From Sphaerochaetaceae bacterium (GTDB lineage: Bacteria > Spirochaetota > Spirochaetia > Sphaerochaetales > Sphaerochaetaceae): DNA of 47,343 nucleotides. A model generated the notes under the pieces. The model was given only the letters and a program-made list of their open reading frames with translations, searched no databases and was not told the DNA's origin. Positions 1-47,343 of this stretch are shown here, one piece after another. Location: contig JAQVSP010000005.1 in NCBI GenBank assembly GCA_028700425.1, positions 1 through 47,343 of the forward strand, given 5' to 3'. The position numbers were made by a program, and so were the translations under genes. The first letter of the stretch is position 1, and each line of letters starts with the position of its first letter.

Positions 1-1
1 T

Positions 2-760
2 GTCTATCCAGAGCTTGGATGCAGAAAGCTTGGCTACAAGGTACAGGATGGATACGGAATATTCAGCGAGGTCCTTTGTCCTGGCAAGGAGAAGGTGTTC
101 GAGGTGCTTGACCGCATCATCGGATATCTAGCGAGCATCTTCCCAGGCCCCTACATCCACCTCGGCGGAGACGAATGCCCGACAGACGAGTGGCAGAAGT
201 GCCCTGATTGCCAGGCTGTCATGAAGAAGGAGAGCCTGGAAAGCCTTGAGGAGCTTCAGGGCTATTTCTCTATGCGGGTCACTCAGATTGCGCGGCGATA
301 TGGCAAGCGAGCCTGTGGCTGGAATGAAGTGCTTTATAGGCAAGGGCCCTATGACCTTGATCCATCGACTCTTGTCTACTGCTGGCAAGGCCGCGAAGCT
401 CTGCAGCATAAGAAGCCCAATGAGCTTGTCCTTTGCCCAAACACTGAAGGCCTCTACCTTGACTATAAGAACGGGCCCTCAGCAGATGAGCCAGGGAATC
501 TTGGAGTATCGATGCTGTCTGAGATCTACAATTTTGATGGGGGAGATGAACAGTGCATCAAGGGCATACAGGCCAACTTGTGGACAGAGGTGGTGCTCTT
601 CCCACGCTGGGCTGAATACATGATCTGGCCACGTCTTGCAGCAGTGGCAGAATCCGCGTGGACGAAGAAGAAGGACCTAGGCCTTTTCATGGAGCGCCTG
701 GGCCTTCATCGCAAGCTGCTGGATAGCTATCAGATCAACTATTGCAGGACAATCTGCTGA
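2..760 (+). CDS. Beta-N-acetylhexosaminidase, GH20 family (5' truncated)
   Basis: The frame is open from the first bases of the window, so this is the last 252 codons of a longer gene. The GH20 signature HLGGDE lies at bases 158-175 and contains the catalytic Asp-Glu pair. Further GH20 features follow: a WNEV motif, a WQGREA stretch, and the C-terminal run GIQANLWTEVV followed by EYMIWPRLAAVAESAW that closes the (beta/alpha)8 barrel. Family members remove terminal GlcNAc or GalNAc from glycans or chitin oligomers, using the substrate acetamido group as nucleophile. The true start and any signal peptide lie upstream of the window, so the cellular location cannot be judged. It ends just before a terminator-like hairpin. 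Confidence 0.93.
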   Translation, partial: VYPELGCRKLGYKVQDGYGIFSEVLCPGKEKVFEVLDRIIGYLASIFPGPYIHLGGDECPTDEWQKCPDCQAVMKKESLESLEELQGYFSMRVTQIARRYGKRACGWNEVLYRQGPYDLDPSTLVYCWQGREALQHKKPNELVLCPNTEGLYLDYKNGPSADEPGNLGVSMLSEIYNFDGGDEQCIKGIQANLWTEVVLFPRWAEYMIWPRLAAVAESAWTKKKDLGLFMERLGLHRKLLDSYQINYCRTIC

Positions 761-761
761 T

Positions 762-793
762 AAAAAAGAGCGACTTAAGCGCCCCTTTTTTTT
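762..793. terminator. Bidirectional terminator between convergent genes
   Basis: An A-run, a short imperfect GC stem (GAGCG / CGCCCC around ACTTAAG) and an eight-base T-run lie between the stops of the hexosaminidase and the convergent mini-histone gene. It can fold on either strand. Confidence 0.6.
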
Positions 794-807
794 GACAAAG
801 CTAGAAA

Positions 808-990
808 CTAGCTCTCCATTGCGTTGCGTGCTTCCTGAATCTCAGCTCTTCTTACCTTGCAAAGCTTGGCAAGTTCACCAAGGGCTTTTCGAGCCCTCAT
901 TGCAGAAGCCTTGACTCCCTTCTCTTCGAACTTGGTGTTCTCCATTACGTAGACGTTGAATTGCTCAATTATCTGATCGTGATTAGCCAT
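808..990 (-). CDS. Small basic histone H1-like (Hc1-type) protein
   Basis: This is a 60-residue protein rich in Lys, Arg and Ala. Its second half contains KASAMRARKALGELAKL followed by R..EI.E, which resembles the conserved helix of the Chlamydia Hc1/bacterial histone H1-like family. Such proteins bind DNA and compact the nucleoid. The start is supported by a strong GAGGAGGT ribosome-binding site eight bases before the ATG and by a promoter at 1021-1048. It is a single-gene unit convergent with the hexosaminidase gene. The assignment rests on a short motif only; a small unrelated helical protein is possible. Confidence 0.62.
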   Translation of the reverse strand: MANHDQIIEQFNVYVMENTKFEEKGVKASAMRARKALGELAKLCKVRRAEIQEARNAMES

Positions 991-1020
991 AGTGTGACCT
1001 CCTCAATGTTTTATGATGCA

Positions 1021-1048
1021 ATTCTATCATATTTTTTTACTGTTACAA
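1021..1048 (-). promoter_or_regulatory. Promoter of the mini-histone gene
   Basis: On the minus strand TTGTAA (1048-1043), a 16-base A/T-rich spacer and TAGAAT (1026-1021) form a sigma-70-type promoter about 30 bases upstream of the start codon. Confidence 0.55.
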
Positions 1049-1126
1049 GAAGGAAAACAGCTATTTTGTGTCTAAAATGCGTGTTTTTCTATCTTTTGCA
1101 ATCTTTTGACATGCTTGAACCCTAAA

Positions 1127-2326
1127 TCAGGCCTGCACTCGGATTATATAGCCTTCCTTCACCCTTTTGCCTGTCTTGAGGTAGCAGACCTGGCAATGGT
1201 CGATATGGCTGACTGGCTCCAGGTTCTCATTGAGTGTCTGGTAGTCAGAATCCTGTATGCAGAACTCATCTGGGCCTATGTACTCGAGGGTGAGGCCGCT
1301 TTGAATCTGGTTTCGGATGTCCAGGCTCCAGATGCCAGGCTGCACTTCCTTTGAGATCAGGCCAAGGAACCTGTAGTTGCGGATATAGGATCCCTGGGCA
1401 GCGGAGCTTATGGCCTCTGAGTCGAAGAAGAAGCCAGTGGAGAACTCCCTGTGGCTCACATTGAAGATCTCGTCTCGGTACTTGAGGTAATCGTCATCTC
1501 CTCTTTCAAGGCTGTCAAGGGCCTTTCGATAGGCCCTTGTTGTAACGGCAACATAGTACAGGCTCTTCATCCTGCCTTCGATCTTCAAGGAATCGACGCC
1601 GGCCGCCTTTAGGTCTGCAAGGTGGTCGATCATGCAAAGGTCCTTGGAGGAGAGGATGGATGTGTAGCCATCGCTCTCGGCTATGGGCATATACATGCCA
1701 GGCCTCTGGCTCTCTTCCAAGGCCAGACGGTAGTCCCATCTGCAGGTATGGGCGCAGTCGCCCTGGTTTGCGCTTCGTCCAGTGAGGTACTTGGAGAGCA
1801 GGCAGCGTCCAGAATAGGCCATGCACATGGCTCCATGGATGAAGGCCTCTACCTCAAGGCCAGGATTGAGGTCCTTGATTCTCCTGATATCAGCAAGGCT
1901 GCATTCTCGGGACACAATGATCCTTGAAAAGCCTATGTCATGATAGAAGCCAGCTGTATAGCTGTTGAGGCAGTTGGCCTGGGTTGACAGGTGCAGTTCA
2001 GCATTGGGAAAATGCCTGCGCAGGATCTTGATGATGCCAGGATCGCTTAGTATGAAGCCATCAAAATCAAAGCCCTCCACCTTCTCCAGATACGAATCGA
2101 GACTCTCAACCTCACTTTGGGGGAAGAAGATGTTCAAGGCGCAGTAAAGCTTTGCTCCATAGGCTTTCTTCAGTGCATTGACCTCGTCCTTGTCTTCCAG
2201 GCTGATGTTCTCTGCATTGGCCCTGAGGGAGAAGTCTGAAAGCCCCATGTAGGCTGCATCAGCCCCATAGGCAAGGGCTGTGCGAAGCTTATCGAGGCTC
2301 CCAGCCGGGCTTAGGAGCTCCATCAT
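1127..2326 (-). CDS. U32 peptidase family protein, probable tRNA hydroxylation protein (TrhP/YrrO-like)
   Basis: The protein has 399 residues. It carries the U32 signature around residues 160-178: EAFIHGAMCMAYSGRC followed by LLS, with the conserved cysteines. It opens with the family's typical ELLSPAG and the GADAAYMG segment. Despite the peptidase name, characterised members of this branch (TrhP in E. coli, YrrO/YrrN in Bacillus) act in prephenate-dependent 5-hydroxyuridine formation at tRNA position 34, and others in 23S rRNA hydroxylation. The start codon overlaps the lon stop by four bases (ATGA), so the two genes are translationally coupled. It is slightly shorter than E. coli TrhP (about 450 aa). 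The exact RNA target is uncertain. Confidence 0.85.
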   Translation of the reverse strand: MMELLSPAGSLDKLRTALAYGADAAYMGLSDFSLRANAENISLEDKDEVNALKKAYGAKLYCALNIFFPQSEVESLDSYLEKVEGFDFDGFILSDPGIIKILRRHFPNAELHLSTQANCLNSYTAGFYHDIGFSRIIVSRECSLADIRRIKDLNPGLEVEAFIHGAMCMAYSGRCLLSKYLTGRSANQGDCAHTCRWDYRLALEESQRPGMYMPIAESDGYTSILSSKDLCMIDHLADLKAAGVDSLKIEGRMKSLYYVAVTTRAYRKALDSLERGDDDYLKYRDEIFNVSHREFSTGFFFDSEAISSAAQGSYIRNYRFLGLISKEVQPGIWSLDIRNQIQSGLTLEYIGPDEFCIQDSDYQTLNENLEPVSHIDHCQVCYLKTGKRVKEGYIIRVQA

Positions 2327-4908
2327 CTTCCACTCTCCTTCAAGGCCTTGGCAAGGGCTTCTGCAAAGGCCTGGGCCGCCTTCTGCTGGGGATCCTCTGC
2401 CTTCGGCTCCACAGGAGTCTTGTCAAGAGGATAGGCGTTGCTGGGGAAGGCAAGCTCAATGACCTTCTTCATATCATCCACAAGATGGAATGTCATGCCT
2501 TCGGTGATGACCTTGTCCAGCTCGTCAAGATCCTTCTTGTTGAACTTAGGAAGTATAACAGTGGTGACCTTGTTGCGCCTTGCAGCAAGCAGCTTCTCCT
2601 TCAGCCCTCCAATGGGCATGACCTTGCCAGAGAGCGAAAGCTCTCCTGTCATGGCCAGGTCCGGCATTATGGTCTGGTCGGTAAGCAGCCCAAAAAGGGC
2701 AGTGGCGATGGTTATTCCTGCTGAAGGGCCATCCTTTGGAGTGGCTCCCTCTGGGAAGTGTATATGGATGTTGTGCTGGTCGAACCAAGCTGGATCGAGA
2801 CCGGCAAGCGGGCAGATCGACTTTATGTAGGTGCGTGCTATCTGGGTGGATTCCTTCATGACATCGCCAAGCTGGCCTGTAAGGCTGAGATCGCCCTTGC
2901 CAAGGGTCTTCTGGGTCTCTGTGAGCATTACATCGCCGCCTGCGCTTGTCCAGGCAAGGCCCAAGGCAAGGCCGGGCCTGTCAGCCCTGACCACCTCATC
3001 CTCCTTGTACCTAGGCTGGCCGAGGTAGCGCTCCAGGTCAGAAGGCTGCAATGTGAGGGTCTTTGGGAAATCTGGCTTGGTATCGCGCTCAAGTATGAAC
3101 TTGCGCATGACCTTGTCTATGGACTTCTCCAGGTCCCTGACTCCAGCCTCTCGGGCATACTCATCTGCAAGCTGCAGCAGTATCTCATCGGGGAACTTCA
3201 GGGTTGCCCTCGTAAGCCCATTCTTCTTTATAAGCTTTGGAACGAGGTAGGTCCTGGCTATCTCAAGCTTCTCAGCTGAGGTGTAGCCTTCCATCTTGAT
3301 GACCTCCATCCTGTCAAGCAGCGGCCTTGGAATGGTCTCCAGGCTGTTGGCTGTAAGCACGAACAGCACCTGAGAAAGATCGAAGGGCAGGTCAAGGTAG
3401 TTGTCCCTGAAGTTTACGTTCTGCTCTGGATCCAGAGCCTCCAGCAGAGCTGCTCCCGGATCGCCTCGGTAGGTGTTGTTCATCTTGTCGATCTCGTCGA
3501 TGAGCAGTATGCAGTTGCGCTGGCCTGCGATCTTCATGCCCTGGATCACCTTGCCCGGCATTGCACCGACATAGGTTCTTCTGTGGCCCTTTATCTCGCT
3601 AGGGTCATCGACTCCTCCGACGGAGAAGCGATAGAGCTTCTTGCCCATGCTCCTGGACAGGGACTGGGCTATGCTGGTCTTTCCTGTTCCCGGGGGGCCG
3701 ACCAGGCAGATGATTGCACCCTTCTCGGTCTTGGTCTGCTTCCTGACTGCAAGGAACTCAAGAATTCTTTCCTTGACATCCTTCAGTCCGTAATGATCCT
3801 TGTCCATGGCTTCGCGGACCTTGGCCAGGTCAATCGGCTTTTCTGGGGACTTGTCCCAGGGAAGGCTTGCAATGAGCTCAAGGTATGAGAAGATGACTGG
3901 GTATTCCGAGGATACCGGGGGGATGATCTTGAGCTTTGAGAGCTCATTGTCCACCGTCTCCTTCACTTCCTTGGGGAAGTGAATCGAGTCAAGCTTCTTC
4001 ATGAGCTTGGTCAGGGCGCTGTTCGACGAGCCAATGCCCTGGCCATCGCCAAGTCCCAGCTCGCTCTTGATGATATTGTACTGGGCCTCGAGTATCTTCT
4101 GCCTCTGGGCCTGGCTGATGGCAGCCTCTGTCTTCTCTACAATCTCCTTCTTGGCCTTCTCCGAGACGTCCTCACGGCTTATGTAGCCCATGAGGTCGTT
4201 GAAGCGAAGCACAGGCTCAATGGCGCAAAGCAGGCCGTAGCGCTCTTCGCTGGTCAGGTTCAGGCAGCTTGCGATGAAGTCCATCTTGCGGTTTAGATCC
4301 GGGGAATTGAGGATTCCCATGAGAAAATCCTCAGAGAAGTAGTTGTACTGGGTGAAAAGGTACTTGCACTTCTCGGTAAGTATCTTGTCCATCATCTTGG
4401 TGTTCTCTGTCGAGGGGAGGAAGCCAGGATCCACGATCTTGGCCATGGCGTAAGGGTATTCGTCCTCCAGGAAGCTCACCAGCTTGACGCGGCTGATGGT
4501 CTTGATGAATACATTGAGCCTTCCGTCAGGGAAGGTTATGACCTTCTCTATGACGGCAAGGGTTCCCATCTGCTTGAAATCCGCCTGGGTGAGCTGAGTC
4601 TTGCGAGTTGAGACCTTGTTGATAAGGGTTGTGAGTATCTGCTCAGCTGTGGCAGGCTTGGCGAAGGTAGGAGACGCTGCCTTCAGCAGAGTCAATGCCA
4701 GAGGAACCTCCTTGTCCTGAGATTCCTTGATCAGCTTGATGTCCGCTGGATCGTTTACAAGAATGGACGTGAACAGCCCTGGAAAGACAGGGGAGTCCTT
4801 GAGCCCAAAGGGTATTACCTTGACAAGGTCATCCTGCTTCTTGCTGTCAAGAGCCTGTGAGACCTCGTTGTCATTTGCGTTTATTTGTTCGGTTGGTTCC
4901 TGATTCAT
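2323..4908 (-). CDS. lon: ATP-dependent protease Lon (LonA type)
   Basis: This is a soluble cytoplasmic AAA+ serine protease that degrades damaged and regulatory proteins. The 861 residues hold the N-terminal substrate-binding region (to about 290), Walker A GPPGTGKT near residue 402, Walker B ILLIDEIDK, and the proteolytic domain with nucleophile Ser in PKDGPSAG (about 728) and partner Lys in GGLKEKLLAA (about 770). The length matches LonA (780-880 aa); no membrane segments exclude LonB. The start is preceded by GGGAGA at a good distance. It lies 40 bases after the transporter gene and is coupled to the downstream U32 gene, so all three may be one transcript. No HAIR/CIRCE-like heat-shock operator was seen upstream. 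Confidence 0.97.
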   Translation of the reverse strand: MNQEPTEQINANDNEVSQALDSKKQDDLVKVIPFGLKDSPVFPGLFTSILVNDPADIKLIKESQDKEVPLALTLLKAASPTFAKPATAEQILTTLINKVSTRKTQLTQADFKQMGTLAVIEKVITFPDGRLNVFIKTISRVKLVSFLEDEYPYAMAKIVDPGFLPSTENTKMMDKILTEKCKYLFTQYNYFSEDFLMGILNSPDLNRKMDFIASCLNLTSEERYGLLCAIEPVLRFNDLMGYISREDVSEKAKKEIVEKTEAAISQAQRQKILEAQYNIIKSELGLGDGQGIGSSNSALTKLMKKLDSIHFPKEVKETVDNELSKLKIIPPVSSEYPVIFSYLELIASLPWDKSPEKPIDLAKVREAMDKDHYGLKDVKERILEFLAVRKQTKTEKGAIICLVGPPGTGKTSIAQSLSRSMGKKLYRFSVGGVDDPSEIKGHRRTYVGAMPGKVIQGMKIAGQRNCILLIDEIDKMNNTYRGDPGAALLEALDPEQNVNFRDNYLDLPFDLSQVLFVLTANSLETIPRPLLDRMEVIKMEGYTSAEKLEIARTYLVPKLIKKNGLTRATLKFPDEILLQLADEYAREAGVRDLEKSIDKVMRKFILERDTKPDFPKTLTLQPSDLERYLGQPRYKEDEVVRADRPGLALGLAWTSAGGDVMLTETQKTLGKGDLSLTGQLGDVMKESTQIARTYIKSICPLAGLDPAWFDQHNIHIHFPEGATPKDGPSAGITIATALFGLLTDQTIMPDLAMTGELSLSGKVMPIGGLKEKLLAARRNKVTTVILPKFNKKDLDELDKVITEGMTFHLVDDMKKVIELAFPSNAYPLDKTPVEPKAEDPQQKAAQAFAEALAKALKESGR

Positions 4909-4948
4909 CTATATATTCTCCCAAATTAAAGGTTCTTCATCAGTAAAT

Positions 4949-5626
4949 CTAATGGTTTTCCTTGTCTTCGGGTAGACCTTGGCTGTATTTTTCTCCTGCT
5001 TTGAGCCACTTGACCCCAAGATAGCATAGGGGAGTGTCTATAATTGCAACGACAACCTTGCAAAGAAAATACGGCCATATAAGGGAGAATATGAAAGGAA
5101 CATCATATTTCGGCGTTATCCTGTAGAATGCCAAGAACATGAATATTGTGGTGTCCAGGGCCTGGGCAACAATGGTTGAGACGTTGTTGCGCAGCCAGAG
5201 CATCCTGCCCTTTGTGGCCTTTCTGATCTTGGAGAAAAGGAATACATCCATCAGCTGGCTGATCACAAAGCCAAGCACAGAGGCAAAGCTCATTCTAAGC
5301 GTGGAGCCGAAGATTGTCTTGTAGGCCTCCTGGTTTGTCCAGGTAGGATTGGGCTCTGCGGCTATGCAGAGGGCGATGAAGCCAATCATCACAACAAGCA
5401 GGCCGCTGGAAAGCCAGACAAAGCTGCTTGCTTCCCGCTTTCCATATACCTCTCCTACGATGTCGCTCACCACAAATAGAATCGGCATGAAGAGAATCCC
5501 GACAGACAGCCTTATTCCTAGGACTGTTGTGATCTTGGTTCCAAGGGTGTTTGCAAGAAACATGAAAAGCAGAAAGATCCCAAGGAGAATCTTCTTTCTG
5601 TCATCCTGATTAAGCTTTAGTGTCAT
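4949..5626 (-). CDS. yhhQ: Queuosine precursor transporter, YhhQ/VUT family
   Basis: The protein has 225 residues and five to six membrane segments. It has the VUT_1 hallmarks: FLANTLGTK in helix 1, SDIVGEVYGKREA in the first cytosolic loop, and the late AQALDTTIFMFLAF and WPYFLCKVVVAIIDTP helices. Family members import queuine or preQ0/preQ1 for tRNA queuosine synthesis. I place the start at MTLKLNQ rather than the longer open frame, because family members begin just before helix 1 and a good promoter ends six bases before this ATG, which would leave no leader or ribosome-binding site. No preQ1 riboswitch fits between promoter and start. Confidence 0.88.
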   Translation of the reverse strand: MTLKLNQDDRKKILLGIFLLFMFLANTLGTKITTVLGIRLSVGILFMPILFVVSDIVGEVYGKREASSFVWLSSGLLVVMIGFIALCIAAEPNPTWTNQEAYKTIFGSTLRMSFASVLGFVISQLMDVFLFSKIRKATKGRMLWLRNNVSTIVAQALDTTIFMFLAFYRITPKYDVPFIFSLIWPYFLCKVVVAIIDTPLCYLGVKWLKAGEKYSQGLPEDKENH

Positions 5627-5632
5627 GCCTGC

Positions 5633-5661
5633 ATTGTAGTTGAAAAATGGCCTATGTTCAA
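5633..5661 (-). promoter_or_regulatory. Promoter giving a predicted leaderless yhhQ mRNA
   Basis: On the minus strand TTGAAC, a 17-base spacer and TACAAT are followed by only six bases (GCAGGC) before ATG. The expected transcription start is the A of the start codon. Confidence 0.65.
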
Positions 5662-5751
5662 CGAGGGCAAAACAACAGTTTACATTTAGCTTGGCCCTTG
5701 CATGAATGATGCAAGGCAATTCTAGAGGAAAGCAGCGAAAATCCAGCAGAA

Positions 5752-5789
5752 AGGCGAGGGAAGGGACGAGCCGCCTCTTGCCCTGCCTT
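5752..5789 (-). terminator. Possible terminator after the aconitase X operon
   Basis: A G/C-rich imperfect inverted repeat (AAGGCAGGG ... CCCTCGCCT on the minus strand) lies just after the aconitase X small-subunit gene. It lacks a long U tract, so its role as an intrinsic terminator is doubtful. Confidence 0.3.
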
Positions 5790-5800
5790 CGCTGGCCTTG

Positions 5801-6241
5801 CTAAAGGATCGTCACTGTTCCATCCTCGTCGATCTTCAGCTGGTCGCCTGTCTTGACAGTCTCAAGGAATTCCTTTCCAAGCTGGTCTATGGCAATCACA
5901 GGGCTGTTCTCCCAGACTCTTGCCAGCACGATTCCGCTTGCTGCCAGGGAGTCTATATGCTCTGAGAAGAGGAAGGCGCTTGGGTTGATTTTCATAGAGC
6001 ACACTGTCTGTATGACAAGGCCTCCAGTGGTGGATCCGATTGTCACCGGAAGACAAAGAGCCTTGCCTGTTATATCCTTCTGGAAGATGTCTGGATTGTT
6101 CTGGTCGCTGGCAATGACGGTCTTAGAGCCCTTCAGCACAGAGCCCTGGAATGTGGCCAGGCTGTTCACTCCCTGGTGGGACACTACTGCTTCGGCTGTG
6201 ATGGAGCCTGCTGCTAGGACTCTTCCCTTGAATGTCTTCAT
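5801..6241 (-). CDS. Aconitase X, small (swivel-domain) subunit
   Basis: The protein has 146 residues and matches the DUF126/AcnX swivel domain: N-terminal FKGRVLAAGSITAEAVVS, the GVNSLATFQGSVL segment, a central G-K-A-L-C-L-P-V-T-I-G-S-T-T-G-G loop and the late VIAIDQ motif. In type II aconitase X the swivel domain is a separate protein that packs against the catalytic subunit and closes the active site. Its ATG overlaps the stop of the large-subunit gene by four bases, consistent with equimolar production. Characterised bacterial AcnX enzymes dehydrate cis-3-hydroxy-L-proline; archaeal ones dehydrate mevalonate 5-phosphate. The substrate here is not determined by the sequence. Confidence 0.88.
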   Translation of the reverse strand: MKTFKGRVLAAGSITAEAVVSHQGVNSLATFQGSVLKGSKTVIASDQNNPDIFQKDITGKALCLPVTIGSTTGGLVIQTVCSMKINPSAFLFSEHIDSLAASGIVLARVWENSPVIAIDQLGKEFLETVKTGDQLKIDEDGTVTIL

Positions 6242-7527
6242 GCTTGACCTCCTATCATGGCCAGAAGCTCCTCATCCTTGTAGTAGCGAGCCATGGAATA
6301 TGTGCGCAGCTTGTTGCTTGATGTGGCTATCGGCCGTTTCTTCGTCAATGGGTTGCTTGTGTACATCAGCGGACAGATGCAGGCGAGCCTTGCTCCCGTG
6401 GCCATCAGCCGTGAATAGGCCTCTGACTTCTTGAACCTGTCTGCTACGTCAGGAGCTGTGGTCAGGACCGTCTTTATGGCGACCTTGCTCCTGCCGCCCT
6501 TCTTAAGGGCATCCTCAATGCGATCGGTCCAGCTGAGAAGCTGGGCATAGCTGAGATGGGGGCAGCCTATGAAGCAAAGGCAGGGCTTCGCATCCTTGTC
6601 CGGCCACATGACAGGATAGCTCCTGTAGACCCTCTCCAGCTCCTTGTCGTCTATCACATACTCCTTGAAGCCAGGCTTCAGAAGGTCCTGGCCTTGAAGC
6701 ACCGCTTCAGGGGTCAGGCCTTCTATGTGATAGAGGCCGACTGCCCCATTGCTTGCCGTGGCAGCTCCAAAGTCCTTCAGATAGCCCTTGGCCCTGTCGT
6801 CAAGCTTGTTGCCAAGCCACTTGTCCAGGCCAACGACATATGGAACATCCTCTATCACCTTCATGCCTATGGCAGATCCAAGGACCTGGGCCTCGGGCAG
6901 GCTGGAGGTCTTGATTATGACCTTCCAGGTCGCCTTGCGCCCTTCATCGGTGAGAAAGCCAAATTCAGGGGCCAGGCCAAGAATGCTTCCGAAAAGATCG
7001 AGCATTCCGCTGTTGCGGTTGCACCTTGCTCCAAGAACGCTGTTGGCGTAAACCACAGCAGAGCTCTCAGCCCAGCTCAGTATATCCCCTGGGCCGGGAA
7101 TGTTGCCCACCTCATCAAGATAGCAGGCGCAGGTGAAGGCGTTGGCATCCTTGATGCCCACTGCCTTGAGCTGCTCCTCATAGTGCTTCTGGGCGGTATA
7201 GAGGATCTTGCTGTTGATCAGCTTGTCCAGAAGGCTGTAGGGCACGTTCTCGAAATCCACGGGGCGAGGGTCGATGGTGAAGTCGCCCTTGACCTTGATG
7301 CCTGCCTGCACAAGCTTGTCCATTGTGCTGTACAGAGGCTTCAGCAGCCCAAGCCCGAAGCTTGTGACCAGATGCCCGCGGCTGTGGGTGACCTTGACAA
7401 GCCTTTTGGCATCGAACATATCGCCGAACATGACGATAGTCTGCATGACAGAAGCCATCACGGGTCCTTGGCTTCCATCAAGTATCCCTCTCTGCTCTTC
7501 AGTGAGCTCCATCTTTGGTGTGTACAT
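6238..7527 (-). CDS. Aconitase X, large catalytic subunit
   Basis: The protein has 429 residues and belongs to the DUF521/AcnX catalytic family. Visible marks are the N-terminal M.LT.E....L.G..G, the HSRGHLVTSFG stretch, TIDPRPVDFE, the central SWAESSAVVYANSVLGARCNR core, and several cysteines (near CACYLD, GARCNR and in the C-terminal third) that could ligate an iron-sulphur cluster. Members are dehydratases related to aconitase. It begins one base after the stop of the flavin oxidoreductase gene and overlaps the small-subunit gene, so the three form one operon. The neighbouring oxidoreductase suggests that a dehydrated, unsaturated product is reduced or that the pair act on a related metabolite; this is inference. 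Confidence 0.88.
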   Translation of the reverse strand: MYTPKMELTEEQRGILDGSQGPVMASVMQTIVMFGDMFDAKRLVKVTHSRGHLVTSFGLGLLKPLYSTMDKLVQAGIKVKGDFTIDPRPVDFENVPYSLLDKLINSKILYTAQKHYEEQLKAVGIKDANAFTCACYLDEVGNIPGPGDILSWAESSAVVYANSVLGARCNRNSGMLDLFGSILGLAPEFGFLTDEGRKATWKVIIKTSSLPEAQVLGSAIGMKVIEDVPYVVGLDKWLGNKLDDRAKGYLKDFGAATASNGAVGLYHIEGLTPEAVLQGQDLLKPGFKEYVIDDKELERVYRSYPVMWPDKDAKPCLCFIGCPHLSYAQLLSWTDRIEDALKKGGRSKVAIKTVLTTAPDVADRFKKSEAYSRLMATGARLACICPLMYTSNPLTKKRPIATSSNKLRTYSMARYYKDEELLAMIGGQA

Positions 7528-7528
7528 A

Positions 7529-9580
7529 TCAGATCCTCATTCCTACATCCCAGGCCGACCATATGACGGTCCTGAGGTTGCCGACTTCCTTGGCGTCTCC
7601 AATCAGGTGCACGTGCTTGCCCTTCTGCGCTATGGGAGCGCTATGGCAGCCCATGGAGGTGATTACGCTGTCGCATGCCAAATCCATTTCCTTGCCATCC
7701 TTGCCCTTGACTGTCACAGAACCATCGTTCACCCTCACCAGAGTGGTGTTGAGATATACTGGGACCTTGTGGAATGCAAGAGCCTCGCGCAGGAAGGAGG
7801 AGTTTGCAAGGCAGACTCCCTTGGCGGCGACCAGGTCGCTCTTCATTTCCACTACTGTTGGCTTCTTGCCAGCCAGGGCCAGGTCATAGGCGATCTCGCA
7901 GCCTGTAAGGCCTCCGCCGATGATGACCACATTGTCGCCGACCTTCTTTTCGGCCAGGTACCGGGTGGCTTCCACAGCCTTCTCGATGCCTTCTATGTGC
8001 GGCCTGTTGGGCTGGCTTCCGGTTGCGATGATGATCTCATCCGCTCCAAGGCCTTCAAGGCTTTTTACCTCGGTGTTGAGCTTCACTGGAATCTGATTGT
8101 CCTCGATCTGCTTGCGATACCAATCAATGAGGCGCCTGTCGCAGTCCTTGAAGGAGAAGGCCGCTGCCTTTATGTAGGTTCCGCCAAGCTTGTCGTCCTT
8201 TTCATAGATGACTGGCATATGGCCTCTTCTCTGCAGAAGAAGAGCTGCCTCCATGCCCCCGATTCCTCCTCCAATTATGGCGACATTCTTTGGAGAGCTT
8301 GTCGGTCTGACCTTGTACTTGCTGGATTGCATTGTCTGCGGGTTGATGGCGCAGCGAGCCATGTGGATGGCATCTCCAAGGGCCTGGTCATTTGCCACTC
8401 CATCGTAATGGCACATGGTGAAGCATGCGTTATGGCAGTGGATGCACACCTTGATGTCATCCTCATGGCCGCTGAGGAGCTTGGTGACCCAGGCTGGGTC
8501 TGCAAGGAACTGACGAGCGACGCCCATGGCATCCAGGCTCCCTTCCTCTATGGCCTTGGCAGCAACGTCGACTGTCATCTTTCCCGCGCACACAACCGGG
8601 ATGTCGACAGACTTCCTGATCTCCTTGGCATCCTCCAGGTTGCAGTTGTCCGGCATGTACACAGGCGGGTGAGCCCAGTACCAGGCATCGTAGGTTCCGT
8701 TGTCGCAGTTGAGCATGTCGTAGCCGGCATCCTGAAGAGCCTTGGCCGCCCATCTGGATTCATCCATGTCGCGTCCTGCCTCCTCATAGCTCTCGCCAGG
8801 CACAGCGCCTTGCCCAAAGCCTTTTGTCTTTGAGACGACGGAGTAGCGCAGGCTCACCGGGTAGTCCTTGCCGCAGGCCTGCTTGATGGCCTGGACGATC
8901 TCGATAGGGAAGCGATAGCGGTTCTCTCTTGAGCCGCCATACTCGTCCGTTCTCTGGTTTGTGTATTTCATGGCAAACTGGTCCAGCAGATAGCCTTCGT
9001 GGACTGCATGGACCTCGATGCCGTCAACGCCTGCCAGCTGGCACAGCCTGGCGGTCTTAGCAAAGGCCTGGACCACCTGGCTGATCTGCTTGACTGTCAT
9101 CGGCTTGGAATAGCAGGAGCTGTCCCATCGGTTCGGAGTGGCAGATGCCGAGGCGCAGATGTAGTCCATGTTGAAGAGCGGCTTGGATATGAAGCCAAGG
9201 ACCGGGTTCTTGATCATCTTGACCATAATGTCGTTGATGGCCATTGATCTTCCCATGCCGGCTGTTATCTGCACAAAGAGCTTGGCGCCTGTCTTGTGGA
9301 ACTCGTCCATGAAAGCCTTGAGCTTCTCGAACTTGCCATGGCCCTGATAAAGCCACTTTCCTCCCAAGGTGTCGCGTATTGGAGCTATGCCTGGGAGAAT
9401 CAAGCCTACATTGTTCCTGGCTCTTTCCAGGAGGAACATGGATGCTTCCTTGTCGAAATGATTAGGCTCCATCCAGCCAAAGATCGATGTGCCTCCCATG
9501 GAAGTCATGACAATCCTGTTCTTGATCTCCAGGCTGCCGATTTTCCACGGCGTAAACAAGGCACCATACTTGCTTTCCAT
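7529..9580 (-). CDS. NADH:flavin oxidoreductase, Old Yellow Enzyme family with FAD/NAD domains (2,4-dienoyl-CoA reductase-like)
   Basis: The protein has 683 residues and three domains. An FMN TIM barrel (about 1-370) has LFTPWKIGSLEIKNRIVM at its N terminus and HAVHEGYLLDQF as the substrate/FMN loop. A [4Fe-4S] segment near residue 380 (CIHCHNACFTMC with a later Cys before AINP) follows. Two dinucleotide folds come last (IIGGGIGGMEAA near 432 and IIGGGLTGCEIA near 548). The architecture is that of FadH, BaiCD/BaiH and trimethylamine dehydrogenase: electrons pass from NAD(P)H through FAD and 4Fe-4S to FMN, which reduces an activated C=C bond. The substrate is unknown. It is the first gene of the operon with aconitase X, and GAGAGGAA precedes the ATG. 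Confidence 0.9.
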   Translation of the reverse strand: MESKYGALFTPWKIGSLEIKNRIVMTSMGGTSIFGWMEPNHFDKEASMFLLERARNNVGLILPGIAPIRDTLGGKWLYQGHGKFEKLKAFMDEFHKTGAKLFVQITAGMGRSMAINDIMVKMIKNPVLGFISKPLFNMDYICASASATPNRWDSSCYSKPMTVKQISQVVQAFAKTARLCQLAGVDGIEVHAVHEGYLLDQFAMKYTNQRTDEYGGSRENRYRFPIEIVQAIKQACGKDYPVSLRYSVVSKTKGFGQGAVPGESYEEAGRDMDESRWAAKALQDAGYDMLNCDNGTYDAWYWAHPPVYMPDNCNLEDAKEIRKSVDIPVVCAGKMTVDVAAKAIEEGSLDAMGVARQFLADPAWVTKLLSGHEDDIKVCIHCHNACFTMCHYDGVANDQALGDAIHMARCAINPQTMQSSKYKVRPTSSPKNVAIIGGGIGGMEAALLLQRRGHMPVIYEKDDKLGGTYIKAAAFSFKDCDRRLIDWYRKQIEDNQIPVKLNTEVKSLEGLGADEIIIATGSQPNRPHIEGIEKAVEATRYLAEKKVGDNVVIIGGGLTGCEIAYDLALAGKKPTVVEMKSDLVAAKGVCLANSSFLREALAFHKVPVYLNTTLVRVNDGSVTVKGKDGKEMDLACDSVITSMGCHSAPIAQKGKHVHLIGDAKEVGNLRTVIWSAWDVGMRI

Positions 9581-9690
9581 GTAATGTTCCTCTCTTTTTT
9601 GTTTTATGCCAACAGGATAGCACGAGTTCCTTATTCACACAATTGGAGAAGGAAGAAGAATTTGACCTTTAAAATCTCAGGCAAGAGGGG

Positions 9691-9740
9691 AAAAAATAGA
9701 CGCCCATGGGCGCCTATGAAAAAAGCAGCCGAAGCTGCCT
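9691..9740 (-). terminator. Tandem terminators after rpsU
   Basis: Read on the minus strand, the stem-loop GGCAGC-TTCG-GCTGC is followed by six T, and then the palindrome GGCGCCCATGGGCGTC is followed by another T run. Two successive Rho-independent terminators close the rpsU unit and also insulate the OYE operon. Confidence 0.85.
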
Positions 9741-9749
9741 TCTGATAAT

Positions 9750-9959
9750 TTAGTAAGCCTTTGAGGCGTGCATCTTGCGCACCTTCTTCATCTGCTTTCT
9801 CTCGTTAGCCTTGTTAAGCTTGTTCTGGATTGAAGAGGGCTTCTCGAAGTACTGGCGGCTCTTCCACTCGCGGATGATGCCTTCCTTCTCGACCATTCTC
9901 TTGAAGCGCTTGATCGCCTTCTCGAGTGGTTCGTTTTCGTCTGTTTTTACGAATGCCAT
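9750..9959 (-). CDS. rpsU: 30S ribosomal protein S21
   Basis: The protein has 69 residues. It matches bS21 along its length: [20 protein letters not shown], then a basic helix with [13 protein letters not shown] and a Lys/Arg-rich tail. bS21 binds the small subunit near the 3' end of 16S rRNA and helps start-site recognition. The start was set at MAFVK, internal to a longer open frame, because it matches the family N terminus and follows a GGGGGTGA ribosome-binding site. The gene stands alone with its own promoter and two terminators. Confidence 0.96.
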
Positions 9960-10006
9960 GCTGTTTGTCACCCCCTTACCGCTAAGCGGCCTTGAATTGC
10001 AAATCA

Positions 10007-10035
10007 ATAATGCATTTTTCCTTGTCTTTGGTCAA
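10007..10035 (-). promoter_or_regulatory. rpsU promoter
   Basis: On the minus strand TTGACC, a 17-base spacer and CATTAT lie about 48 bases before the rpsU start. The leader also holds a small CCGCTTAGCGG palindrome ahead of the ribosome-binding site. Confidence 0.55.
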
Positions 10036-10055
10036 CCAATAAACAGCTAAAAGAA

Positions 10056-10070
10056 GTTGCTTTTTGTTGC
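10056..10070 (+). promoter_or_regulatory. Tandem GTTGC-N5-GTTGC element at the carbamate kinase promoter
   Basis: Two GTTGC copies start ten bases apart and overlap the -35 box. The same arrangement occurs at 13094-13108 before ygfK and, inverted, at 27518-27532 before ygeW. This is the likely binding site of a shared, unidentified regulator. Confidence 0.5.
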
Positions 10071-10084
10071 TAACCGATTATAAT
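10057..10084 (+). promoter_or_regulatory. Carbamate kinase promoter
   Basis: TTGCTT, a 16-base spacer and a perfect TATAAT (10079-10084) lie 36 bases before the start codon. The -35 box sits inside the GTTGC repeat, so a protein bound there would compete with RNA polymerase or contact it directly. Confidence 0.65.
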
Positions 10085-10120
10085 CAAGACAGCAGCATTA
10101 GAAATGTAGGGAGGATCATC

Positions 10121-11065
10121 ATGGATTCCAAGCTAATCGTAATCGCAATTGGAGGCAATAGCCTCATTGAAGACCAAAAGCATGTCACCGTCTCAGCTCA
10201 GTACGAGGCAGCCAGGAAGACAGCCGCCCATATTGCCCGCCTGATCAAGGAAGGCCATAGGGTTGTCATAGCCCACGGCAACGGACCTCAGGTCGGCTTT
10301 ATACTGCTTCGCGCAGAGTACAGCCGCAAGATCCTCCATGGGGTTCCGCTTGATTCGTGCGTAGCTGATACCCAAGGTGCAATCGGCTATCAGCTTCAGA
10401 TGGCCCTGGACAACGAGCTCAGAAAGCTTGGAGTCAGCCGCTCTGTGGCCACTGTGGTGACCCAGGTCTCTGTGAAGGCGGACGATCCATCCTTCTCCAA
10501 GCCCACCAAGCCTATCGGAAGCTTCATGAGCAAGGAGGATGCCCTCTCTCGCGCCGAGAACGATGGCTGGAATGTTGTTGAGGATGCTGGACGAGGCTAC
10601 AGGAGGGTTGTGGCATCTCCCAAGCCGGTAAGCATCATAGAGATAGATGCCATAAGAAGCCTGCTTGACAGCGGAACGATAGTAATTGCAGCAGGCGGCG
10701 GCGGAATCCCTGTCATCCAGGATGCCGAAGGCAATCTCACAGGAGCTGAGGCCGTGATAGACAAGGACCTTGCAGCCTCCTTGATGGCAAGGCTTCTGGG
10801 AGCCGATCTTTTCGTCATCTCTACTGCGGTGGAGAAGGCCTGCCTCAACTATGGAAAGCCAAGCCAGGTGAATCTTGATACAATCACGACAGCCCAGGCC
10901 AAGGAATATATCAAGCAAGGCCATTTTGCTGCCGGCTCCATGCTGCCAAAGGTACAGGCCATAGTGGACTTTGTGGAAGCAACTGGCTCTATGGGCATCA
11001 TAACCGATCCAGCCAACCTCTACGATGCTGTCTACTCCGACAAGGGCACCAAGATCGTTCGATAG
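10121..11065 (+). CDS. arcC: Carbamate kinase
   Basis: The protein has 314 residues and is cytoplasmic. Family marks are the N-terminal VIAIGGNSL, the AHGNGPQVGFIL substrate loop, the GGGGIPV motif and the VIDKDLAASLMA segment that contacts the nucleotide. It transfers phosphate from carbamoyl phosphate to ADP, giving ATP, ammonia and CO2. The start was chosen at MDSKLIV, downstream of a longer open frame, because GGGAGG lies seven bases before it. No arcA or arcB is near. In E. coli the homologue yqeA belongs to the purine/carbamoyltransferase region, and the operator shared with ygfK and ygeW here supports that role: harvesting ATP from carbamoyl phosphate made by YgeW. Confidence 0.95.
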   Translation: MDSKLIVIAIGGNSLIEDQKHVTVSAQYEAARKTAAHIARLIKEGHRVVIAHGNGPQVGFILLRAEYSRKILHGVPLDSCVADTQGAIGYQLQMALDNELRKLGVSRSVATVVTQVSVKADDPSFSKPTKPIGSFMSKEDALSRAENDGWNVVEDAGRGYRRVVASPKPVSIIEIDAIRSLLDSGTIVIAAGGGGIPVIQDAEGNLTGAEAVIDKDLAASLMARLLGADLFVISTAVEKACLNYGKPSQVNLDTITTAQAKEYIKQGHFAAGSMLPKVQAIVDFVEATGSMGIITDPANLYDAVYSDKGTKIVR

Positions 11066-11158
11066 GCCTTAGGCGAAAAATACATATTACTACGCTATAC
11101 TTGCGGGCTTTTTTGGTTTATTCTCTTTCTGTCCCCTAGGGGGCGTCGGAGGACGAAA

Positions 11159-12898
11159 TTGAAGAAAGCCTTATCTGTTTTGACTGTTGTCATCATTGCA
11201 TCATGTCTTTTCGCTTCCCAGTGGGAGGTCGGCGAGACTGGACCTGCAGGCGGCATCGTATTCCATAGCTGGAGCGAGGGCTCCAGCCTGCATTATCTAG
11301 AAGCTTCACAAGCCTTCGAGGCAGAGGGCCTGTGCTCTTCAGTTGCGTTGCCGGTCGCAACCGATTCATTCATCGGCTCTGGGCTTTCCAACAGCCTGCT
11401 TCTTCTTGAAGCCGAGGCAAAAGGCGCTGCAAGCGCCATAAGCACCGCCTCAGAGGCCACTGTCGGCTCCATGGACGATTGGTACATTCCGTCTCTTGAT
11501 GAGCTGAAGAAGCTTTATGAAGTCATCGGAAGCTCATATGAGAAGCAAGGATACTGGTCATCCACAGAAGCCTCCACAGCCTTTGCCTACGGCCTTGATT
11601 TCACCGACGGAACTGAATTTGCATCCACAAAATGGACGCCTAATGCCTTTATCGCCGTCAGGGAGTCTGTGGTCGAGGAAGCTGCAGGCAGCCATGATGT
11701 AAGCGTCAGCGTGGTTTCAGAGGGCTCGAACGTTCAGATAAGCCAGGTCACTGACCGGATCATGATCACCGGGCAGATCCTCCCAGAGGATTTCTCCTTT
11801 GTGAACAAGGTCAGCTTCTTGACTAATACAGTCAATTACGCCATCGACTTCATCAACACCTTGGCAATGGTCGACAGCGATTATGCAGCCTCCATCCCTC
11901 TCTCAGAGGAAGTCAACAGCATGATCACCGCCGCCAACAACTTCCTATGGTCAGACCTGCAGGAAGGCCTGCAGCTTATGACTGAGTACCTTGCCTACAT
12001 CTATGGGGTAGGAGAGGCCCCGGTTCTTTCCGAGCCTTTCAACCCAGTCGATGTGAGCCTTCTCAAGGAAGACCAGTGGTACACCTCGGCCCTCATAGCC
12101 TTCAAGCAGATCTACACCGCCATAAGCGAAGCCACTGCCCAGGATTTCGAGACGCTGGACATCAATGATTACCTTATAGCCCAGCAGGATGCTCTCTACA
12201 ATGCCTACAACGAGCTTTTCAATGGCCTTTACACACAGATGATGGAAGCCTACTCAGCCTTCGAATGGGCACCTGAGCCGGAAGTGGAGCCTACCCGCTA
12301 TCTCATGTTTCTCTGTCTCAACAACCAGGATGAGATCCTTGCAGACCCAGCTATCCGAAAGATTCTCTTCTGGGGCGCTGATCGCCAGGCCATCATAAAT
12401 GCCGCATTAGGTGCAGAGTCCACTGGAAAGCCTGCATGGTCGCTGAACTATGATGAAGCCAGCGAGCTGTCCAATGACATGGACAAGGCCAAGGCCTATA
12501 TAGCCCAGGCAGCACAGCTGCCGACCCTGGATTTCCTGTACCTTTCAGACAGCCAGGAAGGCCTTGCCCAGACAGTGGGCAATATAATCACATCTACAAC
12601 CGGCATTTCCTTCAACTATGTCGGCGTGACCAGCGAGGAGTACTACAAGGCCCTTGAGGCCGGGTCTTATGATGTAGCTCTTTTCTTGACAGACCTTACC
12701 CAGAAAGGCTTTCTTGAGGGAACCTTCGAGTCATCCAGCACCTACAACTTCGGCCATGTCCAGGACGAGGCCTATGATGCCATCATAGCCGAGGCAGCTA
12801 TGGCTCAGGACGCCCAGCAGCAGGAAAAGCTCTACAAGCAGGCTTCCGATCACCTGCTGGAGGCAGCCGCCTTGGTTCCGCTTTTCTTCTTCTACTAG
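11159..12898 (+). CDS. Exported DUF1566 (Lcl-type) domain fused to an oligopeptide-binding-like domain
   Basis: The protein has 579 residues. The start is TTG, six bases after GGAGGA. A signal peptide (KK then VLTVVIIASC) could be a relaxed spirochaetal lipobox ending at Cys16, or be cut after LFA. Residues about 20-170 form a DUF1566 domain: the GETGPAGGIVF motif, YLEAS, DDWYIPSLDELKKLY and YWSST. Residues about 378-579 match the C-terminal lobe of family 5 solute-binding proteins: FLCLNNQDEILADPAIRKIL with a DRQAI motif, repeated LEAGSYDVALF and a final hydrophobic ALVPLFFFY. The middle is helical and unassigned. No ABC transporter permease is nearby, so it may sense or bind a ligand at the cell surface. 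Function is unknown. Confidence 0.72.
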   Translation: MKKALSVLTVVIIASCLFASQWEVGETGPAGGIVFHSWSEGSSLHYLEASQAFEAEGLCSSVALPVATDSFIGSGLSNSLLLLEAEAKGAASAISTASEATVGSMDDWYIPSLDELKKLYEVIGSSYEKQGYWSSTEASTAFAYGLDFTDGTEFASTKWTPNAFIAVRESVVEEAAGSHDVSVSVVSEGSNVQISQVTDRIMITGQILPEDFSFVNKVSFLTNTVNYAIDFINTLAMVDSDYAASIPLSEEVNSMITAANNFLWSDLQEGLQLMTEYLAYIYGVGEAPVLSEPFNPVDVSLLKEDQWYTSALIAFKQIYTAISEATAQDFETLDINDYLIAQQDALYNAYNELFNGLYTQMMEAYSAFEWAPEPEVEPTRYLMFLCLNNQDEILADPAIRKILFWGADRQAIINAALGAESTGKPAWSLNYDEASELSNDMDKAKAYIAQAAQLPTLDFLYLSDSQEGLAQTVGNIITSTTGISFNYVGVTSEEYYKALEAGSYDVALFLTDLTQKGFLEGTFESSSTYNFGHVQDEAYDAIIAEAAMAQDAQQQEKLYKQASDHLLEAAALVPLFFFY

Positions 12899-12911
12899 AG
12901 AGCTGAACGGC

Positions 12912-12944
12912 AAGCAAGGGCGCCTTTCAAAGGCGCCCTTGCTT
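12912..12944 (+). terminator. Strong intrinsic terminator
   Basis: A near-perfect hairpin with arms AAGCAAGGGCGCCTTT and AAAGGCGCCCTTGCTT ends the exported-protein gene. It would work on both strands and isolates the following ygfK promoter region. Confidence 0.85.
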
Positions 12945-13093
12945 TATGCATGCACGAGGTTTTTCTCTCTGCAGCCTTGGCAGGCTTGGCAACATTTCGA
13001 CAGATTCCTGATTGCCTTTTTGGTTCTTTGAGAAGTATGTTCTATGGGAAGCCAGAATCGAGCCCTAGGCTATGGATTGGAAGCTTGTCAGTT

Positions 13094-13108
13094 GTTGCGA
13101 CATGTTGC
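13094..13108 (+). promoter_or_regulatory. Tandem GTTGC-N5-GTTGC element upstream of ygfK
   Basis: Two GTTGC copies ten bases apart lie 19 bases upstream of the -35 box, a typical position for an activator. It matches the elements before the carbamate kinase gene and ygeW. Confidence 0.5.
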
Positions 13109-13112
13109 AAAA

Positions 13113-13134
13113 AAGTCAATTTCTGGATTGACTT
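13113..13134. promoter_or_regulatory. Inverted repeat over the ygfK -35 box (candidate operator)
   Basis: A perfect 8-base inverted repeat, AAGTCAAT-N6-ATTGACTT, has its right arm on the -35 hexamer. A dimeric repressor bound here would block RNA polymerase. Confidence 0.5.
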
Positions 13135-13155
13135 CTTAATGATATAGTATAGAAT
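13128..13155 (+). promoter_or_regulatory. ygfK operon promoter
   Basis: TTGACT, a 16-base spacer and TAGAAT lie 32 bases before the ygfK ATG, which has its own AAGGAGG ribosome-binding site. Confidence 0.65.
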
Positions 13156-13187
13156 TGATATGCAATGGTGCACATTAAGGAGGCCTT

Positions 13188-16100
13188 ATGGGCGATAGGA
13201 TGAGACCAGTTCCGTTCTTGGAGCTTCTTTCAAGAATGTTTGGGGAATACAAGAAAGATGGATCGATGTTTGGCTATTCGGAGAATCTCTGGTTTGCGGA
13301 TGACCGCAAGCTCAATGCTAGGATCTTCAGTCAAGGCTGCTCAATGCCTCTTGGGCCTGCGGCCGGCCCGCATACCCAGCTAGCGCAGAACATAATCACC
13401 AGCTATCTTGCTGGAGCTCGCTTCTTTGAGCTCAAGACTGTCCAGATCATGGACAGTCTTGAGATTGAGAAGCCATGCATCGATGCTCGCGATGAGGGCT
13501 ATAACGTGGAGTGGTCCACTGAATACACCCTGCCAAAGGCCTTCGATGAATACCTAAAGGCCTGGATAATCGTAAGCTTTTTGGATGCCTTGACTCACAA
13601 GGGAGAGCCTGATGGCGACTCCTTCATCTTCAACATGAGCGTAGGCTACAACCTTGAGGGGATCAAGAGCCCGAAGATGCAGACCTTCATCGATTCTATG
13701 ATGGATGCCTCTCGCTCGCCCCTGTTCGAGACCTATATTCAGGACCTTTCCATAATGATACGCGATGGCGAGATGCTTGAAGGCACCCCATGGGAGAAGC
13801 TCGGAAAGAAGCTGGAGGCCCTTCCATCCAGGATCAGCAGCCATATCTGCTCACAGGTCACTCTTTCGACTATGCACGGATGCCCTCCCACAGAGATTGA
13901 GGCAATCTGCTCCTATATGCTCAAGGAGAAGGGCATTGACACCTTCGTGAAGCTCAATCCGACCCTTCTTGGCTATGATGAGGTCCGAAGCATACTTGAT
14001 GAGACCGGCTTTGGCTATGTCTCTCTCAAGCGTGAGACCTTTGAGAAGGACCTGCAGTATGCCGATGCAATACAGATGCTCAGCAGGCTGCTTAAGCTTG
14101 CAGGCAAGCAGGGCAGGTGCTTCGGCGTCAAGCTCACCAATACGCTGGGCTCTGCAAATGACCAGGGCTTCCTTCCTGGAAGCGAGATGTACATGAGCGG
14201 AAGAGCTCTTCTTCCAATCTCTACAACAGTGGCAAGCAGGCTTTCAAGCGAGTTCGATGGAAAGCTTCCCATCTCATACAGCGGCGGAGCCAACTACTAC
14301 ACCATAGGCGACCTCTTTGAGGCTGGAATAAAGCCGATAACCGTTGCAACCGATATGCTCAAGCCGGGCGGGTATGGCAGGCTTGCCCAGATGGCAGGGC
14401 TTCTGGCCTCGCGCAAGGCTTCCTTCAGGACCACCGAGGTCGATGTGAAGGCAATTACAGACCTGGCGCTCAATGCTCGCAATGCAATCTATCAGCAGAA
14501 GGCCTTCAGGGGTACGAGCAAGGTTTCGACAGGCCAGAAGCTTGACCTGTTCGATTGCTTTGAAGCCCCATGCCAGGCTGCATGCCCGATTCACCAGGAC
14601 ATCCCTGACTATGTAAGCTTCACCAGCGAGGGCAAGTATGCAGAGGCCCTGTCCTTGATCTACATGGACAACACCCTGCCTGGAATGACCTGCTCCATAT
14701 GCGACCACAAGTGCCAGGACAACTGCGCCAGGATGGACTACGAAGGCTGCAGCGTCCAGATCAGGGCCATGAAGAAGAAGGCCTTTGAGAAGGGAAGAGC
14801 TGAGTACATGCGCCACTTCGAGGACCTTGATGAGCCATCTGAGACCAAGGCGGCAGTGATCGGGGCCGGCCCTGCAGGACTTTCCGCAGCATCCTTCCTT
14901 GCCCGTGCGGGCTTTGATGTGACCATCCTTGAGAAGGAGGACAGCGCTGGCGGCGTGGTCGCCCATGTCATTCCATCCTTCAGGATCAAGGAGGAGAAGT
15001 ACCTCAAGGACATTGAGTTCGTGCTTCGCCAGGGCGTTAAGATCGTCTATGGCGTCACCTTGTCTCAGGTCAGTAAGCTAAGTCTTCAGAAGCAGGGCTT
15101 CAAGTACCTCTTCTACGCCATCGGGTGCACAAGGTCCAACAGCCTGGGCATAGAGGGTGAGAATGTGCTTGGCTCTCTTCAGTTCCTCCAGGCCTACCGC
15201 AAGAACCCGGATTCAATGAATCTTGGAAAGAATGTTGTAGTCTGCGGAGGCGGAAACACAGCCATGGACAGCGCAAGAAGCGCAAAGCGGTCCTTCGGCG
15301 TGGAATCCGTGACCGTGGTCTATCGCAGGACTGCCGACCAGATGCCGGCAGCCAGGGAGGAGTATGAGCTTGCCCTCAGCGAGGGGATCAAGTTCATGTT
15401 CCTTGCAAACCCCAAGTCCTTCAAGGGCACTGATCTTGAGCTTGCTGTGATGGAGCTTGGCGACAAGGATGCCTCCGGCCGTCCAAGGCCGGTGGACACC
15501 GGAAAGACAATCACAATCCAGGCAGACACACTCATCAGCGCTATTGGCGAGAGCTCAGATGCCTCCCTGCTCAAGGCTCTTGGGCTTGAAGCAGACGATA
15601 AGGGGCGCGTTGAGCTTGATGAGAGCTTCATGACCAAGGAAGAGAACGTCTATGTCATAGGCGACATGGCCAAGGGGCCTGCCACCATAGTCAAGGCCAT
15701 CGCCAGCGCCAGGGCCGCTGTTGAGAACGCCATCGACAGGGAGCTTGATTCCATAGCCTCAGATGATGATGACGACGATGATGAATGCGAGTGCTCCTGC
15801 GGCCATGATCATCATGACCATGACTGCAGCTGCCATGACGAGGAATGCCACTGCCACGATGATGAGGAAGAAGAGGAGGAAGAGGAAGTCGACATCGATG
15901 CCGAGAACCGCTTCTTCGACCAAATCAGGGTCAAGAAGGCCAATCTCAGGCCAGTGCTTGATTCCAAGGACCCAGGCTTTGAGGAAAATGAAGGCAAGCG
16001 GTGCATGGATTGCTCCTATTATTGCTGCAAGTGCGTAGAGGTATGCCCAAACAGAGCCAATGTGGCCATTGATGTCAGGGAACTGGGCATCTTCGACGAT

Positions 16101-16418
16101 GCCTTCCAGATCCTTCACCTTGATGCCTTCTGCAATGAGTGCGGCAACTGCGCAAGCTTCTGCAACCATGAAGGCCGCCCATACAAGGACAAGCTGACGC
16201 TTTTCTCAAGGATGGATGACTTCCTGGATTCTGAGAACACCGGCTTTGTGCTTGATGAAGAGAACCGCATCCATGTGCGCTATGAGAACAAGACCTATGT
16301 AGGCGATTTCTGCAATGACAGCGTGGTCCTGGACAGTGAGGTTCCCGATGAGATCGTCAAGATGATAGAGATCGTGGTATCCGATTATCCATATCTGCTT
16401 GGAAGCGTGGAGGAATAG
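13188..16418 (+). CDS. ygfK: YgfK, putative selenate reductase/purine-degradation flavoprotein with an acidic His/Cys-rich insert
   Basis: The protein has 1076 residues. An N-terminal dihydroorotate-dehydrogenase-like barrel (to about 430) has GCSMPLGPAAGPHTQL and later LKPGGYGRLAQM. A GltD-like iron-sulphur segment follows (CQAACPIHQDIPDY near 461, CSICDHKCQDNC near 502), then FAD (VIGAGPAGLSAA near 555) and NAD(P) (VVCGGGNTAMDSA near 682) folds. Two ferredoxin-type clusters close it (CMDCSYYCCKCVEVC near 939, CNECGNCASFC near 982). This is the E. coli YgfK plan (1032 aa); the extra length equals an insert at about 857-901 of Asp/Glu runs with seven Cys and seven His. YgfK genes occur with Se-dependent molybdenum hydroxylases and have been implicated in anaerobic purine/uric-acid use; its exact reaction is unsettled. 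It heads an operon with ssnA and ygeY. Confidence 0.93.
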   Translation: MGDRMRPVPFLELLSRMFGEYKKDGSMFGYSENLWFADDRKLNARIFSQGCSMPLGPAAGPHTQLAQNIITSYLAGARFFELKTVQIMDSLEIEKPCIDARDEGYNVEWSTEYTLPKAFDEYLKAWIIVSFLDALTHKGEPDGDSFIFNMSVGYNLEGIKSPKMQTFIDSMMDASRSPLFETYIQDLSIMIRDGEMLEGTPWEKLGKKLEALPSRISSHICSQVTLSTMHGCPPTEIEAICSYMLKEKGIDTFVKLNPTLLGYDEVRSILDETGFGYVSLKRETFEKDLQYADAIQMLSRLLKLAGKQGRCFGVKLTNTLGSANDQGFLPGSEMYMSGRALLPISTTVASRLSSEFDGKLPISYSGGANYYTIGDLFEAGIKPITVATDMLKPGGYGRLAQMAGLLASRKASFRTTEVDVKAITDLALNARNAIYQQKAFRGTSKVSTGQKLDLFDCFEAPCQAACPIHQDIPDYVSFTSEGKYAEALSLIYMDNTLPGMTCSICDHKCQDNCARMDYEGCSVQIRAMKKKAFEKGRAEYMRHFEDLDEPSETKAAVIGAGPAGLSAASFLARAGFDVTILEKEDSAGGVVAHVIPSFRIKEEKYLKDIEFVLRQGVKIVYGVTLSQVSKLSLQKQGFKYLFYAIGCTRSNSLGIEGENVLGSLQFLQAYRKNPDSMNLGKNVVVCGGGNTAMDSARSAKRSFGVESVTVVYRRTADQMPAAREEYELALSEGIKFMFLANPKSFKGTDLELAVMELGDKDASGRPRPVDTGKTITIQADTLISAIGESSDASLLKALGLEADDKGRVELDESFMTKEENVYVIGDMAKGPATIVKAIASARAAVENAIDRELDSIASDDDDDDDECECSCGHDHHDHDCSCHDEECHCHDDEEEEEEEEVDIDAENRFFDQIRVKKANLRPVLDSKDPGFEENEGKRCMDCSYYCCKCVEVCPNRANVAIDVRELGIFDDAFQILHLDAFCNECGNCASFCNHEGRPYKDKLTLFSRMDDFLDSENTGFVLDEENRIHVRYENKTYVGDFCNDSVVLDSEVPDEIVKMIEIVVSDYPYLLGSVEE

Positions 16419-16421
16419 GGC

Positions 16422-17747
16422 ATGACAACAGTTTTCACCAATGCAACCGTTATTCAGACATCCTCTCCAGTTGACGTCATAAGAGGCGTTGATGTGGTTG
16501 TCGAGGGCTCCTTGATCAAGGCTGTCGGCAAGAATGCAGCATCTTCAGTGAAGGCTGACAAGGTAATAGACCTTAAGGGCAAGCTCCTTATGCCAGGCTT
16601 CGTATGCTCCCATCACCATTACTATAGCGGGCTGTCTAGGGGCATGCTCATCATCGCAGGCCCTCAGACTGACTTCATCCAGGTTCTCAAGGAATGGTGG
16701 TGGCGTCTTGACAGGGGCCTTGACGAGGAATCCTGCTACTACAGCTCGCTCATATGCTCCATTGATGCCATTGCAAGCGGAACCACTAGTGTGGTCGATC
16801 ATCATGCAAGCCCCTCCTTCATAGACGGGAGCCTTGATGTCATAGCCAAGGGCATGGAGGAGGTCGGGATCAGGGGCACCACCTGCTACGAGGTCACTGA
16901 CCGCAACTTCGGCTTGAAGGAAGTAAAGGCAGGAGTGGATGAGAACATCCGCTTTGCCAAGGCCTGCGATGCCAAGGGCGGCCTGGTCGGTGCCATGATA
17001 GGCGGCCATGCCCCCTTCACGATTCCCGATGAAGGGCTGGATATGATGTCAGAGGCCTGCAGGTCCACCGGCAAGGGCATGCACCTGCATGTAGCTGAGG
17101 ACAAGTACGATGCAGTCTACAGCCATCATTTCCATGGCAAGGACATAGTCGACCGCCTTGACGAGCACCATCTGCTCGGCGAGAAGACTCTTCTGGTCCA
17201 TGGGCTTCACCTCAACGAGCACGAGATAGAGCTTCTCAACGAGAGAGGCTGCTTCTTCGCTCACAACGCCCGAAGCAACATGAACAATCATGTGGGCTAC
17301 TGCAGAGGCCTGCGAGAGGTCAAGAAGCTGGTTCTTGGAACCGATGGCTGCGGGGGCAACATGCTTGAGGAGATCAAGCTTGCCTTCTTCAAGCACAAGG
17401 ATGAAGGCCTTCCTTGGTGGCCGGCAGACTTCGTTTCTGCCCTTAGCCGCGGCAACGAGCTTCTGCAGTTCAGCTTTCCAGGAACAAGGCTTGGAAGAGT
17501 GGAGCCAGGATACAAGGCTGACCTGGTTGTCATGGACTACCGCAGCCCAACCCCGCTGGCCAGGGAGAACCTTTGCTCCCATATCGTATGGGGCATGAGC
17601 AGCAACGCGGTTGAGTCAGTCATGGTGGACGGCAGGCTTGTCATGGAGTCCCGCAGCTTTCCAGGCCTTGATGTCAATGCAATATACGCCAAGGCAAGCG
17701 AGGTAGCCAAGGCGCTTTGGAAGAAAGTCGATAGGATAGCCCCATAG
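16422..17747 (+). CDS. ssnA: SsnA-type aminohydrolase (amidohydrolase superfamily)
   Basis: The protein has 441 residues and is cytoplasmic. It is a metal-dependent amidohydrolase with the HxH-type motif CSHHHYYSGL near residue 63, HLHVAEDKYDAV (third His), LVHGLHL (fourth His) and GTDGCGGNM (catalytic Asp), plus the family C-terminal GYKADLVVMDY. Full-length similarity and synteny with ygfK identify SsnA rather than guanine deaminase or AtzA-type enzymes. In the bacterial purine-degradation model it hydrolyses a ring or imine intermediate downstream of the molybdenum hydroxylases; the exact substrate is not proven. It starts three bases after the ygfK stop, inside a GGAGGAATAGG ribosome-binding region. 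Confidence 0.92.
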   Translation: MTTVFTNATVIQTSSPVDVIRGVDVVVEGSLIKAVGKNAASSVKADKVIDLKGKLLMPGFVCSHHHYYSGLSRGMLIIAGPQTDFIQVLKEWWWRLDRGLDEESCYYSSLICSIDAIASGTTSVVDHHASPSFIDGSLDVIAKGMEEVGIRGTTCYEVTDRNFGLKEVKAGVDENIRFAKACDAKGGLVGAMIGGHAPFTIPDEGLDMMSEACRSTGKGMHLHVAEDKYDAVYSHHFHGKDIVDRLDEHHLLGEKTLLVHGLHLNEHEIELLNERGCFFAHNARSNMNNHVGYCRGLREVKKLVLGTDGCGGNMLEEIKLAFFKHKDEGLPWWPADFVSALSRGNELLQFSFPGTRLGRVEPGYKADLVVMDYRSPTPLARENLCSHIVWGMSSNAVESVMVDGRLVMESRSFPGLDVNAIYAKASEVAKALWKKVDRIAP

Positions 17748-17762
17748 GGCAAGGAGTTAGAA

Positions 17763-18971
17763 ATGGACATTTACAAGAGGATTCTTGCCAAGGCGGCAGA
17801 ATACAGGGATTACACAGCTCAGAATCTTTCCAAGCTGGTGAAGACAAGAAGCTATTCATCATGCGAGGAGGATGTGTGCAAGCTCATCGTCAGCCTTTGC
17901 AAGGAAGCTGGCTTCGATGAAGTTCGCATCGACGGGCTGGGAAGCGTGATAGCCCGAATCGGACATGGGTCTCGCTCCATTGCATTCGATGCTCATATCG
18001 ACACAGTCGAGGTCGGCAACATGAAGAACTGGAAGTTCGACCCCTTCTGCGGAGATGTCAAGGACGGCCTTGTCTATGGGCGCGGAACAAGCGACCAGAA
18101 GGGCGGAGCTGCATCAATGATAACCTGCGGACGCATCCTCAAGGACCTTGGCTATGATAGGGACTACACAGTCTACTTCACCTTCACCGTCATGGAGGAG
18201 GACTGCGATGGAATGTGCTGGAAGTACCTGATAGAGGAAGAAGGCTTCAAGCCTGATCTCGTCGTATCCACTGAGCCGACCAGCTGCAGGCTTTATCGCG
18301 GACATCGCGGACGCATGGAGATTCGCATAATACTTCGTGGCGTCAGCTGTCATGGAAGCGCTCCGGAGCGCGGAGTCAGCGCAGCCTACAAGGCCGCTCG
18401 CGCAGCCCTAGCCATCGAGAAGCTCAACAGCGAGCTTCAGCCGGATGAGGAGCATTTCCTTGGAAAGGGAACAATCACCGTCAGCCAGATGGATGTAAAG
18501 GGACCTTCCCAGTGTGCAGTAGCCGACTATGCAATGATATATTGCGACAGGCGCCTTACCTGGGGCGAGGATGCCGAGCTTGCCATAGCTCAGGTCCGCA
18601 AGGCCGTGAGCGAGGCTACAGGCGACTGCCCAGACTCATTCATTGTCGAGATGCCGAACTACGAGAAGGTGGGCTGGACCAAGAAGGACTACCATCAGGA
18701 GCTCTACTTCCCAACCTGGAAGCTTGACAAGGACCATATGCTTGTCAAGGCTGGCGTGAAGGCTTATGAGGAGCTCTACAAGAAGGCTCCTGTCGTGGAC
18801 AAGTGGACCTTCTCCACGAACCTTGTAGCCACCACCGGTCGCCATAAGATTCCAGCCATTGGATTTGGACCTGGCGATGAGGCTCAGGCGCATGCCCCTA
18901 ACGAGATCACAAGGGTCGACGACCTGGAGATCTGCAGCGCCTTCTATGCTGCATTGGCATACGAGATCTAG
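17763..18971 (+). CDS. ygeY: YgeY-type M20 metallohydrolase
   Basis: The protein has 402 residues and belongs to the M20 deacylase/peptidase family: FDAHIDTVEVG (first zinc His and base Asp), YGRGTSDQKGG (bridging Asp), VMEEDCDG (catalytic Glu-Glu pair), a lid domain starting around residue 185 with RGVSCHGSAPERG, and a C-terminal FGPGDEAQAHAPNE with the last zinc His. E. coli YgeY, once called a Se-metabolism hydrolase, is part of the same neighbourhood and is proposed to cleave an N-carbamoyl or ureido intermediate of purine breakdown. An AAGGAG site precedes the ATG. It is the last gene before the hairpin at 18981. Confidence 0.92.
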   Translation: MDIYKRILAKAAEYRDYTAQNLSKLVKTRSYSSCEEDVCKLIVSLCKEAGFDEVRIDGLGSVIARIGHGSRSIAFDAHIDTVEVGNMKNWKFDPFCGDVKDGLVYGRGTSDQKGGAASMITCGRILKDLGYDRDYTVYFTFTVMEEDCDGMCWKYLIEEEGFKPDLVVSTEPTSCRLYRGHRGRMEIRIILRGVSCHGSAPERGVSAAYKAARAALAIEKLNSELQPDEEHFLGKGTITVSQMDVKGPSQCAVADYAMIYCDRRLTWGEDAELAIAQVRKAVSEATGDCPDSFIVEMPNYEKVGWTKKDYHQELYFPTWKLDKDHMLVKAGVKAYEELYKKAPVVDKWTFSTNLVATTGRHKIPAIGFGPGDEAQAHAPNEITRVDDLEICSAFYAALAYEI

Positions 18972-18980
18972 AATTTAACG

Positions 18981-19004
18981 GAAGGGGCCCGAAAGGGTCC
19001 CTTC
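18981..19004. terminator. GAAA-capped hairpin between ygeY and the xdh operon
   Basis: Ten-base arms GAAGGGGCCC and GGGTCCCTTC (one G-U pair) close on a GAAA tetraloop. There is no U tract on the plus strand, so it may be a leaky terminator or an mRNA-end stabiliser that sets the ratio of the ygfK and xdh segments, rather than a full stop. Confidence 0.5.
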
Positions 19005-19054
19005 TAGGGTTTGCCATTAATTGGTTTTGACAATAATGGCTAAGAGGAGGACAG

Positions 19055-21199
19055 ATGGACATCAAGGATCCTATCAAGAGAATGGATGCCTTGGCCAAGG
19101 CCAGGGGAGAGACGAAGTATCTCAGCGATTATCGTTTTGAAGGCGCTCTGTATTCCAGGATGCTGCGCTCATCGATACCCAGAGGCCGAATAGTCGATAT
19201 CAAGCTGCCAGCCCTGCCCGAGGGCTACCGGCTCATAACCTACAAGGACATCCCAGGCAAGAACGCCCTGCAAATGATCACTGCAGACTGGCCGTGCTTT
19301 GCAGAGACTGATGTAAAGTTCGTCGGCGAGACCATAGGGCTGCTTGTAGGCCCGGATCGCGAGCTGCTGCAGAAGCTGTTCGACCAGATCGAGGTTGAGT
19401 ATGAGGCCCAGGAGCCTGCAATAACAATCGCAGAAGGCCTTGCCTGCAAGGGCGGAGCCTTCCTCAATGGCAACAACGTCCATTGCAGCCTGTCGCTGCA
19501 GAAAGGCGAGGACATAGAGGCTGTTTTCAGCAGGGCCTATAGGATAGTCGAGCAGGAGATCACCACAGGCTTTCAGGAGCATGTCTATCTTGAGACCAAC
19601 GCAGCAGTGTGCACCAAGGAGGATGGACGCTTTGTCATCTATGCCTCTGCCCAGTGCCCCTTCTACATCCGCAAGTCCGTCTGCGGGCTTCTTGGCCTGA
19701 AGCCAGATGACATTATTGTCCGCCAGACAGCTACAGGCGGGGCCTTTGGGGGCAAGGAGCACTTTCCTGATGTGCTTTGCGGCCCGCTTCTTGTTGCCTG
19801 CTATGTCACTGGAAAGCCAGTGAGGCTGGTATTCGGACGCGAGGAGGACATTGCCAACAGCGTAAAGCGCCATCCTTCAAGAGTTCGCTTCAAGACTGCC
19901 CTGGACAAGGATGGAAACATTCTCGGAATGGACAGCGAGGTGGTCTACAATGTCGGAGCCTACCTGGCCAGCTCCTTTGTCGTGCTTCAGAGAGGCTGCT
20001 TCCATGTCACAGGCTGCTATAGCTTCCCAAGCGAGAGGACCAAGGGCATCGGGGTGGCGACCAACACCTATCCATCATGCGCATTCAGGGGCTTTGGAGC
20101 TCCTCAGACCCTGTTTGCCATAGAGACTCATATGAATTACCTGGCAAGCCTGCTTGGAAAGGATCCTCTTGAGTTCAAGAGGAGGTACCTGATCAAGAAG
20201 GGCGAGCTGACCATAACAAGCGGGCCGATCATAGAGGATGTAAAGCTTGTCCAGATGCTTGAGCAGGTGCTCAAGGCCTCTGGCTATGCTGAAAAATCCA
20301 AGGCCTATGCAATAGGAAGCGGAAAGGGCATTGGACTAGCCTTCTACAATCATGGAGGCGCCTTCACCGGAAACGGGGAATCGGCTATCATCAAGGCCCA
20401 TGTGAAGCTTGTAAAGCATCTAGGCGGACCTGTGGAGATTCTCTGCGGCCAGACTGAGATGGGACAGGGCTTCCAGACTGCCTTGCGAAAGATCGCAGCC
20501 CAGGTGCTTGAGATTCCGCCAGAGACAGTCATCTATGACAACCCAGACACCTCAAGAGTGCCGGACAGCGGCCCAACAGCGGCTTCAAGAAGCACCATGG
20601 TTGTGGGGAACCTTGTCTACAAGGCTGCCCTGGACATGAAGAGGCGCATCGATGCAGGCGAGGATGGCTTTGAGGTTGAGACCGTGTATGAGCATCCAGA
20701 AGGATACCCATGGGATCAGTCGACCTTCCAGGGCGTAGCCTATCTTGGCTATGGCTGGGGCGTATGCGCTGTGGAGGTCGAGATCGACAAGCGCACAGCC
20801 GAGCCGGTTGTCAAGGGAATCTGGACAAGCCATGACGTTGGCCATCCAATAGATGAGCTCATCTGCCATGGCCAGGTCAATGGCGGCGTGGTTCAGGGCA
20901 TAGGCTGGGCTTCAACCGAGCTTCTGCAGAACATCGGAGGCCACTTCAAGCAGACAAGCCTTTCTGACTACATCATCCCAACATCGATGGATACGCCAAC
21001 GATGAGCGTAGAGTATGTTGACAATCCATATCCATGGGGACCCTTTGGAGCCAAGGGCATGGGAGAGCTGACCTTCAATGGAAGCGCAGCTGCCTACGTA
21101 GATGCTGTGTCTAGAGCCATCGGAAAGACCATAAATGCCATCCCAATCCCTTCTGAGGTCATCATGGACTATATGCTCGACAAGGAGGCATCAAGATGA
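19055..21199 (+). CDS. xdhA: Xanthine dehydrogenase-family molybdopterin-binding subunit
   Basis: The protein has 714 residues (E. coli XdhA 752). Molybdenum-hydroxylase marks are VGETIGLLV near the N terminus, GGAFGGKEHFPD for cofactor binding, the conserved Arg in CAFRGFGAPQ that positions the purine, GQTEMGQGFQTALRKIAAQ, and the base-supplying Glu in GPFGAKGMGE. It hydroxylates purines such as hypoxanthine/xanthine, passing electrons to the 2Fe-2S and FAD subunits encoded next. GAGGAGG precedes the ATG. Six genes from here to 27518 overlap stop-to-start, so they are one translationally coupled operon. The substrate is predicted from family and neighbours only. Confidence 0.92.
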   Translation: MDIKDPIKRMDALAKARGETKYLSDYRFEGALYSRMLRSSIPRGRIVDIKLPALPEGYRLITYKDIPGKNALQMITADWPCFAETDVKFVGETIGLLVGPDRELLQKLFDQIEVEYEAQEPAITIAEGLACKGGAFLNGNNVHCSLSLQKGEDIEAVFSRAYRIVEQEITTGFQEHVYLETNAAVCTKEDGRFVIYASAQCPFYIRKSVCGLLGLKPDDIIVRQTATGGAFGGKEHFPDVLCGPLLVACYVTGKPVRLVFGREEDIANSVKRHPSRVRFKTALDKDGNILGMDSEVVYNVGAYLASSFVVLQRGCFHVTGCYSFPSERTKGIGVATNTYPSCAFRGFGAPQTLFAIETHMNYLASLLGKDPLEFKRRYLIKKGELTITSGPIIEDVKLVQMLEQVLKASGYAEKSKAYAIGSGKGIGLAFYNHGGAFTGNGESAIIKAHVKLVKHLGGPVEILCGQTEMGQGFQTALRKIAAQVLEIPPETVIYDNPDTSRVPDSGPTAASRSTMVVGNLVYKAALDMKRRIDAGEDGFEVETVYEHPEGYPWDQSTFQGVAYLGYGWGVCAVEVEIDKRTAEPVVKGIWTSHDVGHPIDELICHGQVNGGVVQGIGWASTELLQNIGGHFKQTSLSDYIIPTSMDTPTMSVEYVDNPYPWGPFGAKGMGELTFNGSAAAYVDAVSRAIGKTINAIPIPSEVIMDYMLDKEASR

Positions 21200-21657
21200 A
21201 GATTGATTTCAATCTCAACGGAGTGCAGGTGAGCGTGGACAAGGATCCTCTTAGCCGCTTGATAGATGTGCTTCGAGAGGATTTCGGACTCACAGGCACA
21301 AAGGAAGGCTGCTCTGAAGGAGAGTGCGGAGCCTGCTCCGTCCTTCTTGATGGCAAGCTGGTCACAAGCTGCCTGGTTCCACTGGGAAGCGCAATAGGAT
21401 CCAGGGTTGACACCATCGAGGGCATACGCGATACCAAGCTCGGAAGCATAATAATCGAATCGTTTGCCAATGGAGGCGCGGTGCAGTGCGGCTTCTGCAT
21501 CCCAGGCATGGTGATAAGCGCCTACTGCCTTCTTTCCAGCAACCCCCATCCCACCGAGGATGAGGTCAGGCTTGCCATCAGCGGAAATCTCTGCAGATGC
21601 ACAGGCTATGACCTGATAGTGTCCAGCATCCTGGATGCTTCAAGGAGGCTCGCATGA
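21196..21657 (+). CDS. xdhC: Xanthine dehydrogenase 2Fe-2S subunit
   Basis: The protein has 153 residues and two [2Fe-2S] modules. A plant-ferredoxin-like loop holds CSEGECGACSVLLDGKLVTSC, and a helical module has QCGFCIPGM and LCRCTGY. All eight cluster cysteines are present. It relays electrons from the molybdenum site to FAD. The ATG overlaps the stop of the molybdopterin subunit by four bases and its stop overlaps the FAD subunit by four. Confidence 0.96.
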   Translation: MKIDFNLNGVQVSVDKDPLSRLIDVLREDFGLTGTKEGCSEGECGACSVLLDGKLVTSCLVPLGSAIGSRVDTIEGIRDTKLGSIIIESFANGGAVQCGFCIPGMVISAYCLLSSNPHPTEDEVRLAISGNLCRCTGYDLIVSSILDASRRLA

Positions 21658-22520
21658 ACTATGTAGCATTTTCGCTCAAGCAAGCCCTTGAGATACGCAA
21701 GGCCACAAAGGCGCGGGTCATGGCAGGTGGAACAGACCTGATGGTAAGCGCCCAGAGGGGCGAGGGCATGATGCCCCGATTTGAGGGCGACATGCTTCTT
21801 ATAAGCCATGTCGATGAGCTTCGTCACATCGGCTTCAACGCTTCTGGAGAGCTGGAGATAGGCGCCCTCTGCACAAGCGCCCAGATAGCAGGCGACTCTC
21901 GTGTCCCATGGGCCCTGAGAGCTGCTGCATCGCGCATGGGAGCGGTTGCGCTTCGAAACTGCGCAACCATTGGCGGCAACATAGCCAATGCATCCCCCAA
22001 GGGAGACCTTCCAGGCCCGCTCTACGCCCTGGATGCAAGAGTCAGGCTGCTAAGTGTTGATGGAGCGGAGGAGATGCTTGTATCAGACTTCATCCTTGGA
22101 CTCAAGAAGACCAAGCTGAAGGATGACCAGATAATAGGTGCAATCATAATTCCAAAGATGGATGAGTGGTTCGACTACATCTTCTGGCACAAGATCGGCA
22201 CAAGAAGAGCCAATGCCATAAGCAAGCTCACTGTGACCATGGCCATCAAGCTTGACCAGCAGCGCAAGATTGTAGAGGACTTCAGGCTAAGCGCCACCGC
22301 CTGCGGAGCCAAGACCAACAGAAGCCGCGAGGTGGAGAGCCTGGTGATCGGAAAGAAAGTGCAGGAGCTTGAGGACCTTGTCGCCCCTGTTCAGGAAGCC
22401 TTTGACAAGGTCATAAGCCCAAGGGCCATGCCAGTGTTCCGTCGAACAGCGACCAAGAACATGATAGCCGACTTCTTTAGTCGAGTGGCAAGGCTGCCAG
22501 AAGAGAGGAACATGGAATGA
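21654..22520 (+). CDS. xdhB: Xanthine dehydrogenase FAD-binding subunit
   Basis: The protein has 288 residues and is of the CO-dehydrogenase flavoprotein/XdhB type: the VMAGGTDLMVSAQRGE pyrophosphate loop near residue 22, and the second FAD motif RNCATIGGNIANASPKGD near 105. A C-terminal domain closes over the flavin. It takes electrons from the 2Fe-2S subunit and reduces NAD+ or another acceptor. Its stop overlaps the deaminase start (ATGA). Confidence 0.95.
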   Translation: MNYVAFSLKQALEIRKATKARVMAGGTDLMVSAQRGEGMMPRFEGDMLLISHVDELRHIGFNASGELEIGALCTSAQIAGDSRVPWALRAAASRMGAVALRNCATIGGNIANASPKGDLPGPLYALDARVRLLSVDGAEEMLVSDFILGLKKTKLKDDQIIGAIIIPKMDEWFDYIFWHKIGTRRANAISKLTVTMAIKLDQQRKIVEDFRLSATACGAKTNRSREVESLVIGKKVQELEDLVAPVQEAFDKVISPRAMPVFRRTATKNMIADFFSRVARLPEERNME

Positions 22521-23875
22521 CAGTGCTTTTCAAGAATATCTATTGCCTTATGACAGAGCCGGGGGTCACCAAGACTGGAGTCGACCTTCTTGCCAAGGAT
22601 GGCAAGGTTGCCTTCATAGGCTCCTATGAAGGCCAGGCTGACAGGGTCATCGACTGCTCAAAGCTGGTAGTCATACCCGGTCTTGTAAACACCCACCATC
22701 ACTTCTATCAGACTCTAACCAGAAACCTTCCAGCGGTACAGGACGCCAAGCTCTTTGACTGGCTTGTCTACCTGTATGAGATATGGAAGAACATAGACCC
22801 AGAGAGCGTCTACTGGTCCAGCATGCTGGCTATGGGAGAGCTTCTCAAGACGGGATGCACCTTGACCACCGACCATCACTACCTCTATCCAAGAGGCTTC
22901 TCAGCAGATCTCATGGGCCTGCAGTTCAAGGCAGCTGACGAGCTGGGAATGAGATTCTCGCCCACAAGGGGATCGATGACCTTGTCCAGAAAGGATGGAG
23001 GCCTTCCTCCAGACAGCGTAGTGCAGAGCGAGGAGGAGGTGCTTGAGGACTCTGAGAGATGCATTCAGGCCTACCACGATGGATCAGACTTCTCGATGCA
23101 TAAGATAGTCCTGGCTCCTTGCTCGCCTTTCAGCGTGACCAAGTCCACCATGCTCAAGAGCGCGCGGCTTGCAAGAAGGTACGGCGTGAAGCTTCATACC
23201 CACCTTTGCGAGACCATCGACGAGGAGGACCAGTGCCTTGCCATGTATGGAGTAAGGCCGGTTCAGCTCATGGAGGACTGCGAGTTCATAGGCGAGGATG
23301 TGTTCTACGCCCATGGCATATGGTTCAACGACCAGGAGCTGGACATACTGGCTAGGAACAAGGCTACCATAGCTCATTGCCCAGCAAGCAATATGCGCCT
23401 TGGCAGCGGGATCTGCCGCGTCAAGGAGGCTCTTGAAAGAGGCATCAATGTAAGCCTTGCAGTGGATGGATCTGCATCCAATGATTCCTCTGACATGCTT
23501 GGGGAGCTGAGGCTGGCCCTGCTCCTGCAGAGAGTCAAGCATGGCTCGGGAGCGCTCAAGGCAAAGGATGTTCTTGCAATGGGCACTGTCAATGGAGCCC
23601 GAGCCCTGGGCTATAGCAAGGTAGGGATGCTGAAGGAGGGCTGGGCTGCAGACCTGGCTGCCTTTGATGTTTCCAAGCTTGCCTACAGCGGCTCGCAGTC
23701 AGATCCTCTAGCCGCAATTCTCTTCTGCGGATATGATCATCAGAGCAGATATACAATGGTAAACGGCCGCTTGGTCGTTGACGAAGGAAGGCTGGTCGGA
23801 ATCGATGAGGACTTGCTGGCAAGGCGAGCCAATGAACAGGCCGAAAGGCTATATAGAAAAGGGGGAATCCTTTGA
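22517..23875 (+). CDS. Purine deaminase of the amidohydrolase superfamily (8-oxoguanine/guanine deaminase-like)
   Basis: The protein has 452 residues. Metal ligands are visible in NTHHHFYQTLTRN, KLHTHLCETIDEE and FYAHGIWF, with the catalytic Asp in AVDGSASNDSSDM. The LYEIWKNIDPESVYWS segment and overall length match enzymes annotated as 8-oxoguanine deaminase in anaerobes and in Pseudomonas. Its place inside the xanthine dehydrogenase operon suggests that it feeds a deaminated purine (xanthine or urate) to the molybdenum enzymes. Guanine deaminase or a related aminohydrolase activity is an alternative; the sequence does not separate them. It is distinct from the SsnA encoded in the previous operon. 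Confidence 0.83.
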   Translation: MTVLFKNIYCLMTEPGVTKTGVDLLAKDGKVAFIGSYEGQADRVIDCSKLVVIPGLVNTHHHFYQTLTRNLPAVQDAKLFDWLVYLYEIWKNIDPESVYWSSMLAMGELLKTGCTLTTDHHYLYPRGFSADLMGLQFKAADELGMRFSPTRGSMTLSRKDGGLPPDSVVQSEEEVLEDSERCIQAYHDGSDFSMHKIVLAPCSPFSVTKSTMLKSARLARRYGVKLHTHLCETIDEEDQCLAMYGVRPVQLMEDCEFIGEDVFYAHGIWFNDQELDILARNKATIAHCPASNMRLGSGICRVKEALERGINVSLAVDGSASNDSSDMLGELRLALLLQRVKHGSGALKAKDVLAMGTVNGARALGYSKVGMLKEGWAADLAAFDVSKLAYSGSQSDPLAAILFCGYDHQSRYTMVNGRLVVDEGRLVGIDEDLLARRANEQAERLYRKGGIL

Positions 23876-24642
23876 TACAGAAGCTGACAATAGCACAAAG
23901 CATAGCGCAAGCCGTGAACTGGAAGGCTCACTGCGCTGATTGCATCTACCTTTCAGGCGGGACTGAGGTCAACAGGCTTGGATCTGAAGACCATCAGGAA
24001 GGCATTTCCATCGGAAGGCTGAACATGGATGAGATCAGGATGGAAGGCTCAATGCTTGCCATCGGAGCGACAGTGACCTTCACAGAGGCCCTTGAGAGCG
24101 ACCTGGTTCCTATGGGATTGAAGCAAGCCTTGAGGCACATGGATTCCATGACAAAGCGCAACATGGCGACAATCGGAGGCAACATAGCCGCCAAGCGGGA
24201 TGATTCCTACATCATCCCAGCCCTGGTAGCCATGGATGCCAAGCTCAGCGTGATGGACCTTGACAGGTCGCAAAGCCAGATGAGCCTCTGGGATTACGTC
24301 TCAGATCCGTACAGCTCCAGGCTCCTGATCATAGACATCCTCCTTGATCCAAAGGCAAGGATAGCCAGCAGGCGCATAAGCCGTACAGCCCAGAGCCATG
24401 CAAGCATAACGATGAGCATCAGCCTTGATCCGGCACTTGCGTGTGCAGCCATAAAGGGCACAGGCATCGTCCGTCTTGAAGGTGTGGAGAAGGCCATCGC
24501 AAAGGGCCTTGGGGGCAAGGACCTTGAGAGAATCGGATCGGAGGAGCCATGCCAGGTTGTTGACGACATCCACGCAAGCGCAGCTTACAAGAGGTATCTG
24601 CTGGGAATACTGGCAGCCGACCTTGCAGGAGGACTTAGATGA
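23872..24642 (+). CDS. ygfM: YgfM-type FAD-binding subunit of a molybdenum hydroxylase
   Basis: The protein has 256 residues (E. coli YgfM 259). The start is TTG overlapping the deaminase stop (TTGA), with a GGGGG ribosome-binding site seven bases before; no ATG fits. FAD contacts are YLSGGTEVNRLG near residue 24 and MTKRNMATIGGNIAAKRDDS near 95. It is the flavin partner of the XdhD-type protein encoded next, so this operon specifies a second, complete hydroxylase distinct from XdhABC. Confidence 0.88.
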   Translation: MIQKLTIAQSIAQAVNWKAHCADCIYLSGGTEVNRLGSEDHQEGISIGRLNMDEIRMEGSMLAIGATVTFTEALESDLVPMGLKQALRHMDSMTKRNMATIGGNIAAKRDDSYIIPALVAMDAKLSVMDLDRSQSQMSLWDYVSDPYSSRLLIIDILLDPKARIASRRISRTAQSHASITMSISLDPALACAAIKGTGIVRLEGVEKAIAKGLGGKDLERIGSEEPCQVVDDIHASAAYKRYLLGILAADLAGGLR

Positions 24643-27518
24643 TCATCAATTGCACAATTAATTCCAAGCCGAGGAGCTTCGAGGTTGAGGCTCAGCAGAC
24701 CTTGAGATCCATGCTTGTCCTTGACGGGCACTTCTGCGTGAGGGACAGCGATGACTGCGAGGGCTTTGCCGGCAGCGACACCGTGCTTATCGATGGAGTG
24801 CCTGTATATGCCAACCTGGTTCTTGCAGGAGAGGTGGACGGCTGTGAGATAGTCACCCCAGACGGGCTTTCAGACAAGCGCCAGCTTACAATCGTCCAGC
24901 AGGCAATGATTGACGCAGGCATCGTCCAGAGCGCCTATAACAGCCCTGCAGCGGCCCTGCTTCTCACCTGGCTTCTCAACCGTGTCAGCAATCCAACCCG
25001 AGAGCAGATCAAGGAAGCCCTTTCGGGCATCTTCATCCGTGATGCGGGCTACGAGAACTACTACCTGGCGGTCAAGCTCGCTGTTGAGAAGATCGCAACA
25101 GGCCATTACCAGACCCAAATAGCCCCAGCATTCCGCGATGAGCTAAGGTATGTGGGAAAGACAATGGGCAAGGTTGATGGGCCGCAGCTGGTCATGGGCG
25201 AGAGAGCCTTTGTAGAGGATCGCCTCCAGGAGGGCTGCTGCACCCTGAAGATGCTTCGCTCTCCCTATGCATCGGCATACATCAGGTCCATCGACACCAC
25301 AGAGGCCGAGAAGGTCGAGGGCGTGGTGAAGATCATCACAGCCTTCAACTGCCCTGATGTCTATTACATGAGCGCAGGCCAAGGCAATCCTGAGCCCTCT
25401 CCCCATGACAGGAGACTGTTCAACTACAAGGTCCGCCATGTCGGCGACAGAGTCGCCGGAGTGGTTGCTGAGACAGCTGAGGCAGCAGATGAGGCCATAA
25501 GGCTCATAAAGGTCGAATATGAGGTTCTCAAGCCAGTATTCACAGTGGAGGAGGCCATGGCCCCAGGCGCCCCAGCGGTGCAGGGCGGAAAGGCAGTCTA
25601 CCTCTCTGGCCAGCCGGAAGGGCTGGACAAGTACAATGAGGGCTCAGATCCAAGAGAGGGCCAGATTGTCTATCCTTTCCCGCTTCATTCTGACAGCAAG
25701 CACAATGTAGCCTCCTCTGCCCATGGGGCGATTGGAGATGTGAAGAAGGGCTTTGAGGAAGCTGACATGGTCATTGAGAGGACCTATCAGACAAGCCAGG
25801 TCCAGTGCACTCCTCTGGAGACCCATATCTGCTACAGCGTGATAGACAACGGAAGGCTGACCCTGCATGCCTCCACTCAGGTGCCATGGCATCTCAGGCG
25901 CATCGTGGCCAATGTGTGCCAGATACCTGAGAACAAGGTTCACGTGATCAAGGAGCGTGTCGGAGGAGGGTATGGAAGCAAGCAGGACATCCTCGTGGAG
26001 GATGCATGCGCCTATGCCACCTGGATCACAGGCCGCCCAGTGCTCTACCACAACACAAGAGCGGAGGAGTTCTTTGCCAACTCCACACGCCACCCAATGA
26101 GAGTCACTGTCAAGATGGGAGCCAGGAAGGACGGGCGGATCACTGCCATCCAGATGGATGTGAGGGCCAATACAGGGCCTTACGGAAACCATTGCCTCAC
26201 CGTGCCTATGAACGCATGCTCGAAGACTCTTCCTCTTTTCAAGGTCGACAACATGAAGTTCGATGTGACCACCTATTACACCAATATTCCGCCAACAGGC
26301 GCCTACCAGGGCTATGGAGCCCCGAAAGGCAGCTATGGGCTGATGATGTGCATGGCTGAGCTTGCCAGCAAGCTTGGAGTGGACTATCTGGACATGGCGC
26401 TTAAGAACTGCGTCACCGAGGGCTATATGCTTGAGATACTCAAGGGCCTTGGCGAGGGCAGGGAGGGCAATGTGGTTCCTGTCGGCTCCTGCGGCCTCAA
26501 GGAGGCCATCCTCAAGGGCGCCCAGATGATTGAGTGGGGAAAGGCCCCAGTCAATGCTCTTGGTCCCGACTGGAAGATAGGCAAGGGCTTTGCCATGATC
26601 CAGCAAGGATCCGGCCTGCCAGGCCTTGATCACTCCACGGCCCTGGCCAAGATGGCCACCGATGGCACAATCATTGTCCAAAGCGGCGGAGCCGATATTG
26701 GAACAGGCCTGGATACCATCAGCGTAAAGGTGACAAGCGAGGTCCTCTGCATAGATCCTGAGTTCGTCACAGTCATAAGCGGTGATACTGACAGCGCTCC
26801 CTTTGACACTGGAGCCTATGCTTCCAGCGGAACTTTCTTCAGCGGCAATGCCTCTCTTATAGCAGCGCAGAACCTCAAGGAGAAGATCCTTGCAGAAGCG
26901 GCGCTTCAGATGGAGGAGGACAAGGACGATCTGTTGCTGGAGTACCCAGGGCAGGTCGTCTCCTCAAGGACTGGAAAGACCTTGCTGTACAAGGACCTCA
27001 TCCATACTGCTTGCTCAGGCACTGGACGCGGCCAGCTCATAGCCCAGGGCTCCTTTGCAACCAAGGCAAGCGCAGTGCCTTACGGCGCTCATTTTGCCCA
27101 GGTGGCTGTGAATGTGCGAACAGGCGAGATAAGGCTTCAGAAGTTCTATGCAATACAGGATGCAGGCACTCCTATCAACCCGGAGCTTGCACTATGCCAG
27201 ATGTATGGAGCCGCCTTGAAGTCCATCGGCCATAGCCTCTACGAGTCTATGATCCTGGACGAGAAGGGCGTTTGCATCAATGCAAGCTTCACCGATTACG
27301 GTGTGCCGATGATCGCTGAGATGCCTGAGGACTTCAAGGCTGTGCTTCTGGATGTCAACGACGCCTACGGGCCTTTTGGAGCCAAGAGCATAAGCGAAAT
27401 CGCCACAAATGGCGCAGCTCCTGCAATCGGGGTTGCAATAGCAAATGCAACAGGCGTATGGATAAAGACCTGGCCTTTCACTGCGGAGAAGGTGCTTAGG
27501 GGCATGGGCCGGTTCTAG
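24639..27518 (+). CDS. xdhD: XdhD-type molybdopterin hydroxylase with a degenerate 2Fe-2S domain
   Basis: The protein has 959 residues (E. coli XdhD 956). The first about 165 residues have the fold pattern of a [2Fe-2S] subunit, but the cluster cysteines are gone: the first loop reads DDCEGFAGSDTVLIDG, the next VQSAYNSPAA instead of QCGFCxPG, and then GIFIRDAGY instead of GNLCRCTGY. From memory E. coli XdhD has the same loss, so it is a family trait. The catalytic part shows RVGGGYGSKQD, GAYQGYGAPKG (Gln where xanthine dehydrogenases have the substrate Arg), QSGGADIGTGLDT and the active Glu in GPFGAKSISE. It pairs with YgfM and probably YgfK; the reaction on purine or urate is unproven. Confidence 0.93.
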   Translation: MIINCTINSKPRSFEVEAQQTLRSMLVLDGHFCVRDSDDCEGFAGSDTVLIDGVPVYANLVLAGEVDGCEIVTPDGLSDKRQLTIVQQAMIDAGIVQSAYNSPAAALLLTWLLNRVSNPTREQIKEALSGIFIRDAGYENYYLAVKLAVEKIATGHYQTQIAPAFRDELRYVGKTMGKVDGPQLVMGERAFVEDRLQEGCCTLKMLRSPYASAYIRSIDTTEAEKVEGVVKIITAFNCPDVYYMSAGQGNPEPSPHDRRLFNYKVRHVGDRVAGVVAETAEAADEAIRLIKVEYEVLKPVFTVEEAMAPGAPAVQGGKAVYLSGQPEGLDKYNEGSDPREGQIVYPFPLHSDSKHNVASSAHGAIGDVKKGFEEADMVIERTYQTSQVQCTPLETHICYSVIDNGRLTLHASTQVPWHLRRIVANVCQIPENKVHVIKERVGGGYGSKQDILVEDACAYATWITGRPVLYHNTRAEEFFANSTRHPMRVTVKMGARKDGRITAIQMDVRANTGPYGNHCLTVPMNACSKTLPLFKVDNMKFDVTTYYTNIPPTGAYQGYGAPKGSYGLMMCMAELASKLGVDYLDMALKNCVTEGYMLEILKGLGEGREGNVVPVGSCGLKEAILKGAQMIEWGKAPVNALGPDWKIGKGFAMIQQGSGLPGLDHSTALAKMATDGTIIVQSGGADIGTGLDTISVKVTSEVLCIDPEFVTVISGDTDSAPFDTGAYASSGTFFSGNASLIAAQNLKEKILAEAALQMEEDKDDLLLEYPGQVVSSRTGKTLLYKDLIHTACSGTGRGQLIAQGSFATKASAVPYGAHFAQVAVNVRTGEIRLQKFYAIQDAGTPINPELALCQMYGAALKSIGHSLYESMILDEKGVCINASFTDYGVPMIAEMPEDFKAVLLDVNDAYGPFGAKSISEIATNGAAPAIGVAIANATGVWIKTWPFTAEKVLRGMGRF

Positions 27519-27532
27519 CAACAAATTGCAAC
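27518..27532 (+). promoter_or_regulatory. Tandem GCAAC-N5-GCAAC element upstream of ygeW
   Basis: This is the inverted form of the GTTGC repeat found before the carbamate kinase gene and ygfK. It begins at the xdhD stop codon and lies 20 bases upstream of the ygeW -35 box, close to the 19-base distance seen at ygfK. Confidence 0.5.
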
Positions 27533-27551
27533 AGAAACCCGGTGTATTAAG

Positions 27552-27580
27552 TGGACAATCCTGGATTCTAATGATAGAAT
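27552..27580 (+). promoter_or_regulatory. ygeW promoter
   Basis: TGGACA, a 17-base spacer and TAGAAT lie 24 bases before the ATG. Confidence 0.6.
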
Positions 27581-27585
27581 CCAGG
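27560..27585. promoter_or_regulatory. Perfect 11-base dyad over the ygeW -10 box (candidate operator)
   Basis: CCTGGATTCTA, a four-base centre ATGA, and TAGAATCCAGG form an uninterrupted 26-base palindrome that contains the -10 box. It is a strong candidate for repressor binding; if transcribed from an upstream promoter it would also fold as a hairpin. Confidence 0.6.
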
Positions 27586-27604
27586 CGATAACAGGGAGGT
27601 CCCC

Positions 27605-28807
27605 ATGAAGAAGGACAAGGCTTATATCATTGATAAGATCGCAGAGCTTTCGAAGCTCAAGACCAAGAACATGTATCTCAATGACTTCTTCCATACATGG
27701 AAAGAGACAGATGATGAGATAGCGGCAACTTTCGCTGTGGCTGAGATCCTCAGGGGCCTCAGGGAGAACAACATCTCCTCAAAGGTTTTTGACAGCGGAC
27801 TCGGAATCTCTGTATTCAGGGATAATTCCACACGCACGCGCTTCAGCTTCGCAAGCGCATGCAACCTGCTTGGCCTGGAAGTCCAGGACCTTGACGAGAA
27901 GACAAGCCAGATCGCCCATGGCGAGACAGTTCGAGAGACTGCCAACATGGTGAGCTTCATGGCTGATGTCATCGGCATCCGCGATGACATGTACATCGGC
28001 AAGGGCCATGCCTACATGAAGCAGGTGGCAGAAGCTGTAGAGGAAGGCTACAGGGATGGAGTGCTCGAGCAGAGACCTACCCTGGTCAACCTCCAGTGCG
28101 ACATAGATCATCCTACCCAGACAATGGCAGACCTTCTGCATGTCATCAACACCTTCGGGGGAGTTGAGAAGCTCAAGGGCAAGAAGGTAGCAATGACCTG
28201 GGCCTACAGCCCATCCTACGGCAAGCCGCTGAGCGTTCCTCAGGGAGTCATTGGACTTTTCACCAGATTCGGCATGGATGTCGTCCTTGCCCATCCGGAA
28301 GGATACTCGGTGATGCCAGAGGTTGAAGAGGTCGCAAGAGCCAATGCAAAGGCTTCCGGCGGATCCTACAAGAGAGTCGCCACCATGGAAGAGGCATTCA
28401 AGGATGCAGACATCGTCTATCCAAAGTCATGGGCTCCGTTTGCTGTCATGGAGGAGAGAACACAGCTGGTTGGCGAAGGCCGCTTCGATGAGCTCAAGGC
28501 TCTTGAGCAGAGATGCCTTGCCAACAACGCCAAGTTCAAGAGCTGGGAATGCACAGAGGATCTCATGAAGACCACAAAGGACGGAAAGGCTCTTTACATG
28601 CATTGCCTGCCTGCCGACATCACCGGCGTGTCCTGCAAGGAAGGCGAGTGCGCAGCATCAGTATTCGACCGCTATCGCGTACCTCTCTACAAGCAGGCCT
28701 CTTTCAAGCCATACATCATTGCAGCAATGATCTTCCTCTCAAAGTTCGCAGATCCTTCTGCAAAGCTCACCCAGCTTCTCAATGCAGGAAAAGCGAGAAT
28801 AAAGTAA
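27605..28807 (+). CDS. ygeW: YgeW-type knotted carbamoyltransferase
   Basis: The protein has 400 residues (E. coli YgeW 396). Carbamoyl-phosphate motif FRDNSTRTRFSFAS lies near residue 71; HPTQTMADLLH and MHCLPADITG supply the other carbamoyl-phosphate contacts. The extended central region and C-terminal length fit the YgeW/UTC branch rather than OTCase or ATCase; its natural substrate remains unclear, with ureido compounds from purine breakdown proposed. Working toward carbamoyl phosphate it would supply carbamate kinase at 10121. GGGAGGT precedes the ATG. Single-gene unit with its own promoter, palindrome and terminator. Confidence 0.94.
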   Translation: MKKDKAYIIDKIAELSKLKTKNMYLNDFFHTWKETDDEIAATFAVAEILRGLRENNISSKVFDSGLGISVFRDNSTRTRFSFASACNLLGLEVQDLDEKTSQIAHGETVRETANMVSFMADVIGIRDDMYIGKGHAYMKQVAEAVEEGYRDGVLEQRPTLVNLQCDIDHPTQTMADLLHVINTFGGVEKLKGKKVAMTWAYSPSYGKPLSVPQGVIGLFTRFGMDVVLAHPEGYSVMPEVEEVARANAKASGGSYKRVATMEEAFKDADIVYPKSWAPFAVMEERTQLVGEGRFDELKALEQRCLANNAKFKSWECTEDLMKTTKDGKALYMHCLPADITGVSCKEGECAASVFDRYRVPLYKQASFKPYIIAAMIFLSKFADPSAKLTQLLNAGKARIK

Positions 28808-28824
28808 GCATTCGCTTAAGTGTC

Positions 28825-28849
28825 AGGAGGGCCTTCATGGCCCTCTTGT
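28825..28849 (+). terminator. ygeW terminator
   Basis: GAGGGCC-TTCAT-GGCCCTC is followed by a T-rich tail. That tail is also the -35 element of the next gene's promoter. Confidence 0.75.
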
Positions 28850-28874
28850 CATTTATGCACACTGTTTCTAGAAT
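28846..28874 (+). promoter_or_regulatory. Promoter giving a predicted leaderless tatD-like mRNA
   Basis: TTGTCA, a 17-base spacer and TAGAAT are followed by six bases (GAGGGC) and ATG. The expected start of transcription is the A of the ATG. Confidence 0.68.
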
Positions 28875-28880
28875 GAGGGC

Positions 28881-29474
28881 ATGCTTGATGCCCATAGCCA
28901 TGTGCCATCGTTGACTTCCATAGTCTGCACTGCAGACGGCCAGCTGCCTGAAGGCCCTTTCTACAAGGGGGCGGTGGGCATGCTTGCAGGCTATTGCGAC
29001 CTGGATATCGCCCACCTTGAAAGCCTGCTTGTCCAGAACCCTGGGCTCATGATAGGCGAGGTTGGCCTGGATCGCAGGTATGCACACTTCGTCTCATTGG
29101 AGGCTCAGAAGGAGTTCCTGCTTGGAGCCATTGAGCTTGCCTTTAGATATTCCAGACCCTTGGTCCTGCACTGTGTTGGCTGTGATGGGGCCCTGATCGA
29201 CCTGCTCGGGCAGAAAGCTCCCAAGGCCATGTGGCATCGCTGCCAGGTCAGCGAGCAAAGCGCGCTAGTGCTGATGAAGCTGGGCATCTACATGAGCTTT
29301 CGCGCCTTGACCAGGGTAGGCCAGCTGGTCCTTGAAAGAAGGCCCGACCTTTTCCTTCTTGAAAGTGACAGCCAAAAGCCCTATGATCTTGACATCAAGG
29401 GCCTCTATGAGAGCTATGGCCAGAGGGGCCTTGAGGAGCTAGTATATGCAAACGCAGCGCTTTTTACGTCTTGA
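28881..29474 (+). CDS. TatD-family metal-dependent hydrolase, short form
   Basis: The protein has 197 residues, shorter than typical TatD (about 255). Metal ligands are all visible: HxH in LDAHSH, Glu in IGEVGLDRR, His in LVLHCVG, His in MWHRCQVS and Asp in LLESDSQKP. TatD proteins are TIM-barrel nucleases/deoxyribonucleases or hydrolases. The only upstream purine-rich stretch is two bases from the ATG, too close for a ribosome-binding site, which fits the leaderless promoter. The last 29 bases overlap the tcdA gene. Confidence 0.85.
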   Translation: MLDAHSHVPSLTSIVCTADGQLPEGPFYKGAVGMLAGYCDLDIAHLESLLVQNPGLMIGEVGLDRRYAHFVSLEAQKEFLLGAIELAFRYSRPLVLHCVGCDGALIDLLGQKAPKAMWHRCQVSEQSALVLMKLGIYMSFRALTRVGQLVLERRPDLFLLESDSQKPYDLDIKGLYESYGQRGLEELVYANAALFTS

Positions 29475-30141
29475 GGCCTTGCTCGGAGAGCAGGCCCTGC
29501 AGAGGCTTGAGACGAGCCGTGTCGCCGTCGTAGGAGTCGGAGCTGTGGGGGGCTTCTGCCTGGAGGCTCTTGCCAGAAGCGCAGTAGGCAGCTTCCTGCT
29601 TCTTGACAACGATACCTTTGAGCCAAGCAATGCCAACCGTCAGATTGGAGCCTTGGAATCCACGATGGGCGTCTACAAGACAAAGGCTCTTGAGGCCAGG
29701 GTCAAGGACATCAATCCAGAGGCCTCTGTAACTACGGTGGAAGCCTTCCTGGATGAGTCAAACCTGGACCTTGTGTTCTCCTATAAGCCAGACCTGATAA
29801 TAGATGCTATAGACAGCCTTGCAAGCAAGGCCTGCCTTCTCAACGAGGCTCTCAAGCGCAGCGTCAAGGTAGTATCTGCCATGGGAGCTGCACGCAAGAC
29901 CGATGCCCAGAGCTTCCGCATCGCCGATCTGCAGGACACCACGGTGTGTCCGCTTGCTCGAAGGCTCAGGACAATGGTCAAGGGCAGAGGGATAACAGCT
30001 GTCTACTCTGTAGAGCCTGCCAGAAGCATGAGCGAAAGCTTTCTTTCATCGGCAGTATGGGTGACTGGATCTGCAGGGCTCTACATGGCCCAGGCAGCTG
30101 TATCAATCCTCATCCAGGACTCAGTTAGTGACAAGGATTGA
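29446..30141 (+). CDS. tcdA: tRNA threonylcarbamoyladenosine dehydratase (TcdA/CsdL)
   Basis: The protein has 231 residues and belongs to the ThiF/MoeB/E1-like family: the nucleotide loop VAVVGVGAVGGFC near residue 28 and LLDNDTFEPSNANRQIGA near 51, with the Asn-Arg-Gln signature of the TcdA branch. It ATP-dependently cyclises t6A37 of ANN-decoding tRNAs to ct6A. It is slightly shorter than E. coli TcdA (268), mostly at the C terminus. It overlaps the TatD-like gene by 29 bases and its 3' end overlaps the convergent lipoprotein gene by 21. Confidence 0.9.
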   Translation: MQTQRFLRLEALLGEQALQRLETSRVAVVGVGAVGGFCLEALARSAVGSFLLLDNDTFEPSNANRQIGALESTMGVYKTKALEARVKDINPEASVTTVEAFLDESNLDLVFSYKPDLIIDAIDSLASKACLLNEALKRSVKVVSAMGAARKTDAQSFRIADLQDTTVCPLARRLRTMVKGRGITAVYSVEPARSMSESFLSSAVWVTGSAGLYMAQAAVSILIQDSVSDKD

Positions 30142-31047
30142 GGCCGAGCCCCATGAGCCGAGGGCCTCTGTATAGGCCACAACATTGTAGCGCACCGTTC
30201 CAGGCATTCTTCTTGTCACAATGGATGGAGAGTCCTCTGTGTCCATTCTCTGGCCCTGGCAGAACCATAGATAATGTATATCAGGGCTTCTGGAAGCAGT
30301 GAATGTAAGCCTTTGCAGCTCATGGTCTATGGGCTCATACTCCAGCTCGCCTTCAAGGGGAAGGCTTGTGTGGTCGTTTATGACAAAGCCTGTCTCATTG
30401 AAGGTAAACTCCATGGTCGATGTGGAGCTTATGCTCTGGACTATCCTGACAGCTTCCACAGCCCCTCCCATGTTCTTCTCGCCCTGCTTGATGCATACGG
30501 TCAGAAGATAAGATCCGGCCTGCAGGGTCTGCTGGAGCCTTGCCGTTCCCTTGGCCTTGTCGATTGTCATCTGAGGCGTGTAGGTATTGTTGTTTTCATC
30601 AGTGACGATTGCCTCTATTACAAGACTTTCAGGCTCAAGGATTCCATCTGGATTCCAGGTGATCTCTACATCCAGCATGCCAGAGCCTGGAATCTCCTCA
30701 AGGCTTATCTCAAGCTCCTGGCTTGGCTTGGACAGATCCACAGACGCCTTTCCGCTGGACAGCTCTACGTCCATGGCATTGAGGGCCTTTGCTTCAAGGC
30801 TCCATCGTCCGGCAGCCAGGCCTTCTACCTTTACCGAGGGGCCTTCGAAGAGAATAGGTCCAAAGAACTGTGAGCTTGGCCCTTTTCCGCTTAGGCTGTA
30901 GCGGGCTGTTCTCATAAGCCTTGAGTCAGGGGCTATGGTCTTAGATCCCGAGCCTTTGATCGTTACGCTGAGCGTCAGTCCGCTTTCAATCTTGCAGGAC
31001 GCCAGCAGCACCAAGGCTAGTGCAATGATCAACATTGTCTTTCTCAT
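30121..31047 (-). CDS. Lipoprotein with repeated beta-sandwich-like regions, function unknown
   Basis: The protein has 308 residues. The start was set at MRKTMLII, downstream of a longer open frame, because a lipoprotein signal peptide (IIALALVLLASC, Cys18) begins here and AGGAGA lies seven bases upstream. The mature part is almost all beta-prone, rich in Ser, Thr, Glu and Leu, with phrases such as GLAAGRWSLEAKAL and LQAGSYLLTVCIKQG that resemble PEGA/carboxypeptidase-regulatory-like surface domains of spirochaete lipoproteins. No catalytic motif is seen. The ribosome-binding site is partly covered by a small hairpin (31054-31071). The gene runs convergently into tcdA. Confidence 0.75.
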   Translation of the reverse strand: MRKTMLIIALALVLLASCKIESGLTLSVTIKGSGSKTIAPDSRLMRTARYSLSGKGPSSQFFGPILFEGPSVKVEGLAAGRWSLEAKALNAMDVELSSGKASVDLSKPSQELEISLEEIPGSGMLDVEITWNPDGILEPESLVIEAIVTDENNNTYTPQMTIDKAKGTARLQQTLQAGSYLLTVCIKQGEKNMGGAVEAVRIVQSISSTSTMEFTFNETGFVINDHTSLPLEGELEYEPIDHELQRLTFTASRSPDIHYLWFCQGQRMDTEDSPSIVTRRMPGTVRYNVVAYTEALGSWGSASILVTN

Positions 31048-31053
31048 TTTGCA

Positions 31054-31071
31054 TCTCCTGCCTATGTAAGC
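31054..31071 (-). promoter_or_regulatory. Small hairpin covering the lipoprotein ribosome-binding site
   Basis: On the minus strand CCTGC-(eight-base loop)-GCAGG is followed at once by AGATG; the 3' arm contains the AGG of the AGGAGA ribosome-binding site. It could reduce translation when folded. Confidence 0.3.
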
Positions 31072-31150
31072 AGGAAAAAGCCTGGATTGCTCAAATTGCA
31101 GCCTAGTGAAAGCCATGAATAAGAAATAATGTAATCATAAGTATAGCATA

Positions 31151-31179
31151 TTGACAAAACATAGTATCAGATATTAACT
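31151..31179 (+). promoter_or_regulatory. umuDC promoter, predicted leaderless
   Basis: A consensus TTGACA, a 17-base spacer and a weak TTAACT are followed by six bases and the umuD ATG. An alternative -10 (TATTAA, 31172-31177) with a 15-base spacer would still give a leader of about two bases. No LexA box of a known class was recognised. Confidence 0.5.
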
Positions 31180-31185
31180 AAAAGC

Positions 31186-31566
31186 ATGATTAGTAGTGTA
31201 CTTGGCAATGTGGTATGTGGCTTTCCTTCCCCTGGGCTTGAGAACAGGGATGAACCCTTGGACCTAAATGAATACCTTATACACAAGCCCGCCAGCACCT
31301 TCTTCCTCAGGGCCTATGGGGATTCCATGGAGCCTCTGATACAGCGTGACGACATCCTTGTTGTTGACAGGTCCTTGATTCCCCATACCGGCGATGTGAT
31401 AATCGCAGAGATCGATGGATGCTTCACTGCAAAGGTCCTTGAGAAAAGAGATGGCTCCTATGTGCTTCATGCTCTGAATGAGAGCTATGAGGACCTGAGC
31501 GTGACTAGCGACCTCGTGGTATTCGGTGTTGTCACTTCCATAGTGCGGGTGCTGCGCCAAGTATGA
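31186..31566 (+). CDS. umuD: UmuD-type self-cleaving SOS mutagenesis protein
   Basis: The protein has 126 residues of the S24/LexA-like family. The self-cleavage site is Cys11-Gly12 in VVCGFPSP; the Ser/Lys dyad is Ser47 (YGDSMEP) and Lys83 (FTAKVL), 36 apart as expected. LDLNEYLIHKPASTFF matches UmuD. RecA-stimulated cleavage would give UmuD', the partner of the UmuC polymerase encoded next. The arm before the cleavage site is only 11 residues, against 24 in E. coli. There is no ribosome-binding site; see the promoter entry. It overlaps umuC by four bases. Confidence 0.92.
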   Translation: MISSVLGNVVCGFPSPGLENRDEPLDLNEYLIHKPASTFFLRAYGDSMEPLIQRDDILVVDRSLIPHTGDVIIAEIDGCFTAKVLEKRDGSYVLHALNESYEDLSVTSDLVVFGVVTSIVRVLRQV

Positions 31567-32816
31567 TCGGCCTGGCTGACTGCAACAGCTTCTTTGCCTC
31601 CTGCGAGACAGTGTTCCGCCCTGATCTTAGAGGCAAGGCTGTGGTTGTGCTCTCTAATAACGATGGGATAATAGTTGCTCTGTCTAAGGAGGCCAAGGCT
31701 CTTGGAATAAGGCGCGGCGACGCTCTTTTCAAGATCCAGCAGGCAATCGAGAGGAACAATGTATACGTGTTCTCCTCAAACTACACTCTTTACCAGGACC
31801 TGTCCGAGCGTATCGTCGCCATCCTCAGAGGCTATGTCAACAGCGTAGAGCCTTATTCCATTGATGAGTCGTTTTTCCGTGTACCAGACTTTGCCAGCAA
31901 GGCAGAGGCTCAGAGCTTTGCCTTGAATCTTCATAAAAGGCTTTACAGGGAGACGGGAATGAGGATCTCCATAGGCCTGGCAAGGACCAAGACCCTGGCA
32001 AAGGCTGCAAACCAGCTGGGCAAGAAGATGGGAGGAGCCTGTGTGCTCATGGCCGAGGATGAAAGGCAGGCCCTGCAAAGCATAGAGGTGGCGGATGTGT
32101 GGGGCATCGGATACAGGAGGCTTGATCTTCTTGCAAGGCTGGGGGTTCGGACCGCCTGGGACTACGCATGCCTAAGCGATGAGTTCCTGAAGAGGAAGTT
32201 TGCCATAACCGGGCTTTCTACAGCTCTTGAGCTAAGAGGCAAGCCTGCAATCGTCAGCGAGTCAAGCAACAGGCTTTCCTTTGCCTCGGGCATAAGCTTT
32301 TCAGAGGTGAAGGACACTCGCGAGAAGATGGACGAGGCTGTAGCCTGCATATGCGGCGTTCTTTCTGACAAGCTTCAGAGAAGCGACCGCATTGCATCCA
32401 CCTTTGGACTTCTGCTTCAGACAAGCCGTTTTGGCGAGGACTACATCTGCTCCTACTATGAGGTAGGCTTCACTCGCCAGACCTCCTATCTTCCCAACCT
32501 CATAAGAGCCGCACGCCTATGCCTGGACAGGCTCTTTGTCACGGGCAAGCCCTACAAGAGCGCACGAGCAATGGCTGGAGGCCTGATACGGACCAAGGGC
32601 AGGGAATGGGACCTTGAGGATGTCCTTGGCCTGCGAGACAGGGTTGAGGCCCAGGACCGGATGGGCTCTGCTGTGTCCTCGATCCAGCGCCGCTATGGCC
32701 GCAAGATCCTAGGTCCTGCAGCAGCCCTGCTTGGACTCAAGATTGAGCTGACCAGCAGGCAATACCTTTCCCCTTGCTACACCACAAGCTGGGAAAGCCT
32801 TCCCTTGGTGCACTAG
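31563..32816 (+). CDS. umuC: DNA polymerase V catalytic subunit UmuC (Y-family)
   Basis: The protein has 417 residues and is a Y-family translesion polymerase: IGLADCNSFFASCE (metal Asp6), the VVVLSNNDGIIVA segment specific to UmuC, SIDESFF (Asp-Glu near residue 100), SIGLARTKTLAKAANQLGKK and the helix-hairpin WGIGYRRLDLLARLGV. The C-terminal little-finger and UmuC-specific DUF4113-like tail are present. With UmuD' it copies damaged DNA, probably in an SOS-type response. Confidence 0.95.
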   Translation: MIGLADCNSFFASCETVFRPDLRGKAVVVLSNNDGIIVALSKEAKALGIRRGDALFKIQQAIERNNVYVFSSNYTLYQDLSERIVAILRGYVNSVEPYSIDESFFRVPDFASKAEAQSFALNLHKRLYRETGMRISIGLARTKTLAKAANQLGKKMGGACVLMAEDERQALQSIEVADVWGIGYRRLDLLARLGVRTAWDYACLSDEFLKRKFAITGLSTALELRGKPAIVSESSNRLSFASGISFSEVKDTREKMDEAVACICGVLSDKLQRSDRIASTFGLLLQTSRFGEDYICSYYEVGFTRQTSYLPNLIRAARLCLDRLFVTGKPYKSARAMAGGLIRTKGREWDLEDVLGLRDRVEAQDRMGSAVSSIQRRYGRKILGPAAALLGLKIELTSRQYLSPCYTTSWESLPLVH

Positions 32817-32843
32817 CATATAAGCAGGGATTGCAGGATAAAA

Positions 32844-32869
32844 GAAGAGAGCTGCACACAGCTCTCTTC
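32844..32869. terminator. Bidirectional terminator between umuC and topB
   Basis: An 11-base stem, GAAGAGAGCTG-CACA-CAGCTCTCTTC, lies between the convergent stops. The T-rich tail is better on the minus strand, where it ends topB. Confidence 0.75.
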
Positions 32870-32876
32870 TCTTGCC

Positions 32877-35522
32877 TTACTTCTTGTTCTTCTTCTCAGC
32901 GTCCTTCTGCTTGCGCAGGTTGGAAGCTGCAATGAAGTCTGCGAAGGTTCCGCCGGTATAGCTTTCCTTGTTCTGGTACTTCTTCCAGTCGCTGTCCTCG
33001 TGCGATCGAGAATCAGGCCTCCTGTCGCCGCTGCGGAAATCCTTTCTTGGCTCTCGCTTGTCATCGCTGCTATGGAAATCCTTTCTTGGCTCTCTCTTTT
33101 CATCGCCACTGTGGAAATCTCTTCGCATCTCGCGCTTGTCGTCGCCACTGTGGAAATCCTTGCGCACTTCGCGCTTGTCATCGCCAGTGTGGAAATCTCT
33201 TCTTGGCTCACGCTTGTCATCGCCGCTATGGAAATCTCTTCTTGGCTCTCGCTTTTCGTCGCCACTGTGGAAATCTCTCCGCATCTCGCGCTTGTCGTCC
33301 CTGTTGCCCTGCCATGGCCTAGGAGTGTAGGGCCTGTAGTGGCTTGGCTTGACGATCTCAATGACGGTCTCGTACTTGGCAAGAGGCTCAGGCTTCTTCA
33401 CAGCAGCTGGGGCTGCAGCCTTCTTTACTATGACCTTCTTCTTGATGACAGCTCCATCGCTTTGGATCTTGGGCTCGACTGGCTTGGCAACAGCAACTAC
33501 TGCAACAGCAGGAGCCTCTGCAACAGGAGCCTCTGAAGCAGGAAGCTCTGGAGCAACTGCTGCGACGCTCTCGTCCTCGACCTTCTTCAGGACTTCCATC
33601 TCCTCATAGCCGCAGGAGAAGCGCTGGCAGACGTTATGCACTCTGCCAAACTCATCCTCGACCTTTATCATAGGCCACTTGCAGTGTGGGCAGAGCTTCT
33701 CTCCCATCTTGGTAGGATCATAGAGAAGGGTGCTTGCGATAACCTGCTTTACCAGGTCAGCGGCATTCACCTTAATGTCTGATATGAAGGCATCCTTTGT
33801 CTCAGTGCCATCGCTGATGGCAGAAAGCCTCTCTTCCCAGACAGCAGTGAGCTCAGGGCTCTTGAGCTGATCGGGCACAAGGCGGACAAGCTCGCGCCCC
33901 TTGGGGGTAGGAACAATCTCCTTTTCCTTTCGCTCAATGCAGTGGTTCTGGATGAGCTTCTCGATGATGTCTGCTCTGGTGGCTGGGGTGCCCAGCCCAT
34001 TGGCCAGGTGCTTGCGCTTGGCAGTATCCTCGACAAAGCGGCCTGCATGCTCCATGGCATAGAGCAGGGTGGCCTCGGTGTACCTGTCAGGGGGCAAGGT
34101 TGCCTGGCGCTTGATTGCAGCGGAACTGACAAGAAGCGAGTCGCCCTGGCTTAGGTTCATTATCGATGGGGTGCTTTCCTCGTCGTTGATGTCGGAGAAG
34201 GCAGCAGACTTCTTCCCAATGTCGCGCCCGACATCGCGCCAGCCCAGTGAGCGGGGCACAGTCAGGCGTGTAGTGAAGGCCTCGCCCTCAACATCAGCTG
34301 TAAGCGTCGTGGTTGCATAAAGATAATCAGAGGAAAGAACCTCAAGGAACCTCATGGCGATGAGATCCCAAAGGTCATGCTCACGGGCAGAGAGCTTTGT
34401 GAGGTCCACCCTTTGCTCCGTGGGCAGTATTGCATGATGGTCACTGACCTGGGAGTCATCCACAAAGCGCTTGTCAAGCCTGAGCGGCTCAGAGGCTATC
34501 TTGGAGGCTCTTGCGGCAAACGGGGTGAGAGAAAGCGCAGCAAGCCTGTCCTTGAGGGTAGGCACAACATCGGCTGGGATGCATCTTGAATCAGTTCTCG
34601 GGTAGGTCACAATCTTGTGGACCTCGTAGAGCCTCTGAAGCGTATCCAAGGTCTCCTTGGCTGAGAAGCCGAGGGTGTTGTTTGCATCACGCTGCAGCTC
34701 GGTCAGGTCATAGGCCTGTGGCGGGACTTCATTCTTCTCGACCTCTGTGACTGATGTCACAGTGCCGGTCTTTCCCTCGATCTTTGCCTTCAGGGCTTGT
34801 GCCTCTTCCTCGCTTGGAATGCGGACTGTCCCTTCCTTGTCATAGCGGGAAGCTATGAAGGATCCGAAATCAGCCTTGAGGACCCAGTAGAAGCGTCCGG
34901 TGAAGCTCTCGATCTCGTCCTCCCTGTTGACCATAAGGGCCAAGGTTGGGGTCTGGACACGTCCAGCTGAAAGCTGGGTATCGAACTTGCAGCTCATGGC
35001 TCTTGAGACATTGTAGCCAATGTACCAGTCAGCGGCAGACCTGCATTCTGCGGCAGCATAGAGGTTCTCATAGTCTGAGCCTGGCTTCAGGGTGGCAAAG
35101 CCTGCCTTGATTGCGCTGTCTGTCTGGCTGCTGATCCAAAGCCTCTGAAGGGGCTTTGTGCAGTTGGCCTGCTTTAGAATCCAGCGGGCTACAAGCTCTC
35201 CTTCACGTCCTGCATCGGTTGCAATGATAACGGACTCGACATCGCTTCTTCCAAGCAGGCTTGCTACCAGCTCGTACTGATCCTTGGTCTTCTCGATAAC
35301 AACGTTGTCAAGCTCCTTTGGCAGTATAGGCAGAGTTTTCAGCGACCACCTTTTATATTCAAGACCATAATGGTCAGGAGTGGCAGGCGTTATAAGGTGG
35401 CCAAGCGCCCATGTCACTACATATTCATCGCTTTCAAGCCATTTCTCTCTGCGCGTGCAGCCCAGCACGCGGGCTAGCTCGCGTCCGACACTAGGCTTTT
35501 CAGCCAGAACCAGTTTCTTCAA
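32877..35522 (-). CDS. topB: DNA topoisomerase III with zinc-finger and a repetitive charged tail
   Basis: The protein has 881 residues. The start is TTG with a GGAG site. The Toprim domain opens with LVLAEKPSVGRELARVLG and has IIATDAGREGE near residue 100; the catalytic Tyr307 is in TYPRTDSR. QLSAGRVQTPTLALMV and TPATRADIIEKL are type IA hallmarks. One four-Cys zinc ribbon (CPHCKWPMIK ... CQRFSCGYEEME) follows around residues 615-645. The rest is a linker rich in Ala/Val/Pro and then seven tandem 13-residue charged repeats before a short basic end. The core enzyme decatenates single-stranded DNA; the tail is probably a disordered, DNA- or RNA-binding extension. Confidence 0.93.
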   Translation of the reverse strand: MKKLVLAEKPSVGRELARVLGCTRREKWLESDEYVVTWALGHLITPATPDHYGLEYKRWSLKTLPILPKELDNVVIEKTKDQYELVASLLGRSDVESVIIATDAGREGELVARWILKQANCTKPLQRLWISSQTDSAIKAGFATLKPGSDYENLYAAAECRSAADWYIGYNVSRAMSCKFDTQLSAGRVQTPTLALMVNREDEIESFTGRFYWVLKADFGSFIASRYDKEGTVRIPSEEEAQALKAKIEGKTGTVTSVTEVEKNEVPPQAYDLTELQRDANNTLGFSAKETLDTLQRLYEVHKIVTYPRTDSRCIPADVVPTLKDRLAALSLTPFAARASKIASEPLRLDKRFVDDSQVSDHHAILPTEQRVDLTKLSAREHDLWDLIAMRFLEVLSSDYLYATTTLTADVEGEAFTTRLTVPRSLGWRDVGRDIGKKSAAFSDINDEESTPSIMNLSQGDSLLVSSAAIKRQATLPPDRYTEATLLYAMEHAGRFVEDTAKRKHLANGLGTPATRADIIEKLIQNHCIERKEKEIVPTPKGRELVRLVPDQLKSPELTAVWEERLSAISDGTETKDAFISDIKVNAADLVKQVIASTLLYDPTKMGEKLCPHCKWPMIKVEDEFGRVHNVCQRFSCGYEEMEVLKKVEDESVAAVAPELPASEAPVAEAPAVAVVAVAKPVEPKIQSDGAVIKKKVIVKKAAAPAAVKKPEPLAKYETVIEIVKPSHYRPYTPRPWQGNRDDKREMRRDFHSGDEKREPRRDFHSGDDKREPRRDFHTGDDKREVRKDFHSGDDKREMRRDFHSGDEKREPRKDFHSSDDKREPRKDFRSGDRRPDSRSHEDSDWKKYQNKESYTGGTFADFIAASNLRKQKDAEKKNKK
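33027..33299 (-). repeat. Seven tandem 39-bp coding repeats in topB
   Basis: Each unit encodes a variant of DDKREPRRDFHSG. Units differ mainly at positions 2 (D/E), 6 (P/M/V), 8 (R/K) and 12 (S/T), and the last has FRSG. Bases are nearly identical between units, so the array could expand or shrink by slippage without changing frame. Confidence 0.92.
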
Positions 35523-35675
35523 TTCGGTGTCTCCTTAGTGGAAATAATCGCTTTACTATAACGTCGAACAAGCTGGTTTTTCAAGGTCTAGGATATGTGA
35601 GATTTATGGTTTTCCTCCTTGACTTTGAGACCCTTGGCTAGTTAGACTTAAGTTATATTTCATAAGGAGCGAATT

Positions 35676-35849
35676 ATGGCTTACAAAATTGATCCCAGCG
35701 CTTGTCTTGGCTGCGGAACTTGCGAGGGCGAGTGCCCTGCTGGAGCAATCTCCCAGAACGGAGATGTCTATCAGATTGACCCTGACAAGTGCGCTGATTG
35801 CGGAACTTGCGCCGATGCCTGCCCGGCTTCTGCCATTTCCCAGGAATAA
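35676..35849 (+). CDS. Small 2[4Fe-4S] ferredoxin
   Basis: This 57-residue protein, too short for most ORF cut-offs, has two CxxCxxCxxxCP motifs: CLGCGTCEGECP at residues 10-21 and CADCGTCADACP at 39-50, with the usual pseudo-twofold symmetry. It is a clostridial-type low-potential electron carrier of the cytoplasm, typical of anaerobes. AAGGAG precedes the ATG by seven bases, and a strong terminator follows, so it is a single-gene unit. It may serve pyruvate:ferredoxin oxidoreductase, or YgfK/OYE chemistry in this genome; no partner gene is adjacent. Confidence 0.96.
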   Translation: MAYKIDPSACLGCGTCEGECPAGAISQNGDVYQIDPDKCADCGTCADACPASAISQE

Positions 35850-35862
35850 GTTTTTTCTTTGG

Positions 35863-35903
35863 AAAAAACAGCAGCTTCCTCCAAAGAAAGCTGCTTTTTT
35901 TTC
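35863..35903 (+). terminator. Ferredoxin terminator
   Basis: AGCAGCTT ... AAGCTGCT, flanked by an A run and nine T, forms a classic Rho-independent terminator. Confidence 0.88.
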
Positions 35904-35926
35904 ATTAAATGAGGAATAGGTGATCA

Positions 35927-36463
35927 ATGGATCTTGCTTTAATCGGCCTTGGCCTTGCTCTCTTTCTTTCATCGCTGCTGATTCCTGCCTATAGAACTGC
36001 AAGGAACCTGCTCAGCAGCTTGGCCTGTGGCTTTGCCTGTGCATACTTGGTGCAGGGAGGCTCTGTTGAGCCAAGCCTGCAGTATCTGGTCTGCCTTGGA
36101 TCGGCCTTGGCTGCCTTTATATTGTCTTTCATCATATCCAGGTCCAAGACTGGACGCATAGCCGTCTTCTATGTGCTGCTCTTCACTGAGATAGGCCTTG
36201 TCCTGGTTCATTACCTTGGATTTTCCTGGATAATCATAGCCTCCTGTGCACTGGCCTCTGTCCTGTGCCTTGTGCTTGCAAAGGGCTTCTATCCCATCGC
36301 CCTGGCCCTGGAAGCCTCCTTGGCTTCCTGTCTTCTCATGGCCATAGGCATTTCGAATATCCTTGATCTGCCTCTGATTCTTGAGGCAGGCATTGGGTGC
36401 CTGTTCTTCCTGATATTCTTCCTCCTTCATATAATAAGGCTCTCGCCAGGGAAGAGAAGATGA
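35927..36463 (+). CDS. Integral membrane protein of unknown function
   Basis: The protein has 178 residues and about six hydrophobic segments (near residues 4-20, 28-44, 54-70, 78-97, 98-118 and 122-168) joined by very short loops, and a basic tail SPGKRR that should be cytosolic. No family motif is recognised. The ribosome-binding site AGGTGATC is complementary to the extended 3' end of 16S rRNA. Its stop overlaps the xseA start by four bases, so it is co-translated with exonuclease VII, though a functional link is not obvious. Upstream is the ferredoxin terminator; no promoter was identified in the short gap. Confidence 0.7.
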   Translation: MDLALIGLGLALFLSSLLIPAYRTARNLLSSLACGFACAYLVQGGSVEPSLQYLVCLGSALAAFILSFIISRSKTGRIAVFYVLLFTEIGLVLVHYLGFSWIIIASCALASVLCLVLAKGFYPIALALEASLASCLLMAIGISNILDLPLILEAGIGCLFFLIFFLLHIIRLSPGKRR

Positions 36464-37683
36464 CACAAGCCCAGGCCCTATTCAAGAATCTCGGGACCTT
36501 GACGGTAAGCCAGCTTACCGACTTGATCAAGACCTTGCTTGAAGGCTGCTTTGAGACAGTGGCTCTTGACGGCGAGATCTCTGGCTTCAAGACAAGCGGG
36601 CCTGGTCACTGGTACTTCACGCTCAAGGATGACAAGTCAGCCATAGGCGCCATGGTATGGGCATCTACGGCAGCGCGCCTTGACTATGTTCCCAAGAATG
36701 GAGACAAGGTCCATGTCACAGGCCGCCTCAGCGTCTATGAGCCCAGAGGCACCTACAGCCTTGTCTGCTCGTCCATAATGCCCATGGGGCTTGGCGACAT
36801 ACTTGCCCAGCTTGAGATGCGCAAGAAAGCCTATGAGGCAGAAGGCCTTTTCGATGCTTCCCATAAGAAGCCCATTCCATCACATCCAGCCAAGGTCGCT
36901 GTTATAACCGCCCTGAGCGGGGCCGCCCTGCAGGACATACTCCAGGTGCTGGAGAGAAGGGCCAGCAACGTGGATGTGATAATCCTTCCATCAGCTGTCC
37001 AGGGGCAGGATGCCGAGGCCCAGCTTGCCCAGCGAATAAGGCAGGCCAATGAGTTCTTGATCGCTGATGTGATCATCCTTGGCAGGGGAGGAGGGGCTGT
37101 AGAGGATCTTCTGCCTTTCTCTGCTGACCAGGTCGTCAGGGCCGTATATGAATCTGAGATACCTATCATAAGCGCGGTGGGCCATGAGGTCGACTGGGCG
37201 TTATGCGATTTTGCCAGCGACCTCAGGGCGCCGACCCCGTCAGCGGCTGCTGAGCTGGTAAGCGCAAGCTCCGGCGATGACCTTCTTGCTCTTTCAAAAG
37301 CAAAGGCGAACCTTGTCTCTGCAATGCAGGCAAGGCTTGCCAGGGGCCGGATGGATCTGGATGCTGTGCGCATAAGGCCCTATGGCCGCAGGCTAGAGAG
37401 CCAGCTGGACGGGCAGATGATGATGCTAAGCGCAAAGGGAGAGGCCATAAGTGCAAGCCTGCTGGCTATAGCCAGGTCCAGGGAGGCCGATCTAAGGCTG
37501 CAAGCTCACAGGCTCGCCGACCTTTCCCCGCTTGCGGTGCTTAACAGGGGCTTTGCCATAGTCGAGAGCCAAGGAAGAACCATAAGAAGCTCCAAGGAGG
37601 CTCCAAGGGGAGCCAGGTTGGACATCAGGACCCGGGATGGCTCCTTCAGGGCCATATCGGAAGGAGAAAGCGATGAAGTTTGA
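36460..37683 (+). CDS. xseA: Exodeoxyribonuclease VII large subunit
   Basis: The protein has 407 residues. The OB-fold (LDGEISGFKTSGPGHWYFTLKD, residues about 40-60) precedes the catalytic region with AVITALSGAALQDILQVL, DVIILGRGGGAVEDLLPF and ISAVGHEVDW, followed by the long helical C-terminal part. Together with XseB it degrades single-stranded DNA to oligonucleotides. The start was set at MTQAQALF, overlapping the membrane-protein stop, rather than an upstream in-frame Met. It overlaps xseB by 11 bases. Confidence 0.95.
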   Translation: MTQAQALFKNLGTLTVSQLTDLIKTLLEGCFETVALDGEISGFKTSGPGHWYFTLKDDKSAIGAMVWASTAARLDYVPKNGDKVHVTGRLSVYEPRGTYSLVCSSIMPMGLGDILAQLEMRKKAYEAEGLFDASHKKPIPSHPAKVAVITALSGAALQDILQVLERRASNVDVIILPSAVQGQDAEAQLAQRIRQANEFLIADVIILGRGGGAVEDLLPFSADQVVRAVYESEIPIISAVGHEVDWALCDFASDLRAPTPSAAAELVSASSGDDLLALSKAKANLVSAMQARLARGRMDLDAVRIRPYGRRLESQLDGQMMMLSAKGEAISASLLAIARSREADLRLQAHRLADLSPLAVLNRGFAIVESQGRTIRSSKEAPRGARLDIRTRDGSFRAISEGESDEV

Positions 37684-37897
37684 AGACAGCCTAAAGAGGC
37701 TTGAGGAGATCACAGCGAGCCTCGAGAACCCAGAGACAGACCTTGAGAAGGCAGTGGAGCTTTATGAAGAGGGCATGAAGCTGGAGAAGCAGGCCTCCGA
37801 TGAGCTAGGCAAGCTCCAAAGGCGCATACAGGTAGTCACCAGCTCTCCCTCAGATGAGAGCGGAAGCCTTCAGATTGAGGATTACGATGTGAAATAG
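37673..37897 (+). CDS. xseB: Exodeoxyribonuclease VII small subunit
   Basis: The protein has 74 residues: KFEDSLKRLEEITASLENPETDLEKAVELYEEGM pattern typical of XseB, two helices that coat the XseA coiled coil. The start is inside the xseA 3' end with GGAG upstream; the longer open frame is rejected because the family begins at this Met. Confidence 0.93.
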   Translation: MKFEDSLKRLEEITASLENPETDLEKAVELYEEGMKLEKQASDELGKLQRRIQVVTSSPSDESGSLQIEDYDVK

Positions 37898-37899
37898 GG

Positions 37900-37928
37900 T
37901 TGCCTAGGCCCTAGACTCATTGTAGGAT
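37900..37928 (+). promoter_or_regulatory. Promoter giving a predicted leaderless CBS-kinase mRNA
   Basis: TTGCCT, a 17-base spacer and TAGGAT are followed by six bases and ATG at 37935. It occupies the whole gap after xseB. Confidence 0.55.
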
Positions 37929-37934
37929 GAATAC

Positions 37935-38867
37935 ATGCAGGAGACAAGCATACCAATCAACTCAGTCAGTTCCCCCTCAGTCATTCTTGAGCTGACCTTT
38001 CGGCTCAAGATCAGGGATGTCATGACCAGAAATCCAGTATGCGCTGGACCGGAGGACAGCCTTAGGCAGATTCAGCATCTGATGAAGGAGAATGCCATAA
38101 CCGGTGTGCCTATAGTGCAGAACAAGCATCTTCTGGGCATCATCAGCATGGATGACATCGTCAGCGCCCTGGATTATGGATATATCAATGATACAGCAGA
38201 GCAGAGGATGACCACAAACCTCATAGTCCTTGAGGAGGATATGCCGGTCAGCTTCGCCATTTCCTACTTTGAGCGCTTCCGCTTCCACCGCTTCCCGGTT
38301 CTCAATGCAGACAAGGCCTTGGTGGGCATAGTGACCAACCGAGACATAACAACCCATCTGCTTTTTGAGGTCAACAAGGAGATCGAGCAGCTGGAGAGGG
38401 CTGCCGGAAGGGCAGCGACGGCAAGCGCAGTCCCCAATCAGGTCCAGAGCTTCACGGTCAAGAAGCATGACATGGCCAAGGCTGGCTATGCCTCGACGCA
38501 GGTCAAGCTCCTTCTCAAGAAGGCAGGCGTAAGCCCTCAAACAATCAGAAAGGCCGCCGTAGCCGCCTATGAGCTTGAGATGAACATCGTCGTCCATAGC
38601 GATGGAGGAGAGCTTATATGCGACTTCTCCCCAGACAAGCTGGTGATCACCAGCCGCGACAGCGGACCTGGAATTGCGGATGTGAACCTTGCCATGCAGA
38701 AAGGCTGGTCCACAGCCGATGAATGGACACGCTCCCTTGGCTTTGGAGCAGGAATGGGGCTTCCCAATGTAAAAAACGTAAGCGATGACTTTTCAATATC
38801 CTCAAGCCCGGAGGGCACAATAGTGATCTCCACCATCTTGCTTGAGGGACAAGGAGGACAGGGATGA
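37935..38867 (+). CDS. Twin CBS domains fused to an anti-sigma-type (RsbW-like) ATPase
   Basis: The protein has 310 residues. Residues about 25-150 hold two CBS motifs (RDVMTRNPVCAGPEDSL, GVPIVQNKHLLGII, then a second with FPVLNADKALVGIVTNRD), which usually bind adenine nucleotides. Residues about 180-305 form a GHKL ATPase of the RsbW/SpoIIAB class: an N box in AAYELEMNIVVHS, the DSGPGI G1 box and GAGMGLPNVKNVSD. CBS-GHKL proteins of this kind are encoded with DRTGG and PHP proteins near electron-bifurcating hydrogenase or NuoE/F genes in Clostridia and Thermotogae. No cognate sigma factor or anti-anti-sigma gene is in the window. Overlaps the next gene by four bases. Confidence 0.85.
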   Translation: MQETSIPINSVSSPSVILELTFRLKIRDVMTRNPVCAGPEDSLRQIQHLMKENAITGVPIVQNKHLLGIISMDDIVSALDYGYINDTAEQRMTTNLIVLEEDMPVSFAISYFERFRFHRFPVLNADKALVGIVTNRDITTHLLFEVNKEIEQLERAAGRAATASAVPNQVQSFTVKKHDMAKAGYASTQVKLLLKKAGVSPQTIRKAAVAAYELEMNIVVHSDGGELICDFSPDKLVITSRDSGPGIADVNLAMQKGWSTADEWTRSLGFGAGMGLPNVKNVSDDFSISSSPEGTIVISTILLEGQGGQG

Positions 38868-39190
38868 AGGCTAGCGCCATAAAGGACCTTGGCTATGAGG
38901 TGCAGTGCGAGGCTGCAGATTCTGAGATAACAGGAGCTTACACAGGAGACCTGCTCAGCGATGTAATGGGCAATGCTCCCAGCGACAGCGTCCTGATCAC
39001 CATACAGGCCCACAAGAACACAGTGGCCGTTGCCACCTTGGCTGGCATAAAGGCCCTTATAATCTGCAACGACAGAAATGTGCCTGATGACATGGCCGAG
39101 GCTGCCAAGGCCGAGGACCTGTGGATATTCACCACAGCAGACTCCCAGTTTGACGCCAGCGTGAAGATAGGTCATCTCCTGGGTCTCTGA
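38864..39190 (+). CDS. DRTGG-domain protein
   Basis: The protein has 108 residues. It resembles stand-alone DRTGG proteins: an N-terminal strand-helix, ITGAYTGDLLSDVMGNAPSDS, a central VAVATLAGIKALIICNDR and C-terminal TTADSQFDASVKIGHLLGL. DRTGG domains occur in phosphotransacetylases and CBS proteins and probably bind a small ligand. It is overlapped at both ends by its neighbours, so it is translated with the CBS-ATPase and PHP proteins. Confidence 0.78.
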   Translation: MKASAIKDLGYEVQCEAADSEITGAYTGDLLSDVMGNAPSDSVLITIQAHKNTVAVATLAGIKALIICNDRNVPDDMAEAAKAEDLWIFTTADSQFDASVKIGHLLGL

Positions 39191-39885
39191 TGCTGCTGAA
39201 GCTGGATCTCCATAACCATAGCTGCCTTTCCCCCTGCGCCCAGAATGAGCTCACTCCGGGAACATTGGCTGTGACTGCCATGGAGATGGGAATCGACTTC
39301 CTGGCTCTCACAGACCACAACTGCGCCCGCAATCTTCCTGCCTTCAAGGAGGTCTGCGAGATCTGCGGCTTGGTGGGCATCTATGGAATAGAGGTCAACA
39401 CCATAGAGGAAGTCCATGTGCTCAGCCTCTTTGAGAGACTGGAGGATGCCATGGAGTTTGGGCTGTTTGTTGAAGCACTGCTTCCTCCAATAAAGAACGA
39501 CCCACGGCTTTTTGGAGACCAGCTCATAGTCGACGAGGCTGACAGCATCCTGGCAACCTTCGACAAGAACATACTTTCAAGCTGCGGAATAAGCTTCTCT
39601 GACCTTGTGGAGGAGACCCTCTCTCGAGATGGGCTATGCATACCGGCCCATGTTGACAGGCCGGCCTTCAGCGTCTTCTCAAGCCTTGGATTTCTTCCCG
39701 ATGAGCCCTACAGCGCTGTTGAGGTCACAGAATTTCCAACCCGTCTTGAGCTTGGACATAACGCTGTAATTACAGGCTCTGATGCCCATTTCATCAAGGA
39801 CATAGGAAAAAGGGCATTTGCCTTGCAATGCCCTTCCAGGGATTTTGAAGGCCTCAAGAGAGGCCTTCTGGATCTTAGGCCATGA
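39190..39885 (+). CDS. PHP-domain metal-dependent phosphoesterase
   Basis: The protein has 231 residues. Metal ligands are in LDLHNHSCLSPC, ALTDHNCARN, YGIEVNTIE, PAHVDRPAFS and ITGSDAHFI, in the order of PHP phosphoesterases related to TrpH/RnaAM (5'-3' exoribonuclease acting on oligoribonucleotides or pAp). Its start overlaps the DRTGG stop by one base. The 3' end overlaps the convergent cellobiose phosphorylase gene by 11 bases, leaving no room for a terminator. Confidence 0.87.
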   Translation: MLLKLDLHNHSCLSPCAQNELTPGTLAVTAMEMGIDFLALTDHNCARNLPAFKEVCEICGLVGIYGIEVNTIEEVHVLSLFERLEDAMEFGLFVEALLPPIKNDPRLFGDQLIVDEADSILATFDKNILSSCGISFSDLVEETLSRDGLCIPAHVDRPAFSVFSSLGFLPDEPYSAVEVTEFPTRLELGHNAVITGSDAHFIKDIGKRAFALQCPSRDFEGLKRGLLDLRP

Positions 39886-42307
39886 TTGCTCTTACCTTGT
39901 GAACCTTTCCGTCGGCCTGGCTAGGGATGAGGTTGCCAGGCAGCCTAGTGCCGTCGAGGTAGAGCTCGCTGACGCCGCTTTCGCGACCATTGTTGATGAC
40001 CTCTATCTCATAGACAGCTGACCTGAAAGTCCTGTGGACCGTGAAGCCCTTCCAGCTTGAGGGAATGCAGGGCTCTATGCGAAGCCCATCGAACTCCGGC
40101 TTGATGCCCAGTATGGCCTGGGTGGCTGAGACAAGGGTCCAGCTCGCCGTTCCGGTGAGCCAGGAGTTCTTTGCCTCTCCCTGACGCGGGGAGTGCTTGG
40201 AAGCTATCATCTGGGAATAGACATAGGGCTCTGTGCGATGAAGGTCGCTGATGTCCTGAAGGTATGCAGGGCAAATCTTCTTATAGGTCTCCCAGGCTCT
40301 TTCTCCATGACCCAGGGCAGTCTCTGCTATGGTTATCCATGGGTTGTTATGGCAGAAGATGCCTCCATTCTCCTTCACCGAGGGCGGGTATGAGGAAACC
40401 TCTCCAAGGTTGAGATGATATTCCTTGTAGGGAGGATCCAGAAGACTGATTCCATATGGAGTATCAAGCCTGCTCTTGACGCTTTCAAGAGCCTTCTGGG
40501 CATAGCCATTGTCCTTGCCTATGCCGGCCATGACGCAGAATCCTTGGCTCTCGATATAGATCTGGCCATCCTCATTCTCATGGCTTCCCACCTTCTCTGA
40601 GTAGGCGTCATAGGCCCTGAGGAACCACTCTCCATCCCAGCCGTCCCTAAGGATGGCAGCTTCCATATTCTTGTAGGCTGCCTGGGCCTTCTGTGCAAGC
40701 TCCTTCTCTCCCAAGCGCTTGCATATCTCAATGTAGCTTGGGGCAACATAGCAGAACATGCCTGCTATCATGAGGCTCTCAGCCTTGCGGGTGTCGTTGT
40801 TCTCGGTGGTCTGGAAGCTTTCATCCGGGGTGCTTGAGAAGCAGTTGAGATTCAGGCAGTCGTTCCAGTCAGCCCTTCCAATGAGGGGCAGTCCGTGTGG
40901 GCCAAGGTTGCTTGTCACATGCTCAAAGCTGCGAACCAGATGGGCAAACAGGCTCTTGGCCTTGGAGGGGTCGCAGTCAAATGGAGTCTGCTCGCTGAGT
41001 ATTGTCCAGTCTCCAGTCTCCTTGAGGTAGGCAACAGTGGCAAAGATGAGCCACAGAGGGTCGTCGTTGAAGCCCGATCCTATGTCGTTGTTTCCCTTCT
41101 TTGTAAGAGGCTGGTACTGATGGTAGGCAGATCCATCCTCGAACTGGGTGGCTGCTATGTCCAGTATCCTCTCTCGGGCAAGAGAGGGGATGATGTGCAC
41201 AAAGCCCATCAGGTCCTGGGCAGAATCCCTGAAGCCCATTCCTCTTCCTATGCCGGACTCAAAGAAGCTGGCGCTTCTGCTGAAGTTGTAGGTCACCATG
41301 CACTGGTACTGGTTCCAGATGTTGACCATGGTGTCAAGCCCGCTTTCTGGGGTCTTGGCGCTGAAGTGCGACAGCTTCTCGCTGAAGAAAGCATCCAGCC
41401 TTCCCAGCTCCCTGTCAAACTTCTCGTCTGTGTCCAGAGCCTCGAAGAGCCTGTAGGCAGGGGCCTTGTTGATGACCGATGGGGCTATGAACTTCTCCTC
41501 GTCCTTGTTCTGGCAGTAGCCAAGGATGAAGATGAGGGAGGCTTTCTCGCCGGGCTTGAGAACCAGGTCGACCTGATGGGCGGCTATTGGGTTCCAGCCG
41601 GAGGCAATCGATCCTGACAGCTTGCCTGACAAGGGGCCCTGGGCTTCTGCAAAGCCGTTGTAGGGGCCCAGAAAGGCATCACGGTCTGTGTCAAAGCCAT
41701 CGATAGGGCGGTTTACATAGTAGACGCTGTATCCGTTTCTTCTCTCTCGGTACTCTGTCTTGTGGTAAAGGGCCGAGCCTTCGACCTCGACCTCTCCTGT
41801 TGAGTAGCCTCTTTGGAAGTTGGTCATGTCCCCTAGCGCGTTGTAAAGGCACCACTCCACGAAGCTGAATACCTGGACCTTGCGAGTGGCTGAGGAGGTG
41901 TTGGTTATCACAAGCCTTGTGGCCTCGGCATCAAGGCCTCTTGGAACGAAGGCTGTCTGCTGGACCTCTATGCCGTCCCGCTTGGCAAGGAACTTGGCGT
42001 AGCCCATGCCAAACCGGCATTCCCACTTGTCAAAGGAGCCCTTGAGGGGGAGCCATGAGGGGTTGAATATGTCGCTTTCGGTCTTGATGTAGAAATAGCG
42101 TCCGCCTGTATCCTCTGGAACGTTGTTGTAGCGGCCCCTTGTCAGGCGCAGCAGCTTTGCATCCTTGTAGAAGCTGTAGCCGCCGCCATGATCGGAGTAG
42201 AGGCTGAAGAAATCCTCGGTTCCAAGGTAGTTTATCCAGGGCCATGGGGTGTCCGGCCTCTGAATCACGTATTCCCGCTTGTCATTGTCAAAAAAGCCAT
42301 ATCTCAC
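39875..42307 (-). CDS. Cellobiose phosphorylase (GH94)
   Basis: The protein has 810 residues. The start is GTG with GGAGAG upstream. It matches the Cellulomonas-type cellobiose phosphorylase throughout: RYGFFDNDKREYV, PWINYLGTEDFFSL, YHKTEYRERRNGYSVY, NIWNQYQCMVTYNFSRSAS, GRGMGFRDSAQDL and GFNDDPLWLI, with the general-acid Asp in IGRADWNDCLN and ENGGIFCHNNPW near the phosphate site. These residues separate it from chitobiose and cellodextrin phosphorylases. It splits cellobiose and phosphate into glucose 1-phosphate and glucose in the cytoplasm, saving one ATP. No cellobiose transporter is adjacent; the MATE gene lies upstream on the same strand. Confidence 0.94.
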   Translation of the reverse strand: MRYGFFDNDKREYVIQRPDTPWPWINYLGTEDFFSLYSDHGGGYSFYKDAKLLRLTRGRYNNVPEDTGGRYFYIKTESDIFNPSWLPLKGSFDKWECRFGMGYAKFLAKRDGIEVQQTAFVPRGLDAEATRLVITNTSSATRKVQVFSFVEWCLYNALGDMTNFQRGYSTGEVEVEGSALYHKTEYRERRNGYSVYYVNRPIDGFDTDRDAFLGPYNGFAEAQGPLSGKLSGSIASGWNPIAAHQVDLVLKPGEKASLIFILGYCQNKDEEKFIAPSVINKAPAYRLFEALDTDEKFDRELGRLDAFFSEKLSHFSAKTPESGLDTMVNIWNQYQCMVTYNFSRSASFFESGIGRGMGFRDSAQDLMGFVHIIPSLARERILDIAATQFEDGSAYHQYQPLTKKGNNDIGSGFNDDPLWLIFATVAYLKETGDWTILSEQTPFDCDPSKAKSLFAHLVRSFEHVTSNLGPHGLPLIGRADWNDCLNLNCFSSTPDESFQTTENNDTRKAESLMIAGMFCYVAPSYIEICKRLGEKELAQKAQAAYKNMEAAILRDGWDGEWFLRAYDAYSEKVGSHENEDGQIYIESQGFCVMAGIGKDNGYAQKALESVKSRLDTPYGISLLDPPYKEYHLNLGEVSSYPPSVKENGGIFCHNNPWITIAETALGHGERAWETYKKICPAYLQDISDLHRTEPYVYSQMIASKHSPRQGEAKNSWLTGTASWTLVSATQAILGIKPEFDGLRIEPCIPSSWKGFTVHRTFRSAVYEIEVINNGRESGVSELYLDGTRLPGNLIPSQADGKVHKVRAIMA

Positions 42308-42328
42308 TTTTTACGCTCTCCTATCATA

Positions 42329-43729
42329 TTATTGAACTTCGCTTGCGCTCTTCTTGTCCTGGATGAATGACCTGTGCTTGATCCACTTGCCCTGCCTGTA
42401 GAATAAGTACCTGCTTATTGTCTCTGCGCTGTCTCCAAGAAGGAAGGCTAGCCAGATCATGTTCAAGGGGGCTTTCAGGGCAAAGGCAAGAAGGATGAAT
42501 GGAAGCTGAACGGCATACTGGGCTATCACTGCGCTTAAAAGCACCGGGCGCAGCAGTCCGCTGCCGGAGAAGGCTGAGTACAGGCCGCAGGAAAGCGACG
42601 AGGCCATAAGGCAGAAGCCAAGAACCCGAATCAGGGTCATTGACTGGGAGTCCGGTGTGGTGCTGACAAAGACCTTCAGAATGAGATCAGGGAACACCAG
42701 CAGGAAGACTGCAAACACAGAGCACAGCAGAAAGCTGTAGATGGTGGTGCGCTTGACGGCCTTCACAGCCCTGTCCTCAAGGTCGGCACCTAGGCAATGG
42801 CCGATTATGATACCAGATCCTGTTCCCAGCCCAACCTGGGGCATGAGGCTGAAGTTGTAGATTCTCAGCCCAACGCCCAAGGTGGCTATGGCTCCTGTGC
42901 CATAGATGCCGATTATCTTGGTGATCGTGACTCCGAATATGTTTCTGAGAAGCATATTGAGCCCGCTAGGCGCGCCAATCATGAAGAGCTGCCTGTCAAT
43001 TCTCCAGTCAAGGCGGAAAAGCATCCTTGGCCTTATCCTGATAGGGGCCTTGCCTGCAAGAAGAAGGATGAAGCCTACAATAAAGCTCAGTGCAATGGAG
43101 CCAACGGTTGCAATGGCGGCTCCATACATGCCCAGCCCCATGCCCTTGATGGCAGTGCCTGGAATGACGTCGAACATCAGAAGAGGGTCTCCGATGATGT
43201 TGGCCACGGCGCTGATCAGCAAAAGCCTCATAGGGGTCTTGGCATCTCCAGTGCATCTGAAGATGGTGTTGACGCTGTAGGAGGAAAAGAAAATCGGTAT
43301 GAACAAGGCCCTAACTATTCCATACTCATAGCAGAGCCTCTGGACCTCAGGATCTGGGGTGAAGAAGGCAATAAGCGGCTTAAGGAATATGACAAGCAGG
43401 ACTGTGGCGATTGAGGCCATTATGAACTTGAACAGAAGCGTCTGTTCAGCGGCAAGCTGGGTGCTTTTAAGGTCGCCGGCTCCATGGTACTGGCTTATCA
43501 GTGCCACAGAGGAGTTTCCAATGATCTCGTTGAATATCTCCACAACCCAGAATATGGTTGAAAAAAGCGTTACTGCAGCGACAGCCGACTGGCTGATGCG
43601 GCCTATCCAGAGCATGTCCACGATATCGTAGAGAGCCTGGAACATGAAGCCCATCATGGTAGGAAGGGAAAGACGGAAGATCTGTCTGTCCAGTGGGCTT
43701 GTGAGTATCTGGTCCTGTGATGAATCCAT
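42329..43729 (-). CDS. MATE-family multidrug/cation antiporter
   Basis: The protein has 466 residues and twelve predicted membrane segments in two halves. LPTMMGFMFQALYDIVDMLWIGR is the typical first helix and loop; MGLGMYGAAIATVGS and the mid-protein APSGLNMLLRNIFG mark the second half. DinF/NorM-type efflux driven by Na+ or H+ is likely; the cargo is unknown. The start was set at MDSSQDQ: the longer frame opens with TTG and lacks a ribosome-binding site, whereas this ATG follows a promoter by six bases. The stop is 21 bases from the phosphorylase gene's GTG, so the two are probably co-transcribed. Confidence 0.92.
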   Translation of the reverse strand: MDSSQDQILTSPLDRQIFRLSLPTMMGFMFQALYDIVDMLWIGRISQSAVAAVTLFSTIFWVVEIFNEIIGNSSVALISQYHGAGDLKSTQLAAEQTLLFKFIMASIATVLLVIFLKPLIAFFTPDPEVQRLCYEYGIVRALFIPIFFSSYSVNTIFRCTGDAKTPMRLLLISAVANIIGDPLLMFDVIPGTAIKGMGLGMYGAAIATVGSIALSFIVGFILLLAGKAPIRIRPRMLFRLDWRIDRQLFMIGAPSGLNMLLRNIFGVTITKIIGIYGTGAIATLGVGLRIYNFSLMPQVGLGTGSGIIIGHCLGADLEDRAVKAVKRTTIYSFLLCSVFAVFLLVFPDLILKVFVSTTPDSQSMTLIRVLGFCLMASSLSCGLYSAFSGSGLLRPVLLSAVIAQYAVQLPFILLAFALKAPLNMIWLAFLLGDSAETISRYLFYRQGKWIKHRSFIQDKKSASEVQ

Positions 43730-43735
43730 AGGCAG

Positions 43736-43765
43736 ATGGTAACACAACGGTAGTCAAAAAAACAA
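43736..43765 (-). promoter_or_regulatory. Promoter of the MATE-phosphorylase unit, predicted leaderless
   Basis: On the minus strand TTGTTT, an 18-base spacer and TACCAT are followed by six bases and ATG. It overlaps the region needed for the divergent lipoprotein promoter. Confidence 0.45.
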
Positions 43766-43779
43766 GCTGATGATATATT
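43751..43779 (+). promoter_or_regulatory. Possible promoter of the 43790 lipoprotein gene
   Basis: TAGTCA, 17 bases and TATATT (43774-43779) precede the ATG by ten bases, predicting a leader of about four bases. The -35 element is poor. Confidence 0.35.
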
Positions 43780-43789
43780 CTATAAACAT

Positions 43790-44470
43790 ATGCGCAAGGC
43801 TATTTTGATCATTTTTTCAGCTCTTCTTCTTCTCACCAGCTGCGCCACCTCGCGCTTCACTGATGAAGAGGCAAGAACTGTCCTGGTCCAGACATTCTCA
43901 AGCGTGGTTGAGTCAACCTACGCCAACATCAAGGACGACAGCCTTCCCAGCCAGGTCCTGCTTCCCATCAGCCTGGAGAGCCTTGTGGAAACCAGGTCCT
44001 CGATTCCAGGGCTCTCCAGCAGGCTTGCTGACTATGAAGCCTATGCCTCATCCATCATACCAATCGCATTTTCCGATCTTTCTGCGAAGATCCTGAGCCT
44101 TGCCGATGGCCTGGACCTATCCAGCCCTAGAGCCCTTGTGCTCTCATCCTCCTCATCGATGACGGAGCTGTTCAAGAAGACCTATTATGAGGACCTTCTC
44201 GAATGGGCAGGCGAGAACCTCAGGAGCCTTGGCCTTGAGAGCGCCTTCACTCCAGCTCTTGAGATCTACAACAACTACATAACGCTGAAGGCGGCAGCCT
44301 ACTCAAGCTCTGCAGCGAAGATCGAGGTCGACATATGCCGAGACCTTGCCGATTCGTTTCTCCAGCTGTGTTTCTCTGAGCTGGCCAGCGAGGAGACCTT
44401 TGTCCGCACCACGCCGGCTGTGACCAACGATGCAGTGATGAGGAAGGTTTTCTCGCTCAAGCTAAGTTGA
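43790..44470 (+). CDS. Lipoprotein, possibly DUF4197-like
   Basis: The protein has 226 residues. Lipoprotein signal peptide: MRK, hydrophobic ILIIFSALLLLTSC, with Cys18 as the lipid site, and a Ser at +3. The mature protein is helical. SLESLVETRSSIPGLSSRLADYE, then IPIAFSDLSAKIL and LFKKTYYEDLLEW, recall the order of motifs in DUF4197 proteins, whose role is unknown. There is no ribosome-binding site before the ATG, and the candidate promoter would give a near-leaderless transcript. It is divergent from the MATE gene with only 60 bases between starts. Confidence 0.68.
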   Translation: MRKAILIIFSALLLLTSCATSRFTDEEARTVLVQTFSSVVESTYANIKDDSLPSQVLLPISLESLVETRSSIPGLSSRLADYEAYASSIIPIAFSDLSAKILSLADGLDLSSPRALVLSSSSSMTELFKKTYYEDLLEWAGENLRSLGLESAFTPALEIYNNYITLKAAAYSSSAAKIEVDICRDLADSFLQLCFSELASEETFVRTTPAVTNDAVMRKVFSLKLS

Positions 44471-44495
44471 GATTGTCGCTGATTTGATTTATCAT
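44467..44495 (+). promoter_or_regulatory. Promoter giving a predicted leaderless rarA mRNA
   Basis: TTGAGA, a 17-base spacer and TATCAT are followed by six bases and ATG at 44502. The -35 box overlaps the stop codon of the preceding lipoprotein gene. Confidence 0.62.
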
Positions 44496-44501
44496 GCTGC
44501 T

Positions 44502-46604
44502 ATGGAAGAAGACTTATTCGATCTAAGCGTCAAGCAAAGCCTTGAAAGCCAGCCTCTGGCTTATAGAATGAGGCCTAGGACCCTGGATGAATACATCGGC
44601 CAGGAGCACATCGTCGGGCCTGGCAGGCTTCTCAGGAGGGCCATCCAGGCCGACCAATTGAGCTCGGTCATCTTCTATGGCCCGCCGGGAACGGGCAAGA
44701 CCACCTTGGCCAGGGTCATAGCAAACACCACCAAGAGCCATTTTTCCACCATCAACGCAGTTCTTGCCGGGGTCAAGGAGATCCGCTACGAGATCGACAG
44801 CGCCCAGGACAGGCTCAAGCACTTTGGCAAGAGGACCATACTCTTTGTCGACGAGGTGCATCGCTGGAACAAGAGCCAGCAGGATGCCCTTCTGCCCTGG
44901 GTTGAGAACGGCACCTTCATACTCATCGGAGCCACTACAGAGAACCCTTATTTCGAGGTCAATGCAGCCCTAGTGTCCAGATCCCGCATCTTCCAGCTCA
45001 AGAGCCTGACCAGCGAGGACCTGACAAGGGTCGCCATGCAGGCTCTCAAGGACCCGGAAAGAGGCTATGGCAAGCTTGAGGTAAGCTTTGAGGAAGGAGC
45101 TCTGGAGCACCTTGTCGATGTGGCAAACGGGGATGCCAGGTCTCTTCTCAACGCCTTGGAGCTTGCTGTGGAGACAGGGGAGCGCAAGGCCAACAAGGTA
45201 TTCATCTCCAAGACTGCAGCCGAGGAAAGCATACAGCGCAAGGTCGTTCTCTATGACAAGGAAGGCGACTACCACTTTGATGTGATCAGCGCCTTCATAA
45301 AGTCCATCAGGGGAAGCGACCCAGATGCCGCCCTCTACTGGCTATGCAAGATGGTAGTAGCAGGGGAGGACCCGAAGTTCATCTTCAGGCGCATGATGAT
45401 AAGCGCCTGCGAGGATATCGGCATGGCCGATCCCAATGCCATAGTGGTCGTCAACGCCGATGCCCAGGCCTTTGCCCAGATAGGCCTTCCGGAAGGCCGC
45501 TTCCACCTCACCCATGCAGCCCTCTACCTCTCCACAGCACCCAAGAGCAACAGCGCCCTGTGCTTCTTCGACATAATAGACAACATCCAGAAGGAAAGCA
45601 CAGAAGTGCCCAACCATCTCAGGGATGCAAGCAGGGACCAGAAGGGCTTTGGCCACGGGGAGGGCTATCTCTATCCTCATGCCTACCGCGACCATTGGGT
45701 TGCCCAGCAGTATCTGCCTGACACTCTTCAGGGCCGTGTGTTCTATAAGCCTGGCAGGATAGGCTATGAGGCAGGCATCGCTGATGCTGTTGAAAGAAGA
45801 AGAGAGGTTCAGCTGGAAGCCGGCTATGGATCGGCCACAGCAGAGAACCTGACCTTCAGTCCTGGAGACAGGGAGCGAAGCGCCTGGGTGACAAGAGCCC
45901 AGGGCCAGGCCAGCCAGATGCTTGAGGACATGAGAAAGAGCCTTTACGACTCGGTCAAGATAATCCGAAGCGACAGGGTCCTTGTCTACAACCCAGGCAA
46001 CGGATACCTGTTCTGGGAAGCCTATAGAAGGACTCCTGAAGGCTATGCCTGCGCTGTAGTGCAGAGCAAGCAGCAATACGACTACATCCTCAAGTACTGC
46101 GAGAGTCTTGAGGATGTGCAGAAGTTCGGCCTCTACATGAGCCTTGAGGAGATTCCCAAGGACCTTGAGTTTGAGGTCACCATCTCAAGCAGCCCTTGCT
46201 CTAGCCCACTGGAGGATCATGCCATCCTGGACAGCCTAACTTGCTCAAGAAGCTTTGCCATCGCCCAGGTTATCCCCAATCTGTCCTCTAGGCTTTCGGA
46301 CTTCATCGAGGATTCCTCTCTCAAGGCTCTTCTGCTTGAGGCCGAATCATCAATCTACCAGGCCCCAAGGCTGAATTGGACCGTTGATGACCTAATAGGC
46401 TTTATAAAGCCTAGGACCGAGCACCGAATCCAGGAGTATGTTACAATGCGCCAGGCCACTAAAGCTGACCTTGCACGGTGGCTGGAGAAGTCCTATCTGC
46501 CAGCATGTCCCGCCTTGGAGCAGAGAAGGGAAGACCTTGTCAGAGCCCTAGTCGGACCTGCTCTGAAGTGGAAGACCAAGGTGGCTTTCATATGGTCAGT
46601 CTGA
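44502..46604 (+). CDS. rarA: RarA/MgsA replication-associated AAA+ ATPase with a long extra C-terminal domain
   Basis: The protein has 700 residues. The AAA+ core (to about residue 430) has [19 protein letters not shown], Walker [10 protein letters not shown] near 60, Walker [21 protein letters not shown] near 112, the sensor region [13 protein letters not shown] and the tetramerisation part with [10 protein letters not shown] and EVPNHLRD. Bacterial RarA acts at stalled replication forks. The remaining 270 residues match nothing I can name but are seen in long RarA forms annotated as RarA/unknown-domain fusions. The ATG at 44502 is chosen over an in-frame one at 44484 because of the promoter position and because neither has a ribosome-binding site. 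Confidence 0.92.
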
Positions 46605-46607
46605 TGC

Positions 46608-46638
46608 TTGCCAGGCTTTCCAGGCTTAGCAATTTTTC
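46608..46638 (+). terminator. rarA terminator
   Basis: An imperfect stem TTGCCAGGC ... GGCTTAGCAA is followed by TTTTTC directly after the stop codon. Confidence 0.55.
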
Positions 46639-46658
46639 AAGTATTTCGTCCAAACCTG

Positions 46659-46687
46659 TTGACAATTTTCTTATGTTGGGGCATATT
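46659..46687 (+). promoter_or_regulatory. tRNA array promoter
   Basis: A consensus TTGACA, 17 bases and CATATT lie about 44 bases before the tRNA-His gene. Confidence 0.6.
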
Positions 46688-46730
46688 ACAACACGTTGAA
46701 ACGCACTGGAATATCTAGGGCTTCACACAT

Positions 46731-46803
46731 GGTGGGAATAGCTCAATGGTAGAGTCCCAGATTGTGGATCTGGTTGTTGCGGGTTCGAGCCCCGTTTCCT
46801 ACC
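46731..46803 (+). tRNA. tRNA-His(GTG)
   Basis: A cloverleaf with anticodon GTG at 46764-46766 in stem CAGAT/ATCTG. The extra 5' G at position -1 faces C73, the identity element for histidyl-tRNA synthetase. The 3' CCA is not encoded. Confidence 0.95.
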
Positions 46804-46814
46804 CTTCGGGATTC

Positions 46815-46888
46815 GCGCTCGTAGCTCAGTTGGATAGAGCAACGGCCTTCGAAGCCGTGTGTCGAAGGTTCGACTCCTTCCGGGCGCA
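46815..46888 (+). tRNA. tRNA-Arg(TCG)
   Basis: Acceptor arms GCGCTCG and CGGGCGC, anticodon loop CTTCGAA with anticodon TCG (46849-46851), and a standard TTCGA T-loop. No CCA is encoded. Confidence 0.92.
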
Positions 46889-46912
46889 GTGCGATGAGAC
46901 AGGTTTTTTTCC

Positions 46913-46985
46913 GGGCCGCTAGCTCAGCTGGTAGAGCAGCAGACTCTTAATCTGCGGGTCAAAGGTTCGATCCCTTTGCGGCTCA
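46913..46985 (+). tRNA. tRNA-Lys(CTT)
   Basis: Acceptor arms GGGCCGC and GCGGCTC (one G-U pair), anticodon loop CTCTTAA with CTT at 46946-46948. No CCA is encoded. A short T run precedes it, but it lies within the array. Confidence 0.94.
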
Positions 46986-47016
46986 TATGAAGGTTGTAAA
47001 CGGGCTTTCATGCACT

Positions 47017-47098
47017 GCGAGAGTGGTGTAATTGGTAGCCACGCTAGACTTAGGATCTAGTGCCTTGCGGCGTAGGGGTTCGAGTCCCCTTTCTCGCA
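47017..47098 (+). tRNA. tRNA-Leu(TAG)
   Basis: A class II tRNA with a long variable arm, acceptor arms GCGAGAG and TTCTCGC, and anticodon loop CTTAGGA with TAG at 47051-47053. No CCA is encoded. Confidence 0.94.
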
Positions 47099-47112
47099 AA
47101 ACAATCTCTACT

Positions 47113-47184
47113 GCGGGAATAGCTCAGTGGTAGAGCTCCACCTTGCCAAGGTGGATGTCGCGGGTCCGAGTCCCGTTTCCCGCT
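47113..47184 (+). tRNA. tRNA-Gly(GCC) with an unusual T-loop
   Basis: Acceptor arms GCGGGAA and TTCCCGC, anticodon loop TTGCCAA with GCC at 47145-47147. The T-loop reads TCCGAGT, so position 55 is C (47166) rather than the near-universal U that becomes pseudouridine. Stems are otherwise intact. No CCA is encoded. Confidence 0.92.
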
Positions 47185-47186
47185 CT

Positions 47187-47227
47187 AAAGCAAGTGCTTC
47201 TTTGATAAGAGGTTACTTGCTTTTTTT
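47187..47227 (+). terminator. Terminator of the tRNA array
   Basis: AAAGCAAGT ... ACTTGCTTT with an inner CTTCTT/AAGAGG stem is followed by seven T. The last 116 bases of the window after it show no gene. Confidence 0.88.
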
Positions 47228-47343
47228 ATGGCTCTTGCACGAAAATGGTGGAATGGGCCTGAAGAGCAATATCCGCAAACATAGTGAATTCTCCAAAAGT
47301 GTAGCTTAAACAGAAGGGACGCATCCTGCCATGCTGAATTCAC

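Follow-up and report, generated by a model that had tools for sequence, protein, structure and literature searches.

The window analysed here, i.e. the whole 47,343-nt stretch of DNA from a gut-type spirochaete of the Sphaerochaetaceae, carries an operon for anaerobic urate breakdown that comprises genes for carbamate kinase, YgfK, SsnA, YgeY, two Mo-hydroxylase gene sets, an 8-oxoguanine-deaminase-like protein and a carbamoyltransferase (Table 1). The Mo hydroxylase genes lie 3′ of ygfK in the same operon (19055–27518). At 19055–22517, the operon contains a second xanthine-dehydrogenase-like trio (a 714 aa Mo subunit with Fe–S and FAD subunits) besides XdhD; this trio reaches the curated cut-off of no named family. 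Just upstream of ygfK (11159–12898), a protein is encoded in which a weak Lcl_C-like part is followed by a solute-binding SBP_bac_5 segment.

The YgfK protein of the window is predicted to be an NAD(P)H-dependent flavin/Fe–S yanthine reductase. According to the E. coli study (PMC12507026), YgfK reduces yanthine (2,8-dioxopurine) in a flavin-dependent manner and is active only in the presence of SsnA. This activity is established for the E. coli YgfK alone, and the role of YgfK has thereby been redefined as part of reductive urate degradation. The selenate-reductase label for YgfK is outdated.

Table 1. Features of the ygfK locus (positions are those of the window; residues are those of YgfK)
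Feature	Position	Strand	Remarks
ygfK, 1076 aa	13188..16418	+	TIGR03315 Se_ygfK 1287 bits (cut-off 835), residues 2–1071; Fer4_20 and Pyr_redox_2 domains
Acidic Cys/His-rich insert, residues 858–900	15759..15887	+	Same alignment position family-wide
Asp run, residues 859–865	15762..15782	+	GAT-type DNA repeat
Cys/His core, residues 867–890, CECSCGHDHHDHDCSCHDEECHCH	15786..15857	+	Cys and His spaced as CxC and HxH; putative metal-binding part
Asp/Glu run, residues 891–900	15858..15887	+	GAGGAA-type DNA repeat
C-terminal [4Fe-4S] cysteine motifs, CMDCSYYCCKCVEVCP ... CNECGNCASFC	16002..16163	+	Just past the insert; conserved in all full relatives
ssnA, metal-dependent amidohydrolase	16422..17747	+	TIGR03314 553 bits (cut-off 455); starts 3 bases past the ygfK stop; proposed nearest metal client
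ygeY, M20-type metallohydrolase	17763..18971	+	NF009555/TIGR03526 above cut-off; same pathway; possible metal client

The original prediction described an Asp-, Cys-, His- and Glu-rich insert between the NAD(P)-binding fold and the terminal ferredoxin clusters of YgfK. This insert is real and its runs had been counted correctly, with coordinates off by a few bases; it fills the linker that joins the FAD/NAD(P) domain to the C-terminal [4Fe-4S] ferredoxin domain. Of its 43 residues (SDDDDDDDECECSCGHDHHDHDCSCHDEECHCHDDEEEEEEEE), 25 are Asp/Glu, and the 7 Cys and 7 His all lie in the core. The chance of at least 14 Cys plus His in 43 residues is 2e-10 against the protein's own background, uncorrected for the ~1000 positions available. 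A scan of the other open reading frames of the window revealed no comparable segment, and a pattern search found CxCGHxH once in the 2.1 Mb genome, i.e. in the YgfK insert. DNA tandem repeats within the insert are confined to the Asp and Glu runs. Between the FAD domain and the ferredoxin cysteines, the linker measures 86 aa in the window's YgfK versus 46 aa in E. coli, which places 40 of the 44 extra residues of the former in the linker; the insert had been said to equal this size excess, and it nearly does. On a charge–hydropathy plot, the segment falls well within the disordered region, and single-sequence structure prediction of the window's YgfK gave a mean pLDDT of 36.

YgfK was found in 109 of the 150 related genomes searched, and 135 YgfK sequences were extracted and aligned. 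The insert occupies a single alignment site across the window's family (f1) and in the three neighbouring families f3, f4 and f17, which belong to the same class. Across these relatives it is about 25–85 aa long, contains 0–19 Cys and 0–12 His, and is acidic in every case. No Cys/His-rich linker is present in E. coli or in the 30 YgfK sequences read from the phylum to which a Clostridiales genome belongs, where linkers are short. On deeper branches within the phylum of the window, linkers are likewise short and not Cys/His-rich, and the proteobacterial sample contains one YgfK only, without the insert.

In a FastTree phylogeny of 113 sequences, built with the insert columns left out, all inserts fall inside one 85-row clade (98% support), with 10 changes between presence and absence. 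At the base of the clade, most members are rich in His and poor in Cys, which suggests that Cys enrichment probably came later. Losses include those in g14, L102, L099, most of g8, L080 and L065/L106, and the acidic linker usually stays. In the scanned loci where YgfK is without the insert, neither SsnA nor any other neighbour was seen to carry a Cys/His segment that might compensate.

Extreme inserts occur in L073 (genome G007) and L081 (G012), with 75–85 aa and 19 Cys each; in the sister genomes of G007, which share its genus, no Cys or His of the insert is left. The G005 assembly breaks within the insert (L077 on contig C5 and L178 on C34), which indicates that low-complexity stretches of this kind can go unnoticed in draft assemblies. 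In L032 (G045:C1:938293-941508), from a near-complete relative, YgfK is interrupted by one in-frame TGA near residue 541, which may reflect a pseudogene, a sequencing error or recoding.

The length and precise sequence of the insert drift fast, and several lineages are without Cys/His. Codon changes were counted in 30 independent close pairs, using a uniform-score alignment that gives no bonus for Cys/His. Ratios of synonymous to nonsynonymous changes are 32:14 for Cys, 30:31 for His, 51:123 for Asp and 74:129 for Glu (Fisher p = 6e-6 for Cys + His versus Asp + Glu). Equal-length ungapped pairs give 8:0 for Cys + His versus 12:25 for Asp + Glu (p = 6e-4). With an alignment blind to Asp/Glu/His/Cys identity, the counts are 23:70 for Cys and 25:92 for His, and most of the contrast with Asp + Glu is gone; such an alignment misaligns by design and its counts are a lower bound. 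Compared with shuffles, 53 cores are enriched in CxC (z = +12.6) and HxH (z = +10.8) and depleted in CxxC (z = −9.6) and CC (z = −4.3), where z ignores shared ancestry. D/E8 tracts of other proteins in 13 genomes contain 5 Cys in 862 residues, all confined to two segments that are apparently in wrong frames. The codon bias, the CxC/HxH spacing and the scarcity of Cys in other acidic tracts together argue for selection and not for neutral repeat drift: judged from these codon counts, the Cys and His of the insert are under purifying selection, a result that depends on the alignment. It had been proposed that a lack of Cys/His conservation would point to neutral drift, and this applies in part: exact positions vary among relatives, and composition and spacing are retained. 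An extra Fe–S cluster of the CxxC type is disfavoured by the depletion of CxxC in the cores.

Neutral or slippage-driven repeat drift finds some room in the wide length range, the (HD)n expansions of the L022 insert and the DNA repeats that encode the Asp/Glu runs. It is nevertheless very unlikely in view of the codon and spacing tests, the retention of the insert in a single clade over many genera and the Cys/His core of the window, which is not a DNA repeat. Alternatively, the insert might do no more than tether the ferredoxin domain by a long, flexible stretch of acidic residues, with Cys and His as passengers. Lineages without Cys/His do retain an acidic linker of 25–37 aa (L027, L033, L041, L065 and L080), and the disordered character of the segment would suit a tether. 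However, Cys and His are better conserved than Asp and Glu within the same segments, their spacing is non-random and other acidic tracts are without Cys, which makes a tether alone improbable. As a minimum function, the flexible tether suggested earlier is supported by the persistence of the acidic linker where Cys/His are lost.

Metal binding, as originally envisaged, fits the conservation of the insert within lineages, the apparent purifying selection on Cys/His and the CxC/HxH spacing; a role in nickel handling is disfavoured, HypB being absent from the genome. The related proposal that the insert delivers nickel, selenium or sulphur to the downstream Mo hydroxylases fares worst and appears extremely unlikely. 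These hydroxylases are encoded in the same operon and SelD is encoded in the genome, but HypB is absent from the window's genome and from 20 of the 24 family relatives listed. Moreover, SelD is present in genomes without the insert (G006 and G013) and was not found in the insert-bearing drafts G012 and G092, some of the genomes surveyed for HypB and SelD being incomplete drafts. Delivery of Ni and Se is thus disfavoured by the absence of HypB and the independence of SelD from the insert. In addition, E. coli runs the pathway without an insert, and the role of YgfK is redefined in PMC12507026.

Similar segments are known from other systems. The tail of SlyD binds as many as 7 Ni(II) ions and differs from species to species; like the YgfK insert, it is a disordered, species-variable His/Cys/Asp/Glu segment attached to a folded enzyme (PMC7055735). 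The insert agrees with this type in composition and charge–hydropathy, a likeness in working principle only. In SlyD, the segment is a terminal tail on an FKBP prolyl isomerase, whereas the YgfK insert is internal to a flavin/Fe–S reductase; Pfam/NCBIfam matches of the window's YgfK are flavoprotein and Fe–S domains only, with no FKBP prolyl isomerase domain. Unlike the SlyD setting, no Ni enzyme maturation system was found in the window's genome. The E. coli YgfK belongs to the same enzyme family and pathway and also has SsnA as a neighbour (PMC12507026), but its shorter linker contains no Cys and one His. HypB and CobW/COG0523 metallochaperones have a loop or tail with an acidic stretch rich in His, and the CobW protein of a related genome (L169) has a near-identical CSCGHCHEHAHHHEEGHE segment. 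In these proteins, however, the stretch is found on metal-transferring GTPases, whereas YgfK is not a GTPase and has no P-loop GTPase domain among its Pfam matches. Metallothioneins and CooJ-type metal stores are also dense in metal-binding Cys or His, and differ in being separate small proteins or other domains.

Besides YgfK, a search of related genomes for CxCGHxH returned the CobW-family GTPase (L169), P-type metal ATPases (L177 and L180) and the tail of a TPR protein. The CobW GTPase and the P-type ATPases are recognised metal proteins, which supports a metal-binding reading of the segment. The TPR protein is widespread in this spirochaete family and has a C-terminal CxCGHHH-type tail (L157, L158, L159, L167, L176, L183 and L225; L244 in the window's own genome, G000:C194:3976-5148) that is as variable as the YgfK insert. 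It ends in SHFDHHHHEEECGCCDEEE in the window's genome, and its tail holds 14 Cys and 34 His in G013, where YgfK is without the insert.

We favour, at a probability of about 0.5 for the reading as a whole, that the insert is an intrinsically disordered, lineage-specific module within the linker of a YgfK that is normal in other respects, a module that would bind metal, most likely Zn(II), and serve as a local reservoir chiefly for SsnA. Set among Asp/Glu residues, the CxC and HxH pairs would take up several divalent ions of soft or borderline character, and Zn(II) would probably be held loosely and exchangeably, in the fashion of the SlyD tail. The reservoir would supply metal-dependent hydrolases made and working beside YgfK. 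SsnA, whose reaction would pull that of YgfK forward, may be the first recipient, and YgeY is another possible client. Zinc was present as ZnCl2 in the YgfK–SsnA and HyuA assays, and CoCl2 in the YgeY assay, described in PMC12507026, which does not prove that Zn is the native metal. The ssnA gene adjoins ygfK in relatives with or without the insert, and its presence beside insert-free ygfK (L185, L186, L027 and L033) indicates that the insert is not required for SsnA. The zinc reading also has against it that exact Cys/His positions are not conserved and that whole genera (g14 and, in part, g8) have lost them.

The main rival is that the insert protects or feeds YgfK's own Fe–S clusters, either by scavenging Cu, Zn or Cd that displace iron or by storing Fe(II) for repair. 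This would account for an insert in cis on YgfK rather than on SsnA: the segment directly precedes the ferredoxin domain and its exposed C-terminal clusters, and its many Asp/Glu could hold Fe(II). However, YgfK homologues outside the clade share the cluster motifs and have no insert, and we regard this explanation as unlikely, if the strongest of the alternatives. Returning to the zinc reservoir, the proposition that YgfK acts as an in-cis zinc store loading its partner hydrolase SsnA, and thereby couples metal supply to purine catabolism in one polypeptide, is doubtful at present.

The consulted part of the E. coli study (PMC12507026) makes no mention of such an insert in YgfK; our literature search was not exhaustive. 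Chaperones and transporters are known to carry disordered tails that bind metal. YgfK preparations of the type described here may carry metal that confounds Fe–S and activity assays. With ~10 gains or losses on one tree and an unchanged neighbour gene, the insert provides a clean natural experiment. If a conserved metal-binding module does sit in this catabolic flavoenzyme, the buffering of metal would be tied to the anaerobic breakdown of urate.
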